64,000 nucleotides of DNA from Ginsengibacter hankyongi. GTDB taxonomy: Bacteria; Bacteroidota; Bacteroidia; Chitinophagales; Chitinophagaceae. Made by a program: the position numbers and the translations under genes. Shown piece by piece: positions 1-64,000 of the stretch. The stretch covers positions 496,001 through 560,000 of the forward strand of contig NZ_VYQF01000001.1 in NCBI RefSeq assembly GCF_008710285.1, written 5' to 3'. The notes below the pieces were generated by a model that was given only the letters and a program-made list of their open reading frames with translations, was not told where the DNA came from and searched no databases. The first letter of the stretch is position 1. Every line of letters begins with the position of its first letter.

Positions 1-1072
1 ACACATCTGTTGCAAATATTTGTATCCTGAAATTGGAAATTTTATCACTTAAAGCTTCGTGTAATCCCATGCCGATAGAATAGGCCTCCTGGCCTGTAGA
101 GCAGCCGGCTACCCAGATACGCAAAGGGTTTCCTAAAGATTTATCCTTAATCAATTGAGGTAATACCGTTTTGCATACATGATCGAAAATTACCGGGTCC
201 CGGAAGAACGAAGTAACCGGTATCAGCATGTCCTGGAACAAAATATCCAGTTCGGCTTTGTTCTTCTTTAGGTAGGCTTGGTAGTCGGCAATTTTTTCAA
301 GTTTAAGTATTGCCATCCGGCGCAGAATACGCCTGCGAACAGTTGTTTGTTTGTAATAGGTAAAATCTACTCCACTGTTTGACCGGATAAGAGCAAGTAC
401 CTGTTTAAAGCTTTCTTCCTCGGCCGGTTCTTTTGGTACAGCATGTTCACTTGAAGGGAGTATATTATACGTCTCGCTTAACTTTTTTAATTGATCGGGC
501 ATTTCTTCGGGAGAAAGTATAAAATCCACCACGCCCGCTTTAATAGCGCTTTGAGGCATGGAGTCATACCCGGCGGTATGGAGGTCCTGTGCAAAGGTTA
601 TTCCCCCATGGTCTTTTATTTCCTTTAGCCCTAGCGTGCCATCTGCACCGCTTCCCGATAACACAACACCTATTGCATGGCTTTGGTGCACTTCTGCCAG
701 CGATGAAAAGAAAATATCAATGGGCATATTCCTGTGTCCTTTGGAAGGCCGCGGGCTTAATTGAAGGATCCCATCCGTTGCCACCAGCATTTTATTGGAA
801 GGAATAATGTATACATGATCAGGCTCTACCTTTACATTATCACTTATTTGTTCCACAGGAATCGTTGTTTCCCTTTGAAGAATATCCGGTAAAGAACTGC
901 TGTGATCGGGATGTAAATGCTGCACTAATATGTAGGCTATCCCGGAATGTTCCGGTATAGCCCTTATTAATTTCTTAAAAGCATCCAAACCTCCCGCTGA
1001 TGCACCCACGCCCACAACGGGGAACAGATTTTTTGAGCGGATTTTTGCTTTATTTATATTTGAGGTGGCCAT
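1..1072 (-). CDS. CheB/CheR fusion protein (N-terminal part; runs off the window)
   Basis: The frame starts at an ATG at 1072 on the minus strand and stays open to base 1, so about 357 residues are seen and the C-terminus lies outside. Residues about 17-190 form a CheB methylesterase domain: GVGASAGG holds the nucleophile Ser, QHLHPDH the catalytic His, and LSGSGADG the Asp loop. A CheR methyltransferase follows: the RRR..R helix, TSFFRDP, the SAM-binding WVAGCSTGQEAYS, and FATD. Bacteroidota versions usually continue into PAS and histidine kinase domains, which cannot be seen here. No receiver domain precedes CheB and no chemotaxis genes are nearby, so a sensory role outside flagellar chemotaxis is likely. 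The family call is secure; the signal sensed is unknown. Confidence 0.93.
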   Translation of the reverse strand, partial: MATSNINKAKIRSKNLFPVVGVGASAGGLDAFKKLIRAIPEHSGIAYILVQHLHPDHSSSLPDILQRETTIPVEQISDNVKVEPDHVYIIPSNKMLVATDGILQLSPRPSKGHRNMPIDIFFSSLAEVHQSHAIGVVLSGSGADGTLGLKEIKDHGGITFAQDLHTAGYDSMPQSAIKAGVVDFILSPEEMPDQLKKLSETYNILPSSEHAVPKEPAEEESFKQVLALIRSNSGVDFTYYKQTTVRRRILRRMAILKLEKIADYQAYLKKNKAELDILFQDMLIPVTSFFRDPVIFDHVCKTVLPQLIKDKSLGNPLRIWVAGCSTGQEAYSIGMGLHEALSDKISNFRIQIFATDV

Positions 1073-1620
1073 GGTTACTTTCAATAAATCATTTTAATAA
1101 AATATAAGAGTCAATACAGGACATGCCAAAATCGGGCGGAGGTGCTAAAGACGGGCTTTGATCAGTTTCCTTATTTTTCAAAATTACTCTCAAGACGCAA
1201 TGATGGCGTTTCTTAGAAACAGTAAGGTAGGCTAAATTAAGCCGATCTCACCTTTTTGTTTAGTAAATGCATTGAGCGCCATCTCATTCAACATAAAACG
1301 GCGCCATTTATACATTACCCATAAGGGCCCTGAACATTACATGAATTCCATTCTATTAAATCAAATATATATACCAAAATAATCTTTATAGCTGACGCAG
1401 GTCACTCGCAAATTTGATTCGCATCATTTATTCCGGCTTTTTTTTCCATTTACCATCCGTGAGGACTATATGAAAAAAAGAGGGGCGAATAGACATCCTC
1501 CCCTCGTTTAATCCAATATCCTATAAGTAACCGATGAAAGATATACTAATAGTATGCCAGATATTTGCAGCTTTTCCCTGAAATTTAAACGTATATCTTT
1601 TCCGAAGCAGTATTACGGAT
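1073..1620. other. Intergenic stretch without a recognisable gene
   Basis: No convincing coding frame is seen on either strand. The only clear structure is a minus-strand terminator-like hairpin near 1473-1505, listed separately. The stretch separates the CheB/CheR gene from the tandem repeat array. Confidence 0.5.
1473..1505 (-). terminator. Orphan intrinsic terminator
   Basis: On the minus strand GAGGGG (rc of 1500-1505) pairs with CCCCTC (rc of 1480-1485) and is followed by seven U (A-run at 1473-1479). No minus-strand gene lies immediately upstream, only repeat DNA, so it may be left over from a lost gene. Confidence 0.4.
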
Positions 1621-2440
1621 ACGGGTATACGCTTTTTAATATTGGCAGCGATGAGCTTCAGTCTCCTTATTGCGGAGTATGAACTCCGGGTTAGATCCTT
1701 TGCGTAGGAACCCCAGGTTACGTCATTGCGGGGAAATATGCGAAACTTTTGGGAACTTTGAAATGAAAGGAGCTAAGCATATTTCCGCGGCAATCTCCTA
1801 ATTGCGGAGCTGGAATAACGAGGTGGCATATACGCTTTTTAATATTGGTAGCGATGAGCTTCAACATCCTAATAAAGGGATTGCCGCGGCGCGTAATGTT
1901 TATTTAACTCAAAGCTTTATTTGTGCGCCTCGCAATGACGTCACCTTGGGCCACGGCAATCTCCCCGTTTCGGAGCTGGAATAACGGTGTGGCATATACG
2001 CATTATTGATATTGCGTAGGAACCACCAGGTTACGTCATTGCGGGGAAATATGCGCAACTTTTGGGGAGATTTGAAATGAAAGGAACCAAGCATATTTCC
2101 GCGGCAATCTCCTAATTGCGGAGCTGGAATAACGAGGTGGCATATACGCTTTTTAATATTGGTATCGATGAGCTTCAACATCCTAATAAGGGGATTGCCG
2201 CGGCGCGTAATGTTTATTTAACTCAAAGCTTTATTTGTGCGCCTCGCAATGACGTCACCTTGGGCCACGGCAATCTCCCCGTTTTCGGAGTTGTAATAAC
2301 GGTGTGGCATATACGCATTATTGATATTGCGTAGGAACCACCAGGTTACGTCATTGCGAGGAAATATGCGCAACTTTTGGGGAGATTTGAAATGAAAGGA
2401 ACCAAGCATATTTCCGCGGCAATCTCCTCATTACGGAGCA
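1621..2440. repeat. Tandem repeat, period about 314 bp, with internal hairpins
   Basis: A unit of about 314 bp occurs as a partial, diverged first copy (from about 1621) and then nearly identical copies. The motif CGTCATTGCG starts at 1721, 2034 and 2349 (spacing 313 and 315). Each copy contains GGAAATATGC and, about 45 nt later, its reverse complement GCATATTTCC. It also holds CGCAATGACGTCACC, which is the inverse of GGTTACGTCATTGCG with one mismatch. The whole therefore folds into nested hairpins. The wording TCATTGCG..GGCAATCTCC resembles a dispersed repeat common in Bacteroidota genomes. Short open frames inside repeat in step with the unit and are not taken as genes. Confidence 0.9.
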
Positions 2441-2810
2441 GGAACTCCAGGTCGCGTCCCTGGCGCAGGAAGCCCATATTACGTCAACGCATAAACGCTT
2501 ATAATTACATTACCCCTGACCAGGTCGTCCGAAGCAGTTCCCCTCTTCCCCTGGAGAGGGGTTGGGTTTGAGGCTTATTATGTTGTACGTCTCCCGGCAC
2601 AGTTCCTTTTTATCAAAGAGCTACCTTCTCTATACCTGTGCCCTGCTGAATTCGCTTTCCTCTCGCTACACGTTCGTAGATCGTTCGATTATAGTTCGTT
2701 TTCGGAGATCGAATAACATACGCAATAAATTCCTGGTGTTCCCGTTTTTAACCAAAGGCAGGTAGCCCTGGGGTAGCTGCCTGGTATTTATAACACTTAA
2801 ATTTATTACA
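2441..2810. other. Intergenic stretch upstream of the DUF6266 gene
   Basis: It holds the hairpin repeat at 2534-2577 and, about 25 nt before the next start codon, a hairpin with AGGCAG/CTGCCT arms (about 2757-2783). No coding region is recognised. Confidence 0.45.
2534..2577 (+). repeat. Dispersed CCCCTCT..AGAGGGG hairpin repeat, copy 1
   Basis: A stretch beginning GCAGTTCCCCTCT, with an inverted GAGAGGGG arm and the tail TTGGG..TGAGGCTT, forms a stable hairpin. A second copy is at 5005-5049 in the same orientation. This is the common short dispersed hairpin of many bacterial genomes, with no coding potential. Confidence 0.7.
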
Positions 2811-3452
2811 ATGGCAACCATCCCTTCGGGAATACTCGGGCATTTTATAGGAAAGGCAGGCAATGTTAGCGGCTATATGCGCAACGGAAAAAACTTTCTG
2901 CGCAGCAGGCCCCGCAAAAGCAGGAAGCCGGCAAGCCCTGCGAGGCTTGCCCAACAACAAAAGATAAAGGTATCCAGTGAATTTACAAGAGCTTTCACAG
3001 GCACCGGCTTTTTTAATATTACTTTCCCGCCGTATGGACATTCGGGCTCGGGCTACAACAGGGCTACCAGTGCTTTGCTGAACCTGGCCATAACAGGGGC
3101 TTACCCGGATACTGCGCTCAGCTATCCGCAGGTGCTGGTATCAAAAGGGCAATTACCTCCCGCACAGGATGCATCGGCAACAAGTGATGCGGAAGGAAAT
3201 ATCTATTTCAACTGGACTGATAACACCGGAAACGGCACTGCAAAGGCGGATGACAAGGTGATACTGGTGGCGTATTTGCCGGCGCTAAAGCGGGTGGTTT
3301 TGAGCATGGATGCCGGCCGCAGGGCAGATGGTACTGCTACCCTGCCTGCAGGCGATTTCGCGGGCTATACGGTGGAAACATGGATGGGCTTTGTAAGCAA
3401 AGATGAAAGAGATGCTGCCAACAGCGTGTATACCGGCAGCATTGACTTATAA
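2811..3452 (+). CDS. DUF6266 family protein
   Basis: A 213-residue protein without a signal peptide. The N-terminus has the family signature: MATIPSGILGHFIGKAGNVSGY, then a basic stretch (RNGKNFLRSRPRKSRKP) and an LAQQQKIK segment. The C-terminal half is beta-rich and ends in a conserved-looking region with YTGSIDL. This matches my memory of DUF6266, a Bacteroidota family of unknown function, usually 200-220 residues, so the length is normal. It is flanked by repeat DNA upstream and an unknown gene 66 bp downstream on the same strand. No catalytic motif is visible. Confidence 0.8.
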   Translation: MATIPSGILGHFIGKAGNVSGYMRNGKNFLRSRPRKSRKPASPARLAQQQKIKVSSEFTRAFTGTGFFNITFPPYGHSGSGYNRATSALLNLAITGAYPDTALSYPQVLVSKGQLPPAQDASATSDAEGNIYFNWTDNTGNGTAKADDKVILVAYLPALKRVVLSMDAGRRADGTATLPAGDFAGYTVETWMGFVSKDERDAANSVYTGSIDL

Positions 3453-3518
3453 CCGGGAATACTAACTGTTTTATTCAGACGTTATCAATTTTAATAGTCA
3501 ACCTAAAAAATTAATTAT

Positions 3519-4175
3519 ATGATTGTCTTGTCAATGAAACCGGAGGAGATTTACCAGGAGATTATGCGGGATTTTGTAAGCGTCAATCGTAAGGCCTATA
3601 CGGAGGGAATGATTCTTCTCCAGGAAAGGCGGCGCAAAAAGCTGGCTCACTTATTCCGTATTATTTCTTACAAAACGCCCCATCTTAATCAATGGCAAAT
3701 CATTATAAGTTCAGACACAATTGGTATTAAGCGGGGATTCTATTTAAAAAGCAGGGATAGCCGGGGCCTTGCAGTATATATGATACAATTTGTAAACTCC
3801 GGCACCCATGAAGAAGAAAAACTGGTGATGAAATACAACCAGCATTTCTTTGAACGGTACAACGAAAGAATGGGCCTTGGCCTCACCGACACTTCCAAAG
3901 TGATCGCTCATTTTTTTAAATATAATCTCGAAAGTGCTATGGGCGAGACGGAAATGCTTGACAATGGCATCTGCGCCCTGCATTTTGTGTATCCGCAAGG
4001 TATGGGCATTGCCTGGAAAGATGTGGCCCGCAAAACGATCCATATTAAAACATTTATTCCCAATGAAACGATGAGTAAAAAGCTCCTTAGCCTGGCCGAG
4101 CACATTAAAAATTCCGGCGATGATGATGAGTTCTTCATTAAGGTAAGGCCGGAGAATATACACAAGGCGTTTTGA
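3519..4175 (+). CDS. Hypothetical protein
   Basis: A 218-residue soluble protein that I do not recognise. The ATG at 3519 is the longest start; an ATG at 3534 (MKPEEIYQ) has a more typical N-terminus and could be the true one. There is no signal peptide or membrane helix. The middle holds a striking HFFERYNERMGLG segment (about residues 109-121), a pattern with His, Arg and Glu that recurs in uncharacterised Bacteroidota proteins. The N-terminal part is basic (ERRRKK). It stands alone between the DUF6266 gene and a repeat-flanked GxxExxY gene, so this looks like a variable locus. No function is proposed. Confidence 0.7.
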   Translation: MIVLSMKPEEIYQEIMRDFVSVNRKAYTEGMILLQERRRKKLAHLFRIISYKTPHLNQWQIIISSDTIGIKRGFYLKSRDSRGLAVYMIQFVNSGTHEEEKLVMKYNQHFFERYNERMGLGLTDTSKVIAHFFKYNLESAMGETEMLDNGICALHFVYPQGMGIAWKDVARKTIHIKTFIPNETMSKKLLSLAEHIKNSGDDDEFFIKVRPENIHKAF

Positions 4176-4213
4176 GGATTTTTAGCTTGTTGGCTGAACC
4201 GTGATTTGTATGA

Positions 4214-4319
4214 TTGTCTGAACCATGATCTGCCTGATTAAAGGATTATCACGATTAATATCAAACGTGCATTTAAATCATTTTAATCGGGCTAATCCTA
4301 TTAATAATGGTTTAGACAA
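4214..4319. repeat. GxxExxY-flanking palindromic repeat, unit 1
   Basis: The unit begins TTGTCTGAACCATGAT and ends with the inverse (ATAATGGTTTAGACAA), with GATTAAAGGATTATC and ATTTAAATCAT inside. It ends 10 nt from the stop codon of the GxxExxY gene. Units 2 and 3 and a partial unit lie on the other side of that gene. Confidence 0.85.
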
Positions 4320-4329
4320 TCCTTCCAGG

Positions 4330-4701
4330 TTATTTTTTATTATTGTGAACTCGTTTGAATTCCAAACTTCTTGCCCCGAAATTTAACAGCAATCCTATCT
4401 CCATTTTGTAGGCCTCAAGGTAATTCATCACTTGTGCTAAATGAACGTCTTCCAATTTTATCAGTGCTTTGAGTTCAACCATAACTTTCTCTTCAACAAA
4501 AAAGTCAACACGTCTTGTTCCTATTTCGGAATCACGATAATATATCGGCATTTCCAACTCTCTCGAAAATTTTAAGTCTGCTAAATGCATTTCCATTTCC
4601 AATGCCCTTTGATAGATGACCTCCTGGAATCCATTGCCCAATCGTCTATGCACTTCCATTGCACAACCGATAATCTTTTTTGTAAGTTCTTCGTATAACA
4701 T
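4330..4701 (-). CDS. GxxExxY family protein (PD-(D/E)XK nuclease-like fold)
   Basis: A 123-residue protein with the name-giving motif GFQEVIY (about residues 24-30) and a nuclease-like core: VDFFVEEKVMVELK supplies the spaced Asp and Glu-x-Lys of the PD-(D/E)XK superfamily. The C-terminal LLNFGARSLEFKRV is also typical. The length is normal for the family. The gene is bracketed by palindromic repeats, one unit 10 nt beyond its stop and three further copies upstream of its start, so gene and repeats appear to travel as a unit. The function in the cell is not established; a role in DNA processing or in spread of the repeat is only inference. Confidence 0.9.
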   Translation of the reverse strand: MLYEELTKKIIGCAMEVHRRLGNGFQEVIYQRALEMEMHLADLKFSRELEMPIYYRDSEIGTRRVDFFVEEKVMVELKALIKLEDVHLAQVMNYLEAYKMEIGLLLNFGARSLEFKRVHNNKK

Positions 4702-4725
4702 AATCTAGTCAAGATAATAAATAAT

Positions 4726-4976
4726 TTGTCTGCACCATGATTCGCATAAATAAAGGATTAATTTGTCTGAACCTTGATTCGCTTGATTAAAGGATTGTCA
4801 GGATTAATTTTAGATGTGCATTTAAATCATGGTAATCGAGCAAATCCTTTTCATCATGGTTCAGATAAAGAGATTGTCTGAACCATGATTTGCCTGATTA
4901 AAGGATTATCAGGATTAATATTAGATACGCGTTTAAATCATGGTAATCTCATAATCCCTTTAATCATGGTTCAGAA
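4726..4976. repeat. GxxExxY-flanking palindromic repeats: partial unit, unit 2 and unit 3
   Basis: A truncated copy at about 4726-4760 (TTGTCTGCACCATGATTCGC) is followed by two full palindromic units at 4763-4868 and 4874-4976. Both full units open with TTGTCTGAACC and close with ATCATGGTTCAGA. They are near-identical to the unit at 4214-4319. The region is about 100 nt of imperfect hairpin per unit, with no credible gene. Confidence 0.85.
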
Positions 4977-5004
4977 AATGGCGATTCCATGTGCCGCTCT
5001 TCCA

Positions 5005-5049
5005 GACCAGTTCCCCTCTCCCTGGGAGAGAGGTTTGGGGATAAGGCTT
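5005..5049 (+). repeat. Dispersed CCCCTCTC..GAGAGAGG hairpin repeat, copy 2
   Basis: CCAGTTCCCCTCTCCCTGGG with a GAGAGAGG arm and the tail TTTGGGGATAAGGCTTG. It corresponds to the copy at 2534-2577. Confidence 0.7.
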
Positions 5050-5198
5050 GAACTCTCAGAGAGACTTGAACAGCAAATGAATCATTAATTCCCATACAGC
5101 GCTTTTTGATCTAAGCTCCAACGGCTATAGTTATCATTTTTAAAGTTATATTTATGTAATACTGGCACAGAATTTTCTTCACATTTCTAAACTTCATT

Positions 5199-5711
5199 AT
5201 GCAAAACAATACCATGCAGCGCAAAGATTTAACCGACTCTCCCGATGACCAACGCGAAATGCAGCAACCCGATGAGACGGTAATTAACTTACCGGATGTG
5301 GAAGATATCCCAGGCCAGGAAAATATTATTCCGGCACCGATGGGGGAAATGGCCGATGAAACCATTGCATCGGCAGATGAAGAAGCTGACGAACTCTTCG
5401 GAGATGACATTAACGAAAATGCCGATTCCAACGTTACCCAAACAGAAAAAGAGGATCTTGAAATTTCAGCTAATGATATGCCATCGAAAGATGATACCAA
5501 TTTACGGAAAGCATCTCTCGACAATACAGATGATGACGGAACTCCTTTAAATGAAGGCAGCTTTAAAAATGATATAGCCGGGGATGACCTGGATGTTCCG
5601 GGTGCAGAAGAGGATGATGAAGACGAAGAGATTGGCGAAGAAGATGAAGAAAATAATGATTATAGCCTTGGCGGTGATAACCATGATGATACGCCGTCTG
5701 ATAACTTTTAA
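5199..5711 (+). CDS. Very acidic, probably disordered protein
   Basis: A 170-residue protein dominated by Asp and Glu, with no signal peptide, no membrane helix and almost no aromatic residues. The C-terminus carries a conserved-looking block, DVPGAEEDDEDEEIGEEDEEN followed by YSLGGDNHDD, which I recall from small uncharacterised Bacteroidota proteins. The middle part is variable and polar. An ATG at 5214 (MQRKD) is an alternative start. A TATATTTA promoter-like element lies about 40 nt upstream. No function can be assigned; charge mimicry or a chaperone-like role would be guesswork. Confidence 0.75.
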   Translation: MQNNTMQRKDLTDSPDDQREMQQPDETVINLPDVEDIPGQENIIPAPMGEMADETIASADEEADELFGDDINENADSNVTQTEKEDLEISANDMPSKDDTNLRKASLDNTDDDGTPLNEGSFKNDIAGDDLDVPGAEEDDEDEEIGEEDEENNDYSLGGDNHDDTPSDNF

Positions 5712-5782
5712 TTATCCCCGTCTGCCCAGTGTATATCATTATAATCAGCTTCAGTCTGCTCCATTTTTTGTAATTTGAGCCT

Positions 5783-6577
5783 ATGGCATTACCGGATTTT
5801 ACAACTCCTTACTGGCTTATATTGATTACGCTGATTTTTTTTATAATCATTACAGGAAGGTATTTTTTAGTGGCAGGAATATTTTACCTGGTGTTTTATG
5901 TTTGGTTTCCTGAAAAGTGGAAAACGCGTAAAATAAATACAAGGAAGTACAGGCCCGGCCAGTTTAAAACGGAAGTGAAATGGAGTATGATCACAGCTTT
6001 GCTTTTCTCAATTGCGGGTACGGGTACCGTTATATTGTGGCAAAAAGGATTTACAAAAGTTTATACTGATCTAAATGAATACGGCTGGTGGTATTTGCCA
6101 GTAAGCCTTATTATTTTTATGCTGCTCCATGAAACTTATTATTACTGGCTTCACCGCTGGATGCATCATCCCGCGGTGTTTAAGATTGTACATAAGGTGC
6201 ACCACGATAGTAACATTACCAGTCCCTTTACCGCCTTTTCATTTCACCCGCTGGAAGGTGTATTCCAGGCTATCTTTTTACCCATAATGTTGATGATTTT
6301 ACCCATGCATTATTATGTAATAATTCTCCAGCTTTCCATTATGACAGTAAGCAGTGTTATCAATCACCTGGACATAGAAATTTATCCTGAAAGATTTAAT
6401 GATCATTTTCTCGGCAGATGGCTTATCGGGGCAACCCATCATTCTTTACATCATAAGCAGTTTAAATACAACTATGGCTTATATTTCACTTTCTGGGATA
6501 AGTTAAAGAAAACAGAAAGCCCTCACTTTAAAAAACTCTTTACATCCACTACGTCAAAATTTACTGCAGGTAAGTAA
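5783..6577 (+). CDS. Fatty acid hydroxylase / sterol desaturase family protein
   Basis: A 264-residue integral membrane protein with the histidine clusters of the diiron membrane hydroxylases: HETYYYWLHRWMHH (about residues 116-129), HKVHHD (136-141) and a late ATHHSLHHKQF. At least four hydrophobic segments surround them, two before the first cluster. Family members use O2 and reductant to hydroxylate or desaturate lipids at the membrane face. In Bacteroidota they may act on sphingolipid, carotenoid or fatty acyl chains; the substrate here cannot be told. It lies 71 bp after the acidic protein gene on the same strand. The family is secure. Confidence 0.92.
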   Translation: MALPDFTTPYWLILITLIFFIIITGRYFLVAGIFYLVFYVWFPEKWKTRKINTRKYRPGQFKTEVKWSMITALLFSIAGTGTVILWQKGFTKVYTDLNEYGWWYLPVSLIIFMLLHETYYYWLHRWMHHPAVFKIVHKVHHDSNITSPFTAFSFHPLEGVFQAIFLPIMLMILPMHYYVIILQLSIMTVSSVINHLDIEIYPERFNDHFLGRWLIGATHHSLHHKQFKYNYGLYFTFWDKLKKTESPHFKKLFTSTTSKFTAGK

Positions 6578-6680
6578 TTAAACCCTATAGAAACCATCGG
6601 ATTAAGCCCGTGCAGGCAATTACCAAAAGCTAATTTTTAAATTAACAATACAATCACTTCCATCAATAATTTAAAAACAC

Positions 6681-6688
6681 TATCTTCG
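6681..6688 (+). promoter_or_regulatory. Probable -7 element of the cold-shock gene promoter
   Basis: TATCTTCG resembles the Bacteroidota -7 consensus TAnnTTTG with one mismatch, 31 nt before the ATG of the cold-shock gene. The -33 region (around 6658) is weak. Confidence 0.4.
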
Positions 6689-6719
6689 CAGTTAATATTT
6701 TTTAAATAACAACAATACA

Positions 6720-6923
6720 ATGGACAACAAAACAACAGGAACCGTAAAATTTTTCAACAGCGAAAAAGGCTTCGGTTTCATTAAACACGATGATTCTTCA
6801 AAAGAAACATTTGTACATGCAAGCGGTTTGATTGACGAAATCAAAGAAAATGATCACGTAGAATTCGACTTGCAAAATGGTCAAAAAGGCATGAATGCCG
6901 TTAATGTGAAATTAATCGGCTAA
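6720..6923 (+). CDS. Cold-shock domain protein (CspA family)
   Basis: A 67-residue single-domain OB-fold protein. It has both RNA-binding motifs, KGFGFI (RNP1) and FVHAS (RNP2), and the usual N-terminus TGTVKFFNSEKG. The length is standard. Such proteins bind single-stranded RNA or DNA and melt secondary structure. The gene is monocistronic: a promoter-like element lies 31 nt upstream and an intrinsic terminator follows 22 nt after the stop. Confidence 0.97.
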   Translation: MDNKTTGTVKFFNSEKGFGFIKHDDSSKETFVHASGLIDEIKENDHVEFDLQNGQKGMNAVNVKLIG

Positions 6924-6945
6924 AATCGATATTTTCAAAATTACA

Positions 6946-6973
6946 AGGGTAGCCCAACGGCTGCCCTTTTTTT
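6946..6973 (+). terminator. Intrinsic terminator of the cold-shock gene
   Basis: GGGTAGCC, a four-base loop, then GGCTGCCC and seven T. The stem has 8 pairs with one G-T wobble. It sits just before the convergent gene that ends at 6977. Confidence 0.85.
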
Positions 6974-6976
6974 ATG

Positions 6977-7561
6977 TTATAATTTTGGAATTAAGCCGGG
7001 AACTTTCTTCATGTATTCTGTGTAATCTTTTCCAAACTCCTTGACCAGTTTCTTTTCTTCGAATTTTATTCCAACCAAAACATACATTGTTATAGCTACT
7101 ACTGCAATTAAATTATTTAAAAAAGGAAAAATAAAAAAGAGTCCCCACACAAATAATAATGTACCGAGGTATAATGGATGGCGCACATATTTATGAATTC
7201 CATTCAGTTTCAATTCAGCCGGGGGAGTTGCCAGGTAAATAGAGCGAATGCCGCTTAATAATTTAAAATATTTAAAAATGGATACGAACATTATTGCGAA
7301 GCCGGGAATTACCAACAACAGGAATGAAATATATTTTAGCATTAAAGAGTTTAGTAAGAGCGGGCTTTTAAATGAATATTGAAACCATAGTATAAAGATT
7401 AAAGAAATGGTGGCAAACAATGTATATATAAGCCGGTAATACCTGTAGAATTTAGTGCTTACCTGTTTTACATAAATCTTCACCTTCGTTGAAGCAAGTA
7501 CACTGTGTAAGATAAAATAGGCGATCCATGAAAGCGCAAGAACAAGGTAGTTATAAGACAA
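6977..7561 (-). CDS. NnrU / isoprenylcysteine carboxyl methyltransferase-like membrane protein
   Basis: A 194-residue protein with five or six hydrophobic segments. The C-terminal half has the membrane methyltransferase signature: NGIHKYVRHPLYLGTLL (about residues 122-138), then a FEEKKLVKEFGKDYTEYMKKVPGLIP tail, as in PEMT/ICMT-type enzymes and NnrU-like proteins. The RHP motif and the late E..L..EFG..Y block form the SAM site in this superfamily. The natural substrate is unknown. It is transcribed away from the DUF6263 gene at 7647 and converges on the cold-shock gene. Confidence 0.82.
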   Translation of the reverse strand: MSYNYLVLALSWIAYFILHSVLASTKVKIYVKQVSTKFYRYYRLIYTLFATISLIFILWFQYSFKSPLLLNSLMLKYISFLLLVIPGFAIMFVSIFKYFKLLSGIRSIYLATPPAELKLNGIHKYVRHPLYLGTLLFVWGLFFIFPFLNNLIAVVAITMYVLVGIKFEEKKLVKEFGKDYTEYMKKVPGLIPKL

Positions 7562-7618
7562 ATTTTTTTGTTGAAAAGATACATAAATTTCAATTTTAAT
7601 AAGTATAGCAAGCCAACT

Positions 7619-7626
7619 TATATTTG
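7619..7626 (+). promoter_or_regulatory. -7 promoter element of the DUF6263 gene
   Basis: TATATTTG is a perfect match to the Bacteroidota -7 consensus TAnnTTTG, 20 nt before the ATG at 7647. The -33 motif is weak. Confidence 0.55.
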
Positions 7627-7646
7627 CAGTTCAACTAAAAAAACAA

Positions 7647-8552
7647 ATGAAAAAAAATATTTTTATTATCCTGGTGTTAGCGGCAACCGCAGGTTGTTCT
7701 CATAAAATAACGGGAAACTCGCCAGGCACACCTGGCACCTCTACAACTGTTGTGGACACTAAGCCTTCGATAACGCTTGCGAAAGGCCAGAAATATGTTA
7801 TTGAAAATAAGATAACTACCACCAGCAATTCTGAAATGCAGGGACAATCCATGGAAACGAATGCAGACGTAACTTCTACTTATAACATTGAGGTGAACGA
7901 TATAAAGGATGATAATTACGACATGACCAATAAGCTCGCTGCCATTAAATTGAATATGACAACGATGGGTCAAAATGTAAGTTTTGATTCCGATAATAAG
8001 GAAGATATGAATGGCGGTATGGGAAGTTCTTTAAAAGATTTTATCAATCATCCTAATGCAGTGGTTATGGATAAGTCGGGCAATGTAATTGTTGCCAATA
8101 AGCCAGACTCTGCAAAAGCGAACGACGCCACAAGCCCCATGCAAATGATGCTTAAGCAAATGGGCGATCCTGAGCAACAAGGATATGGCGCAAAAATGGC
8201 ATTCCTCCCGGTGTCAAAAACCTTAAAAACAGGTACTACATGGAAAGACTCTACCTCCGACAACGGTATAACTAAAATTACCAATTACGCTGTAAAAGGA
8301 ATTAACGGCAACATGGCAACATTATCTGTGTCGGGCACAGAAAACCGCGACACAAAAATGGAAATGCAGGGAATGGAAATTAATACAAAAACAAAAGGAA
8401 CATTTTCAGGCGAGGAAACCGTTGATATTACTACCGGCGTAATTGTACAAAACAATTCAACCATGGACGCTTCGGGAAACATAAGCGTTATGGGGCAGGA
8501 GATCCCTACAAAAGTTAAGGTTGTATCAGTGACTACTGTAAAGCCCCTGTAA
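7647..8552 (+). CDS. DUF6263 family lipoprotein
   Basis: A 301-residue protein with a lipoprotein signal peptide: MKKNIFIILVLAATAGC gives a lipobox ending at Cys17. The mature part starts with a Gly/Pro/Thr-rich linker and then a beta-rich domain with KGQKYVIENKITTTS, GNVIVANKPD, FLPVSKTLKTGTTWKDS and GEETVDITTGVIVQN. These segments agree with DUF6263, an uncharacterised Bacteroidota envelope family. Met content is high around MEMQGMEI. It is probably anchored in a membrane facing the periplasm. The gene has its own promoter and ends before a repeat and a bidirectional terminator. Confidence 0.85.
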   Translation: MKKNIFIILVLAATAGCSHKITGNSPGTPGTSTTVVDTKPSITLAKGQKYVIENKITTTSNSEMQGQSMETNADVTSTYNIEVNDIKDDNYDMTNKLAAIKLNMTTMGQNVSFDSDNKEDMNGGMGSSLKDFINHPNAVVMDKSGNVIVANKPDSAKANDATSPMQMMLKQMGDPEQQGYGAKMAFLPVSKTLKTGTTWKDSTSDNGITKITNYAVKGINGNMATLSVSGTENRDTKMEMQGMEINTKTKGTFSGEETVDITTGVIVQNNSTMDASGNISVMGQEIPTKVKVVSVTTVKPL

Positions 8553-8601
8553 ATAACACTTTAGAATTAAGCATTCGTTCGTGAAACAAATAATGCACAA
8601 G

Positions 8602-8669
8602 ACGTTCCTCAGGAACGTTTCGTACTTTTCGGGTATGATTTTCTACCTACCAATAGTCCTTATGGGACT
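8602..8669. repeat. Short double-hairpin repeat element
   Basis: ACGTTCCTCAGGAACGT (8602-8618) is a perfect palindrome around one base. 36 nt later comes AGTCC-TTATG-GGACT (8655-8669). The linker contains TTTTCTACCTACCAAT. I recall this layout, two small hairpins around a TTTCTACC segment, as a dispersed element in Bacteroidota, but only one copy is in this window. Confidence 0.4.
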
Positions 8670-8729
8670 TATAAAATGATTACTCCCTTTTCTTAATGAT
8701 GTAAACGGTTAAGTCTATACTTCCTGAAT

Positions 8730-8765
8730 AAAAAATCCCTGCAAAACAATTGCGGGGATTTTTTA
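8730..8765. terminator. Bidirectional intrinsic terminator
   Basis: AAAAAATCCC.GCAA and TTGC.GGGATTTTTT arms with a five-base loop. Runs of A and T on both sides let it serve both the DUF6263 gene (+) and the DUF1223 gene (-), which converge here. Confidence 0.85.
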
Positions 8766-8774
8766 TCATATCCA

Positions 8775-9563
8775 TTAGAACGCCGCCTGGGTTGCCGCGG
8801 AAATTTTATTGCTCTTTTTATCCTGCAGAAACAAAACAACCGACATGTTTTGCAGGTCAGGCGAAGATGGCATATCAATGGTCGCCATATTATTTCCATT
8901 ATCAACCTTATTAATCGTTTGAAAATTTATGACAACGTTGTAATTGGTAAGGGTAACTCCCCCATTCTCGCCGGCTTTTATATCGGTGGTGGTTTTCTTC
9001 TCAACAAGAGCAACATTGAGCGTTGCATTTTTTATTTTTCCCGATGCATCAAAATTTACCAATGCCTTTCCATTTTCAACCTTAACTTCTTTAACCATTA
9101 ACGTTGCTTCCGGCTGCTGTTCAACAATTTTATTAATGGCATTGGAAATTTTATTGGCATCACTTCCGATCATTTCGGTTTGCCCGTTAACCACCAGCTG
9201 GGGTGTGTAAACATCTGCATGTAACGCCGACGCATAGTTGTATTGTCTTTTCGTATATTCTTTTGAACTGAAAGGATCTTTCCAGCCCAAACGATCCCAA
9301 TAATCAACATGAAAAGAAAGAACAATCACATTTTCTTTGGATGCATAAGTTCCCAAAAGCCGGTCTGCCGGCGGGCAACTGGAGCACCCCTGCGAAGTAA
9401 ATAATTCCAGCACCGCGACATTTTTGCTACCCGGTAATGAACCAGGCGTCTTGATATTTGCAACATCCTTTTTATCTTTTGCGGCAGTAGACGGGGTACA
9501 AAAATCCAATGCAACGAGGGGAACAAGCAGGAATATTAAATACCGGAACTTTTTCATAAACAT
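8775..9563 (-). CDS. DUF1223 family thioredoxin-fold protein
   Basis: A 262-residue exported protein with a hydrophobic N-terminus (FRYLIFLLVPLVALDF). The DUF1223 core follows at about residue 50: ELFTSQGCSSCPPADRLL with a CxxC, then VDYWDRLGWKDPFSS, TKRQYNYA and TPQLVVNGQ, the last being the cis-Pro loop. A Met at residue 3 gives an equally good start (9557). The fold suggests a periplasmic thiol-active protein, but no redox substrate is known for the family. The C-terminal 90 residues form a beta domain that ends with FLQDKKSNKISAA. It converges with the DUF6263 gene on a shared terminator. Confidence 0.9.
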   Translation of the reverse strand: MFMKKFRYLIFLLVPLVALDFCTPSTAAKDKKDVANIKTPGSLPGSKNVAVLELFTSQGCSSCPPADRLLGTYASKENVIVLSFHVDYWDRLGWKDPFSSKEYTKRQYNYASALHADVYTPQLVVNGQTEMIGSDANKISNAINKIVEQQPEATLMVKEVKVENGKALVNFDASGKIKNATLNVALVEKKTTTDIKAGENGGVTLTNYNVVINFQTINKVDNGNNMATIDMPSSPDLQNMSVVLFLQDKKSNKISAATQAAF

Positions 9564-9704
9564 TTATTTATTAAAAATACGTGACATGCATCCGAATGGT
9601 TTGAAATTAAAATGACTTTAACTTTTATGTAATTTTTCTTGTCAACATGGGGTTGCAGGGGGCGATTTAACTTTAAGCATATCAATCTATAGTGGCGTTA
9701 GTAG

Positions 9705-9712
9705 TATTTTTG
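9705..9712 (+). promoter_or_regulatory. -7-like element directly before a GTG start
   Basis: TATTTTTG matches TAnnTTTG and lies 4 nt before the GTG at 9717. If used, the message would be nearly leaderless. A chance match is also possible, as no clear -33 motif is seen. Confidence 0.3.
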
Positions 9713-9716
9713 CGGC

Positions 9717-11549
9717 GTGAAAAAATTTTACCCATATATTGCTTATTTCGGCTTCTGGGTTTTCTATTTTATTATATCAAGAGTGCTTTTCCTGGTTTAT
9801 CATCATGCACTTTCAGGAGGCCTGGCCGCCTCAGAAATTTTAAAGGTTTTTCTTTATGGCTCCAGGATGGATTTGTCGTTTGCATCTTACATCAGCATTT
9901 TCCCTTTTATTTTATTTTTTGTAAGAACTGCATTTGTTACCATTAATATTGAAAAGTTAATAAAAATTTATACAATTATTGTCATTGTATTCATTTCATT
10001 TGTAACTACTGCCGACCTGCAATTATATACCGCTTGGGGCTACAGGATGGACGCCACGCCGCTCCAGTATTTTAGATCGCCCAAAGAAATGGGCGCTACG
10101 GTTTCCTCGTCGCCGTTGCTGTTGTTATTAACCATATTTATCATGCTTTCCGTATTTTTTATATGGTTCTATAAAAGATTTATTGGGCCCTGCATTCGCA
10201 TTAAACCGGGCAAATTTTCAATCCTTAATTTATCGATCGCGTTATTTCTTATAGCCTTTTTATTTGTACCCATTCGCGGGGGAATTCAAAAGATCCCCAT
10301 GAATCAAAGTGATGTATACTTTTCTGAAAAATTATTTGCCGACCACGCTGCCTTAAACTTACCGTGGAACATTGCCTTTTCTATCCTTAATCAAAATAAT
10401 AAAGAGAATCCTTTTGATTATTTTCCTGCAAAAAAATCCGGCGAAATAGTAAATGAATTATATAATACAGGCCCGATAAAAATCCCTTCTATCTTATCTG
10501 TAAAAAAGCCCAACATTATTTTTATCATCATGGAAAGCTATACGGCAAAGTTTGTAGGTTCGCTGGGCGGCGATCCCGGCGTAACGCCGAACCTGGATAA
10601 GATAGCGGCGGATGGATTGTTATTCACCAACATTTATGCAGCCGGAGACCGAAGCGAAAAAGGCCAGGTGGCAGTGTTAAGCGGCTATCCCAACCAGGCT
10701 TTAACGTCAATTATAAAAACGCCTACAAAAACGCAACAGCTTCCTTCAATAACCACCGCGTTAGAAGCTGCAGGCTATCATACCAGTTACACTTATGGCG
10801 GCGAGCTAGAATTTGCCAACATTAAATCATACCTGGTAAATACAGGGTTCAATAAGCTTATCAGCAAGTATGATTTCCCGGCTGCTGAAAGAACCACTTC
10901 CTGGGGCGTACACGACCAGTATGTTTTTAATCGTTTTTATAATGATATAAAACAGGAACAACAACCTTTTTTTGCAACCCTGTTTACATTGAGCAGTCAC
11001 GAACCTTATGATGTGCCAATGGCACCCAGGTTTAAGGGTGCTGATGAAACAACCAAATTCAGGAACTCTGTCGCCTATACTGATAGCTGCGTTGGTGTGT
11101 TTATAAACCGTTTAAAAAATGATTCGTTGTGGCAAAATACACTTGTTGTTTTTGTGGCAGATCATGGTCATCCTTTGCCGGGATATGATAGAAATGATCT
11201 TCCGTCGAAATTTCATATTCCCCTGATTTTTTCAGGCGGGGCTTTAAAAGTAAAGGGTGTAGTATCCACGATTGGCTCCCAGACAGATATTGTGAAAACA
11301 GTGTTAAATCAGCTTGATATCCCCTCCGGTAAATTTACCTGGAGCAAAGACCTTTTAGATTCATCGGCACGGTCTTTTGCCTTTTATAGTTTCAATGATG
11401 GCTTTGGATTTGTAACTCCGGCAGGGATTGTAACAATGGATAATATTGCCAGAAAAATTATTTTTGAAAAGGGTAAAGTCGATTCCGCCGAAGTGAATAA
11501 CGGGAAAGCATACATGCAGTTATCTTACCAGGATTTCTTAAACAGGTAG
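9717..11549 (+). CDS. LtaS-like sulfatase-family membrane enzyme (phosphoglycerol transferase-like)
   Basis: A 610-residue protein: five N-terminal membrane helices (to about residue 190) and a large C-terminal alkaline phosphatase/sulfatase-fold domain. Visible active-site elements are IIMESYTAKF (metal-binding Glu), DRSEKGQVAVLSG where Ser/Thr normally serves as nucleophile, SSHEPYDVP (His) and ADHGHPLPG (metal Asp-His). The start is GTG at 9717; the next in-frame ATG lies beyond the first helices. The length is typical. Relatives transfer phosphoglycerol or phosphoethanolamine to envelope glycans. In Bacteroidota, which lack lipoteichoic acid, the acceptor is unknown. Its 3' end overlaps the convergent MFS gene by 12 bp. 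Confidence 0.9.
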   Translation: MKKFYPYIAYFGFWVFYFIISRVLFLVYHHALSGGLAASEILKVFLYGSRMDLSFASYISIFPFILFFVRTAFVTINIEKLIKIYTIIVIVFISFVTTADLQLYTAWGYRMDATPLQYFRSPKEMGATVSSSPLLLLLTIFIMLSVFFIWFYKRFIGPCIRIKPGKFSILNLSIALFLIAFLFVPIRGGIQKIPMNQSDVYFSEKLFADHAALNLPWNIAFSILNQNNKENPFDYFPAKKSGEIVNELYNTGPIKIPSILSVKKPNIIFIIMESYTAKFVGSLGGDPGVTPNLDKIAADGLLFTNIYAAGDRSEKGQVAVLSGYPNQALTSIIKTPTKTQQLPSITTALEAAGYHTSYTYGGELEFANIKSYLVNTGFNKLISKYDFPAAERTTSWGVHDQYVFNRFYNDIKQEQQPFFATLFTLSSHEPYDVPMAPRFKGADETTKFRNSVAYTDSCVGVFINRLKNDSLWQNTLVVFVADHGHPLPGYDRNDLPSKFHIPLIFSGGALKVKGVVSTIGSQTDIVKTVLNQLDIPSGKFTWSKDLLDSSARSFAFYSFNDGFGFVTPAGIVTMDNIARKIIFEKGKVDSAEVNNGKAYMQLSYQDFLNR

Positions 11550-12752
11550 AACAACTTCCGGCTGTAAGCGCCTGTAAAAAATGGCAAGCAAAAAACCAAT
11601 AAAACCGATAATATACCAAAGCATCTTATAACCCGCATGCTCCGCAACCAATGCGCCGGCATATGGCCCCACGGTTTGCGCACAAGCCCACGCTACGCTG
11701 TATAATGCAGCATACTGGCCACGATTATTTTGTACACTTCTCCCGATCCAGTAAGCATTCATAAAAGGCATAGCCAGTATTTCTCCAAACGTTAAAATCA
11801 CCATAGATAACAATGCGATCATCCCAAAATTTGATCCCGGTAAATTCAGTAATAAAAAAGCCAGCGAAATGAGCAATACTCCGGCTGATATATAGTGAAG
11901 AGAAGAACGTTTACCTTCTAATGAAAAAATGGTGATCATCTCAAATACTGCGATGATAAGGCCGTTAAACGCCATTATCATTCCAATAAACAAAACACTC
12001 AAATGAAAATTTTCTTTAAAGAAAACAGGGATAGTGGTAAACAACTGGAAGAAGCAAAGTGCAAATAAAAAAACCAAAAAAACAAAAGTAAGGTAAGTAC
12101 GATCGCGGTAAGCAGAAGCCCTGATTACCTCTTTTTCCCGGCTTTTTATCTCCGTAGCCGGATTGCGTTTAGGCGACAGCGTTATATACAGTAAACAGGC
12201 AGCCAGCAGGTTGGTAATGCCATCAACCCAAAATAATAAATTGTAATTAAAGCTGGCAATTATTCCGCCCATAGCGCCGCCAATAGCCCACCCGAAGTTT
12301 ATCGCGAGCCTGTTAAGCGAATAGGATCTTGTTCTGTTTTGGTCTTTACTGTAATGCGCAATGGCAACGGTATTGGCCGGCCTGAAAGATTCATTCAATA
12401 TGGCCAATATAAAAGTGCAAATACAAATGCCGATATAAGAATGCATCTGCCCCAGGATAATAAACATCGTTCCACCCAATATGAGTGCGAACAGTTGAAC
12501 ATAATAATACCCAACGCTGTCTACCAGTTTCCCCCCGCTCAAGGAACCAACAATAGCGCCCAAACCAAAAAGGCTCATAACAAAACCAGCTTTGCCAATG
12601 GTTACTCCATAGTGCTGTGTAAGATACATGGTCATGAAAGGAATAACCATTGTGCCGCTCCTGTTTACAACCATTACCAGCGAAAGCCACCAGGTGCCTG
12701 GTGAAAGTCCGCCGTAAGCTTTTTTATAAAGAGAAATGGCTTTACCTATCAT
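11538..12752 (-). CDS. MFS transporter
   Basis: A 404-residue protein with about 12 membrane helices. The MFS loop 2-3 signature appears as GGKLVDSVGYY (about residues 73-83), and the second half repeats the fold from about residue 215. The N-terminal half has TWWLSLVMVVNRSGTMVIPFM, as in drug-exporter-like MFS proteins of Bacteroidota. The substrate cannot be told. The gene ends inside the tail of the LtaS-like gene (12-bp convergent overlap) and starts 56 bp from the palindromic repeat array on its upstream side. Confidence 0.9.
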   Translation of the reverse strand: MIGKAISLYKKAYGGLSPGTWWLSLVMVVNRSGTMVIPFMTMYLTQHYGVTIGKAGFVMSLFGLGAIVGSLSGGKLVDSVGYYYVQLFALILGGTMFIILGQMHSYIGICICTFILAILNESFRPANTVAIAHYSKDQNRTRSYSLNRLAINFGWAIGGAMGGIIASFNYNLLFWVDGITNLLAACLLYITLSPKRNPATEIKSREKEVIRASAYRDRTYLTFVFLVFLFALCFFQLFTTIPVFFKENFHLSVLFIGMIMAFNGLIIAVFEMITIFSLEGKRSSLHYISAGVLLISLAFLLLNLPGSNFGMIALLSMVILTFGEILAMPFMNAYWIGRSVQNNRGQYAALYSVAWACAQTVGPYAGALVAEHAGYKMLWYIIGFIGFLLAIFYRRLQPEVVLPV

Positions 12753-13040
12753 ACGCTGACAAATATATAGCAGATACGGATGCCAACGCTATTAGCAATA
12801 GGATGTAATACCACAAAGGCACTAGGATGGCAAAGCAATTCCTTAGTGTGCTTCGTGGCTTCGTGGTATAAGGTATTTTTTATTTATATACCACAAAGGA
12901 ACTAAGTGCACAAAGCCGTTCCTTAGTGTGCTTCGTGGCTTCATGGTATAAGGTATTTTTTATTTATATACCACAAAGACCTTTAGGTTAAAATAGTTCT
13001 TTGATAATTGGAAATAGCAGAAAAGAATGATAAATTTTGT

Positions 13041-13190
13041 GGAAGGGAAGTGGGGTGAACTTTACAAAGACATAGACTCTCAGATCTATTTTGTGTATTA
13101 GTCCCCACTCCCCAGCCACGGTTGCATTAGGCCTATTTAGAATAGTAAGTCGATGAGACTAATTAAAGGTCTTAGACTTTGCAACTTTTT
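13041..13190 (+). ncRNA. Predicted bridge RNA of the IS110 element
   Basis: Two stem-loops precede the recombinase gene. Target loop: GGGAAGTGGGG (13045-13055) pairs with CCCCACTCCCC (13103-13113), 10 of 11 positions. Inside is ACAAAGAC (13064-13071), identical to the target left half at 12973-12980, and TTTGTGT (13090-13096), which can pair with the right target ACGCTAA with one mismatch and one wobble. Donor loop: GTTGCA/TGCAAC (13121-13126, 13180-13185) encloses TTAGAATA (13137-13144), identical to the element's right end at 14228-14235. It also encloses TAAAGGT (13164-13170), the complement of the left end ACCTTTA at 12979-12985. The exact RNA ends are not known. Confidence 0.75.
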
Positions 13191-13213
13191 ATTCAAGTCT
13201 TAAAAACAAAATT

Positions 13214-14203
13214 ATGAAAGTTCAGCAAATTATTGGAGCCGATCTCTCCAAAAAAACTATTGACCTGGTCAGCCATTTACACAACAATCATCTGCAAATT
13301 GAAAATTGCCTCTTTGGTTTTAAGCAAATGTTGCGATGGCTCGTGCAACAGAAGATTGATCTTTGTGAAACCATGATTGTAATGGAACATACCGGTCTTT
13401 ATAGCTTTTGTTTCGAAGACTTTTTGCACCAGCATCATATTGTTTTTACAAAGGTTAATGCACTTGCTATCAAACGCTCTATGGGATTAGTCCGGGGCAA
13501 AAACGATAAGACAGATGCTGCAAGAATTGCTGCTTATGGCTATGAAAAGAAAGACAATCTCAAAGCTGATGAACCTGTTAACCAGGAGATGAAACGCCTG
13601 CAAATGCTGCATTCTACCCGGGAAAGGCTAGTAAAACAAAGATCCGGATTAATTTGTGCGCTCAAAGAGTACAAATACATCGGTATCCCCGAAAAAGACA
13701 TCATCCTGAAATCGCAATTGCAAATGATCAAAGCCTTTGGTAAACAAATTTACAAGCTCGAAGCTGAAATCAAAACTGTGATTGAAAAACAACCATCACT
13801 AAATCAAAACTTCTACTTGCTGCAAAGTATTAAAGGAGTAGGCGAAGTGCTTTCCATGGCAACCATCATCAAAACAAATAACTTTACCCGTTTTGCTGAT
13901 GTAAGAAAGTTCGCCTGTTTCTGCGGAACCGCTCCCTTTGAACATTCATCCGGCAGCAGCATAAAAAGTAAAACAAGAGTAAGCCACCTTGCAGATAAAC
14001 AAATGAAAACATTGCTTGACCTGTCTGCAAAAACTGCTATCCAATATGACAAAGAACTAAGAGATTTTTATATCAGACGATTAGAAATGGGCAAATCAAA
14101 AATGAGCACCATCAATATCGTAAGAAATAAAATTCTGTACAGAATGTTCGCTGTTGTAAAACGACAAACACCATTTATTGAAAACTACTTACAAGCTGCA
14201 TAA
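13214..14203 (+). CDS. IS110-family transposase/recombinase
   Basis: A 329-residue recombinase. The N-terminal RuvC-like DEDD domain shows IGADLSKKTIDLV (first Asp), MIVMEHTGLY (Glu) and GKNDKTDAARIA (Asp pair). The C-terminal Transposase_20 domain has SIKGVGEVLSMATII, RKFACFCGTAPFEHSSGSS with the expected catalytic Ser, and a closing KMSTINIVRNKILYRMF. The length is normal and the frame intact, so it may be active. These enzymes use an RNA encoded in the element's non-coding end to pair donor and target. Such an RNA is predicted directly upstream (13041-13190). Confidence 0.96.
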   Translation: MKVQQIIGADLSKKTIDLVSHLHNNHLQIENCLFGFKQMLRWLVQQKIDLCETMIVMEHTGLYSFCFEDFLHQHHIVFTKVNALAIKRSMGLVRGKNDKTDAARIAAYGYEKKDNLKADEPVNQEMKRLQMLHSTRERLVKQRSGLICALKEYKYIGIPEKDIILKSQLQMIKAFGKQIYKLEAEIKTVIEKQPSLNQNFYLLQSIKGVGEVLSMATIIKTNNFTRFADVRKFACFCGTAPFEHSSGSSIKSKTRVSHLADKQMKTLLDLSAKTAIQYDKELRDFYIRRLEMGKSKMSTINIVRNKILYRMFAVVKRQTPFIENYLQAA

Positions 14204-14393
14204 AATATTTTTGGCAGTTTGAAAACCTTAGAATACGCTAAGGGCACAAAGCAGTTCCTTAATGTGCTTCGTACCTTCGTGGTATAAGGAATTTTTAGGT
14301 TGGCCCCACAAAGACGCCAGGATCACGAAGCAAGTCCTTAGTGTGTTTCGTGCTTTGTGGGAAAAGGTATTGCATAATGATCTTTCCTTAATA

Positions 14394-15097
14394 CTACTGC
14401 AATTCCTGTTGTATCAATGGCGCTAAAAGCTTACTCCATTTTTGATATTGGTATGCAGAAGGATGCAGGCCATCACCGGCAATTAATGAGAGTTTATATT
14501 TTGCTTCACGGGAAACAGGTGTAATATCAACGTAATGTACTCCCGCATTTAAGGAGATGCTTTTATTAACCGCATTAAACGCATCAATTTCTTTTCCAAT
14601 CTTTACGGTATCCAGGCCCGAGGCAAATGGCGTTACGCTATAATCAGGAATAGAAAGAACGAATACATGATTCTTTTTATTAGCGGCATAGGAAATTGCC
14701 CGGTTCAATAATTCAATAAATTCTGTTTATATTCTTCAATACTTTCGTGCCGGTACTGGTTGTTTACACCTATAAGAAGTGATACGACGGAATAATTTTT
14801 TCGCGGGGTATTATTATCTAAGGCATTCAAAAGATCAGCGGTTGTCCAGCCGGTAACAGCAATTATATCCGGATCATTGATCTTAATATTTTGCAAACGC
14901 AACCGGTTAGCTGTTTGCACAGGAAATCTATCGCCCACGGGAACAGATTCTCCTATGGTATAAGAATCTCCAAGGGCCAGATAGGTATTATGAGTTGTAT
15001 CCATGGCTGTTCCGGGATTTACAGGAAAGCTATCACTTTTTTTAGCGCACGATATTAATGATAAAAAAATTACTGATAAGGCAACTAACTTTTTCAT
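14394..15097 (-). pseudogene. SGNH/GDSL hydrolase lipoprotein, interrupted by one frameshift
   Basis: Two overlapping frames together encode one SGNH hydrolase. The upstream frame (14705-15097) has a lipobox (VIFLSLISC), block I LALGDSYTIG, and LLIGVNNQYR. The downstream frame (14394-14708) has VFVLSIPDYSVTPFA and block V AGDGLHPSAYQY with catalytic Asp and His. Loss of one A in the AAA run at about 14726-14728 (minus strand TATAAACAG) would explain the shift, because the other frame continues naturally as TEFIELLNRAISYAANKK. The gene is either recently inactivated or carries a homopolymer sequencing error. An intact protein would be about 235 residues, normal for the family. Confidence 0.85.
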
Positions 15098-15160
15098 AAT
15101 AACATTTACACGTCTAAATATTATATACGAAATATAACCATTGCAGGATGAACAGCCATA

Positions 15161-15196
15161 AATATAAAGCGCCGGACACTGCCGGCGCTTTATATT
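15161..15196. terminator. Strong bidirectional terminator
   Basis: A perfect 15-bp inverted repeat, AATATAAAGCGCCGG (15161-15175) and its complement (15182-15196), around a 6-nt loop. It lies 21 nt downstream of the stop of the phosphorylase-like gene (minus strand) and upstream of the SGNH gene. Confidence 0.9.
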
Positions 15197-15216
15197 TCCT
15201 ATATCAGTTGAGGAAA

Positions 15217-16869
15217 CTATTTGTACAATATCTCGTAATATTCGTTCGCCATCCGGTTACTGTCAAACTGCACCTGCACATCTCTCATCCCGTTCTTTAC
15301 AATCTGGCGCCAGGTATCAAAATCGTCATAATAGAGGGGCAGTATTTCCTTCTCGAGGATCTCGTACAATTTATTCAAATCATATTCGTCCTGCTCCTGA
15401 ACATGCATGTTCATATAATCGGCAGGAGGTACCACAAAACCATTATTGCCATTATTTATAAATTCGCATATCCATCCATCGTTAGTACTAAGGTTTACAG
15501 CACCATTCATCGCTGCAGTCATACCGCTTGTGCCGCTAGCTTCCCTTGGCACTCTCGGATTATTCAGCCATATATCAGCCCCTTGTTTAAGCCGCTTACT
15601 AAGTGTAAGCTCGTAACCGGTACATACGGCCACATTTTTATATTGCTTACTTATATTTACCAGGTGATTGAAATCTGTAATTGCCGGGTAATCCAGCGGG
15701 TACGGCTTTCCTGCCCATATTATCTGCACCGGGTATTTAGAATTATTTAACAGGGCCTCAAAGCGTTTATGATCTCTCGTTAGTAACTCTGCCCTTTTGT
15801 AACCGGCAAACCTTCTCGCCCAAACAATGGTAAGTACGCCGGGATCCATCAATTTCCCTGTTTGATCAGCCACAATGTCAAATGCCCTGTTTTTCAGATA
15901 CCTCTTCCTGTCATCAAACACATTATCATTTCCATCTTCCTTGGCCTTGTACAATTGTTTATCGGCCCAGTAGCGCCAGTTCTGCGCATTGGTAATCGAT
16001 TTTATTTCGCAAATACCTTCATACTTTTTCCACATTTGCCGGCTTACTTCACCATGCAGCTGCGAAACCCCGTTTGCAAGATGTGCAAACCGCAAAGCTG
16101 CCAGCGAATGATTAAAAAGATCATCGGTCATCCCGGTTAATTCTCTTACCTCGTTAAGTGGCATGCCATAGAAGTAACTCATTTTTTCACACAGAAAAAT
16201 ATCATGTTTTTCATTACCTGCTTCTTCGGGTGTATGCGTGGTAAACACCAGCCTCTTTTGTACTTCTTCTTTGCTGCCAAATTTTTTGAATAAATAAAAT
16301 ACCGAGCTTACCCCATGTGCCTCATTAAGATGATACAAATCAGGATTGAAATTGATTTCATCAAGCAGCTTGGCTCCCCCGATACCCAATAAAATAAACT
16401 GGGCAATTTTTGTGGCGAGATTGCCATCGTACAGCCGGTTAGTTATTGTTTGGGATACATAATCATTTTCCGGCACATCAGTGCTGAGCAGAAACAACGG
16501 CGCTGTATTAAACGTCTTTGGATTTAAATACCAAACCTTCACCCAAACCGGATGATCGTGTATCGGTATCTGGAACATAATTCCTGTGTCTTCCAGGAAG
16601 TTATAAATCTTATTAATCCAGACAACATTTAAAGTCTGGTCTGCATTTCTTGCCTGGTCGTAATATCCTTCTTTCCAGAGTATGCCAATTCCAATTAAGT
16701 TTTGCCGTAGCTCATAGGCGCTTCTCAAATGAGACCCGGATAGAAAACCCAATCCTCCGCTGTATATTTTTAAAGGCTGATGAATGGCGAACTCCATGGA
16801 GAAGTAAGCAACTTTTTTTGAATATCGTTCTTCGGTTTCATAGGGGATACTGTAATTTTCAAAACTCAT
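15217..16869 (-). CDS. Alpha-glucan phosphorylase-like protein (short family)
   Basis: A 550-residue GT-B fold protein of the short alpha-glucan phosphorylase type. Recognisable stretches are SMEFAIHQPLKIYSGGLG near the N-terminus, LNEAHGVSSVF, FTTHTPEEAGNEKHD, TIVWARRFAGYKRAELL (sugar-phosphate binding) and NNPRVPREASGTSGMTAAMNG. Classical phosphorylases have Lys for pyridoxal phosphate in EASGT.NMK; here that position is Thr (SGMT). The cofactor or reaction may therefore differ, for example glycosyl transfer rather than phosphorolysis. The role is most likely glycogen or maltodextrin metabolism. It stands alone and ends in a strong terminator; the divergent mntR gene is 317 bp upstream. Confidence 0.88.
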   Translation of the reverse strand: MSFENYSIPYETEERYSKKVAYFSMEFAIHQPLKIYSGGLGFLSGSHLRSAYELRQNLIGIGILWKEGYYDQARNADQTLNVVWINKIYNFLEDTGIMFQIPIHDHPVWVKVWYLNPKTFNTAPLFLLSTDVPENDYVSQTITNRLYDGNLATKIAQFILLGIGGAKLLDEINFNPDLYHLNEAHGVSSVFYLFKKFGSKEEVQKRLVFTTHTPEEAGNEKHDIFLCEKMSYFYGMPLNEVRELTGMTDDLFNHSLAALRFAHLANGVSQLHGEVSRQMWKKYEGICEIKSITNAQNWRYWADKQLYKAKEDGNDNVFDDRKRYLKNRAFDIVADQTGKLMDPGVLTIVWARRFAGYKRAELLTRDHKRFEALLNNSKYPVQIIWAGKPYPLDYPAITDFNHLVNISKQYKNVAVCTGYELTLSKRLKQGADIWLNNPRVPREASGTSGMTAAMNGAVNLSTNDGWICEFINNGNNGFVVPPADYMNMHVQEQDEYDLNKLYEILEKEILPLYYDDFDTWRQIVKNGMRDVQVQFDSNRMANEYYEILYK

Positions 16870-17154
16870 AATTTAATCAGATCGAATTTATTGAGGGCGC
16901 AATATAAAAGGAAATTTCAACATATTGAGTGTTTCCTGTCAATGAATGCGTTGTTTCTGGTCTTTAATAGTAACGTTAAACAGTAATAAATGTTTTACCA
17001 GGAAAAATAAATTTCAAAATAAAAGGCCCGAATAAATTTTCCGCTTTCCCTATGGTTCCTGCCTTTCAGCCCGTATCGCTCAATACTCCTATTTCATTCC
17101 CGAGCCAGGACTATTTGCCGGTAAATTTTTAAAATGGAGTTATCAAATTTAATT

Positions 17155-17170
17155 TTTAGATTTGTCTAAA
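17155..17170 (+). promoter_or_regulatory. MntR/DtxR-type operator overlapping the -7 element of mntR
   Basis: TTTAGATTTGTCTAAA is a 16-bp inverted repeat (6-bp perfect arms) like the operators of Mn/Fe-responsive DtxR-family repressors. The promoter element TAGATTTG (17157-17164; consensus TAnnTTTG) lies inside it, so bound repressor would cover the -7 site. The mntR ATG is 16 nt downstream. Confidence 0.7.
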
Positions 17171-17186
17171 TATTTTTTTAAAGAGT

Positions 17187-17846
17187 ATGAAATTATCTCA
17201 GAGCGAGGAAAACTATATAAAAAGTATTTATAATCTTCAGTCGAAAACAGAGAAAGTAAATACCAACTCACTGGCGGCTTTTCTTGACACCAGTGCTGCA
17301 TCTATTACCGATATGCTTAAGAAATTAAAATCAAAAAATCTGCTGGAATATAAAAAGTATTACGGATTCCGGTTAAACGGCGCAGGCAATAAACAGGCAC
17401 TTAAAATAATAAGAAGGCATCGCCTGTGGGAATTTTTTTTAGTATCGAAGCTGGATATGGAATGGGAAAAGGTTCATGACATTGCCGAAGAACTCGAGCA
17501 TGTAAGCAGTGCTGAATTAATAGAAAAGCTTGACCGCTACCTGGGCAATCCGAAGATAGATCCTCATGGCGATCCGATTCCGGATGAAAAGGGTGTAATG
17601 CCGGTTCTTAAACAAATTGCGCTGAAAGATTTACCCCATAAAAGAAATGCAGTTATAAGTTCTGTGAGCAGTCAAACTCCGCAAATGATGGAGATGTTGA
17701 ATCATTATGGAATAAAAATCGGCTCGCCGATAAAAGTGTTGAAGTCTTTTGTATTTGACGGATCGCTACAGGTAAAAATTGCAAAACAACCGGAATGCAT
17801 CATCAGCGGATTGGCTGCGCAAAATATTTTTGTGTATGATACTTGA
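17187..17846 (+). CDS. mntR: DtxR/MntR-family metal-dependent transcriptional regulator
   Basis: A 219-residue protein with three parts. An N-terminal winged helix (LSQSEENYIKSIYNLQ, with recognition helix about SAASITDMLKKL) is followed by a metal-binding dimerisation domain (RRHRLWEFFLVSKL, WEKVHDIAEELEHVSS, and NPKIDPHGDPIP). A C-terminal FeoA/SH3-like domain starts at about residue 150. The His and Glu ligands of the family are in place. It lies directly upstream of an Nramp gene with an 11-bp overlap, and its operator-like site covers its own promoter. The expected role is metal-dependent repression of Mn (or Fe) uptake. Mn as the co-repressor is inferred from the partner gene. Confidence 0.92.
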   Translation: MKLSQSEENYIKSIYNLQSKTEKVNTNSLAAFLDTSAASITDMLKKLKSKNLLEYKKYYGFRLNGAGNKQALKIIRRHRLWEFFLVSKLDMEWEKVHDIAEELEHVSSAELIEKLDRYLGNPKIDPHGDPIPDEKGVMPVLKQIALKDLPHKRNAVISSVSSQTPQMMEMLNHYGIKIGSPIKVLKSFVFDGSLQVKIAKQPECIISGLAAQNIFVYDT

Positions 17847-19728
17847 CAAGAAACTATATGATAATTCTTTGAGTGAAGTGCATGGAAGCATAGACACCAA
17901 AAAACAGCTGGGCTGGAAAAAAATATTTTCATTTCTTGGCCCGGCTTACCTTATAAGTGTGGGCTATATGGATCCGGGAAACTGGGCCACCGACCTGCAA
18001 GGCGGAAGCAAATTCGGATATTCGCTTATCTGGGTGCTGCTGATGAGCAACCTCATGGCTTTGTTGCTGCAGGGATTGTCGGCACGGCTTGGCATTGTGA
18101 GAGGAAGGGATCTTGCACAGGCTAACAGGGAAGCATACCCTAAAATAGTTAATTTCACATTATATATTCTTGCAGAAATTGCAATAGCCGCCTGTGACCT
18201 TGCAGAAGTTTTGGGAATGGCTATTGGTATTCAATTACTCACAGGTTTACCGCTCGTATGGGGCGTTTGCCTTACCGTTTTGGATACTTTTTTATTGCTC
18301 TATCTTCAAAAGCTGGGCATGCGGAAAATGGAAATATTTATCATTACGCTTGTTGCGATAATAGCCGGCGCTTTCCTGGTACAAATGATAATCGCCAGGC
18401 CTGACCTGGGTGAAATTGCTACCGGCTTTGTGCCGCATTTACCCGGCAGCGAAGCCTTGTATATCGCTATAGGAATTATCGGCGCTACGGTAATGCCGCA
18501 TAATCTTTACCTGCATTCTGCTCTTGTGCAAACGAGGAAAATTGAACGAACACCGGAAGGAATTGAACAAGCCATTAAGTATAACAGGATTGACAGTGCA
18601 GTTGCATTAAATATGGCTTTTTTTGTAAACGCTGCTATTCTTATTGTTGCAGCAACGGTATTTTTCAAAACGGGGAATTCGAAGGTGGCAGAAATACGCG
18701 AAGCTCACAGGCTGCTTCCCAATTTCTTAGGGAATCTTGCTCCAATGTTATTTGCAGTGGCCCTTATAGCCGCGGGGCAAAGCTCAACTATTACAGGCAC
18801 GCTTGCGGGCCAGATAGTGATGGAAGGCTACCTGAGCTTAAGAATTAACCCGTGGATAAGAAGATTACTAACAAGGCTACTCGCCATTATTCCGGCATTG
18901 ATTGTTATAATAATTTATGGTGATCAGCAGGTAGATTCTTTACTGGTGCTAAGCCAGGTTATCCTTAGCCTGCAGCTTGGCTTTGCCATCATTCCTTTAA
19001 TACATTTCGTAAGCGACAAATCAAAAATGGGAAATTTTGTTATTAAGTTTCCAACAAAAATAGCAGCGTGGCTTATTGCAACCGTACTTATCTGGCTGAA
19101 TTTTCAAATGCTCATCAGCCAGTCTGTGCCGGTGTTTGAAGGAAGCAGTATGCTGCCAAAAATTATAATTGCAGCAAGTGCTTTATTTTTTTCCGGCTTA
19201 CTTTTATATATACTTTTTGAGCCGGCAATAACCCGGAGAAAGATGGCCGCATCAATTAAAATGCATCCTGAAATGGAAAACATTGTTTTGGATATTCCTT
19301 TGTATAATAAAATTGCAATTGCGCTGGATTTTTCTGAGAACGACAAGAAACTAATCAGTTATGCGATAGGCCAGGGAAATCAAGGTTCACAATATATCCT
19401 GGTGCATATAGTTGAAAGCGCTTCCGCAAAATTATGGGGAAGCCAAAGCGATGACTATGAAACACGGAAGGACCAGGCACAGTTAGATGATTATGTTAAC
19501 CAATTAAAACAAAAAGGTTTTAATGCAACGAGTCTTCTTGGATATAGAAACCGTGCGAAGGAGATTGTAAGGCTCGTAAAAGAAAGCCATGCGGATATGC
19601 TGGTGGTGGGCGCACATGGCCACACCGGTATTAAAGATATAATTTACGGCGAAACAGTTAACTCTGTAAGGCACGAACTTCGGATACCTATATTAATGGT
19701 AAATATAAAAGAGGAACCAGCCTCCTGA
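17836..19728 (+). CDS. mntH: Nramp-family Mn2+/Fe2+ transporter with C-terminal UspA domain
   Basis: A protein of about 630 residues. I take the ATG at 17836 (MILDKKLYDN), which overlaps the end of mntR; longer frames need an upstream TTG. The first 420 residues have about 11 helices with the Nramp metal site MDPGNW (helix 1) and ATVMPHNLYLHSALVQTR (helix 6), so proton-coupled Mn/Fe uptake is expected. From about residue 490 a universal stress protein domain follows: IAIALDFSENDKK, LVHIVESASA, and VVGAHGHTGIKDIIYGETVNSV. In the nucleotide loop the final G-S/T reads G-E-T, so ATP binding is uncertain. Nramp-Usp fusions are known in Bacteroidota. Translation is probably coupled to mntR. Confidence 0.93.
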   Translation: MILDKKLYDNSLSEVHGSIDTKKQLGWKKIFSFLGPAYLISVGYMDPGNWATDLQGGSKFGYSLIWVLLMSNLMALLLQGLSARLGIVRGRDLAQANREAYPKIVNFTLYILAEIAIAACDLAEVLGMAIGIQLLTGLPLVWGVCLTVLDTFLLLYLQKLGMRKMEIFIITLVAIIAGAFLVQMIIARPDLGEIATGFVPHLPGSEALYIAIGIIGATVMPHNLYLHSALVQTRKIERTPEGIEQAIKYNRIDSAVALNMAFFVNAAILIVAATVFFKTGNSKVAEIREAHRLLPNFLGNLAPMLFAVALIAAGQSSTITGTLAGQIVMEGYLSLRINPWIRRLLTRLLAIIPALIVIIIYGDQQVDSLLVLSQVILSLQLGFAIIPLIHFVSDKSKMGNFVIKFPTKIAAWLIATVLIWLNFQMLISQSVPVFEGSSMLPKIIIAASALFFSGLLLYILFEPAITRRKMAASIKMHPEMENIVLDIPLYNKIAIALDFSENDKKLISYAIGQGNQGSQYILVHIVESASAKLWGSQSDDYETRKDQAQLDDYVNQLKQKGFNATSLLGYRNRAKEIVRLVKESHADMLVVGAHGHTGIKDIIYGETVNSVRHELRIPILMVNIKEEPAS

Positions 19729-19748
19729 AATAATTTACCGGGAATACT

Positions 19749-20357
19749 TTATTCCTTTATTGCGACGCTTTGTTTAAGTTTTTGAATCTCATCAGCAATT
19801 TTTTTATTCCATTCCAGTTGCTTTTCAACATTGATGCTGTGGTTGGTTTGTGCATCATATAAATGTTGTATATCCATATTTTCTTTATACACTTTATCAA
19901 AAATAGAAGTGAGTAATTTAGTATAATTATCTTTTGTGAAATGCGCCTTCTGTATTTCATCTATAAATTTCTCCGAGCCGATCATCGTTAGATCAAAATG
20001 ATGTTGCTCATGTAATAAATGATAGTCAGAATGTATTTGAGGCTTTTTCCATGAATCGTTTTTTGTAAAGAAAGTATAAACGCCAATGTTCAGGTAAATG
20101 CTGGTACCATCAAAATCAATCTGAGAGTCGAAAGCAAATCCTGACGCGGTAACAGCACCTGCAAAATAATTCTCAACAGGCCGGCCTTTAAAATCGGCCC
20201 ATGTAAGACTGCGGCTAAAATCATAATAAATTGTATCACCTGATGTAGAAGATTTTCTATTTTCCATAAATGCATGCACCTTCACTTTTTGTGAAATACA
20301 TACAGGGCTTATTGCAACGCAACCGAGTAAAAAAATGTAAATTTTATAGCGCAACAT
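19749..20357 (-). CDS. Secreted DUF922-like putative zinc-dependent protein
   Basis: A 202-residue protein with a signal peptide (IYIFLLGCVAISPVCISQ). Features shared with the DUF922 group are SLTWADFKGRP, the AVTASGFAF strand, and a zinc-protease-like LLHEQHHFDL in which HEQHH gives an HExxH motif. The rest is helical, ending in a coiled coil (KQLEWNKKIADEIQKLKQ). The third zinc ligand is not obvious, and the family has not been shown to be proteolytic as far as I know. The gene converges on mntH with 20 bp between the stops. Confidence 0.78.
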   Translation of the reverse strand: MLRYKIYIFLLGCVAISPVCISQKVKVHAFMENRKSSTSGDTIYYDFSRSLTWADFKGRPVENYFAGAVTASGFAFDSQIDFDGTSIYLNIGVYTFFTKNDSWKKPQIHSDYHLLHEQHHFDLTMIGSEKFIDEIQKAHFTKDNYTKLLTSIFDKVYKENMDIQHLYDAQTNHSINVEKQLEWNKKIADEIQKLKQSVAIKE

Positions 20358-20586
20358 TTGAATGTAAATATGTTACAATTATTTTAGGAACGAACGAAAT
20401 AAATAGTTAAAACCAAAATAAACGCCACGGGATAAAGGCTTTAATTATGCTTTGCATAACCGGCTTTAAATTTAAGTTCTCTCAATAAAGTCGGGTATTC
20501 AGCGTTATTATACATTCCAATAATTAAAGATTAAATAAATTGCTTAAATTGTTCCTTATACCATTACCAATATTTGAAAAACTAAA

Positions 20587-23139
20587 ATGACGTCTTTCAT
20601 CGCGGATGCTTCCCACTTAGAAAACTCAACAGAGTTTTTATGGGGCTTAACAGATACTGAATTTCGCTTTGTTCATACCAACCGTTTGTTTCAAAAACAA
20701 TTTGGGCTGGAAGATGATAGATGGAAGGGACGTTTGCTCCATGACGTGGTTCAATCTTTTCAAATAGAGAAATTTCTGCACGCCAATAATGAATGCATAA
20801 ATAATCCCGGCAAAACCATCTCTATAGAAATTCAGACAACCACCGCTACTAATGAAAATTGGTTCAGATGGGAAGTAAGTGCCATTGTAAATAATCAAAA
20901 TAATGTAACAGGAATCCGTCTCTTAGGTACGGATATTACCAAACAAAAAAAAGCAGAACAAATATTATTGCAACAGGCGCTATTACTTGATAATATCCCG
21001 GTCGCCATTATTTCAACAGATGAAAATTTTTGCATTAAGAGTTGGAACCTTAAAGCTGAGATGATGTTTCAGTTGAGACATGAAAAAGAAAATAATAATG
21101 TACTGCATGAAATCCGGCAAATTAATTTTATAAATGATTCAGAAATCAATTTCAAAAGCTCAATCACTAATGCTGGCTTTTGGAACGGCGAGATGGTAAT
21201 AGAAAATAACAACCGTAGTAAATTTCATCTTATAACAATGGTGAATGCCATTAAAGATAAAGCAGGAAAGACCACGGGTTTTGCTGCAGCCGGCAGAGAT
21301 ATTACCAAAGAGAATGAAATAAAAAATACGTTTGCAGCTGGCCCAAATAACCCGCGTCCCGAATTAATAAAAGAGCAGAAGCAGTTTAATACTTTTATGG
21401 AATATGCGCCTGCTCTTGCGTGGATGAATGATGAAGATGGCATCCTGCAGTACATGAATACTTCATTCAAAGACACTTTCCATCTTTCAGAAAATAATAT
21501 TGGCAAAAAAATCTATGACTATTATCCTGAATCTATAAAACCAGATTGTATAGCAAGTGATAAAGAGGCGCTTGCCAAAAATACGTGCATACAAAATTTC
21601 GAAGAGAACCTGAATGGAAACGATGAAAAAATTAGTTACCAGGTTTATAAATTTCCTGTCGGGGAGCACAACAATAAAAGACTGGTGGGCGGTCTTGCAT
21701 TTAATATTACCGGGCAAATAAACGATAGAATGGAAATCATAAAAGAAAGAAGTCAATTTCAATCTTTTATGGAAAATGCACCACTACTCGCATGGATAAC
21801 CGATGCTGAAGGTGTTTTGCTTTACATGAATACACGTTTCAAAAGTTCGTATTGTTATACGGATGAATATTTAAATAAAAAGATCGGTAGTATAAAGCCA
21901 ATTACTGACAGAGAAAAAGCATTGCTGCCGCATAATGATGTAATAATTAAAAATAAAAGCATTGAGCTCTTCCAGGAATGGACAGACGAAAATAAAAAAG
22001 CTCGTACGTACAAAACTTTTAAATTTCCAATAGAGGATGTTGAGGGCAATTACCTGGAAGGTGGACAATCTATTGAAATTACCGCTGAATTATTAGCCCA
22101 AAGTGCCCTTAAAAAAAGCAATGAACTTTTCGAGTATGCCGGAAAAGCCACCCGTGATGTTATCTGGGACTGGGACCTGAAAGAAAATAAAATAAGGAGA
22201 ACCGGCGGATATAAAAACCTTTATGGTTATGAAATGACTGATTTGTACGAGCCACATACCTATGAAAAAATACACAAAGAAGATATTACCCGTGTTTTAA
22301 GAATTGTGGAAGAAGCATTTAAGCGCAATGATTCCCGTTGGCACATAGAATACAGGTATCTCTGTTCGGATGGCTCATATAAAATTGTAATTGACCAGGC
22401 TTACATAATAAGAAATAAAAATGGCAAAGCCGTGCGTGTTATAGGCTCTATGCAGGACGTAACGGAAGAACGTAATTTACAGCAACAGGTTTTAATAACT
22501 GAAAAACAAAAAAAGAAAGACGTTGTTGATGCCGTAATCGCGGCGCAGGAAAAAGAAAGAAATGAGCTCTCTGCAGAATTACACGACAACGTAAATCAAT
22601 TGCTGGCGGCTTCAATCCTGTATTTGAAAACCGCTCAAAAGCAGGAAGTCATTAAAGAAAATCTGATTACCCAAAGCCTGGATTATGTTCAGAAAGCGGT
22701 AGATGAGCTTCGTGGCATTAGCCGTAATCTTACTCCGTCAGAATTAAAAATGAATGGCCTTGGTGCAGCACTTAAAGTATTTGCAGAAAAATTGCATATA
22801 CCCAAAAGCTTTGAAGTAAAACTTGTGATTGGAGAATTAAACGAAAATAAAATAAGCCAACCTCTAAAATTGGCTGTATATCGAATAGTTCAGGAAGTAA
22901 TAAATAATATACTCAAGCATGCTAATGCAACTAACGTTGCTATTCATGTATGTGAAACCGGTAATAACCTGAAACTAACGGTAACGGATAATGGTAAAGG
23001 AGTTGACCTGTCAGCCATAAAAAAAGGATTGGGAATAATTAATATATACAACCGTACTGAAAATTTTGGCGGTTCAGCAGAAATTATATCATCACCCGGG
23101 AAGGGTTGCACCTGGAACGTGGTTATTCCTTTAATTTAA
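20587..23139 (+). CDS. Cytoplasmic multi-PAS sensor histidine kinase (NarX/DesK type)
   Basis: An 850-residue protein with no membrane segment. About five PAS-like modules occupy residues 5-640; modules 3 and 4 are clear duplicates (FNTFMEYAPALAWMNDEDGILQYMN and FQSFMENAPLLAWITDAEGVLLYMN). A HisKA_3 dimerisation domain follows with the phospho-accepting His at about residue 666 (ELHDNVNQLLAAS). The HATPase domain has VNNILKHANATN, TDNGKGVDL and GLGIINIYNRTENFGG. No response regulator lies beside it, so its partner is elsewhere. PAS inputs without a transmembrane sensor suggest an internal signal such as redox state or a small ligand. Confidence 0.93.
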   Translation: MTSFIADASHLENSTEFLWGLTDTEFRFVHTNRLFQKQFGLEDDRWKGRLLHDVVQSFQIEKFLHANNECINNPGKTISIEIQTTTATNENWFRWEVSAIVNNQNNVTGIRLLGTDITKQKKAEQILLQQALLLDNIPVAIISTDENFCIKSWNLKAEMMFQLRHEKENNNVLHEIRQINFINDSEINFKSSITNAGFWNGEMVIENNNRSKFHLITMVNAIKDKAGKTTGFAAAGRDITKENEIKNTFAAGPNNPRPELIKEQKQFNTFMEYAPALAWMNDEDGILQYMNTSFKDTFHLSENNIGKKIYDYYPESIKPDCIASDKEALAKNTCIQNFEENLNGNDEKISYQVYKFPVGEHNNKRLVGGLAFNITGQINDRMEIIKERSQFQSFMENAPLLAWITDAEGVLLYMNTRFKSSYCYTDEYLNKKIGSIKPITDREKALLPHNDVIIKNKSIELFQEWTDENKKARTYKTFKFPIEDVEGNYLEGGQSIEITAELLAQSALKKSNELFEYAGKATRDVIWDWDLKENKIRRTGGYKNLYGYEMTDLYEPHTYEKIHKEDITRVLRIVEEAFKRNDSRWHIEYRYLCSDGSYKIVIDQAYIIRNKNGKAVRVIGSMQDVTEERNLQQQVLITEKQKKKDVVDAVIAAQEKERNELSAELHDNVNQLLAASILYLKTAQKQEVIKENLITQSLDYVQKAVDELRGISRNLTPSELKMNGLGAALKVFAEKLHIPKSFEVKLVIGELNENKISQPLKLAVYRIVQEVINNILKHANATNVAIHVCETGNNLKLTVTDNGKGVDLSAIKKGLGIINIYNRTENFGGSAEIISSPGKGCTWNVVIPLI

Positions 23140-23164
23140 GTAATTCTATTACACCAATTTTATA

Positions 23165-23183
23165 CCACGAATTACACGAATTT
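23165..23183. repeat. Short CCACGAATTACACGAATT repeat, copy 1
   Basis: CCACGAATTACACGAATTT lies 60 bp beyond the stop of the GT9 gene. A related stretch (24230-24257, CCACGAATTAC..TTACACGAATT) covers its start, so the two flank the gene. Confidence 0.45.
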
Positions 23184-23243
23184 CGACCCGTTAATAGATG
23201 TGATGCATTTGAGCAGTTTGTATAACGGTGCAATTGTGTAACC

Positions 23244-24233
23244 TTATTTCTTCCGCAGAAATTCTTTTACACTGTCCACAATGGCATCAATTTCAATTTT
23301 GTTCATACATTTAAAATGACCTAACGGGCATCTGTCATAACCAATTTTACTGCAAGGGCGGCACCACAATTTACTTACCTGGAAAATTTTGCAGGCTGTT
23401 TTATAAGGATACATCCCAAATGAAGGAACTGTATTTCCCCAAACAGAAAAAACCATTTTCTTAAACGCGGCTGCAATGTGCATGAGTCCAGTATCATGGC
23501 TTATCACCAAATTAGACCTGCGCACAATATCAGCAGATTCGTTTAATGAATATTTACCACATGCATTGTATATTTTTATTGGATCAATACCGGAAATTTC
23601 AGATCCATTAGCAAAATCATCTTTCCCCCCTAATAAAATTATTGGGTAATCAATTTTGGCACATAATTCTTTTAGTTTATCTACAGGCAACTTTTTTGTA
23701 AAATGTGCCGCCCCGATTGCAATAGATAAAAATCCATGCGAATGAGAAAAAGGTATATCAGATTCTTTAACCTTGTCCTTTTCAGGAATAAAAAAATCCA
23801 GGCCCAATTCATCATTAACCACATTAAAAGCTGAAACGGTTTCCATATACCGGTCAACAATATGTTTAGCCGGCAACAGGTTGAGCTTAAAATTTGTGTA
23901 GATCCACTTTTGGGTATTGAGCTTATTGTAAGAATAAAACTGAACTCCCTTTAAGGCTTGTTTAATTCTAAGTGTACGCAGGTTAAAATGAAGATCAATC
24001 ACTGCATCAAACTTTTCCTCTTTTAGAAGGTCGATGGTATCATCCAGATCTTCAGCAAGAGTAAGCACTTTGGTTATATAAGGATTTGATTCAACTATTG
24101 CTGCAAAATTTTTCTTTGTAAGATAATAAATACCGGCGTCCGGAAATTTTTTGCGTAAGCAGCGTATAACCGGCGTAGTTAGTACAATATCACCAATAGA
24201 AGAAAAACGAATGATTAGAAATTTTTTAGCCAC
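23244..24233 (-). CDS. Glycosyltransferase family 9 (ADP-heptose:LPS heptosyltransferase-like)
   Basis: A 329-residue GT-B enzyme. KKFLIIRFSSIGDIVLTTPVIRCLRKKFP is the GT9 N-terminus, and SHDTGLMHIAAAFKK with WGNTVPSFGMYPY is the donor-binding C-terminal part. A Cys-rich segment near the end (LWCRPCSKIGYDRCPLGHFKCM) is common in Bacteroidota members. Translation starts at GTG (24233), which falls inside a short CCACGAATTAC repeat; no in-frame ATG is nearby. It likely adds a heptose or related sugar to the LPS core. It is the last gene of a same-strand set (amino acid symporter, DedA, MFS, GT9) with gaps of 17, 22 and 48 bp. Confidence 0.9.
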   Translation of the reverse strand: MAKKFLIIRFSSIGDIVLTTPVIRCLRKKFPDAGIYYLTKKNFAAIVESNPYITKVLTLAEDLDDTIDLLKEEKFDAVIDLHFNLRTLRIKQALKGVQFYSYNKLNTQKWIYTNFKLNLLPAKHIVDRYMETVSAFNVVNDELGLDFFIPEKDKVKESDIPFSHSHGFLSIAIGAAHFTKKLPVDKLKELCAKIDYPIILLGGKDDFANGSEISGIDPIKIYNACGKYSLNESADIVRRSNLVISHDTGLMHIAAAFKKMVFSVWGNTVPSFGMYPYKTACKIFQVSKLWCRPCSKIGYDRCPLGHFKCMNKIEIDAIVDSVKEFLRKK

Positions 24234-24257
24234 GAATTACAACGGTTTACACGAATT
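24230..24257. repeat. Short CCACGAATTAC repeat, copy 2, covering the GT9 start codon
   Basis: CCACGAATTAC, 6 nt, then TTTACACGAATT. The complement GTAATTCGTGG supplies the GTG start of the GT9 gene. It is related to 23165-23183. Confidence 0.4.
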
Positions 24258-24281
24258 AAACTAATTACACCGACCAACGAT

Positions 24282-25502
24282 TTACATTTCAATATAATCA
24301 AGTTCTTTATGAAAAGTTTCTTCTGTTAACAGGGTAGCAATAATACTTATTATCATTACAACAATGCCGGTTATTAATCCGCTTAAAGTATAAGAAAAAT
24401 AACCTTGCAAACCGTTGAAGAGTAAAAGCATTAACGGCAGGGATCCGCGAACCATGTTGGGGACAGTGGTGGCTGCCGTTGCGCGGAGATTAGTGCCAAA
24501 TTGTTCAGCCCCCATGGTTACAAAAATGGCCCAGAAGCCTGTGGCGAAACCCAGGCCCGCAGCAATCCAGTACATACTGGAAGCAGTGCTGCTGCCCGTT
24601 TGCATAAAATACAATGCTATCATTATAATGGTAAGAACATAAAAAATGTATAACGCTTTCTTCCTGCTTTTCAAAAGCTGGCTGAGAAGCCCGGCTATTA
24701 CATCGCCGACCGAAATAGCAATGTAAGCATACATGGTTGCTTTACCAGGATTAATGTCATCGGTCATGCCAAATTGCTTTGCAAACTTGTTTGAAAATGC
24801 TATAAGAATGCCGATGACGTACCAGGTTGGAAGACCCAACAAAATACTGCACGCATATTTTTTAAATCGTTTCTTATTATTAAAAAACATTAAGAAATTT
24901 CCCTTTGAAACCGTCCGTTCCATTGCTTGGTACATGCCGGATTCGAACACACTTACACGCATCAACAACAAAAGGAAACCAAGGCCGCCACCGATAAAAT
25001 AACAAATTCTCCAGTCATATTTTTGGGAAATAAAAAAAGCGACTATGGCCCCCGTTAGTCCGATGCCGGCAACCATTGCTGTTCCAATTCCTCTTTGTTC
25101 TTTTTTAAGAAGTTCGGCTACTAACGTGATACCGCCGCCCAATTCCCCGGCAAGGCCAATGCCTGCAACAAACCTGGCCATTATATATTGAGGTACTGTT
25201 TGCACAAAGCCATTGGCAATGTTGGCAAGAGAATATAATATTATAGAACCGAAAAGTATACTAAGCCTTCCTTTTTTATCTCCGGCAATACCCCAAATAA
25301 TGCCGCCGATTAACAATCCTATCATTTGAATACCGATAATCAGTTCCCCTTTTTTATCAATATCCGTTGCACTTAAGCCTAAAGATTTCAGGCTGGGGAT
25401 TCGAACTATATTAAACAGGAGCAGGTCATATATATCAACAAAATACCCTAAAGCTGCAACTATTACAGGAATGGAAAAAACTGCAATGTGTTTTTTATTC
25501 AT
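24282..25502 (-). CDS. MFS transporter (metabolite:H+ symporter-like)
   Basis: A 406-residue protein with 12 predicted helices. The loop 2-3 motif is GIAGDKKGRLSILFG (about residues 68-82), and ARFVAGIGLAGELGGGITLVAELL is the helix 4-5 signature of the sugar/metabolite symporter branch. FVDIYDLLLFNIVRIP in helix 1 is also typical of that branch (organic acid or shikimate porters). The exact substrate is unknown. It lies 22 bp after the DedA gene in the same direction, so co-transcription is likely. Confidence 0.88.
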   Translation of the reverse strand: MNKKHIAVFSIPVIVAALGYFVDIYDLLLFNIVRIPSLKSLGLSATDIDKKGELIIGIQMIGLLIGGIIWGIAGDKKGRLSILFGSIILYSLANIANGFVQTVPQYIMARFVAGIGLAGELGGGITLVAELLKKEQRGIGTAMVAGIGLTGAIVAFFISQKYDWRICYFIGGGLGFLLLLMRVSVFESGMYQAMERTVSKGNFLMFFNNKKRFKKYACSILLGLPTWYVIGILIAFSNKFAKQFGMTDDINPGKATMYAYIAISVGDVIAGLLSQLLKSRKKALYIFYVLTIIMIALYFMQTGSSTASSMYWIAAGLGFATGFWAIFVTMGAEQFGTNLRATAATTVPNMVRGSLPLMLLLFNGLQGYFSYTLSGLITGIVVMIISIIATLLTEETFHKELDYIEM

Positions 25503-25524
25503 ATCAAAACAAAGTCACTGGTTC

Positions 25525-26223
25525 TTAATTAGATTTTTTCTTAGTAATGAAAACTTTCCATATAACCGGGAAAGTGGTAACTACTATAATTCCTACCACA
25601 ATTACTTCAAGGTGTTCCTTAAGGTCGAAATTAAACTGGTGTTGAATAAAAGTTTGAAGAAAGTGACCGGCAAATAACATGCTGCCTACCCAAAGGATGC
25701 ATCCTACAATATTATAATAGCTAAATTTTTTCCAGTCCATCAAAACAATTCCTGCAACTATGGGAGCAAACGTTCGTACGAAAGGAACAAATCTTGCTAA
25801 AACAATTGCCTGGCCTCCGTTCTTTTCATAGAATTCGTGGGCCTGCACCAAATATTTTTTCTTGAAGAAAAATGTATCTTTTCTTTCAAATAAAAAAGGG
25901 CCACTCTTGCGGCCAAACCAATATCCAACAAAATTGCCAAGTATCCCTGCGATGGAAATTAATATCCATAATATAAAAAGATCTGCCCATTGATTATGTG
26001 TTTCAAACAATGCTGACGCTACAATACCCGGAACACCTCCTGTGGTTGAGCTGAAAATACCGGTAACAAAAAGCAGTGCATCGCCGGGTAAAAAAAATCC
26101 GGCAAACAGTCCTGTTTCTGCAAATACAATAAATAATATCATCCATAAACCACCATGCTGAATATAGAAATGTGGATTTAATAAATCCCTTATACCTATG
26201 CCTAAAATGTCTAATAATTCCAC
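25525..26223 (-). CDS. DedA family membrane protein
   Basis: A 232-residue protein with the DedA/VTT pattern: AETGLFAGFFLPGDALLFVTGIF (re-entrant loop with FLPGD), GYWFGRKSGPFLF, and ARFVPFVRTFAPIVAGI with the conserved Arg pair and Pro, then C-terminal helices. The family supports membrane lipid (undecaprenyl phosphate) recycling and proton-dependent transport. It starts 17 bp after the upstream symporter gene's stop and precedes the MFS gene by 22 bp, so it is probably in one operon. Confidence 0.93.
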   Translation of the reverse strand: MELLDILGIGIRDLLNPHFYIQHGGLWMILFIVFAETGLFAGFFLPGDALLFVTGIFSSTTGGVPGIVASALFETHNQWADLFILWILISIAGILGNFVGYWFGRKSGPFLFERKDTFFFKKKYLVQAHEFYEKNGGQAIVLARFVPFVRTFAPIVAGIVLMDWKKFSYYNIVGCILWVGSMLFAGHFLQTFIQHQFNFDLKEHLEVIVVGIIVVTTFPVIWKVFITKKKSN

Positions 26224-26240
26224 TTATAATAATTTTAATT

Positions 26241-27497
26241 TTAATTAGTAAGTTCACCTTCCCATTTACTTACAGCCGAGGTAGCCAAAGCATTTCCCAG
26301 CACATTCGTCATGGTACGAAACATATCACAAAAATGATCTATTGGCAATATTAAGGCAATTCCGGCAGGTGGAATATTAAACATGCTGCAAGTGGCCAAT
26401 ACAACAACCAACGCAGCCCGGGGCACACCTGCAATTCCTTTGCTGGTAAGCATCAATACCAGCAACATAGTAATTTGTGTTCCCAAATCCATTTGAATAT
26501 TGTAAGCCTGCGCTATGGCTATGCTTGCAAAGGTCATATACATCATGCTGCCATCGAGGTTAAAACTATACCCTAACGGTAGCGTAAACGCAACTATTTT
26601 TTCCGGGCAGCCAAAGCGCTCAAGCTCCTCCGTTAGTTTAGGAAAAACAGCTTCGCTGCTTGTAGTGCTGAATGCAATTAATAAGGGCTGGGCTATTCTT
26701 CTTAAAAGGGATGGTACCCTGTTCTTTAATATTAAATAACCAACGGCAATTAATACAAGCCAAAGAACAAATATTCCAATCACAAAAAAGAAAAGATAAT
26801 TGCCGTAAAATTTAAATATCTCAAGCCCGTTAGTTGCAATAACAGCTCCCAGTGCACCAAAAACACCCAGTGGAGCAAACTTCATTACGTAACCCACCAT
26901 TTTTAAGATGATATGCGATACACTTTCCAATGCTTTTATTACAGGTTTGGCATAATCGCCAATGGCAGTTGTGGCAATACCAAAGAAAACACTAAAGATT
27001 ACAATCTGTAAAATCTCATTGGACGCCAAAGATTGAAAAATGCTTTTCGGAAAAACATGCTCTACAAAATTGGTTAAAGAAAACTGGTGTGTATTCGACA
27101 TCAGGTCTTTTGCTGCTGACGCATCGGCTATATTTAAATTTATTGCAGCGCCAGGCTTAAAATAATTAACAAGCACAAGCCCTATAAAAAGACTTACTAA
27201 CGATGCGGAAACAAACCACAAGAGCGCTTTGCCTCCTATTCTGCCAACCGTTTTTAAATCTCCCAGTTTCGCAATCCCCACCACTAACGTTGAAAATACC
27301 AGCGGGGCAATAATCATTTGAACCAGTCTTAAAAAGATAGTGGTTAGCAAATTCATATCAACGGCAAAAGAAGCGATAAACGAGGCAGATGCATTCCGGT
27401 GAACAATATATCCCAGCACGCTGCCAGCAAGCATTGCAATAAGGACATAGATGGTAAGTTTGTTTTTATTTGCGGCAACAGGCTTTATATCACTCAT
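26241..27497 (-). CDS. Dicarboxylate/amino acid:cation symporter (DAACS, GltP/DctA-like)
   Basis: A 418-residue protein with the family landmarks: IAPLVFSTLVVGIAKLGD (helix 2 region), the HP1 serine-rich loop AFSTTSSEAVFPKL, LPLGYSFNLDGSMMYMTFASIAIAQ (TM7 with the NLDGS cation site) and SKGIAGVPRAALVVVLAT (HP2). It should carry glutamate, aspartate or C4-dicarboxylates with Na+ or H+. It is the first gene of the four-gene minus-strand set and is divergent from the APC permease gene across a 130-bp gap. Confidence 0.94.
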   Translation of the reverse strand: MSDIKPVAANKNKLTIYVLIAMLAGSVLGYIVHRNASASFIASFAVDMNLLTTIFLRLVQMIIAPLVFSTLVVGIAKLGDLKTVGRIGGKALLWFVSASLVSLFIGLVLVNYFKPGAAINLNIADASAAKDLMSNTHQFSLTNFVEHVFPKSIFQSLASNEILQIVIFSVFFGIATTAIGDYAKPVIKALESVSHIILKMVGYVMKFAPLGVFGALGAVIATNGLEIFKFYGNYLFFFVIGIFVLWLVLIAVGYLILKNRVPSLLRRIAQPLLIAFSTTSSEAVFPKLTEELERFGCPEKIVAFTLPLGYSFNLDGSMMYMTFASIAIAQAYNIQMDLGTQITMLLVLMLTSKGIAGVPRAALVVVLATCSMFNIPPAGIALILPIDHFCDMFRTMTNVLGNALATSAVSKWEGELTN

Positions 27498-27627
27498 ATT
27501 AATTTTGCAATATAATATTTAAAATGAGTTATCAGCCCGGCCCGTTAAAAATTATACTTCGCTTTTATATTTTAAAAATTAATTCCTTACTTTTCCACCT
27601 TATTGATAACCAAAAGATATACTATAC

Positions 27628-29175
27628 ATGAGTTTATTTGTAACCAAGCCTATGAGCAGCCTTATGGCTGAAGCCAGTGATTCGGGTAATACACTAAAAA
27701 GAACACTGGGCCCGATAAATTTAATTGCACTGGGTATTGGTGCCATCATCGGGGCTGGCCTTTTCGTAAGAACCGCTGCCGCCGCTGCACAGAATGCCGG
27801 CCCATCCGTAACAATAGGTTTTATTATTGCATCTGTTGGATGTGCCTTTGCGGGATTGTGTTACGCAGAGTTTGCTTCAATGATTCCCATCGCGGGAAGC
27901 GCATACACTTATTCTTATGCAACAATGGGTGAGTTTATTGCATGGATAATTGGCTGGGATTTGGTTCTTGAATATGGTGTGGGAGCTGCAACAGTTGCTA
28001 TTGCCTGGAGCGAATACTTTAATAAGCTACTTGAAATTTTTGGCCTGGACGTCCCCTATCAATGGTGCCACTCTCCTTTTGAAGTGTCTACCACGGGTAT
28101 TCATGGCATAATGAATATTCCGGCACTATTTATAATTGTTGTGCTCACATTGTTATTAATAAGAGGGATGCAGGAATCAGCAGTGGTAAATGCGATAATA
28201 GTTATTTTAAAAGTAGCGATAGTGATAGTAGTAATTGCAATGGGCTGGCAATTCATCAAACCTGAGAATCATACACCTTTTATTCCTGCACCCAGCACTT
28301 ATACAGATACGCAAGGCATCACTCATAACTATGGTGGCATTCTTGGAATATTGGGCGCGGCAGGAGTTGTGTTTTTTGCATTCATTGGTTTTGATGCGGT
28401 TTCCACTGCTGCACAGGAAACCAGGAACCCTAAGAGAGATATGCCAATTGGTATTTTAGGGTCGCTGGTAATTTGCACAATTTTATATATCCTCTTTTCA
28501 TATGTACTTACAGGTGTTGCATCAGTTCATGATTTCAGAACCCAGGGAAAAGAAGCCTCTGTGGTATATGCCATAGAGCACATGAGTGGCTCAATGATCG
28601 GGGGCGTGTGGGTGCCTGCTTACAAATGGCTGAGCAATCTTGTAACGATAGCAATTCTTGCAGGTTTTTCTTCTGTAATTCTTGTGATGTTAATGGGCCA
28701 GTCGAGGGTATTTTATTCTATGAGTAAAGATGGATTGGTGCCGCAGGTATTTTCTAAAATACATCCTAAGTTTAAGACTCCTTATAAATCTAACCTCATC
28801 TTTTTAATATTTGTAGGATGCTTTGCTTCATTTATACCAGGTGACATTGTAGGAGATATGACCAGTATAGGAACACTATTTGCTTTTATATTGGTATGTG
28901 CCGGCGTATGGATTATGAGAAGAAAACATCCTGAAATTAAGAGACAATTTAGAGTGCCTGCGGTTGGCCTTATATCTACCTTAGGTATTATCGTTTGCGG
29001 CGCTATGATATTTGGTCTTGGCTGGACCAACTGGGCACGGCTTATTGGTTGGCTTTTAATTGGGTTTATAATTTATTTTAGTTATAGTCGTCATAACAGC
29101 AGGCTAAGAAACCCGGGCAAGTTTCCGCCTCCCGGTCATCATGAAATTCCCGAAGATATTCCACCATTAATATAA
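27628..29175 (+). CDS. APC-family amino acid permease (cationic amino acid transporter type)
   Basis: A 515-residue protein with 12 or more helices. LGPINLIALGIGAIIGAGLFVRTAAAA is the helix 1 substrate-binding GxG region. MIPIAGSAYTYSYATMGEFIAWIIGWDLVLEY and FFAFIGFDAVSTAAQETRNPKRDMPIGI are characteristic of the YfnA/CAT branch. The C-terminus ends in a Pro-rich tail (FPPPGHHEIPEDIPP). Likely import of amino acids; the specificity is unknown. It is monocistronic: a terminator follows 11 nt after the stop. Confidence 0.93.
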   Translation: MSLFVTKPMSSLMAEASDSGNTLKRTLGPINLIALGIGAIIGAGLFVRTAAAAAQNAGPSVTIGFIIASVGCAFAGLCYAEFASMIPIAGSAYTYSYATMGEFIAWIIGWDLVLEYGVGAATVAIAWSEYFNKLLEIFGLDVPYQWCHSPFEVSTTGIHGIMNIPALFIIVVLTLLLIRGMQESAVVNAIIVILKVAIVIVVIAMGWQFIKPENHTPFIPAPSTYTDTQGITHNYGGILGILGAAGVVFFAFIGFDAVSTAAQETRNPKRDMPIGILGSLVICTILYILFSYVLTGVASVHDFRTQGKEASVVYAIEHMSGSMIGGVWVPAYKWLSNLVTIAILAGFSSVILVMLMGQSRVFYSMSKDGLVPQVFSKIHPKFKTPYKSNLIFLIFVGCFASFIPGDIVGDMTSIGTLFAFILVCAGVWIMRRKHPEIKRQFRVPAVGLISTLGIIVCGAMIFGLGWTNWARLIGWLLIGFIIYFSYSRHNSRLRNPGKFPPPGHHEIPEDIPPLI

Positions 29176-29186
29176 ATTCTTTACAT

Positions 29187-29219
29187 AAAATCCCGTTTTG
29201 TCAAAGGCGGGATTTTTTT
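29187..29219 (+). terminator. Intrinsic terminator of the APC permease gene
   Basis: AAAATCCCG (29187-29195) and CGGGATTTT (29208-29216) arms, followed by further T. Confidence 0.85.
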
Positions 29220-29242
29220 GTTTTGCAACGGAGTAAAAAAGT

Positions 29243-29431
29243 AAATCACTTTGGTTGGCCTTCGCCATTCATTGGGGAGCGAACATTGCATTTGAATCTG
29301 CTAACTCAATTATCCCTACGAAAACTTTGGTACAACATGATAGAAGCACATGGCTGCTTGCAGCATCATGGGGATTGCTTCTTGTAATATTGGCCATGTT
29401 ATACTTACAAAGCTTTTTAAAAAATGTTTGA
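29243..29431 (+). pseudogene. C-terminal remnant of a CPBP-family intramembrane protease
   Basis: An open stretch of 62 codons without a start codon, preceded by a stop, reads LWLAFAIHWGANIAFESANS and later WLLAASWGLLLVILAML, ending at a TGA. The IHWGAN segment matches the last His motif region of CPBP (Abi) metalloproteases. The N-terminal two thirds, including the Glu-Glu motif, are missing. It is a decayed gene between the APC permease and YitT genes. Confidence 0.55.
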
Positions 29432-29488
29432 AAACAAATATTGTATAAATCGTGAGAAGAATTCTTCATTCACCCCAAGTTGAATGCC

Positions 29489-30466
29489 TTAATGTTTAAA
29501 AGGCCGCTTCTTTATCATTCCACCCTTCGTGTCCTTGATGCTGCTCATAACTACAAAAGCATTCGGGTCAATCTTTTCGATTTCTGTGTTAAGGCGGTTT
29601 AACTCTAAACGCGTAACAACTGTATAAACTATATCAATGTCTTTTGCCTCACCTGTTTTGCCGAATCCGCGTTTGCCGTTATACACCGTTACGCCCCGCC
29701 CCAGCTTTTCAATTATCATCTGTCTTACTCTGTCGCTGTATGTGGAAATTATTGTTACGCCTGTATATTCTTCAATCCCTTCAATTACAAAGTCAAGCGT
29801 TTTAGAAGCGGATAAATAAGTTACCATTGAGTAAAGTGCAATTTCCATTGATAAGAAGTAAGCGGCTGCAGAAAAAATAACTATGTTTATTACAATTATA
29901 ATATCGCCGATGGTGGTTCCTAATTTACGGCTTAAAAATATTGCTAAAACTTCTGTACCGTCAATAACGGCGCCGCCTCTTACCGAAAGCCCGATACCTG
30001 CACCCAGGAAAAAACCGCCAAACAATGCCACGAGCAAATTGTCGTTTGTTACATTAGGAAATGAAACCGTAGCCACCACCAAAGCAAGTCCGGAAATAGC
30101 AAGTGCTGTTTTTAGTGCAAAAGCCTTTCCAATAACGGTGTAGCCCAGAATGATAAAGGGAATGTTTACCAAAATTAAAAGAACATAAAGTGGAATTCGC
30201 GTAAGCGCAGATATTAAAAGTGAAATGCCCGTAGCTCCACCATCAATAAAGTGGTTGGTTAAAAGAAATCCCTTAAAGCCGAATGCAGCCGAAAAAATAC
30301 CAAGCGTTACCAGGATAAAATCCTTAAAAAGATTGGTGACGCTAACTTTGAAACTTCTAAACCCTTTGGCAAGTTCAAAGCTTGAGTACATTTTTTCGGA
30401 GCCTGCATTGTTTCCTTTATGCCTCAGCGTGGTTTTAATTATTATTCGTTTCCAAAAAGGATTCAT
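29489..30466 (-). CDS. YitT family membrane protein (DUF161 + DUF2179)
   Basis: A 325-residue protein. After a 45-residue polar N-terminus come five or six helices with IFSAAFGFKGFLLTNHFIDGGATGISLL and GIGLSVRGGAVIDGTEVLAIFLSRK, the YitT core. A soluble C-terminal DUF2179 domain follows: YTGVTIISTYSDRVRQMIIEKLGRGVTVYNGKRG and DPNAFVVMSSIKDTKGG. The function is not established. A later Met (MYSSFELAKGF) is an alternative start. It is a single gene facing away from the 530-bp gap before ssb. Confidence 0.93.
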   Translation of the reverse strand: MNPFWKRIIIKTTLRHKGNNAGSEKMYSSFELAKGFRSFKVSVTNLFKDFILVTLGIFSAAFGFKGFLLTNHFIDGGATGISLLISALTRIPLYVLLILVNIPFIILGYTVIGKAFALKTALAISGLALVVATVSFPNVTNDNLLVALFGGFFLGAGIGLSVRGGAVIDGTEVLAIFLSRKLGTTIGDIIIVINIVIFSAAAYFLSMEIALYSMVTYLSASKTLDFVIEGIEEYTGVTIISTYSDRVRQMIIEKLGRGVTVYNGKRGFGKTGEAKDIDIVYTVVTRLELNRLNTEIEKIDPNAFVVMSSIKDTKGGMIKKRPFKH

Positions 30467-30943
30467 TGTGCTGCTGGTTTGGTTTACTATTAAAGTCTAA
30501 ACTGCCCTTGTTTCTAAAAAAGTCCGGTATTGTCAATCCATATTTTAAAGGGTTTACAGAAGAATAAAGCTATTTGCTTGTAACACCGCAAGGCCTGCTA
30601 CTATGCCTGCATATTATACTCTCGTGGGTAAACAAAAAAAATCAACCATGTTATTGAAACGTAGGGTGAAAAGCCTTTAATGAAGATAGAACAAAAGAAG
30701 AATATTTGAATGCTGCACAGGATGACCATCAAAAATATCCATAAAAGAAGGGCCACCCGCGTGACCTTTGTTTACAAACACCGGGGCAAGTTTACTATTG
30801 AACAAACTTTGGCAAATAAGATCGCTAAGGCTAACTAAAGTATATGTTTTTGTAAACAAGTACAGTGAACTACAGGATGCTCCCTTTGGCAAAACAGCCG
30901 CGTACGTACTTATTAATGTATTATACAACCGACATACCTGCAT
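30467..30943. other. Long intergenic stretch between the YitT and ssb genes
   Basis: No conserved gene is recognised. One short basic reading frame (30722-30838) is listed as a candidate, and the ssb terminator lies at the right edge. Confidence 0.4.
30722..30838 (+). CDS. Candidate small basic protein (38 residues)
   Basis: ATG at 30722; reads MTIKNIHKRRATRVTFVYK and ends IEQTLANKIAKAN before TAA. It is strongly basic with an alternating pattern. No clear ribosome site or homology is known to me, and chance is quite possible. Confidence 0.25.
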   Translation: MTIKNIHKRRATRVTFVYKHRGKFTIEQTLANKIAKAN

Positions 30944-30969
30944 AAAAAAAGACAGTGATTACACTGTCT
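30944..30969 (-). terminator. Intrinsic terminator of ssb
   Basis: On the minus strand AGACAGTG, a 4-nt loop, CACTGTCT and seven U (A-run 30944-30950). The arms are perfect 8-mers, 25 nt after the ssb stop. Confidence 0.88.
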
Positions 30970-30994
30970 CTTAACTAACCCATCCATAATTATT

Positions 30995-31447
30995 TTAGAA
31001 CGGAAGGTCATCCGCGGCATCTTCCATTTGTACGGAAGCGGGGCTTCCGGAAGTTGAATTATATCCTGTGCCGGAGGAGGATGAAGACGAAGATGACGAA
31101 TAGGAACCTGCGCTACCCTGGCTTCCATCGGTATTACCTCCTAACAATTGTAAATCTCTTACCCTCATTCTTAAGGTTGCCGCCGGCTGGTTGTCCTTGT
31201 TCGTATAGGCTTCTGCTTCGGGCGTGCCTTCAACATAAACCTGCTTTCCCTTTTTTAAATACTGGGCTACCGCCGTACGGTCTGTCCAGTAAGCACAATT
31301 TACCCATGTGGTTCTTTCTTTTAAATTGCCCTGGGCATCTTTGAACTTTTCAGTGTGGGCTACGTTGAAATTAATAACGTTTTTACCATTTACTTCTTTT
31401 TGGATGCAATCAGCTCCAAGGTTGCCTACGATTTGTAATTTGATCAT
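30995..31447 (-). CDS. ssb: Single-stranded DNA-binding protein
   Basis: A 150-residue SSB. The N-terminal OB fold (residues 1-105) has LQIVGNLGADCIQKEVNGKNVINFNVAHTEKF, TTWVNCAYW and LKKGKQVYVEGTPEAEAY. A Gly/Ser linker with nine consecutive Ser follows. The acidic tip DAADDLPF recruits repair and replication partners. The lone setting beside an S24 repressor gene, 89 bp upstream on the same strand, suggests this may be an accessory rather than the main SSB. No other replication or phage genes are close. Confidence 0.96.
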   Translation of the reverse strand: MIKLQIVGNLGADCIQKEVNGKNVINFNVAHTEKFKDAQGNLKERTTWVNCAYWTDRTAVAQYLKKGKQVYVEGTPEAEAYTNKDNQPAATLRMRVRDLQLLGGNTDGSQGSAGSYSSSSSSSSSGTGYNSTSGSPASVQMEDAADDLPF

Positions 31448-31536
31448 GACTGTGTTTTTTAATTGTTAATCGATGTATCTGAACGGCCTCATCTTAATTA
31501 TAAAAATGAAGCGAAATCTAATGAATGATCACAAAC

Positions 31537-32292
31537 CTAATTCATTTTCTTTTTTAAAGAGCTCACCTGGTCTTGCAGGTTACTAACCAAATTTACCAGC
31601 GAATCCACATCCCAACGCTGCTGTTGTGTTACTTTATTAATAGCGGCCTGCGCCTGCCATACTTCCAGCACATCGGCAGTGTGCACCTGGTAAGGCTGGT
31701 AAGCAGGATTATCGCTTACGAGGGTAAGCTTGTTTTTATTTTTGTTGCTTTTAATTACACGCTTGTATACAATGCCCTCACTTTTGCTTACCACAATATA
31801 GGCTGCATTGCTTTTTATATTTTCAATGTTCTCCACTTTCTCTCCTACTATTACACTGCCACTGGGTGTAGGCATCATACTATCTCCTATTATCTCAAAA
31901 GCCCGGTAAGTGCCGCCGGAAAGCATCGGCAGGGTAAAAGTGTTGAGCTCATCAATAAATTCAGTATCTGCATAACCTGCCAGGTAGCCTGCGGCAGCTT
32001 TTACCGGAACAAAATGAATGAGATTCCTATCCGCACTCATCATTTTAAGCTGGCGCCTTTTGGCCAGATAACTTGAGCCCTTAGATTCACTCAGGTCGTG
32101 CAATAAAAGTTCGTCCAGGGTCACTTTAAATATTTCCGAAACTATTTCAAGCACATCAGTTCTTGGCTCTGCTCTTTCTTCTTCATAAGCGCCAACGAGG
32201 GAACGCTTAATACCCAGTTTATTGGCGAACTCTTCCTGTGTCCATCCGCGTAGCTTACGCAAGTATTTTAAATTAAGTCCTGCTAATGCCAT
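31537..32292 (-). CDS. HTH-S24 repressor (LexA/CI-like, self-cleaving type)
   Basis: A 251-residue protein. The N-terminal XRE helix-turn-helix (residues 5-62: LKYLRKLRGWTQEEFANKLGIKRSLVGAYEEERAEP) is followed by an S24 peptidase domain: VKAAAGYLAGYAD with a possible Ala-Gly cleavage site, IIGDSMMPTPSGS with nucleophile Ser, and IVVSKSEGIVYKRV with the Lys. A C-terminal coiled coil (LVNLVSNLQDQVSSLKKK) is added. Two identical 13-bp operator candidates flank the -7 element of its promoter, so autorepression is expected. Regulation by DNA damage (RecA) is inferred from the fold only. Bacteroidota carry such repressors outside prophages. Confidence 0.92.
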   Translation of the reverse strand: MALAGLNLKYLRKLRGWTQEEFANKLGIKRSLVGAYEEERAEPRTDVLEIVSEIFKVTLDELLLHDLSESKGSSYLAKRRQLKMMSADRNLIHFVPVKAAAGYLAGYADTEFIDELNTFTLPMLSGGTYRAFEIIGDSMMPTPSGSVIVGEKVENIENIKSNAAYIVVSKSEGIVYKRVIKSNKNKNKLTLVSDNPAYQPYQVHTADVLEVWQAQAAINKVTQQQRWDVDSLVNLVSNLQDQVSSLKKKMN

Positions 32293-32297
32293 AGTAA

Positions 32298-32342
32298 CTA
32301 ATTTATTTAGACAAAAATACTAATTTATTTAGCTTGACCAAA
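32298..32342 (-). promoter_or_regulatory. Repressor promoter with two operators flanking the -7 element
   Basis: Read on the minus strand: TTTG (-33; plus 32339-32342), exactly 19 nt, TATTTTTG (-7; plus 32312-32319). The 13-mer CTAAATAAATTAG occurs immediately before the -7 element (32320-32332) and again just after it (32298-32310). The two copies are 22 bp apart, two helical turns, on the same DNA face. Confidence 0.75.
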
Positions 32343-32407
32343 TTTATTTTAATTATTTTTTACGAGGTAATTTTATAAGGTTTAAGAAACCAGTTATATT
32401 TATAATT

Positions 32408-33400
32408 ATGATAAAAAAACAGCTATTTAAAGAAATTCATAAACAAATTTCTATTATAGGTTTAATATTTGTTTCCAGCTTAAATACATACAGCGCTGAT
32501 TATTTATTTAACCCGTCAATTTATTTCAAAATACAAACTATGCAACCGAACTCTCCTGCAGATACAATTATTAATGACAATAAAATTGCAAATGGCACAC
32601 CTGTCTTAATATCTGATAAATTTTCTTTTACCGAAGGCCCCGCAGTGGATAAACAAGGAAACGTTTTTTTTACCGACCAGCCCAATAACCAGATATGGAA
32701 ATATAGTATCGATGGGAAGCTTTCTCTTTTTATGGACAATACGGGGCGCTCCAACGGGATGTATTTTGATAAGAAAGGAAACCTTATTTCCTGTGCGGAT
32801 GAACACAATAAACTGGTGGCCATAAGCCCATCGAAAGCAATTACCGTACTTGCTGATAATTTTAACGGCGAGATATTTAACGGGCCAAATGATGTATGGA
32901 TAAACCCGGTAAATGATGATATCTATTTTACGGATCCTTATTATAAAAGGGATTACTGGGAAAAAGACCATCCTCATATAGCAGAACAAAATGTTTACTA
33001 CCTGCAAAAAAATAAAAAGAAAGCAGTATTGGCTGCCGCAGAAATGACCAAGCCCAATGGAATTATTGGAACACCCGACGGTAAATTTTTATATGTTGCC
33101 GATATTGGGGCCAATAAAACGTATAAATTCACGATTGATAAAAACGGGAGTTTGATAAATAAACAACTTTTTGCCAGCCAGGGTTCTGATGGAATGACAA
33201 TTGACAATAAGGGAAATATTTATTTGACAGGGAAAGGCATTACTGTTTACAATAAGGAAGGAGAAATAGTGCAGCAGATTCCTATACGGGAAGACTGGAC
33301 CGCTAATGTTTGCTTTGGTGGAAAAAACCATGATGAACTGTTTATTACAGCATCTAAATCGGTATACATTTTACACACTAATGTGAAGGGAGTACAATAG
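32408..33400 (+). CDS. SMP-30/gluconolactonase-like beta-propeller protein, secreted
   Basis: A 330-residue protein with an N-terminal hydrophobic export signal (ISIIGLIFVSSLNTYSA). The six-bladed SMP-30 fold is seen as FSFTEGPAVDKQGNVFFTDQPNNQIWKYS, GRSNGMYFDKKGNLISCADEHN, FNGPNDVWINPVNDDIYFTDPYY and KPNGIIGTPDGKFLYVAD. The metal ligands Glu (TEGPAV), Asn (GPNDV) and Asp are in place. Lactone or phosphotriester hydrolysis in the periplasm is possible; sugar-acid lactones are the usual substrates. It is divergent from the S24 repressor, and a TATATTTA element lies near the start. Confidence 0.9.
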   Translation: MIKKQLFKEIHKQISIIGLIFVSSLNTYSADYLFNPSIYFKIQTMQPNSPADTIINDNKIANGTPVLISDKFSFTEGPAVDKQGNVFFTDQPNNQIWKYSIDGKLSLFMDNTGRSNGMYFDKKGNLISCADEHNKLVAISPSKAITVLADNFNGEIFNGPNDVWINPVNDDIYFTDPYYKRDYWEKDHPHIAEQNVYYLQKNKKKAVLAAAEMTKPNGIIGTPDGKFLYVADIGANKTYKFTIDKNGSLINKQLFASQGSDGMTIDNKGNIYLTGKGITVYNKEGEIVQQIPIREDWTANVCFGGKNHDELFITASKSVYILHTNVKGVQ

Positions 33401-33467
33401 CGCCGCTTTTGCTTTAATTCATTTAATTTACAATTATTCTATTAACTAATTGATCTTTAAAAAAAAA

Positions 33468-33653
33468 CTAAACCTTACTGCCTTTGTTTAAGGCGGTAAC
33501 TGCGTAAAAGAAGAGTACCAGCGAACCAATACAAATTAACGGCAGTAAAAATGAGCCAAAGATAGCCGCACTTGCCAGGAAAATAACCAGGGAAACTGCA
33601 CAGGTAATTCCGATAAGTACTAAAAGAGTGATTAATAAATATCTAACAAACAT
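33468..33653 (-). CDS. Small hydrophobic membrane protein
   Basis: A 61-residue protein with two membrane helices (about residues 5-30 and 34-53) and a short basic tail (LNKGSKV). It starts MFVRYLLITLLVLIG. I do not recognise a family. Its position downstream of the SMP-30 gene, convergent with it, gives no clue. The reading is plausible as a real gene because the hydrophobic pattern is regular, but there is little else to support it. Confidence 0.5.
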   Translation of the reverse strand: MFVRYLLITLLVLIGITCAVSLVIFLASAAIFGSFLLPLICIGSLVLFFYAVTALNKGSKV

Positions 33654-34077
33654 AGGATGGTTTTAAACGGGTGATAAAGGGGTTATTATTATATTATAAG
33701 GCCAAAAATGTGCCAAGATAGCCGGGAACGGATGATAACATTTTTGAAAACCTTAATATGATTAACTACTCCTGTTAAGGTCTCCTGTTTTTACAGGTAC
33801 AAAATATCTGAATTTTATGAGCGATAAACTTCCGAAATAGTATTTTGCCGGATTTAAGTAGAAAAATTTCTATTATTAAAACAATCCGTTTACTACAAGA
33901 AGCTATTTTTTTCGTAACTACTTTGCAATCGCTAACAGAATAATGTTGTATTGTACATTATTTAATATCCTTGATAAAGCCGTTGCTTTTTTTTGAAATC
34001 ATCTAAACCACCGTATCGTGTAAGCATTTAAGAACGCTTACGCGATATTTTTTTATATAAACTTTACAGGTAACCGA
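33654..34077. other. Gene-free stretch with a plus-strand terminator
   Basis: No coding frame of note. A well-formed plus-strand terminator at 34014-34054 has no upstream gene on that strand within 600 bp, so a small RNA ending here is possible. The rest is plain AT-rich DNA. Confidence 0.4.
34014..34054 (+). terminator. Plus-strand intrinsic terminator without a gene upstream
   Basis: TATCGTGTAAGC (34014-34025) pairs with GCTTACGCGATA (34036-34047) with one wobble; seven T follow. Confidence 0.6.
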
Positions 34078-34179
34078 TTAGCCCGGAATTGAAATAGCTA
34101 TAGTGCAGCTCTTGCCGGGGCTGGTTATTATGTTTATTTCTCCATTAAACGAGTCGATCCGGGGCATCCGCCTGCGTTT
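34078..34179 (-). pseudogene. C-terminal remnant of a histidine kinase ATPase domain
   Basis: The last 33 codons read RIDSFNGEINIITSPGKSCT and IAISIPG before TAA. This is the closing part of a NarX/DesK-type HATPase domain; compare the intact kinase ending at 23139, EIISSPGKGCTWNVVIPL. Everything upstream is missing. Confidence 0.65.
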
Positions 34180-34635
34180 TACATGAAAAAATTGGACGTT
34201 GGTCCTGCTTTTTTCAATTCTCTAAATGCAAGTGCTGCGTTATCAATTTTGTCTTCGGTACCGGCAGCCCTTATACAATGCGTTAAATAGTTTTATCAGC
34301 ACACTGCAGTTAACCCATCCATATGCAAGCAATAAAGAAATTATAAATAAACCAACGGATAGCCATGCTGATTATGGAAATGGTGTGCATGCTTTATCTG
34401 ATTTTGCATAGGATTAGGTGAATTAATTCAGGATGCCCGTAGTTCTTCAGATAAGCCATTGATCTTCTCATTGTTTGCACAAGCGTGGAGGCGATCTCTA
34501 TGAATTCAGATTGAATTGATTTTAACAGCTATTGCTAATTTATTTGGGGGTTGCTTCATCTTTGCCTGCCTTATTTTGTTTTATTAATGCAATTTCCAAA
34601 GTTCTAATTTTTCTACAATTGCTTATAGTAATATG
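34180..34635. other. Decayed coding DNA, unrecognised
   Basis: Short coding-like pieces occur on both strands, for example a plus-strand frame at 34226-34411 and a minus-strand piece reading SEFIEIASTLVQTMRRSMAY around 34420-34515. None is long enough to assign. The stretch is probably the residue of one or two lost genes. Confidence 0.3.
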
Positions 34636-34920
34636 TCACTCATTATTATTCTTTTTTACAAATGCATTCTCTTTGCTTTTTTCTTTCTCTTTTTTATAAC
34701 CTCCATTAGAGCGTAACGATTGATCTTTTTGTTCCGGCTTTATTAATTCATCAAGGATATTTATGTCTTCGTTCAAGGGCTTGTTAATTTCCACTCTTTG
34801 CTTATAGAAATACCTTCTGAATAAAATGAACTTACCGGTGACTCTATTAATCTCCCTGCTTGCTGCTGAACCTATAACTACAAAAAATATTACAAAATGT
34901 AACCGATTGCAAGTTTTTTA
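34636..34920 (-). pseudogene. C-terminal fragment of an unidentified membrane protein
   Basis: An open stretch of about 90 codons without a start, preceded by tandem stops. It reads HFVIFFVVIGSAASREINR (end of a membrane helix), then FILFRRYFYKQRVEINKP and a long charged tail ending KSKENAFVKKNNNE. The family is not recognised. Confidence 0.4.
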
Positions 34921-34974
34921 TTAAAAATCCTTACCTTGGTGATTAAAGGATTAATGTTCCAGTAAACAAGCTGC

Positions 34975-35142
34975 ATGAAAAAAGTATTTTTGAATTTTTT
35001 GCTGGGCCAGCCATTAATAATATTTGCCCAAAATGCTACTATTAAAATTAATGTTACTAAACCCATAGGACACATTGATCCGAAAATCTTTAGTGTATTT
35101 ATGGAGCCGATTCACTTTAACGGGCGATTGCGGTTACTATAA
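34975..35142 (+). pseudogene. N-terminal remnant of a GH51 alpha-L-arabinofuranosidase-like gene
   Basis: ATG at 34975 gives a signal peptide (FLNFLLGQPLIIFAQ) and then KINVTKPIGHIDPKIFSVFM and EPIHFNG, the start of a GH51-type arabinofuranosidase. The frame then stops at 35142. The catalytic domain, several hundred residues, is deleted. Confidence 0.6.
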
Positions 35143-35457
35143 GTTATAATAGTAATGAAGTTGTATTAATAAGTCATCCTGATGTTGAGCCTGCATATAA
35201 CGAAACTACAGAACTGCATTTATCGCTTGATGAAAATGGGATTGCTAAAAAAGAATTGAATACACAAATGGCGTTTTAAAGACGCAATCGTACTAAGGAG
35301 TATAAACTTTATTATGAGTCACCATTTAACGGTAGCTATAAAAATATGCCGGATAAGATAACAAGAAGCAGTACTGATAAAGATATGGATATCGATGAAA
35401 CGAAACTTCCCGGCAATGCACTGAAGTTTGCTTACATGGGTGGGGTGTTAGTGTGAG
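35127..35457 (+). pseudogene. Beta-rich gene fragment following the GH51 remnant
   Basis: Reads IAVTISYNSNEVVLISHPDV up to a TAA at 35277. The same frame then resumes with TKEYKLYYESPFNGSYKN and LPGNALKFAYMGG before another stop. It could be the tail of the GH51 gene after a large deletion or another lost exported protein; I cannot tell. Confidence 0.35.
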
Positions 35458-35513
35458 TGGGAATATAGATTAATAAGGCCATAAAATATTATTAATACAT
35501 CCAAATTTCGTAG

Positions 35514-37460
<1,947 letters not shown>

Positions 37461-37504
37461 CAGACAGATATTCATTCGACATTTTTAAAAATCTATAATC
37501 ATAA

Positions 37505-38641
<1,137 letters not shown>

Positions 38642-38672
38642 GAATTGTACTATTCCATTAATTTTTTTTATA

Positions 38673-39008
<336 letters not shown>

Positions 39009-39019
<11 letters not shown>

Positions 39020-39218
39020 TGCATGAAAGGCCTGTACTGATAAATCCATTGTCATTCTGCAGGGTTGTTTTTTCTTTTAGATATCCTGTTATGAAACGGG
39101 AATCTGTGAATCTGCAGTCAGCATACCACGTTTCCGTAAGTTTTGCTTTAGTGGTTTGCCAGTTATTAGGGAATACATGAAAGTCACTTCTTCGGCACCC
39201 GTTTGGTAATTGTATCAT
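39009..39218 (-). pseudogene. Probable tyrosine-recombinase N-terminal remnant
   Basis: The 69-codon frame reads NGCRRSDFHVFPNNWQTTKA, then TWYADCRFTDSRF. This resembles the N-terminal arm-binding part of Bacteroidota tyrosine recombinases (NGC..S...V.PKNW.T..A....WY..YRF.D). The catalytic domain is missing. It lies 94 bp from the 3' end of tRNA-Gln, the expected place for an island integrase. Confidence 0.45.
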
Positions 39219-39311
39219 CTGCCGAAGATTAAGTAAAAGTTCTCACGAAAGTTGTTACTTTTACGTATTTGTCACCTTTTAAAATTCGCCAAAACCCTTA
39301 TTCCTTCTACG

Positions 39312-39382
39312 TTACCCGACCTGGATTCGAACCAAGACAAGCAGAATCAGAATCTGCGGTACTACCGTTATACTATCGGGCA
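39312..39382 (-). tRNA. tRNA-Gln (anticodon CTG)
   Basis: On the minus strand a 71-nt cloverleaf: acceptor TGCCCGA/TCGGGTA, D-arm with AACGGTAGTA, anticodon stem GCAGA/TCTGC around loop TTCTGAT (anticodon CTG), T-loop TTCGAAT, discriminator A. CCA is not encoded. A TACATTTG promoter element lies 8 nt upstream. A recombinase remnant lies just beyond its 3' end. Confidence 0.95.
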
Positions 39383-39390
39383 ATAAAATG

Positions 39391-39398
39391 CAAATGTA
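39391..39398 (-). promoter_or_regulatory. -7 promoter element of tRNA-Gln
   Basis: TACATTTG on the minus strand (consensus TAnnTTTG), with a T-run near -33 (19-nt spacing) and the tRNA 5' end 8 nt downstream. Confidence 0.6.
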
Positions 39399-39874
39399 AG
39401 ATGTAATGAAGAATTTTAAAAACACGTGAAAATTATTTCGAATCGATCAGGCTTCATACCTGTTTAAATTGTTTAAGATCAACATATTTCAACAATTTTT
39501 CAGTTTACCTGTAAAAAATATTCGCCAATGCTTGCAAAATTAAAAAATCAATTATACTTTTGGCGTACACAAGAATTCTCCTAACACTCCATCCCCTGAA
39601 TTTCCAAATTAAGTTTATCGCGTTTTTAAAACAGATTTAATTATCTCCTTAATGATTAAATTTATTCTTTGTCCAACAGTGATAAAAGAATTTAAACTTA
39701 CTGCATAATCCCAATTATCTAAAGTTTCCCCCAAATCCTTTAAAATACTTCTGCCAATTTTCAATTAGCATTATTCTGCTATATTATTTAGTCCTCATCC
39801 ATAGAGTAAAAGCCCAAAAACTTTCAGTCCTAAGTATTACCAAGCTTATTTTTTAAACTCTAAATCACAAGAAA
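39399..39874. other. Intergenic stretch upstream of the T9SS cargo gene
   Basis: No gene is seen. A promoter-like TACTTTTG lies at 39555-39562, about 310 nt before the next start codon. Confidence 0.4.
39555..39562 (+). promoter_or_regulatory. Promoter-like element far upstream of the T9SS cargo gene
   Basis: TACTTTTG fits TAnnTTTG, with TTGC 19 nt before it. If active, the transcript has a 300-nt leader to the gene at 39875 or is a separate RNA. Confidence 0.35.
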
Positions 39875-40792
39875 ATGAAACGAATTTTACTTAGTACCAG
39901 CGTGCTTATATTATCTTTTGGGGCTTTCTCGCAAACTTTGTGCCCCACACAATTTTTAAGGAATAATGGTAACTCCGGCCCATGTGCTTCACACATCAGG
40001 CTTTATTTTGCCAGTTGTCCATCTTCAGTTCCTACCCTGGACTCCATTAAAATAAACGGCGTTTTGCAGCCAGAGACTTACAGTCTTATTGCCCAAACTT
40101 GTCACGGCAACAATGATTATGTTGATTACTGTGTAAGCGACAACAACTTACCTCCCGCAGGTCAGATAACGGTCTTCTTAACCTATCCCGGGGCTGCAGG
40201 TGGAAACTCAACAAGCGTAATATGTAATGTAGTTGAGGCAGGTCCGGCACCAGTAATTCTCACCGGATTTAGTGCTCAGCGCAATAATAAAAATGACGTG
40301 GACATTACCTGGCAGACAGCCCAGGAAATCAACTCCAGCACTTTTGAAATTGAAAGATCGTATGATAATATTTCTTTTGAAAAGATTGGTTCTGTAAAAG
40401 CAGCTGGTAATGCAAGTATTTCGAGATCTTATTCTTTCACAGATAATTCAAATAACAGCAAAAAAACAAGCCTGTACAGAATTAAGATGATTGACATTGA
40501 TGGTTCTTTTGCATACTCGCAAACAAAATCTGTGAAGGGCTCTAACGTAACTACAGACTTTTTAATTTATCCCAATCCGGGTTATGCGAATTCAAAAATT
40601 ACAATAAGTCAATTAAATGGCCCTGCAATTATTAAATTCTTTGACCTTTCAGGAAGAGTAGTTAAAACTGTTTCCTTGGAAAATTCAAATAGTACGGAAA
40701 TAAGTGATTTACAAAAGGGCTCTTATTTTGTACAAATCACCGAAAAAAATTCCGGTATTACACAGGTTAGAAAACTATCCGTTATAAACTAA
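39875..40792 (+). CDS. T9SS type A sorting domain-containing secreted protein
   Basis: A 305-residue protein with a signal peptide (ILLSTSVLILSFGAFSQ). The N-terminal 110 residues contain several Cys (LCPTQ, GPCASH, FASCP, QTCHG, DYCVSD), which probably form disulfides. A linker domain follows: DITWQTAQEINSSTFEIERS with SLYRIKMIDIDGSFAYSQ. The last 75 residues are the type A sorting signal: FLIYPNPGYANSKITI, FDLSGRVVKTV and LQKGSYFVQIT. The protein is thus exported by the type IX system and attached or released at the surface. No enzymatic motif is seen. A terminator follows. Confidence 0.9.
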   Translation: MKRILLSTSVLILSFGAFSQTLCPTQFLRNNGNSGPCASHIRLYFASCPSSVPTLDSIKINGVLQPETYSLIAQTCHGNNDYVDYCVSDNNLPPAGQITVFLTYPGAAGGNSTSVICNVVEAGPAPVILTGFSAQRNNKNDVDITWQTAQEINSSTFEIERSYDNISFEKIGSVKAAGNASISRSYSFTDNSNNSKKTSLYRIKMIDIDGSFAYSQTKSVKGSNVTTDFLIYPNPGYANSKITISQLNGPAIIKFFDLSGRVVKTVSLENSNSTEISDLQKGSYFVQITEKNSGITQVRKLSVIN

Positions 40793-40814
40793 TTTTTTTC
40801 TTCCTTACAAAACC

Positions 40815-40845
40815 AAAACCGTCTTTTAACCGAGGCGGTTTTTCT
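40815..40845 (+). terminator. Intrinsic terminator after the T9SS cargo gene
   Basis: AAAACCGTC and GGCGGTTTT arms (one wobble) followed by T, 23 nt after the stop. Confidence 0.75.
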
Positions 40846-41034
40846 ATTACAAAAATGTATTGGCTATTTTTAATTGCCGGTCCCTCCAAAATCTTAAAAT
40901 AATCTTCTATAACGCCTGTCGAACAGGTAATTCTTTCAAAATTATTTTATGTTTTATCTTTAGTGTTGTATTTCTCCATTAAAAATTCTTTCTCACTTTC
41001 TTTTAACAACTGTTCTTTTATATTATCCGTAAAT

Positions 41035-41715
41035 ATGAAAAATATTATAAAAATGAAATCGGCAACTGGATTATTATTTATCACAACTTTAATGATGGCG
41101 CTCACTTCATGCGCTCAAAAATCAGGAAACAAACCCATGCAAACTGGTTTAAAAAAACAAGATCTTTCCAAATACAGCAAAGCCTATTTTGCTGCAGGCT
41201 GCTTCTGGCACGAAGAAGCTTTATTTGAAAGTGTGAAGGGCGTAAAAGAAGCAATATCAGGGTATGCCGGGGGCACCACACGAAACCCAACTTATGAAGA
41301 TGTAGAAACCGGCAATACCGGCCATGCTGAAAGCGTTGAAGTCTATTACGATCCTTCACAAATTTCCTATGAAACTTTATTGAAAGTATATTTCGCTGGT
41401 CAAAATCCAACGCAGGTAAATGGCCAGGGCCCTGACCTTGGCACACAATATCGCTCTATCGCTTTTTATACCAACGATACCGAAAAAAAAGATATTGAAA
41501 ATTATATTCAGCAAATGACTGCCTCGGGGAATTATAAAGCGCCTATTGCTGCACAGGTTATGCCGTTGAAAAAGTTTTGGATAGCTGAAAATTATCACCA
41601 GGATTACATCGCCCACCATCCTGACCAGGGTTATGTTCAAGCCGTATCTATTCCCGAGATCAAAGCTTTTCAAAAAGAATATCCGCAGTTAGTTAAGCCA
41701 GATCATATGTTTTGA
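41035..41715 (+). CDS. msrA: Peptide-methionine (S)-S-oxide reductase MsrA, lipoprotein form
   Basis: About 226 residues from the ATG at 41035; an ATG at 41053 is also possible, and a longer frame from 40963 lacks the normal signal layout. The N-terminus is a lipoprotein signal (LLFITTLMMALTSC), so the enzyme faces the periplasm or is membrane-anchored. MsrA features are AYFAAGCFWHEEALFESV with the catalytic Cys, YAGGTTRNPTYEDVETGNTGHAE, and FAGQNPTQVNGQGPDLGTQYRS. It repairs oxidised Met in envelope proteins. No MsrB domain is fused and no msrB gene is adjacent. It appears monocistronic. Confidence 0.95.
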   Translation: MKNIIKMKSATGLLFITTLMMALTSCAQKSGNKPMQTGLKKQDLSKYSKAYFAAGCFWHEEALFESVKGVKEAISGYAGGTTRNPTYEDVETGNTGHAESVEVYYDPSQISYETLLKVYFAGQNPTQVNGQGPDLGTQYRSIAFYTNDTEKKDIENYIQQMTASGNYKAPIAAQVMPLKKFWIAENYHQDYIAHHPDQGYVQAVSIPEIKAFQKEYPQLVKPDHMF

Positions 41716-41752
41716 CGATTTTTATTCTAATTGAAAACAGAAGTATGTCAAA

Positions 41753-41812
41753 GGTGTCAGGCCATTAAAAACTCTTTTTAATTCTAAGATTCTCAACGAG
41801 TGGCCGGACACC
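41753..41812. repeat. Palindromic repeat GGTGTC.GGCCA..TGGCC.GACACC
   Basis: GGTGTCAGGCCA (41753-41764) and TGGCCGGACACC (41801-41812) are inverse with one mismatch. A third related half (TGGCCACACACC) follows about 45 nt later. This looks like a dispersed hairpin element between msrA and the next gene. Confidence 0.6.
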
Positions 41813-41911
41813 GTTAGGTTCACTAAAACTTGCTGGCAAGTCGAAGGTTCTTATCAAATGGCCACACACCTGCCCTGAACAAGAATCAAAAAAATCAATA
41901 CTTTTATTGTT

Positions 41912-42784
41912 ATGAATAAACCCTTAGCTGTACTTCTTTTTGTTATTTTGATTTTTCCTTCTACCAATTCATTCGCTCAAAAAACGGATAAAAATTTACA
42001 AGCAAAAATTAAAGACCTACTCAAGGGTTTTCATGGTGAAGTAGGTGTATATGTTCATGACCTTAAAAAGAATAAAACGGTTTCTATAAACGCAGATTCA
42101 ATTTTTCCAACAGCAAGTATGATAAAAATTCCAATCCTCATCGGCATTATGGATAAAATTGAAAAAGGTGAATTGCAATATCACCAGCCATTAATTTATA
42201 AGGATTCGCTTTTATATGCCGGTGAAGATATTCTTGGTTCATTTAAAAATGATGAGAAGATTGAAATGAGTAAAGTAATGATGCTGATGCTTACCATGAG
42301 CGACAACACGGCAAGCCTTTGGCTGCAAACGCTTGCCGGCACAGGCACAAGAATAAATGAACTGATGGATAGCCTTGGCATGAAAGTAACACGGGTAAAC
42401 AGCAGAACTCCCGGAAGGCAAGCCAACCAGGCTGGGTATGGATGGGGGCAAACAACACCTTACGAGATGGCAACGTTAATGGGGAAAATTGTAAAAGGAG
42501 ATATAATTAATAAAGAGGCCAGCGCAAAAATGCTTCGTTTATTGGGAAGAAACTATTGGGACGAAGAAGCTATTTCTCAAATACCAACGGATGTTTTTAT
42601 AGCCAGCAAAAGCGGAGCCGTAGACGAAAGCAGGAATGAAGTTCTTTTTGTAAATGGCAAACATTGCCGTTATATTTTTTGCATTTGCACCAATCATAAC
42701 CAGGACCAAAGCTGGGAACATAACAATGAAGCATGGGAATTGACGAGGAAACTTTCTAAGATGTTATGGAGCAGATATAATTAA
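41912..42784 (+). CDS. Class A beta-lactamase-like serine hydrolase lacking the general-base Glu
   Basis: A 290-residue secreted protein with a signal peptide ending at about FAQ23. Class A landmarks: Ser69-Met-Ile-Lys72, Ser130-Asp-Asn132, and a KSG triad (ASKSGAVDE). The omega-loop motif Glu-x-x-Leu-Asn expected around residue 166 is not seen; the region reads NSRTPGRQANQAGYGWGQTTP instead. Without that Glu, deacylation of a beta-lactam would be poor, so a penicillin-binding or peptidase-like role is as likely as antibiotic hydrolysis. The length equals class A enzymes. It stands alone, without an AmpR/BlaI-type regulator beside it. Confidence 0.87.
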   Translation: MNKPLAVLLFVILIFPSTNSFAQKTDKNLQAKIKDLLKGFHGEVGVYVHDLKKNKTVSINADSIFPTASMIKIPILIGIMDKIEKGELQYHQPLIYKDSLLYAGEDILGSFKNDEKIEMSKVMMLMLTMSDNTASLWLQTLAGTGTRINELMDSLGMKVTRVNSRTPGRQANQAGYGWGQTTPYEMATLMGKIVKGDIINKEASAKMLRLLGRNYWDEEAISQIPTDVFIASKSGAVDESRNEVLFVNGKHCRYIFCICTNHNQDQSWEHNNEAWELTRKLSKMLWSRYN

Positions 42785-42887
42785 ATCACCAATTAACTTT
42801 CCTCTAGTTAGCTCATAGATTATACTTACCAGCAACTAATAACGAATACATAATCTTCATTGCTTATTTTTACAAAAAAATCATTTT

Positions 42888-43346
42888 ATGCAGGTACTAC
42901 TTGTAATACATAATTTATTAAGATGGCTGATTATAATTTTTGGCTTTTGGGCCGTAATTAGCGCCATTAGCGGATTGGGGAGTAAGCGGGAGTTTACACC
43001 GTTAGATGGCAAAAGTAATTTCTTCTTCATGCTAAGCATGGACATACAATTGCTCGTTGGCCTCGGCCTTTACTTTACCGGCGTGTGGTTCGATCAATTG
43101 AAGCACCTGGGCGATGCAATGAAAGATGCCAATCTTCGGTTCTTTACCATGGAGCATGAAGTGATGATGGTTATTGCATGGATACTGGTGCATGTCGGCA
43201 GGACTAAAGTAAAAAAAGCAACTTTGTCGTCTTCTAAATTTAAGAAGGGCCTTTTATTTTTTGGAATAGCATTATTGTTGATACTAATTGCTATGCCGTG
43301 GCCGTTTAGAGAAGCAGTAGCAAGACCATGGTTCAGGTGGTTTTAG
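42888..43346 (+). CDS. Four-helix membrane protein (cytochrome B-like Bacteroidota family)
   Basis: A 152-residue protein with four helices. It shows the pattern of a small Bacteroidota family often named cytochrome B: IHNLLRWLIIIFGFWAVISA, MDIQLLVGLGLYFTG, FTMEHEVMMVIAWILVHVGR and a final helix LFFGIALLLILIAMPWP. Conserved His residues (about 8, 87 and 99) could bind haem, but this is not shown. It is followed by surE 23 bp downstream on the same strand, so co-transcription is likely. Confidence 0.75.
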   Translation: MQVLLVIHNLLRWLIIIFGFWAVISAISGLGSKREFTPLDGKSNFFFMLSMDIQLLVGLGLYFTGVWFDQLKHLGDAMKDANLRFFTMEHEVMMVIAWILVHVGRTKVKKATLSSSKFKKGLLFFGIALLLILIAMPWPFREAVARPWFRWF

Positions 43347-43369
43347 GATAATTAAATAGAAATTGAAAA

Positions 43370-44158
43370 ATGAGTGAAGAGCAGAAAGAAGAGCCAATAA
43401 TTCTTATAACAAATGATGATGGTATAACGGCTCCGGGTATTCGCAATTTAGTGGAGGCCGTGAAGGAACTGGGAAAAGTTGTCGTGGTGGCACCGGATAA
43501 ACCTCAAAGCGGAATGGGACATGCCATTACTATCGGTGTTCCTTTAAGGCTTAATAAAGTAGAAGACATGTTTGAAGGGGTTGAGTCGTGGCAAACGAGC
43601 GGTACTCCCGTTGATTGTGTGAAGCTTGCCGTTGATAAAATATTACATCGCAAGCCGGATATTTGTCTCAGTGGTATTAATCATGGCGCCAACCATTCTA
43701 TAAACGTAATTTATTCGGGAACCATGAGTGCCGCAATGGAAGCGTCTATTGAAAGCATTCCTTCTATTGGCTTTTCGTTGCTGGATTACAGGTTTGAGGC
43801 CGACTTTACTGCCGCAAGGTTTTATGTGCATAAAATTGTAAAAAGCCTTTTGCAAACAAAAATGCACAAGCATCTTTTACTAAATGTAAATATTCCTTCG
43901 GTGCCGCTTAATGAAATGGCGGGTATAAAAGTTTCCAAGCAGGCTTATGCAAAATATGATGAAGATTTTGATGAACGCATTGATCCGCACGGGAAAAAAT
44001 ATTACTGGCTTACAGGAGAATTTAAAAATTTTGACACCGGTGAAGACACCGATGTATGGGCATTGGAGCATAATTATGTAAGTGTGGTTCCTGTGCAGTT
44101 TGACCTTACCAATTACCAATTGAAAAAAGAATTAGAAAAAACCTGGGACGTATTATGA
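43370..44158 (+). CDS. surE: 5'/3'-nucleotidase SurE
   Basis: A 262-residue enzyme with all SurE hallmarks: ILITNDDGITAPGI (metal-binding Asp pair), VVAPDKPQSGMGHAIT, TSGTPVDCVKLAV and LSGINHGANHSINVIYSGTMSAAMEA. It is a metal-dependent nucleoside monophosphate phosphatase of the cytoplasm. The length is normal. It overlaps the next small membrane protein gene by 4 bp (ATGA), indicating translational coupling, and lpxB follows, an arrangement common in Bacteroidota. Confidence 0.97.
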   Translation: MSEEQKEEPIILITNDDGITAPGIRNLVEAVKELGKVVVVAPDKPQSGMGHAITIGVPLRLNKVEDMFEGVESWQTSGTPVDCVKLAVDKILHRKPDICLSGINHGANHSINVIYSGTMSAAMEASIESIPSIGFSLLDYRFEADFTAARFYVHKIVKSLLQTKMHKHLLLNVNIPSVPLNEMAGIKVSKQAYAKYDEDFDERIDPHGKKYYWLTGEFKNFDTGEDTDVWALEHNYVSVVPVQFDLTNYQLKKELEKTWDVL

Positions 44159-44448
44159 TATTCAAAAAAGACGATTTTATCTTTGGGATTTCTCTCGGGC
44201 TGATAGCGCCTGTAATAGGTTTTATGCTTTATAAGTTGTATAAATTTAAAGGGCTTACTATTTCCGAAATGCTGCAGTGGATGAAAATGAATCCTAATTT
44301 GATTTCTGCCTCTATAAGCGTTTCGCTATTGGCCAATGCAATTTTATTTACCATTTATATTAATGGCCACCGCGATAAAACTGCTAAAGGAATTTTTGCT
44401 GTTACTGTTGTTTATGCAATTATAGCAATGATATTTAAGTTTTATTAA
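44155..44448 (+). CDS. Small membrane protein coupled to surE
   Basis: A 97-residue protein with three hydrophobic segments (FIFGISLGLIAPVIGFMLYKLY; LISASISVSLLANAILFTIYI; GIFAVTVVYAIIAMIFKFY). The ATG overlaps the surE stop by 4 bp. No family name is known to me, but its position between surE and lpxB suggests it is a real, conserved gene of the envelope-related cluster. Confidence 0.75.
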   Translation: MIFKKDDFIFGISLGLIAPVIGFMLYKLYKFKGLTISEMLQWMKMNPNLISASISVSLLANAILFTIYINGHRDKTAKGIFAVTVVYAIIAMIFKFY

Positions 44449-44623
44449 AAACCGCCACATGTAGCCTGTAGTCAATTCTGAATTATTCCTTGTAAAACAA
44501 GAATTTTACTCCCGGTTTTCCCCTGTGTTGTATCGCAATTTAGCCACGAGCCTGCTTAGGTGTATTTCATTCAACCTAATCAATTCTCTTTATCTTTAAA
44601 CCCTCATTACATTTAACATAAGG

Positions 44624-45733
44624 ATGAAATATTACATAATAGCAGGCGAAGCTTCCGGCGACTTACATGGCAGTAATCTTATTAAAGAAATAAAAAAACT
44701 GGATGCTGATGCTGACATGCGTGGCTGGGGCGGCGATAAAATGCAAGCTGCCGGAGCTACGCTAGTAAAGCATTACAGGGATCTTGCGTTTATGGGTTTT
44801 GCGGAAGTTATAAAAAACCTTCCGGCCATAATGAAGAATTTTAAATTTTGTAAAGAAGATATTCAAAACTATAATCCCGATGTGGTAGTGCTTATAGATT
44901 ATCCCGGCTTTAATTTACGCATGGCTGAATGGACGCATCAAAAGAAATTTAAAACCGTCTTTTATATTTCGCCGCAGGTGTGGGCATGGAAAGAGAATAG
45001 GGTGAAAGCAATAAAAAAGTATGTAGATAAAATGATTGTGATTCTTCCTTTTGAAAAACAATTTTTTAAAAAGTGGAATTATGATGTGGAGTATGTGGGC
45101 CACCCGCTGGTAGAAGTTATTGAAAGTTTTAAAAAAGAACATCCTTCTATAAAACAATCATCAAACATTATAGCCCTATTGCCCGGAAGCCGAAGACAGG
45201 AAATACAAACAAAACTTCCTATAATGTTGGAAGCTTCCAAAAATTTTCCTGATTATACTTTTATCGTTGCGAAAGCTCCATCGGTTGAAGATGAATTTTA
45301 TGAGCCATTTCTATCCGGCTATAAAAATGTTGAAGTAATCTCCAACGACACATATTCATTGCTCATGAAAGCCAATGCTGCATTGGTAACTTCAGGAACG
45401 GCGACATTGGAAACTGCTTTGTTTGGCGTACCTGAAATTATTTGTTATAAAGCAAGTTCACTATCTTATCAAATTGCAAAACGCCTGGTAAAGCTGAAAT
45501 TTATTTGCCTCGTAAATTTAATTATGGATAAAGAGGTTGTTAAAGAGTTAATTCAACATGAGCTAACGGGTGAAAATATCACCAAAGAATTAAATGCTAT
45601 TTTATTTGATACACTTAAAAGAGAAAGAATGGAAATGGATTATGCTGATTTGAAAAACCTCTTGTCAAAAGGGGGCAACGCATCGGCTAATGCGGCAAAA
45701 AGTATTTATGAATTTGCAAAAGGTGAATGGTGA
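44624..45733 (+). CDS. lpxB: Lipid-A-disaccharide synthase
   Basis: A 369-residue GT19 enzyme: YIIAGEASGDLHGSNLI at the N-terminus, GWGGDKMQAAG, FMGFAEVIKNL, LIDYPGFNLRMA, FYISPQVWAWKENRV, LPGSRRQEI and the donor-site TSGTATLETALFGVPEI. It joins UDP-2,3-diacylglucosamine and lipid X in lipid A synthesis at the inner membrane. The length is normal. A TATCTTTA promoter-like element lies about 34 nt upstream, so it may also be transcribed apart from surE. Confidence 0.97.
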   Translation: MKYYIIAGEASGDLHGSNLIKEIKKLDADADMRGWGGDKMQAAGATLVKHYRDLAFMGFAEVIKNLPAIMKNFKFCKEDIQNYNPDVVVLIDYPGFNLRMAEWTHQKKFKTVFYISPQVWAWKENRVKAIKKYVDKMIVILPFEKQFFKKWNYDVEYVGHPLVEVIESFKKEHPSIKQSSNIIALLPGSRRQEIQTKLPIMLEASKNFPDYTFIVAKAPSVEDEFYEPFLSGYKNVEVISNDTYSLLMKANAALVTSGTATLETALFGVPEIICYKASSLSYQIAKRLVKLKFICLVNLIMDKEVVKELIQHELTGENITKELNAILFDTLKRERMEMDYADLKNLLSKGGNASANAAKSIYEFAKGEW

Positions 45734-45795
45734 ATCTTGAAGGGTCAACAGTCAATAAAGATAACGCTCATACCTCAAACCTAATACCTTAAATA

Positions 45796-46374
45796 ATGAA
45801 TAACTCAATTAAAATTCTTACTTCCGAAATTATTTGTAAAGGCTGGCATACGCTTAAAAAAGTAACATTTGAATATTTGCAAAAAGATGGAACATGGCAA
45901 ACACAAACCCGGGAAGTGTACGACCGGGGTAACGGAGCGGTAATTTTATTATACAATAAAGATAAAAAGACCATCATCCTCACCCGCCAATTCAGAATGC
46001 CGACGTATGTTAATGGAAACAGCACGGGTATGATGGTGGAAGCCTGCGCCGGTTTATTAGATAATGATAACCCCGAAGATTGTATTAAAAGAGAAACAGA
46101 AGAAGAAACAGGTTACAAAATAAGTGATGTAAAAAAAATATTTGAAGCTTACATGTCGCCCGGCTCGGTAACGGAAATTTTATATTTCTTTATTGCTGAA
46201 TATTCTCAAGACATGAAAGTACACGAGGGCGGCGGTGTTGCTCATGAGCAGGAAAATATTGAAGTTTTGGAAATGGATTTTAATTATGCTTTGAATAGGA
46301 TTGAAACCGGGGAAATAAAAGATGCCAAAACAATATTATTGTTGCAATATATAAGTCTTCATAAAATTTTATGA
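45796..46374 (+). CDS. NUDIX hydrolase, NudK-type (GDP-mannose pyrophosphatase-like)
   Basis: A 192-residue protein close in pattern to NudK: WHTLKKVTFEYLQKDGTWQTQTREVYDRGNGAVILLYN, TRQFRMPTY, and the Nudix box GLLDNDNPEDCIKRETEEETGY with the catalytic RETEEETG intact. The acidic residue expected just after LLDND is Asn here. MSPGSVTEILYFFIAEY follows. It likely hydrolyses a nucleotide sugar such as GDP-mannose. It lies 62 bp after lpxB and 60 bp before the next gene, all on one strand. Confidence 0.88.
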   Translation: MNNSIKILTSEIICKGWHTLKKVTFEYLQKDGTWQTQTREVYDRGNGAVILLYNKDKKTIILTRQFRMPTYVNGNSTGMMVEACAGLLDNDNPEDCIKRETEEETGYKISDVKKIFEAYMSPGSVTEILYFFIAEYSQDMKVHEGGGVAHEQENIEVLEMDFNYALNRIETGEIKDAKTILLLQYISLHKIL

Positions 46375-46434
46375 GTGAGATGAGGAATAGAAATAAAAGA
46401 GCAAAACCAAGACTTTTATAATAAATTATTCACT

Positions 46435-47544
46435 TTGACAACTATCGAAAAAATTCCATCCTCATCTAACCGTTTGGTATCGCTTGACTTTATGCGTGGG
46501 TTAATTATGGTATTCCTTGCGTTAGAAAGTACGGGTCTTTATGAACATCTTGATAAAATGTCAGGCTCTTCTCTATTTAATTCTTTCATACAACAATTTT
46601 TCCATCATCCCTGGAATGGTCTTCATTTTTGGGATCTTATACAGCCTGGTTTTATGTTTATAGCCGGAACTGCAATGGCGTTGTCATTAGAGAAACAATA
46701 CAAACAAGGAGCTAGCTGGAACCAGTCTTTTATAAAAGTTTTGAAAAGAAGCCTGCTGCTTTTCTTCTGGGGAGTGTTGGATTATGCAGTAAAGCGGGAT
46801 GGTAGTTTATCATTCGAATTATGGGATGTTCTTACACAGCTGTCTTTCACAACTTTAGTCACGTTCCTGGTATTCAGGTGGTCCTATTTTAGGCAAATTA
46901 TCACCTGCATCTCGTTGCTGCTTCTTACAGAATATTTATACCGCCTCACAAATATTCCTGGTTTTAACCAACCGTTTGTTGATCAGCATAATTTTGGAAA
47001 TTACACGGATCTGCTCCTGATGAATAAAATAAATAAGGGTGGCTGGGTTGCCATTAATTGTATCCCGACAGCGGTGCACACAATTGCCGGAGCGATGGTT
47101 GGTAAAATATTACTGCAAACCCGCAAAATAAAGTGGATTGTTATATGGGGCAGTATTACTTTAATTACAGGTTACCTGCTAAATATCATCCACCTGACAC
47201 CCATTATCAAGAGAATTGCCACGAGTTCATTTACTCTCGCATCGCTGGGTTGGTGTTTGTTAGCCTATGCATTTATTTACTGGTGGATTGATATAAAAGA
47301 GCATAAAAAATATCTTTCCTTTTTTACTATTGTTGGAATGAACTCTTTATTTATCTATTTGTTTTTTGAAATTGTCGGAAGCCGGTGGTTCAATAATTAT
47401 GTAGGGGATATCACAAATGGCTTAATGGGTTTTATGGCAACTCCTGAAAATATAAAATTGATTATTACATCATTAGCCATATTCGCACTCGAGTGGTATA
47501 TGTGTTACTTTCTCTACAAGAAAAAGGTGTTTATAAAGTTGTAA
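46435..47544 (+). CDS. Acyltransferase-like membrane protein (HGSNAT/NagX-like, DUF5009 type)
   Basis: A 369-residue protein with about 10 helices. The N-terminus RLVSLDFMRGLIMVFLALE, then WDLIQPGFMFIAGTAMALSL and RSLLLFFWGVLDYA, are typical of the heparan-alpha-glucosaminide N-acetyltransferase-like family; GMNSLFIYLFFEIVG near the end is also conserved. The frame has no ATG before these motifs. I place the start at TTG 46435; the frame is open to 46384, so a slightly earlier non-ATG start cannot be excluded. It may transfer acetyl groups across the membrane to a periplasmic glycan; substrate unknown. Confidence 0.82.
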   Translation: MTTIEKIPSSSNRLVSLDFMRGLIMVFLALESTGLYEHLDKMSGSSLFNSFIQQFFHHPWNGLHFWDLIQPGFMFIAGTAMALSLEKQYKQGASWNQSFIKVLKRSLLLFFWGVLDYAVKRDGSLSFELWDVLTQLSFTTLVTFLVFRWSYFRQIITCISLLLLTEYLYRLTNIPGFNQPFVDQHNFGNYTDLLLMNKINKGGWVAINCIPTAVHTIAGAMVGKILLQTRKIKWIVIWGSITLITGYLLNIIHLTPIIKRIATSSFTLASLGWCLLAYAFIYWWIDIKEHKKYLSFFTIVGMNSLFIYLFFEIVGSRWFNNYVGDITNGLMGFMATPENIKLIITSLAIFALEWYMCYFLYKKKVFIKL

Positions 47545-47613
47545 CAGATGGCAGGAATTTTACGAAGCGTTATCAATTTACATAAATCTTAATGAACGCT
47601 TTCCCTAAATAAT

Positions 47614-47650
47614 AAAGCTTTTGAAAAGTTGTGAACTTCTCAAAAGCTTT
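47614..47650. terminator. Bidirectional terminator between convergent genes
   Basis: AAAGCTTTTGA (47614-47624) and its exact complement (47640-47650), with an inner AAGTT-GTG-AACTT stem. It serves the plus-strand gene ending at 47544 and the minus-strand TolC gene ending at 47678. Confidence 0.85.
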
Positions 47651-47677
47651 TATCAAATCATAGCTCTTAAATCTAAA

Positions 47678-49093
47678 TTACCATAACGATTTTCCCTTGT
47701 AATAATCGAGGATTTTTGCTCTCAACACAAAATTATATTTGGAAACAATTAGATTTATATTAGTTGCGTTTAAATTATTTTTTGCAATCAAATAAATATC
47801 AGAAGTAATAGCTCCCGCATCAAACTTCGCCTGTGCTGCTTTAAAAGATTCAGTGAAAGATTGCACCTGGTCAAGCAGGATTGAGTATTTATTCGATGTG
47901 TTTTTAAAATTAACATATGCCTGCTCTATCGACTGCTGCAACAGGGTTTTAGTATTTTGCTCAACAAGCTGTGTTACCTTAAATTGAATTTTTGCCGTAC
48001 GAACCCTGCTCCTGGCCCGCGCTCCGTTAAATATCGGGATTGACAAGCCAAGTCCTACATATTTCGAAAGATTATTATTGAACTGGGTACCGAAAGAAAC
48101 TTTTTCGGTGTTATAAGTATTTTGCTTCGTCATCACAGGGATTTGCGAGCCATTCACAATTACATAATCATTAGAAGCAACATCCTGGGAATTTAACAAG
48201 ATAGAGTTTGTAATAGCACTGGAATAATTACTTCCTATACTGCCATTTAATGACAATGTTGGATACAATTGGCCCTGCAATGCACGGACATATTTTTCCG
48301 CACTTTCCGTACGGAAATGAACTGCTTTTATTTGAGCAAATTGTTGCAATGCTGTATCATAAATTTTAGATGGATCAGCTTCATAATATAAATTAAACAC
48401 ATCTTCCGAAAGCCGTTCTACTTCAAGACTATCGCTATAAGGTATATTAAGCAACTGTGCAAGAGAAAGCTTTGCCACAGCGATTGATGCGACATTATCA
48501 GCAATATTTAACTGATCTGTGCCTAATTGTCCTTTTAAAGTATAATAATCAGATGGAGAAATAGAACCCGCTGCATTTTTTAAAGAGTCTATGTCTACTT
48601 GACGACGCGTCGCTTCTTCCTGTAGTCTGGCATTTTGCAATAAATCTTCTGCGCTTAATACATTCAAATAAGCCAGGATAATATTAATAGTTAGATTATC
48701 CTTCGACTGCTGCAATTCCATCTTTGATGCTTCATAAGCTAATGCATTTGATTTAATGTCGTTTTGCAACGCAAGGCCATTGAATAATGTAACATTAGCG
48801 GTTATCCCATAATTAGAAGAGTTAATATTTTGATTGATAAATGCATTAGTAATCGGGTCATTGGTTCTGCCTGAATTGATGCCATAATTAGCAGATGCAT
48901 TTACATTAGGCAGCATACTAAGCTTTGATTGTTGCATGGTAATGTGTGCCTGCTGGCTTGAAAGATCGGCTTTGTTTACGTCAATATTGTTTGCAATACC
49001 CATTTCGATTGCCTGCCGTAAGGTTAGTTTGCTTTGTGCCTTTACAAAACTTATTGTCAGAAGAAAAAATATTATTGAACAAATTCTTTTCAT
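47678..49093 (-). CDS. TolC-family outer membrane efflux protein
   Basis: A 471-residue protein with a signal peptide (ICSIIFFLLTISFVKAQ) and the duplicated OEP organisation. The first repeat starts LTLRQAIEMGIANNIDVNKA and contains GINSGRTNDP and NVTLFNGL. The second starts near KAVHFRTESAEKYVRALQGQLYPTLSLNGS with LGLSIPIFNGARARSRVRTAK, then helical hairpins to the end. It should form the outer membrane exit duct. It lies 46 bp downstream of the ABC ATPase gene in the same direction, so the two form one unit. No adaptor (HlyD/RND-MFP) gene is in the window. Confidence 0.93.
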   Translation of the reverse strand: MKRICSIIFFLLTISFVKAQSKLTLRQAIEMGIANNIDVNKADLSSQQAHITMQQSKLSMLPNVNASANYGINSGRTNDPITNAFINQNINSSNYGITANVTLFNGLALQNDIKSNALAYEASKMELQQSKDNLTINIILAYLNVLSAEDLLQNARLQEEATRRQVDIDSLKNAAGSISPSDYYTLKGQLGTDQLNIADNVASIAVAKLSLAQLLNIPYSDSLEVERLSEDVFNLYYEADPSKIYDTALQQFAQIKAVHFRTESAEKYVRALQGQLYPTLSLNGSIGSNYSSAITNSILLNSQDVASNDYVIVNGSQIPVMTKQNTYNTEKVSFGTQFNNNLSKYVGLGLSIPIFNGARARSRVRTAKIQFKVTQLVEQNTKTLLQQSIEQAYVNFKNTSNKYSILLDQVQSFTESFKAAQAKFDAGAITSDIYLIAKNNLNATNINLIVSKYNFVLRAKILDYYKGKSLW

Positions 49094-49139
49094 TTTCGTG
49101 TAATCGTATTAGTTAGTAATTTTATTTTCGTTTAATTTT

Positions 49140-49808
49140 TTAAGATTCTTTTTCAATTCTTCCATCTAACAGGTGAATAATTCTCGACCCATAAGCCGCA
49201 TTTTTTTCTGAATGCGTAACCTGTACGATAGTAACGCCTTCTTTGTTCAACTCAGTAAAAATTTCCATAATCTCCTCCCCTTGTTTTGAATTTAAATTAC
49301 CCGTTGGTTCATCCGCTAAGATCAATTTTGGCTTCACGATCAATGCCCTTGCAATTCCCACCAGTTGTTGCTGGCCACCGGAAAGGTTATTCGGAAACAA
49401 ATCTTTTTTACCCACAATCTGGAAGCGGTCCAGCATATCAGCAACCATTGCTTTTCTTTCGCCGGATTTTATATTTTGATAGATTAGTGGTGTTTCAATA
49501 TTTTCATAAACCGTAAGCTCATCAATTAAATGATATGCCTGGAACACAAAGCCGATATGGCTTTTATAAATTTCCGAACGTTGCTTTTCTTTAAGCTTAA
49601 ACACGTCCTGGTCCATGAAAATATATTCACCTTCGTTAGCTTCGTCGAGCATGCCCATTACATTAAGTAAGGTTGATTTACCCGATCCGGACGGCCCCAT
49701 AATAGAAAGAAATTCTCCCTGTTTTATATTAAGATTAATGTCTTTTAAAATAAAGGTGCGGTTACTTCCTGTATTAAACCATTTGTAAATATTTTTTAGC
49801 TGAATCAT
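49140..49808 (-). CDS. ABC transporter ATP-binding protein (LolD/MacB type)
   Basis: A 222-residue ATPase: Walker A GPSGSGKST (about residues 38-46), Q-loop FVFQAYHLIDELTVYEN, signature LSGGQQQLVGIARAL, Walker B LILADEPTGNLNS and the H-loop VTHSEK. Length and sequence fit ATPases that pair with MacB/FtsX-type permeases. The four permease genes upstream (51983-62974) have no ATPase of their own, so this one probably serves them. It has a sigma-54-like promoter and an upstream inverted repeat that match those of the permease operon. It is followed by a TolC gene. Confidence 0.95.
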   Translation of the reverse strand: MIQLKNIYKWFNTGSNRTFILKDINLNIKQGEFLSIMGPSGSGKSTLLNVMGMLDEANEGEYIFMDQDVFKLKEKQRSEIYKSHIGFVFQAYHLIDELTVYENIETPLIYQNIKSGERKAMVADMLDRFQIVGKKDLFPNNLSGGQQQLVGIARALIVKPKLILADEPTGNLNSKQGEEIMEIFTELNKEGVTIVQVTHSEKNAAYGSRIIHLLDGRIEKES

Positions 49809-49868
49809 TTTGTATTTTTTTGTTTAGAGTCTAAAGTTCAGAATTTAAAATTATAGTTACTCTGAATT

Positions 49869-49884
49869 TTCAACCTTCATACCA
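49869..49884 (-). promoter_or_regulatory. Sigma-54-like -24/-12 promoter of the ATPase-TolC operon
   Basis: On the minus strand TGGTATGAAGGTTGAA: TGGTATG matches TGGYAYR of the -24 box and TTGAA the -12 box (consensus TTGCW), with the normal 10 nt between GG and GA. It is about 60 nt before the ATG. The same element, with one base changed, precedes the permease operon. Confidence 0.6.
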
Positions 49885-49937
49885 ATGATGTATACCATTG
49901 ATACAGAACGATTTAGGGCAAATATTAATCCGTCATG

Positions 49938-49973
49938 TGTCCGATTATGAACACTTCATTTAAAAAGCGGACA
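49938..49973 (-). promoter_or_regulatory. Upstream activator-like inverted repeats of the ATPase-TolC operon
   Basis: TGTCCGATTATGAACA (49938-49953) is an imperfect TGTYC-N6-GAACA palindrome, followed by CGGACAGTTTGA (from 49968). It lies 54 bp upstream of the -24 box, the usual enhancer distance for NtrC-type regulators. The equivalent site before the permease operon is a perfect TGTTC-N6-GAACA. Confidence 0.55.
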
Positions 49974-50143
49974 GTTTGACAACGGGTTTCTCAGCTATTC
50001 CCTGAGTCCGGAGATGGCGTATAGTCAAACAGCGTATCATGATAACAGGGTCAAAACTGACAATTCGGAAATGCAAGGCACATAACTCGCAGTCATTAAC
50101 GCATTAGTGGAAGAAGTTATAAATTAATAATACCGGGAAATCT

Positions 50144-51796
50144 CTATTGTTGCCACACTTTTTTATCTCCTGGTACATCAATGAGGTTGTATGTAACTAC
50201 AGGCTTAAATTCATACTGAAGCCCTTTTTTTAATCCATCTATCGTTACCCGGAAATCTCCGTTTGATCCAATGGGAACTTTGGCTGAATGTATCCAGGGT
50301 CCTGCATACAGATCTTCGGTTTGGCCATTGTAAACACGATACCAGAATGAAGCCCTCATGTTTTTATCACCGCGGTAATTATTAACTTTACCATTTAATA
50401 TGGCCTTAGTATTTGATGCAGACTTTGCACTTAAAGTATTTACCTGCACTGCGTGGATTGCAGGAGACACGTTTTCAATTTTAATAACAACCGGGTTCGG
50501 CCAATGGTGATCATCGTAAATGCGTTGAGTTTTTACAACAGATAATACCAGGCCGGTATCAGTTTGATTAAACATACAACTAACATCTTTACCCGGTCGG
50601 TATTCCTGTATCAAACTATTTTGGCCTAACACGCTCACTTTTGTTGCTGCACCTGCATACACTGAATGTAAGGTAAATGACCTTCGGTCACCTTCCTTCC
50701 AGGAAGCAGCGTCTGTCACAATAACGTATACCGTTTTATTATCAAGGCTTTTCGTGTACCATATATTTTTTTCATTGGTGATTACCCATGGACGCACGCT
50801 ATCAACAGCCTCCCGGTTAACAAAATACCAGGCCGCCATTTCCCGCAACCTGCCCTCTTGTTCATCAGCTATTTCGCCGTTTGCTTTCGGTCCAATATTC
50901 AATAAAAGCGAACCTCCCTTGCTCCTTGCTTCAATTAGTAATTCGATAAGATTAGTTCCGGATTTATACCTGTCGTTAGTAGGCTGATATTGCCAGGCTG
51001 TGCCCATAGTAATGCAGGATAGCCATGGTTCATTCATGGTTACTCCGGGTAACATTTGTTCGGGTGTTTTTAAGGCACCTCTTGTTATTAAAATATCGGG
51101 CTGAAGTTTCCAACAGGTCTCTTTGACAATTTCTTTTGGCTCTCCATCAATAAACAACAAATCAATTTTGCCATAATTGGTCATTAATTCTTCACACTGT
51201 TTCCTAGTAAAATCATCATACTCCTTTCTAACTGCATGGTTCATTACAACATTATCGCGACTGATAGGAAGATGATGTTTATACAGGAAGTTGAAATCTT
51301 CAGGCGAAAAATAAAACCCAACCTGCAGGCCAGCCCTGCGTGTTGCCTCCACCATTTCGCGGAGAATATCTTTATGATATGGTGTATTCATAACATTAAA
51401 ATCAGTCGTCTTCGTATCCCACATGCAAAATCCCGAATGGTGTTTTGTAGTGAACATGATATACTTCATGCCAGCCAGCTTTGCCAGCGTAACAATTTCG
51501 TCTGGATCAAATTTTTTAGGATTAAATACGGCGGGTAATTCTGAAAAGTACCGTTGCGCGTAATCGTTAGACGCCCCAACCAGTGAGTGGCTGATCACGA
51601 TACCCAGTGATACATCTACACCAAAATGAATAAACAAACCATCATCGGTATTTTGAAGCCATTCTTCCCGTTCGGGCTTATTGAGATTGTAGTGACTGGA
51701 GTCGTTGTCAGTTACAACATCATTTTGCGCAAAACAATTGCATGATAAACAAATGGAAGCATACGCGAAAATATTAATCAATAGTTTCATGGTCAT
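50144..51796 (-). CDS. Alpha-L-fucosidase (GH29), secreted
   Basis: A 550-residue protein with a signal peptide (INIFAYASICLSCNCFAQ); ATG at 51796 or 51790. The GH29 catalytic domain shows WLQNTDDGLFIHFGVD, FNPKKFDPDEIVTLAKLAGMKYIMFTTKHHSGFCMWDTKTTDFNV with the His-His substrate site, and IDLLFIDGEP with the nucleophile Asp. GGSLLLNIGPKANGEI closes the catalytic domain. A beta-sandwich C-terminal part and an extra domain follow from about residue 440. It cleaves terminal alpha-L-fucose from glycans. Its location between ABC permease and ATPase genes is odd; a terminator upstream separates it from the permease operon. Confidence 0.92.
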   Translation of the reverse strand: MTMKLLINIFAYASICLSCNCFAQNDVVTDNDSSHYNLNKPEREEWLQNTDDGLFIHFGVDVSLGIVISHSLVGASNDYAQRYFSELPAVFNPKKFDPDEIVTLAKLAGMKYIMFTTKHHSGFCMWDTKTTDFNVMNTPYHKDILREMVEATRRAGLQVGFYFSPEDFNFLYKHHLPISRDNVVMNHAVRKEYDDFTRKQCEELMTNYGKIDLLFIDGEPKEIVKETCWKLQPDILITRGALKTPEQMLPGVTMNEPWLSCITMGTAWQYQPTNDRYKSGTNLIELLIEARSKGGSLLLNIGPKANGEIADEQEGRLREMAAWYFVNREAVDSVRPWVITNEKNIWYTKSLDNKTVYVIVTDAASWKEGDRRSFTLHSVYAGAATKVSVLGQNSLIQEYRPGKDVSCMFNQTDTGLVLSVVKTQRIYDDHHWPNPVVIKIENVSPAIHAVQVNTLSAKSASNTKAILNGKVNNYRGDKNMRASFWYRVYNGQTEDLYAGPWIHSAKVPIGSNGDFRVTIDGLKKGLQYEFKPVVTYNLIDVPGDKKVWQQ

Positions 51797-51812
51797 TTCT
51801 TGCTAATGTAAT

Positions 51813-51840
51813 AAAAAAGAGGGTAGCATTAATGCCCTCT
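51813..51840 (-). terminator. Intrinsic terminator of the permease operon
   Basis: Minus-strand AGAGGG (rc of 51835-51840) and CCCTC (51819-51823), with GCATTAATGC inside and six U after. It lies between the last permease gene and the fucosidase gene. Confidence 0.75.
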
Positions 51841-51982
51841 CGTGTTTTAACTTAGGATTGCTTGCTTATGAGAAATTTAAAAATTATTGTTTGTCCCACC
51901 AAACTCTTGTCAGCAAATCGTCTTGGTCCTTGCTTGCCTTTTGAATCGTTAAATTAAACTTTTATTATTTGGATCGTTCCAC

Positions 51983-54382
51983 TCATTCTGATTTTAAACT
52001 CTTCACCGGATTGGATAAAGCAACTTTTACGGAATGATAACCTACGGTGCATAAAGCAATGAAGGCTGTAACGAAAGCTGTTACAATAAATATATATAGC
52101 TGAACAGGTATGCGAAAGGCAAAATCCTGCAACCATTTATTTCCGGCCCACCATGCGAGAGGAATTGCGATAAGTATAGCAATACCTATTAACTGCAAAA
52201 AGTTTTTTGCAATAAGAAAAGTGATACTGCTTATGTCGGCTCCCAACACTCGTCTTATCCCTATTTCTTTTGTTCGTTGAACTGTTGTAAATGCCGCAAG
52301 GCCAAATAAACCTAAGCATGCAAGTACAATGGCAAGCGTTGCTGCTACGCCAAGCAATAACGAAGAGCGTTGTTCAGCAAGATATAAGTTGTTATAATCA
52401 TCATCAAGAAAATGGTAAGTAAATGGTCTTCCGGGAATACGTTGCTTCCAAACTGCTTCAAGTCTCCCTAATGTCGCTTTCATATCGTTGCCGGCTAGAC
52501 GCAACATGAAGGTGCGCGAAAAACCACGCCCAAGAAAAATAAGCAAAGGCCCAATCGGCTCATGCAAGCTGCTAAAATTAAAATCCTTTATCACGCCGAT
52601 AACCGGCCCGGTGACTCCTTTTGAAATAATTTTACCTATCGCTTGCTCCGGTGTCCATCCTATTGTCCTGGCCAGCGTTTCATTAATAATATAGGGTAAA
52701 TGATAATTAGCATCATTATTATTAGTGTCCATCATTGCAAAGTCTGATTGCTGAAAATCGCGGCCTGCCAGTAATTGCATCTTCATTGTTTTAGTAAAAT
52801 CCAAATCAACAGGCATCGCATTTAATGAAATGTTATGCTCTCCCCTTTCATCAATTGCAGTAATTCCATCTCCCCATTGGACATGTTCAGGAGTTTCATA
52901 AGAAGCAGTAACAGCGGTCACTCCCGGCACCAAAGCTAAAGCATTTTTTATGCTCTGAAAATCCTGCAACATGTTGCCACCTATTGGCAGCACAACAACA
53001 TGGTCTTTATCATAGCCCAAATTTTTCGTCTGCAAATAATGCATCTGCTGTAAAATGATAACGGTATAAATAATCAGGAAAACCGAAATACCAAACTGTG
53101 CAACGATCAATACTTTTCTTAAAAAATTATTACCACCCGTAAACGAAAATCCCTTCTTTAGCACACCTATAACTTGTGTTCCTGATAAAACCAAAGCGGG
53201 ATATAGTCCTGCAAAAAAACTTACCAGTAAAGAAAATATTACCAGGGTAACAATCGGCAGAGGCTGTAATAAGTTGCCTGCATTAAATTGCCTGCCGGTT
53301 ATCGCATTAAAATAAGGAATTAAAAATATGCTTGATAGTAATGCCAATGCAGCAGCTATAAAAGTAATGATTGACGATTCGCTCATGAACTGTACAAAAA
53401 TCTGCCGCTTTGTTGCGCCTATAACTTTGCGAATCCCGATTTCTCCGCTTCTACCTGCAGATTGCGCCGTGGCAAGATTAGTATAATTGGCGCAAGCAAT
53501 AATTAAAATCAACAACGCAATAACAGAAAACATATAAATGTAAGTAATGCTGCCGTTAGGCTCAAAACCTGCAAGAGATGAATATAAATGCACTTTGGTA
53601 AGCGGTTCAAAATGATAAGTTAGATAATCGTTTCCTTCCATGCGTGCATCTTTTCTAATGGCGGGTGTTTTCATGTATTCACTTACCTGTTGATGAAAAG
53701 AAGCGATACTTTTTTCGTCACTTAATAAAAAATAAGTGATCCAGTTAGCCGTCCACCAGGTTTCGTTTTTTACTCCATTGCCAAGATTATAAAACTGGGT
53801 TGCAAAGTCAAATTTTATCTGTGAGTTCTGCGGCACGTCTTCGCATACTGCAGATACTCTTAAATCTTTTCCGCCGCTGGTGAGGGTTTTACCAACAGGG
53901 TCTTCATCACCAAAATATTTTTTAGCCATGGATTGCGTGATAACAATTTTATCAGGCGCATCCAAAGCAGTAGCTGCATCGCCTTCAATAATATGAAAAG
54001 AAAATATTTTAAAGAAAGGCTCATCGGCATAAAGTATGCGTGGTTCATCAAATATTTTATCACCGCCTTTTACAACATTATGGCTTATAAAAGTTCGTGC
54101 ATACTCCTTCACCAACGGAAATGTCCTTTTGAAATGCGGGCCAACTTTCGTGCCTGTAGTTGCTGTTTTATTTACTGTTCCTGCATTGGAATATTCCATC
54201 GTAGCACGAACAATACGGCCAGCGTTTGCATTGAATTTATCATAGCTCAATTCGTGATGAATATAAACGCCGATTAACAAACAAGCGGCTAAGCCTACCG
54301 TTAGTCCGAAAATATTAATGATGGAGTAAAGCTTGTTCTTACGAAGATTACGCAATGCCGTTTTAAGATAATTTTTAAACAT
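51983..54382 (-). CDS. ABC transporter permease, double MacB/FtsX type (fourth of four)
   Basis: A 799-residue inner membrane protein with two MacB_PCD-FtsX halves. Helix 1 follows FKNYLKTALRNLRKNKLYSIINIFGLTVGL. A periplasmic domain (about 45-270) leads to three helices with ARSGEIGIRKVIGATKRQIFVQFMSES. A second periplasmic domain (about 430-660) leads to VQRTKEIGIRRVLGADISSI and the final helices, ending NPVKSLKSE. The two GIRKV/GIRRV coupling loops are where an ATPase docks. It is the last gene of the five-gene operon (59 bp after the previous permease). Export or envelope-lipid handling is likely; the substrate is unknown. Confidence 0.93.
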   Translation of the reverse strand: MFKNYLKTALRNLRKNKLYSIINIFGLTVGLAACLLIGVYIHHELSYDKFNANAGRIVRATMEYSNAGTVNKTATTGTKVGPHFKRTFPLVKEYARTFISHNVVKGGDKIFDEPRILYADEPFFKIFSFHIIEGDAATALDAPDKIVITQSMAKKYFGDEDPVGKTLTSGGKDLRVSAVCEDVPQNSQIKFDFATQFYNLGNGVKNETWWTANWITYFLLSDEKSIASFHQQVSEYMKTPAIRKDARMEGNDYLTYHFEPLTKVHLYSSLAGFEPNGSITYIYMFSVIALLILIIACANYTNLATAQSAGRSGEIGIRKVIGATKRQIFVQFMSESSIITFIAAALALLSSIFLIPYFNAITGRQFNAGNLLQPLPIVTLVIFSLLVSFFAGLYPALVLSGTQVIGVLKKGFSFTGGNNFLRKVLIVAQFGISVFLIIYTVIILQQMHYLQTKNLGYDKDHVVVLPIGGNMLQDFQSIKNALALVPGVTAVTASYETPEHVQWGDGITAIDERGEHNISLNAMPVDLDFTKTMKMQLLAGRDFQQSDFAMMDTNNNDANYHLPYIINETLARTIGWTPEQAIGKIISKGVTGPVIGVIKDFNFSSLHEPIGPLLIFLGRGFSRTFMLRLAGNDMKATLGRLEAVWKQRIPGRPFTYHFLDDDYNNLYLAEQRSSLLLGVAATLAIVLACLGLFGLAAFTTVQRTKEIGIRRVLGADISSITFLIAKNFLQLIGIAILIAIPLAWWAGNKWLQDFAFRIPVQLYIFIVTAFVTAFIALCTVGYHSVKVALSNPVKSLKSE

Positions 54383-54441
54383 TCTATTTTATTTATGATA
54401 TAATTTTAATTTGATAATTTTCATTCACCGTTCACCATTTG

Positions 54442-56868
54442 CTATTCTGTTCTTAAATTCCTAACCGGGTTGGCAAGCGCAGCCTTAATTGCCTGGAAAC
54501 TTACCGTTAGTAAAGCAATTAAAAGAGATATTCCGCCAGCTATTACGAATACCCGCAACGTAATAGAAATCCTGTATGCAAAATGTTGCAGCCAGGTATG
54601 CATAGCCCACCACGCAACAGGAAATGCGATTAACATAGCAATAATAATAAGCTTTAAAAAATCTTTAGAAAGCATACCAACAATACCACTTACTGAAGCC
54701 CCCAAAACTTTTCTAATTCCTATCTCCCGTGTACGTTGTTCTGCCGCATAAGTTACCAGCCCAAATAAACCGAGGCATGCAATAAAAATGGCAAATATTG
54801 CAAACGAGATAAATATTTTACCGGTCCGCTGTTCTGACAGATAAGTTTTATTAAAATCATCATCCATAAAAGAATAAGTAAATGGTTGGCCAACCGCCAT
54901 TGCTTTCCATTTGCTTTCTATATTTGAAATTAAATTGGGAATATCTGTTGTATTTATTCTAAATGAGATGCTGCCGTTTTGCTCACGATACATTAATGCT
55001 AACGGTGTTACTTCATCCCGCAACGAGCTGAAATTAAAATCTTTTACCACACCAAGAATATGATAGGCAGTAACATCTTTGTTATTGTTGAAATTATTAA
55101 GATAATATAGTGTTTTATTAAGCGGATTTTTAAAACCCAGCAATTTTGCTGCGCTTTCATTAATGATGATACCGCTGGAATCAGTCGGAAAATCTTTTGA
55201 GAAATTCCTTCCTTCAATCATTTTCATGTCCAACGTTGAAATATAATTTTCATCTACGCGCCATATTTGCGCAGACACTGCGGTCTTTTGATTGAGCGTT
55301 GCATCAGGGAATAAGGGACTGTCACTGCGCCACTCAGAAGTTGGTAAAAAGCCGGTCATTGTTGCATTTTGAACGCCTGCCATCTGCAACACTTCATCTT
55401 TAAACACTTTAGCATTGTTGCCAAGCGGAAACGTATTTTTAATTATCAACACCTGGTTTCGGTTATATCCCAAATCTTTACTTCGTATAAATTTTAATTG
55501 GTTATAAATTACAATTGTCCCTACAATGAGTGCAATTGAAATAAAGAACTGGAAAACTACCAGCCCGCTGCGAAGCCAGCTGCCTTTAAACCCCTTCGAC
55601 AGCTTTCCTTTTAATACCTCAACGGGCTTGAATGCCGAAAGAAAGAATGCAGGATAACTTCCCGCAATTACTCCAACTACTACCATTAATGCGATAAGAG
55701 CCGGAAATAACCATGGATTTTCAAAGACACTTGTTCCAAGTTGCTTACCGGATAACTGGTTAAAATAAGGAAGCATCAGCCACGCGATAATAATTGCCAA
55801 TATCAATGCTATAAAGCTGATAAGAACAGATTCGGTAAGAAACTGTGCAACGAGAGATTTCCTTAATGATCCCAATACTTTCCTTACACCTACTTCCTTT
55901 GCACGGTTGGAAGAACGGGCGGTAGAGAGATTCATAAAATTTACACATGCAATTAGTAAAATAAGAACTGCTATAAACGAAAAAATATAAACGAATTCAA
56001 TACTGCTGTTAGCGCCAAGTTCAGCTGTTTTATTCGAATGTAAATGAATACTTGTTATAGGCGTTAAGTGATAGGTATCGTAATTGCCACCCTTTGCAAA
56101 TTCTTCCATATTAATATTCATCAGTTGCTTTACCTGCGGACCAACATATTTTGTAACTACTGAAGGAAACTGCGCTTCCAGCTTTTTTGGATCAGCACCT
56201 TTTTTCAAAACTATATAGGTATTGAAATTATTGCTCACCCAATTGTTTTGCCTGCTTTCATCGTTGGATGAAAGAGATACAAAAAAATCGAAATTAAAAT
56301 GCGACTGTGATGGAATATCTTTTATAACACCCGTTATTTTAAAATTAACAGTGTCATTTATCACAAAATTTTTTCCCACAACATCAGTTGAGTTAAAATA
56401 TTTTCTAGCAGTTGTTTCCGTTATTACAACGCTGTTCGGCTCAACCAAAGCAGTCTTAGGATCACCTTGTATCATGGGCAATGTGAACACGTCAAAGAGA
56501 GTTGAATCCGCATATATAACCTTTTCTTCATTAATGTTTTGATTTCCTTTCTTTACTAACAGTCCCCCATAGCCGCGAAAACGCACATATTGTTCTACCT
56601 GCGGGAAATCTTTTTTTAATACCTGGCCCATCGGGTCAGGCGCTACAGCCAACACAAAATGATTACCACCAAATTGTATATCTCCATCTACACGATAAAT
56701 CCTGTCAGCCTTCTCATTAAATTTATCATAGCTCAACTCATCCGTTACATAAAACAGCATAAGCAGGCACGTTGCCAACCCTATAGCCAGGCCAGCAATA
56801 TTAATAGCAGAAAAGCCTTTGTTTTTCCAAAGGTTTCTGAAAGCAATTTTTAAATAATTCCTGATCAT
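54442..56868 (-). CDS. ABC transporter permease, double MacB/FtsX type (third of four)
   Basis: About 808 residues from the ATG at 56868 (MIRNYLKIAFRNLWKNKGF), which aligns with the starts of its three paralogues; a start at 56889 adds seven residues. Coupling loops are RAKEVGVRKVLGSLRKSLVAQFLTES (middle) and EQRTREIGIRKVLGASVSGI (near the C-terminus), and the end is NPVRNLRTE. Periplasmic domains lie at about 45-280 and 440-670. It follows the DUF4097 gene by about 90 bp and precedes the fourth permease. In pattern it is closest to the permease at 60560-62974. Confidence 0.92.
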   Translation of the reverse strand: MIRNYLKIAFRNLWKNKGFSAINIAGLAIGLATCLLMLFYVTDELSYDKFNEKADRIYRVDGDIQFGGNHFVLAVAPDPMGQVLKKDFPQVEQYVRFRGYGGLLVKKGNQNINEEKVIYADSTLFDVFTLPMIQGDPKTALVEPNSVVITETTARKYFNSTDVVGKNFVINDTVNFKITGVIKDIPSQSHFNFDFFVSLSSNDESRQNNWVSNNFNTYIVLKKGADPKKLEAQFPSVVTKYVGPQVKQLMNINMEEFAKGGNYDTYHLTPITSIHLHSNKTAELGANSSIEFVYIFSFIAVLILLIACVNFMNLSTARSSNRAKEVGVRKVLGSLRKSLVAQFLTESVLISFIALILAIIIAWLMLPYFNQLSGKQLGTSVFENPWLFPALIALMVVVGVIAGSYPAFFLSAFKPVEVLKGKLSKGFKGSWLRSGLVVFQFFISIALIVGTIVIYNQLKFIRSKDLGYNRNQVLIIKNTFPLGNNAKVFKDEVLQMAGVQNATMTGFLPTSEWRSDSPLFPDATLNQKTAVSAQIWRVDENYISTLDMKMIEGRNFSKDFPTDSSGIIINESAAKLLGFKNPLNKTLYYLNNFNNNKDVTAYHILGVVKDFNFSSLRDEVTPLALMYREQNGSISFRINTTDIPNLISNIESKWKAMAVGQPFTYSFMDDDFNKTYLSEQRTGKIFISFAIFAIFIACLGLFGLVTYAAEQRTREIGIRKVLGASVSGIVGMLSKDFLKLIIIAMLIAFPVAWWAMHTWLQHFAYRISITLRVFVIAGGISLLIALLTVSFQAIKAALANPVRNLRTE

Positions 56869-56956
56869 GAGATTTGATTTTAATTCCAAAATTTAGCAAA
56901 CTGAAATTTTATCATGGCTTTATGGTAAGAATTTATTTCTTCGCGATTGCCAATTA

Positions 56957-57997
56957 TCAATTAAACACAATATCTATTTTTCCACTGCCTGCTTCCACCG
57001 TTACAGGAATACCTCCGCCATTCACAGTCCCTTTTATTTCTTCATTAGAATTTGTACCATTGAAATTTTCGAGTGTGCCTGTCGAAATTTTCATGGCAGA
57101 TAATTTCAAATCAATGCCAATACTCTTTGGAATTTCAAGATTTACTTTTCCTGCAGAATTATATAGCGAAAGATAGCTGCCTAAGTTTTTAACCGACACA
57201 TCAATATTGCCGCCACTGGTAGCCGCCTTCAATGCGCAGGTAAGGTTATGCAACGAAACATTTCCGCCGGATGTAGAAGCATTTAACTCACCGGCAATGG
57301 TTTTGCCCTTAACGTTGCCGCCACTGGTTGTAGCTTTTATTTTTCCGTTCAAATCTTCCATGTTAATAGATCCGCCGGAAGTAACTATGCTAATATTCCC
57401 GGATGATTTTTCAGCACGAATATTGCCGCCACTTGTTGAAACATCCATATCATCTTTGGAATTACTTAAGTTAATATTTCCACCGGAAGTTGCTCCTTTT
57501 GTTTTTCCTTCAAGAGCCTCCAGGTTTAAATTTCCACCACTTGTAGTAAATCCTTTGTTTCCCGAAAGATTTGCCAGCGAAATGTTTCCGCCACTTGTTG
57601 TTAAATCAGCTGCTGCATTTTTAGGTATATATATTTTAAAAGAAAAACTCAAAGCTTTCTTCCAATCCGTGATTCTGCGTTTTGACTTAGCCGTTACCGT
57701 TAGTTCATGGTTTTTTACGGAAACATCCAGGTCATAATCTTCATTAATTTTTGATTGAAGTTCCTCATCAGTTAACGTTTTCCTGTTGTTATTTTGCGAA
57801 ACAAAAACTTCCACTTTCGATTGAGATGGATCAACACCTGTAACAGTAATGTTGCCGCCGCTGGTCTCAGCTGTAACTTTGCTGAGGGACTCACCGGCAA
57901 ATGATTTCGTTAAATATGGTTCTGTTTCTGATTTGTTTTGTGCATTTACTGTGAGGCTTAAAGCCACAACCAGCAATAGAAAGAAATACTTTTTCAT
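56957..57997 (-). CDS. DUF4097 family secreted beta-repeat protein
   Basis: A 346-residue protein with a signal peptide (YFFLLLVVALSLTVNAQ). The mature part is a right-handed beta-helix-like run of short repeats: TSGGN or TSGGS occurs nine times at intervals of about 15-22 residues (TSGGNISL, TSGGNLNL, TSGGNIRA, TSGGNVKG and others). This is typical of DUF4097 (putative adhesin-like). A basic segment KSKRRITDWKKAL precedes the repeats. It sits between the second and third permease genes, so it probably works in the periplasm with the exporter, perhaps as a scaffold; that role is inference. Confidence 0.88.
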   Translation of the reverse strand: MKKYFFLLLVVALSLTVNAQNKSETEPYLTKSFAGESLSKVTAETSGGNITVTGVDPSQSKVEVFVSQNNNRKTLTDEELQSKINEDYDLDVSVKNHELTVTAKSKRRITDWKKALSFSFKIYIPKNAAADLTTSGGNISLANLSGNKGFTTSGGNLNLEALEGKTKGATSGGNINLSNSKDDMDVSTSGGNIRAEKSSGNISIVTSGGSINMEDLNGKIKATTSGGNVKGKTIAGELNASTSGGNVSLHNLTCALKAATSGGNIDVSVKNLGSYLSLYNSAGKVNLEIPKSIGIDLKLSAMKISTGTLENFNGTNSNEEIKGTVNGGGIPVTVEAGSGKIDIVFN

Positions 57998-58074
57998 GTT
58001 ATTTTTCTTTATAGTATTTTAATAATTTTTCTTCTGTCTATAATCCATTTTTAATTATCAATTATCACTTTATT

Positions 58075-60468
58075 CTATTCTGTCTTTAAAATTTTTGCCG
58101 GGTTAGTAACAGCTGCTTTTGCAGAATAAAACATTGCTGTTGCCGATGCCGTAATTACAATTACAAATGCAGATAATATAAATGGAATTACCGACAGGCC
58201 TGTGTTATAAGGAAATATCTGCAACCATTTATACATAAAATAATAAGCCACCGGGAATGCAATCAATGCAGCAATTAATGCCAGCCACAGATAATTTTTT
58301 GTAGTCATCGTAACCACCTGCGCTATACTTGCTCCCAGTACCCTGCGTATGCTGATTTCCTTTTGTTTTTGCTGAGTCGTAAAGGCAGTAAGGCCAAGCA
58401 GGCCAAGACATGTAATGATGATCGTTAGTATAGAAAAAGCTGCAAAAATCATTCCCCTCTTTTGGTCTGCAGCATATTGTGAATTAAAATCTTCATCCAA
58501 AAATTTATATTCAAATGGTAATTGTGGAAAATACTTTTTCCAACTGCTTTCTACCTGAGCAATAGTTGCTTTGATATTGGCCGGGCTTATCTTTAATTGT
58601 ATGATATTACTATTGGGGCCGTAAAACAAAAGCAATGGGGCGATTGGATTGTATAATGATTTTTGGTGGAAATCTTTTATCACACCCACCACTTCCAGGT
58701 AATTGCCTGAAGTGTCACCGGGAAATTTTACACGCTTTCCGATAGCATTATCCCATCCAAAATGTTTTACCATTGCTTCATTCACTATAATGCTATGCAG
58801 CGTATCGGAAGGAATTGAAAAATTACGCCCTTTCTCCAAAGGGATACCAAGTGCGCCCAGGTAATTTTCATCAATTGAATAGCATTCAATTGCTTTATCA
58901 ACATGACCGTTTTTAGTTTCTACTGTGAAAAGATTCAGGTTGCTGTTGGCGCTCCCCGGATAAGAATTACCTGTGCCCACTATTTTCACGCCGGGAAGGC
59001 TACGGAATTCATTATTCATAGCGTATATCTTGCTGCGCTCATCCTCTCCTGTATTAACAGTTACGGTCATCACCTGGTCTTTATTAAAACCAAGGTCTTT
59101 CTTTCTTAAATAAGAAAGTTGCGAATACACGACCCAGGTACAAATTAGCATAATCATTGAAATGGAAAACTGCAATACTACCAATGTACGGCGCAGGTTA
59201 ACATTGCCTGATGCATTTGAAAGAGCTCCTTTTAAAATGCTCACCGGCTGAAACCCTGAAAGGTAAAACGCAGGATAGCTGCCGCCTACCAGGCCTGTAA
59301 ACAACACGATAACCGCCAGCAGAATGATATTGAACGGTTGCAGCAATGTATGTATGGTAAATGCTTTGCCTGATATAGAATTGAAAACAGAAAGTAAAAG
59401 AATTACTAATAACATACTTAGTAATACCGCCATTAAAGCTGTAAGCAATGACTCCATTAAAAATTGTAATACCAATTGTTTTTTTGTTGAGCCGGTTACT
59501 TTGCGAATACCTATTTCTTTTGCCCTTCGTGCAGACCTTGCTGTTGTAAGATTCATATAGTTAATACATGCAATAAGCAGCATAAAAAAAGCTACTGCAG
59601 AAAAGATCCAGATATAAGACATGTTTCCGAGTTCTTCCGGCTCCCTCTCCAGGTTTGAATGAAGATGTATAGCAGTTATTGGCTGCACACCATACTGCAT
59701 CTTAATATTAAACTGTGCAAAAAGCGGTTCGACATATTTTTTATACATCGAAACCAGCTTTTTGTTGAATGCCTCAACGTTGGTTCCGGGTTTCAGCAGC
59801 ACATAGGTAAAGTTGTTGAAGTTGCCCCAATTGTTCAAGCCATCGTTCTGGCGACCCTTTAACAATGTAGATCCTGATATCAGCATATCAAAACGCAAAT
59901 GAGAATTTTTGGGCACATCTTCAATTACGCCAGTCACTTTATATAAGTCATATACTGTCTTAAGTGTCTTACCAACGGCAGCGGTATTCTTACCAAAATA
60001 TTTTTCCGCAAGGGATTTTGAAATTACAATGCTGTTGGGTTCATTCAATGCATGTGCTACATCGCCCTCCAGGAACTTATAAGTAAATATGTTGAAGACT
60101 GTGCTATCAGCATAATATACTTTTGTTTCGTAAAAACTATTTTCGCCATTTTTAAACAACGTTCTTTCCCTACTTATAAACCAGGTAGCATCTTCCACTT
60201 CCGGAAAATCTTTTTTTACGGTAGCAGCTACAGGAAGCTGCGTTAGTGTCCAGTTTGTATTTTTATCCCGTTCCTGTATATAAGAAACGATCCTGTATAT
60301 ACGATCAGACTTTTCAAGATAACGGTCGTAGTTCAGTTCATCTCTTATATAAAAAATAAGAAATAAGCTGAATGTAATGCCAATAGTAAGGCCCAATACA
60401 TTCAGCAGCGTGTACCATTTGTCTTTTTTAAAATTGCGAAAGGCAACAAGCAATAAGTTTTTAATCAT
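58075..60468 (-). CDS. ABC transporter permease, double MacB/FtsX type (second of four)
   Basis: A 797-residue permease. The N-terminus is MIKNLLLVAFRNFKKDKWYTLLNVLGLTIGI. Coupling loops are RAKEIGIRKVTGSTKKQLVLQFLMES and QQKQKEISIRRVLGASIAQV, and the end is NPAKILKTE. Two periplasmic domains (about 45-270 and 430-660) carry the usual YADSTVFNIFTY and VVGVIKDFHQKSL motifs. It is more diverged from the other three in its last coupling loop (QKQKEIS instead of QRTKEIG). It lies 91 bp after the first permease and 77 bp before the DUF4097 gene. Confidence 0.93.
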   Translation of the reverse strand: MIKNLLLVAFRNFKKDKWYTLLNVLGLTIGITFSLFLIFYIRDELNYDRYLEKSDRIYRIVSYIQERDKNTNWTLTQLPVAATVKKDFPEVEDATWFISRERTLFKNGENSFYETKVYYADSTVFNIFTYKFLEGDVAHALNEPNSIVISKSLAEKYFGKNTAAVGKTLKTVYDLYKVTGVIEDVPKNSHLRFDMLISGSTLLKGRQNDGLNNWGNFNNFTYVLLKPGTNVEAFNKKLVSMYKKYVEPLFAQFNIKMQYGVQPITAIHLHSNLEREPEELGNMSYIWIFSAVAFFMLLIACINYMNLTTARSARRAKEIGIRKVTGSTKKQLVLQFLMESLLTALMAVLLSMLLVILLLSVFNSISGKAFTIHTLLQPFNIILLAVIVLFTGLVGGSYPAFYLSGFQPVSILKGALSNASGNVNLRRTLVVLQFSISMIMLICTWVVYSQLSYLRKKDLGFNKDQVMTVTVNTGEDERSKIYAMNNEFRSLPGVKIVGTGNSYPGSANSNLNLFTVETKNGHVDKAIECYSIDENYLGALGIPLEKGRNFSIPSDTLHSIIVNEAMVKHFGWDNAIGKRVKFPGDTSGNYLEVVGVIKDFHQKSLYNPIAPLLLFYGPNSNIIQLKISPANIKATIAQVESSWKKYFPQLPFEYKFLDEDFNSQYAADQKRGMIFAAFSILTIIITCLGLLGLTAFTTQQKQKEISIRRVLGASIAQVVTMTTKNYLWLALIAALIAFPVAYYFMYKWLQIFPYNTGLSVIPFILSAFVIVITASATAMFYSAKAAVTNPAKILKTE

Positions 60469-60559
60469 CGTCCTGGTTTTTAAATTTTCGTTTATGATAT
60501 AATACGAATGAGATTAAACTTAGGGTTACCGCCCATCACTTTTATTTTAAATTTTTTTA

Positions 60560-62974
60560 TCATTCCGTTCTTAAACTTTTCACCGGGTTAGCAACGGCCG
60601 CTTTTATTGCCTGGAAACTTACCGTTAGTAATGCGATTAAAATTGCAAGTACGCCTGCCGTTATAAATACCCATACACTTATTTGTATCCTGTAATCAAA
60701 GTCCTGCAGCCAGGTGTGCATTACCCACCACGTTACAGGAATAGAAATAATAAAGGCAATACTCACCAGCAATAAAAATTCTTTTGATACTAACAATAAC
60801 ACATTCTGAACAGATGCACCTAACACTTTACGGATTCCAATCTCTTTCGTACGTTGTTCTATTACAAATGCAGAAAGGCCGAATAATCCAAGGCTGGCAA
60901 TAATGATGGCAATAATAGCAAAGGCAGAAAAACTTTGTTGTGTACGAATTTCACTTGCATACAACTTTGCAAAATTTTCATCAAGGAAAGTATAACCTAG
61001 CGGTCCTTCCGGATTAAAGGCGTCCCATTGTTTTTTCAGATCAGCCAAAAAACCTTTTACATCCGTCGTTTTTATTTTAAAGATTAGACCACCAAAATTT
61101 CCGCCAAGCAGCAGCATCATCGGGGCCACTTTTTGTTTCACAGAAGCATAATTAAAATCTGCGACTACGCCTACCACGTTATATTGCTTTTGACCTGAGC
61201 GAACGATTGTTTTCCCGATAACATTTTGGCCACTCCAGCCCAACTCACGTACGGCCGCTTGATTAATGATTACGCCGGATGAAGAATCCGTAGGAAAATC
61301 CGTTGAAAAATTCCTTCCCTGAATTATTTTAATACCCAATGTTTTCAGGTAGTCGTAGTCGATATGGTAAATGTTTCCATGAATTTCCGTTCCATTACCG
61401 TTTTCATCTTTTGGGTAAATTTCTGTTCCATCCATCATCATCCCCCCGGGAACATACCTTGAAATACTCGCAGAAACCACCCGGCTATCCTGCAACATTT
61501 TTTGCTCGAATGCATACTGGTTCTTGCCCAGCAACCTTGCATCCTGCAGGTACAATACCTGTTCTTTATCATAACCCAGCTTTTTATTTTGCATGAAATG
61601 CAGTTGCTGGTAAACGATTATCGTTGCAATAATCAATGCAATAGAAACAAAAAACTGGAACACCACAAGGCTGCTGCGTAAAGGTCTTCTGTGCGAGCCT
61701 TGCGTGTGTGCTGAACCTTTTAAAACTTTGATAGTATTAAAAGATGATAAGAAAAATGCAGGATAAATACCTGCCAGCAAACCAGCAAACATGCTTACAC
61801 AAAACATTGCCAGTATTGATTTGTAATTGAGGAAAAACCCGAAGTCGATATTTTTATTCGCCAACTGGTTAAAGTAAGGCAACAATAAAAACAACAAGGC
61901 AAATGCACATAGCATTGCAAACAATGTAAGCAAAACCGATTCGGATAAGAACTGTAGTACCAGTTGCTTTTTTACAGAACCCAACACTTTTCGAATACCC
62001 ACTTCTCTTGCTCTTTTAAAAGCACGTGCAGTGGAAAGATTAGTAAAGTTTACACAGGCAAGCAATAAAATAAAAATAGCCAGCGCAGAAAAAATATATA
62101 CGTATTGAATGTCGCCGCCAGGCTCCAGCTCATATTTTGTATTAGAGTGTAGATGAATTCGTGTAAGCGGTTGCAATGAAAAAACAAATGTATTCACTGA
62201 CTTCTGTACTTCTGCAAGGCTTACGCCCATATCATGCTGAACTTCGGGTACTACGTGTTCCGCTACGAGTTGCGGAAACTTTGCTTCCAGCTTTTTCGGA
62301 TCAGCATTTTTATCTAAAAGAAGATAAGTATAAGGCCCAAGATTGCTCCATGTTTTATTGGTTATATGCCACGTTGAGAGACTTAAAAAAGCATCAAAAT
62401 GAAAATGCGAATCATCAGGCACTTTGTCAATAACACCTGTAACCTTGTATGGATCTTTTCTTATACCTATGGCTAATGTTTTACCAATGGGATTTTCATC
62501 GCCAAAATATTTTTTTGCCAGGGTTTTTGTTATCACTACACTGTTCGGCTCCACCAAAGCATCTGCATCATTTCCCTTAAGTAACGGGATAGAAAAAAAA
62601 TGCAAGAAATTGGAATCAGCAAAGGCCATGTGATCTTCTTTGAATTGCTTATCATCATACTGCACAAAATCACTTGCTGCGGAAACTCTTGTTAAGGCTT
62701 TTATTTCCGGATATGCAGCTTTCATTCCTTCGCCAACCCCCATATCTACATCAGGATATACCGCAACGTCGCCATTACCGGTAACAGATAAAATCACCCG
62801 GTAAATATTTCTTGCATCAGCGGGATAACGGTCATAATTTAGTTCGTTATAAACAAACACCGCAATAAACATGAAGCAAGTAAGGCCGATAGCCAGCCCG
62901 AAAATATTAATGAAGGAAAATGCCTCGTTCTTCCGGAGATTCCTCAAAGCAATTTTGAAAAAATTTTTTATCAT
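60560..62974 (-). CDS. ABC transporter permease, double MacB/FtsX type (first of four)
   Basis: An 804-residue permease, first gene of the operon. The N-terminus is MIKNFFKIALRNLRKNEAFSFINIFGLAIGL. Coupling loops are RAREVGIRKVLGSVKKQLVLQFLSES and EQRTKEIGIRKVLGASVQNV, and the C-terminus is NPVKSLRTE. Periplasmic domains at about 45-275 and 435-665 include FADSNFLHFFSIPLLKG and VVGVVADFNYASV. About 80 bp upstream is a sigma-54-like promoter, and 55 bp beyond that a TGTTC-N6-GAACA site. Having no ATPase of its own, it probably uses the ATPase encoded at 49140-49808. Confidence 0.93.
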   Translation of the reverse strand: MIKNFFKIALRNLRKNEAFSFINIFGLAIGLTCFMFIAVFVYNELNYDRYPADARNIYRVILSVTGNGDVAVYPDVDMGVGEGMKAAYPEIKALTRVSAASDFVQYDDKQFKEDHMAFADSNFLHFFSIPLLKGNDADALVEPNSVVITKTLAKKYFGDENPIGKTLAIGIRKDPYKVTGVIDKVPDDSHFHFDAFLSLSTWHITNKTWSNLGPYTYLLLDKNADPKKLEAKFPQLVAEHVVPEVQHDMGVSLAEVQKSVNTFVFSLQPLTRIHLHSNTKYELEPGGDIQYVYIFSALAIFILLLACVNFTNLSTARAFKRAREVGIRKVLGSVKKQLVLQFLSESVLLTLFAMLCAFALLFLLLPYFNQLANKNIDFGFFLNYKSILAMFCVSMFAGLLAGIYPAFFLSSFNTIKVLKGSAHTQGSHRRPLRSSLVVFQFFVSIALIIATIIVYQQLHFMQNKKLGYDKEQVLYLQDARLLGKNQYAFEQKMLQDSRVVSASISRYVPGGMMMDGTEIYPKDENGNGTEIHGNIYHIDYDYLKTLGIKIIQGRNFSTDFPTDSSSGVIINQAAVRELGWSGQNVIGKTIVRSGQKQYNVVGVVADFNYASVKQKVAPMMLLLGGNFGGLIFKIKTTDVKGFLADLKKQWDAFNPEGPLGYTFLDENFAKLYASEIRTQQSFSAFAIIAIIIASLGLFGLSAFVIEQRTKEIGIRKVLGASVQNVLLLVSKEFLLLVSIAFIISIPVTWWVMHTWLQDFDYRIQISVWVFITAGVLAILIALLTVSFQAIKAAVANPVKSLRTE

Positions 62975-63052
62975 CTGATTTTGGTTATAGACGTTTTAGG
63001 AAACATTATACCAGATGGCAGAAAAACATAGCTCCGCCATCCGGTAATTATT

Positions 63053-63068
63053 TTCAACCATCATACCA
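63053..63068 (-). promoter_or_regulatory. Sigma-54-like -24/-12 promoter of the permease operon
   Basis: On the minus strand TGGTATGATGGTTGAA, one base different from the element before the ATPase gene. It has correct -24/-12 spacing and starts 79-94 nt before the ATG at 62974. Confidence 0.6.
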
Positions 63069-63122
63069 ATGCTTTATTGCGTTGATAAAGAATAAGTAAG
63101 AAGATGGTCGTTATAACGAAAG

Positions 63123-63160
63123 TGTTCGAATATGAACAGTTTGATTTGAAAAAACGGACA
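63123..63160 (-). promoter_or_regulatory. Upstream activator-like inverted repeats of the permease operon
   Basis: TGTTCGAATATGAACA (63123-63138) is a perfect TGTTC-N6-GAACA palindrome. 16 nt further comes CGGACAGTTGA (from 63155). The layout is the same as at 49938-49973, and the distance to the promoter (55 bp) is almost the same. Confidence 0.6.
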
Positions 63161-63244
63161 GTTGAAATGAAAGTTGCAAGTTAACAGTCGATGATACTCC
63201 CAGCTAAGGCTACAAAAAATCGTTGAAAAAAAATTGAAAAAAAG

Positions 63245-63291
63245 TTTGCGTAGTTAAATAACTACATATATATTTGTAGTCAAATAACTAC
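63245..63291 (+). promoter_or_regulatory. arsR promoter with twin operators
   Basis: TTTG (63245-63248), 20 nt, TATATTTG (63269-63276). GTAGTTAAATAACTAC (63250-63265) is a perfect palindrome between the -33 and -7 elements. GTAGTCAAATAACTAC (63276-63291), the same with one change, begins at the end of the -7 element and ends 3 nt before the ATG. Confidence 0.78.
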
Positions 63292-63294
63292 ACA

Positions 63295-63618
63295 ATGAAT
63301 TTAAGACGAGATGTATTTCAAGCCATAGCCGACCCTACAAGAAGAGCAATATTGTTATTGGTTGCTTCACAATCGTTAACCGCCGGTGCAATAGCTTCAA
63401 ACTTCCATACGGCAAGGCCAACAGTTTCAAAACACCTGCAGATACTTACCGAATGCGAGCTGCTTAAACAAAAGCAAAGTGGCAGGGAAATTTACTATCA
63501 CATCAATGCAAAACAAATGAAAGAAATAGCCGACTTCATTGAACCGTTCCGCAAAATGTGGGACGAAAGGTTTAATAAACTTGAAACCATCATGAAGAAA
63601 TACAAAAGCAAAAAATAG
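63295..63618 (+). CDS. ArsR-family transcriptional repressor
   Basis: A 107-residue winged-helix protein: [21 protein letters not shown], then [10 protein letters not shown] and the recognition helix [18 protein letters not shown], wing [13 protein letters not shown]. It has no Cys metal site, so it is of the group that accompanies SRPBCC/AHSA1 genes rather than a metal sensor. It is probably autoregulated through the twin operators directly before its start codon. The SRPBCC gene follows 4 bp after its stop. Confidence 0.93.
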
Positions 63619-63622
63619 AATC

Positions 63623-64000
63623 ATGGAACAAAAAACTAAAATCAATGCTGAAGACGGTAAACAGGACTTGGTAATTACAAGGGAATTTGATTTGCCATTG
63701 GAATTACTTTTTAAAGCATATATAGAACCCGAAATATTGGAGCAATGGATGGGAACGAAAGTGCTGAAACTTGAAAGTAAGAAACATGGCAGTTACGAGA
63801 TCCAAACATCCGATCCAAAAGGAAATGTGGCTTTCAGTGCCAATGGTGTAATTCATGAGTTTATCCCGAACCGGAAAATCACGAGAACATTTGAAATGGA
63901 GAATACACCTTATGGGGTTCAGCTTGAGGTATACGAATTTGTACAACTTACCGACGACACCAGCAAACTCAATATGCACGTAATATATGAATCCGTTGCA
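63623..64000 (+). CDS. SRPBCC/AHSA1-family protein (3' end beyond the window)
   Basis: The first 126 residues of an AHSA1-like START-fold protein: KQDLVITREFDLPLELLFKAYIEPEILEQWMG is the typical N-terminal strand and helix, followed by GSYEIQTSDPKGN and NGVIHEFIPNRKITRTFEME. It forms an operon with arsR (4-bp gap). Such pairs are widespread; the SRPBCC protein binds a hydrophobic ligand of unknown identity. The stop codon is outside the window. Confidence 0.92.
   Translation, partial: MEQKTKINAEDGKQDLVITREFDLPLELLFKAYIEPEILEQWMGTKVLKLESKKHGSYEIQTSDPKGNVAFSANGVIHEFIPNRKITRTFEMENTPYGVQLEVYEFVQLTDDTSKLNMHVIYESVA

Follow-up and report, generated by a model that had tools for sequence, protein, structure and literature searches.

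Positions 12,981–14,236 of the window, the 64,000-nucleotide stretch of DNA analysed here, very probably (we put this at about 95%) hold an IS110-group insertion sequence, the left end of which would encode a bridge RNA with a target-binding and a donor-binding loop. Judged by sequence comparison, the element adds a new and well-supported case to a mechanism known from other bacteria. Guide RNAs of IS110 elements have already been published (PMC11208160, PMC11187229), with bridge RNAs described for IS621 and predicted for 85.7% of the catalogued IS110-group elements (PMC11208160). Among the titles and abstract openings listed in searches of the open-licence literature, none belonged to a study of bridge RNAs from Bacteroidota, which is weak evidence of absence. 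The coordinates of all features are compiled in Table 1.

Table 1. Features of the element, its insertion site and the related loci mentioned in the text (window positions unless a locus or contig is named).
Feature	Position	Strand	Remarks
IS110-group insertion sequence (very probable)	12,981–14,236	+	1,256 bp; delimited by excision, which restores an 80-nt repeat unit, and by ends kept in relatives
Two 80-bp repeat units	12,808–12,967	+	Adjoin the interrupted third unit
Interrupted third repeat unit	12,968–12,980 and 14,237–14,303	+	Host of the element
Fourth repeat unit	14,304–14,382	+	Diverged
Left target half and AC core (ACAAAGAC)	12,973–12,980	+	8 of 9 scored positions match the left target guide
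Right AC core copy and right target half (ACGCTAAGG)	14,235–14,243	+	Right target guide pairs at 5 of 6 target positions, G·U counted
Predicted bridge RNA, conserved structured part	13,039–13,185	+	Two loops; covariance model and covariation
Target-binding loop (predicted)	13,050–13,108	+	Closed by GTGGGG/CCCCAC; apical hairpin 13,072–13,089
Left target guide (LTG)	13,064–13,071	+	Identical to ACAAAGAC of 12,973–12,980
Right target guide (RTG), TTTGTGT	13,090–13,096	+	Final GT would pair with the AC core
GTATT, core partner and putative handshake bases	13,095–13,099	+	Can pair with donor end AATAC; changes along with the right end across 17 elements
Donor-binding loop (predicted)	13,121–13,185	+	
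Left donor guide (LDG), TTAGAATA	13,137–13,144	+	Identical to the right end of the element, 14,228–14,235
Right donor guide (RDG), TAAAGGT	13,164–13,170	+	Reverse complement of ACCTTTA, 12,979–12,985 (core and left end)
IS110 recombinase ORF	13,214–14,203	+	329 codons, 329 aa; intact
TTTG, candidate −33 box of the joined-end promoter	14,210–14,213	+	TTTG-N20-TACCTTTA across the join; imperfect
TAC, first part of candidate −7 box TAC/CTTTA	14,234–14,236	+	Remainder at 12,981–12,985
Second IS110 element of the same genome (L079)	Contig C7, near 75,689–76,849		Own bridge RNA; 40% protein identity to the window element
Tandem target loops, L034	1,740–1,801 and 1,848–1,910		
Tandem target loops, L035	1,729–1,790 and 1,848–1,910		
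Tandem target loops, L074	1,360–1,422 and 1,507–1,570		

Recombinase and Group Assignment

The protein encoded by the element matched PF01548 (DEDD_Tnp_IS110; 56.2 bits, cut-off 29) and PF02371 (Transposase_20; 67.4 bits, cut-off 21.3). Against the PDB, ISCro4 (9t56) was the best match by sequence with 71.1 bits, and IS621 scored 70.9 bits. Together, these matches support the IS110 identity proposed in a preliminary description of this DNA. In a hand count on the printed alignment, which assumes that the numbering of the PDB chain runs two ahead of that in the paper, D10, E58, D98, D101 and S246 face D11, E60, D102, D105 and S241, the residues named as catalytic for IS621 in PMC11208158. A scan of viral_contigs with peptide patterns of the recombinase gave zero matches; among plasmid records, 1,931 contained a recombinase match, every one below 60% identity.

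An element of the IS1111 group would share the recombinase superfamily, and would be expected to carry its guide RNA in the right end together with sub-terminal inverted repeats of 7–17 bp. However, the predicted RNA lies in the left end, which spans 233 bp (12,981–13,213, the leader length given earlier being correct), whereas the right end measures 33 bp, and no inverted pair of at least 12 nt joining both ends of the element was found. IS1111 membership therefore has next to no probability, and from its anatomy the element is assigned to the IS110 group.

Insertion Site and Element Ends

The insertion is clean and interrupts unit three of a tandem repeat with units of 80 bp. When the two parts of the interrupted unit were joined, an 80-nt unit was obtained, with 79% identity to unit one and 81% to unit two. 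Shifting the excised block left the score equal from −2 to +1, and the match dropped at two or more bases to the right or three or more to the left. The left end begins with CTTTAG, and the right end closes with TTAGAAT followed by the AC core. This left end is common to two relatives, L032 and L033 (71% and 70% protein identity, respectively), and to fragments of a multicopy element in another genome (G266).

The intergenic repeat itself has inverted CCACAAAG/CTTCGTGG halves (12,808–12,967 and 14,304–14,382), and one further cluster of similar copies is located on the same contig at about 1,338,937–1,339,207. In the second IS110 element of the genome (L079), the left guide matches its own flank at 9/9 positions, and nearly the same guide and target recur in L073, from another genome.

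Structure of the Predicted Bridge RNA

Alignment of the left ends revealed a conserved scaffold in which the guide positions stand out as short stretches of variable sequence. A covariance model was built from five close RNAs with guide-to-guide pairs excluded, and it found matches in 14 of 394 genomes of the family. At E ≤ 0.001, 25 of 45 loci were matched, the five training sequences included, and 20 were missed, most of which carry more distant IS110 genes. When loci were chosen from earlier matches, the same threshold was reached by 36 of 37, five again being training sequences.

In the alignment of 36 sequences, which was fitted to the model so that compensatory counts lean towards it, 31 of the 32 base pairs had both sides changed, and double-change cells amounted to 299 compared with a shuffled mean of 86. 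Paired cells made up 92.9%, compared with at most 51.3% when partners were slid, and five structure measures were reached by none of 500 shuffles. The five training sequences alone gave a modest signal, with double changes at four pairs. On these comparative data, the putative bridge RNA has a conserved two-loop fold. Support for this fold comes from them and not from single-sequence stability, which was only mildly unusual for the whole leader (z = −1.81, a stability reached by 9 of 200 shuffles) and gave z = −2.44 for the target loop alone (reached by 3 of 200).

The preliminary description had placed the two guide sets in separate hairpins, which is borne out, but closure by a single 10/11-bp helix is not, as the stems are interrupted. 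The target loop is closed by the helices GTGG (13,039–13,042/13,116–13,119) and GTGGGG (13,050–13,055/13,103–13,108), and the donor loop by GTTGC (13,121–13,125/13,181–13,185) plus inner helices. Rfam 15, applied at gathering scores to positions 9,000–19,000 of the window, gave no matches.

The LTG and RTG can in part pair with one another, as a target of optimal fit would resemble a direct repeat (ACAAAG-AC-ACAAA). Guide-to-guide pairs, present in the RNAalifold consensus for some sequences, were omitted from the model, since each was broken in at least one of the five sequences and they would be a consequence of this direct-repeat-like target.

Target Guides and Flanking Targets

Among the relatives, the target guides vary in step with the insertion site, a conclusion well supported by guide–flank comparisons in two sets of elements. 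The permutations used, here as well as for donor guides and handshake bases, ignore relatedness and therefore overstate the number of independent events. In 29 elements, each with a guide of its own, the LTG was aligned from the element boundary; it matched its own flank at 7.55 of nine positions and those of others at 3.64, the match being perfect in 14 elements; the own sum (219; permutation maximum, 147) was reached by none of 100,000 permutations. L034, L035 and L074 were dropped from this count (boundary pattern not found), and the weak fits of L059 (3/9), L072 (4/9) and L075 (3/9, with a boundary that looks misassigned) were kept in it. A free-position search covered 32 of the 36 elements, after removal of one lacking a left flank and three with repeated guides, and yielded a mean score of 8.16 for own and 4.65 for other flanks. 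A score of at least 8 was obtained for 21/32 own pairs versus 10/992 other pairs, and here, too, the own matches lay above all 100,000 permutations.

The RTG behaved similarly. Anchored in 17 elements, including L035, whose right end in this count was probably misassigned (a better one was found later), it formed 4.24 of six Watson–Crick pairs with its own target and 1.76 with those of others. None of 100,000 permutations reached the own sums (72 versus a permutation maximum of 57 or, with G·U allowed, 83 versus 72). The free-position test, performed on the 24 elements that have a complete ORF as well as a distinct guide, was weaker, yet still above all permutations (146 versus 138).

The second set was obtained by a class-wide search with the target-loop model, which matched 18 of 395 genomes; two opposite-strand matches were dropped, and an element was kept if its guide was distinct and its flank measured 60 nt or more. 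In the resulting 23 elements, the left guide scored 7.48 against own and 5.05 against other flanks (own sum, 172 versus 145). Scores of at least 8 were found in 12/23 own versus 23/506 other pairs, and at least 7 was reached by 15/23 own pairs; the remaining eight stood at 6 or lower, with L091, L098 and L110 scoring only 4.

A single genome, G266, harbours two guide types, each at its own kind of repeat. In type A, GCAAAGGATC or GCAAAGGAC precedes the left ends (L058, L062 and L063), and GCAAAG or GCTAAG comes after the right ends. In type B, CACGGGGC precedes the left end (L059, the 3/9 fit above), and AGGGAG or AGAGAG comes after the right ends. Left ends and right ends are on separate contigs, so right ends were attributed to types by their sequence, and their assignment is presumptive. 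In G626, one guide is found at four left ends, all preceded by CACAGAG plus four more bases. No identical guide was found at different targets; the copies sharing a guide (G266 type A and G626) occupy one kind of site.

The matches between leader and flanks might alternatively be copied target DNA or chance similarity in AT-rich sequence, with the protein recognising its site unaided and the leader serving as just a structured 5′ UTR or an attenuator. The location of the leader upstream of the gene, and the mild stability of its single-sequence fold (z = −1.81), would fit such an arrangement. However, own guide–flank matches exceed all permutations in two element sets, matches on one side of a loop run in a different direction from those on the other, as required for pairing, and the guides are variable segments amid a conserved scaffold, with the donor guides covarying too. 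We consider this alternative very unlikely. A bridge RNA with two guide sets, as previously proposed, is instead favoured by the compensatory change in both loops and by guides that follow targets and donor ends. All four guide, target and donor matches reported in the preliminary description were recovered at their positions, and two of the checks it had suggested, covariation in the fold of homologues and change of guides along with targets among relatives, gave positive results.

Donor Guides, Handshake Bases and Core

When the RDG was compared with the own left end in 28 elements, 10 of 50,000 permutations reached the own sum, and for the LDG and the own right end in 17 elements none of 50,000 did so. 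Because the ends vary little, the covariation of donor guides with element ends is weaker evidence than the target test. In 17 elements, the five bases from the core partner onward were complementary at 5/5 or 4/5 positions to the final five bases of the right end, the changes of which they followed (AATAC/GTATT, AATGC/GCATT, AAAAC/GTTTT; 0/50,000 permutations). This covariation corresponds to the handshake pairing described for IS621.

The window element has AC at both junctions, as claimed earlier, but this core is not an invariant of its relatives: L032 and L033 carry TC and GC, respectively, at the left junction and AC at the right. Ends that depart from AC, named in the preliminary description as counting against its reading, thus occur in part among relatives and not in the window element. 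In eight of the 17 elements with both ends read, the core dinucleotide differs between junctions, always in its first base. A left junction with the base of the target and a right junction with that of the donor is what is expected from a top-strand cut 3′ of the core. The boundary patterns required the core C, so its invariance there is no independent test; free-position searches do not use these patterns, and in the pattern-free second set about 17/23 elements, judged by eye, have a best match that abuts or just precedes a C and, after it, a left end resembling CTTT or CTTA. In IS621, the second core base is described as nearly invariant and the first as less conserved (PMC11208158).

Tandem Target Loops

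A search with the target-loop model detected a loop in 38 of 63 loci and two loops in four, corresponding to three elements (L034, L035 and L074), as L028 and L074 are one place, counted once, where the recombinase gene is interrupted. Among further loci, 28/28 had a loop with no second one on the same strand, and another 28 included four with a loop and none with two. About 540 bp of extra sequence separate the recombinase from the right end in L034 (2,991–3,533), and likewise in L035.

The tandem loops carry similar guides, most clearly in L034 and L035. Right ends were chosen by a motif, which in L035 occurs once more farther along, and pairing was assessed by eye. On this basis, the right end of L034 is followed by ACTAT, which is predicted by the upstream loop, the downstream loop predicting GCTAT. 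In L035, the right end is followed by TCTAT, again predicted by the upstream loop, and the downstream loop predicts GCTAT. In both elements, the first right-target base is thus fitted by the upstream loop and mismatched by the downstream one. We tentatively suggest, although we think it unlikely to hold, that the first core base is unconstrained in this clade of Bacteroidota, such that target and donor may differ there and leave unlike junction dinucleotides, and that a bridge RNA with tandem loops directed at almost identical sites can hold two readers covering alternative versions of one site.

Candidate Junction Promoter

Promoters of Bacteroidota are characterised by a TTTG −33 box and its spacing to the −7 box. 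When the ends of 16 elements were joined (L035 and L047 were omitted, their right ends being too short), a perfect TTTG-N20-TAnnTTTG was present in six, the −7 box either spanning the join or starting three bases inside the left end. The best-fit spacing was 20 at 13 of the 16 junctions (combined P of about 6e-12, with elements treated as independent though related). TAnnTTTG is reported as the sigma-A −7 box of a flavobacterium (PMC9723704), and junction promoters are known for the IS110 family (PMC11208160, PMC11187229). At the window element, the imperfect TTTG-N20-TACCTTTA was equalled by 5% of its own shuffles and is no more than suggestive of a Bacteroidota-type promoter formed by the joined ends.

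The left end also contains GTTCTTTGA (12,996–13,004), about 35 nt 5′ of the RNA, identical in three of five aligned close relatives and near-identical in the other two. As a −33 box, it was rejected by eye, since a −7-like box is not at a suitable distance from it.

Mobility in the Present Host

A genuine bridge-RNA element might be intact in sequence and nevertheless immobile in its host at present. A DNA search of the 5.5-Mb genome found a single copy, so any recent activity in this host would be hypothetical. The RTG pairs with ACGCTAA with one mismatch and one G·U pair, exactly as first described, and ACACAAA would fit better. Among the 15 genome matches to ACAAAGRCNCNAA, a number that does not stand out from the 13 of a reversed control pattern, the perfect target ACAAAGACACAAA was absent. 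The single copy, the imperfect guide and the weakly fitting junction promoter would all be in line with immobility, but the ORF is intact with its catalytic residues kept, the RNA stems still pair and the insertion is clean. We regard immobility as a serious possibility, somewhat below even odds.

Discussion

If the left end does encode a bridge RNA, the following course of events is suggested by IS621. The recombinase would excise the element in circular form, its ends meeting at the AC core, and the RNA would unite these joined ends with the ACAAAG-AC-GCTAA site in the intergenic repeat. The top strands would be cut just 3′ of the core and exchanged, the junction then being resolved. The joined ends may form a promoter that drives the RNA and the recombinase gene.

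In line with what is described for IS621 of E. coli (PMC11208160, PMC11208158), the element combines a DEDD/RuvC and Tnp recombinase with a left-end bridge RNA in which the target loop precedes the donor loop. Further shared traits are left guides directed to the bottom strand and right guides to the top strand, handshake bases after the RTG, a dinucleotide core with a strict second and a lax first base, and repeats as targets; a joined-end promoter may be another. In contrast, the core of IS621 is CT, while that of the window element is AC (NC among relatives); the predicted RNA has its own scaffold, the recombinase match reaches only 70.9 bits and the junction promoter, if real, would be of Bacteroidota type.

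The seekRNA elements ISEc21 and ISEc11 share abutted ends that create a promoter and insertion without duplication, and the non-coding region of ISEc21 is required for circle formation and transposition; however, both belong to another phylum, and ISEc11 is a member of the IS1111 group (PMC11187229). ISCro4, the top match among solved structures, is yet distant in sequence and was compared by protein sequence alone.

Taken as a further example of the known mechanism, the element would extend RNA-guided IS110 recombination to a clade of Bacteroidota in which guides can be read for several dozen elements. In the relatives, handshake pairing and a less stringent first core base both find support in naturally occurring sequences, and guide–target pairs with a non-CT core become available for testing as programmable recombinases.
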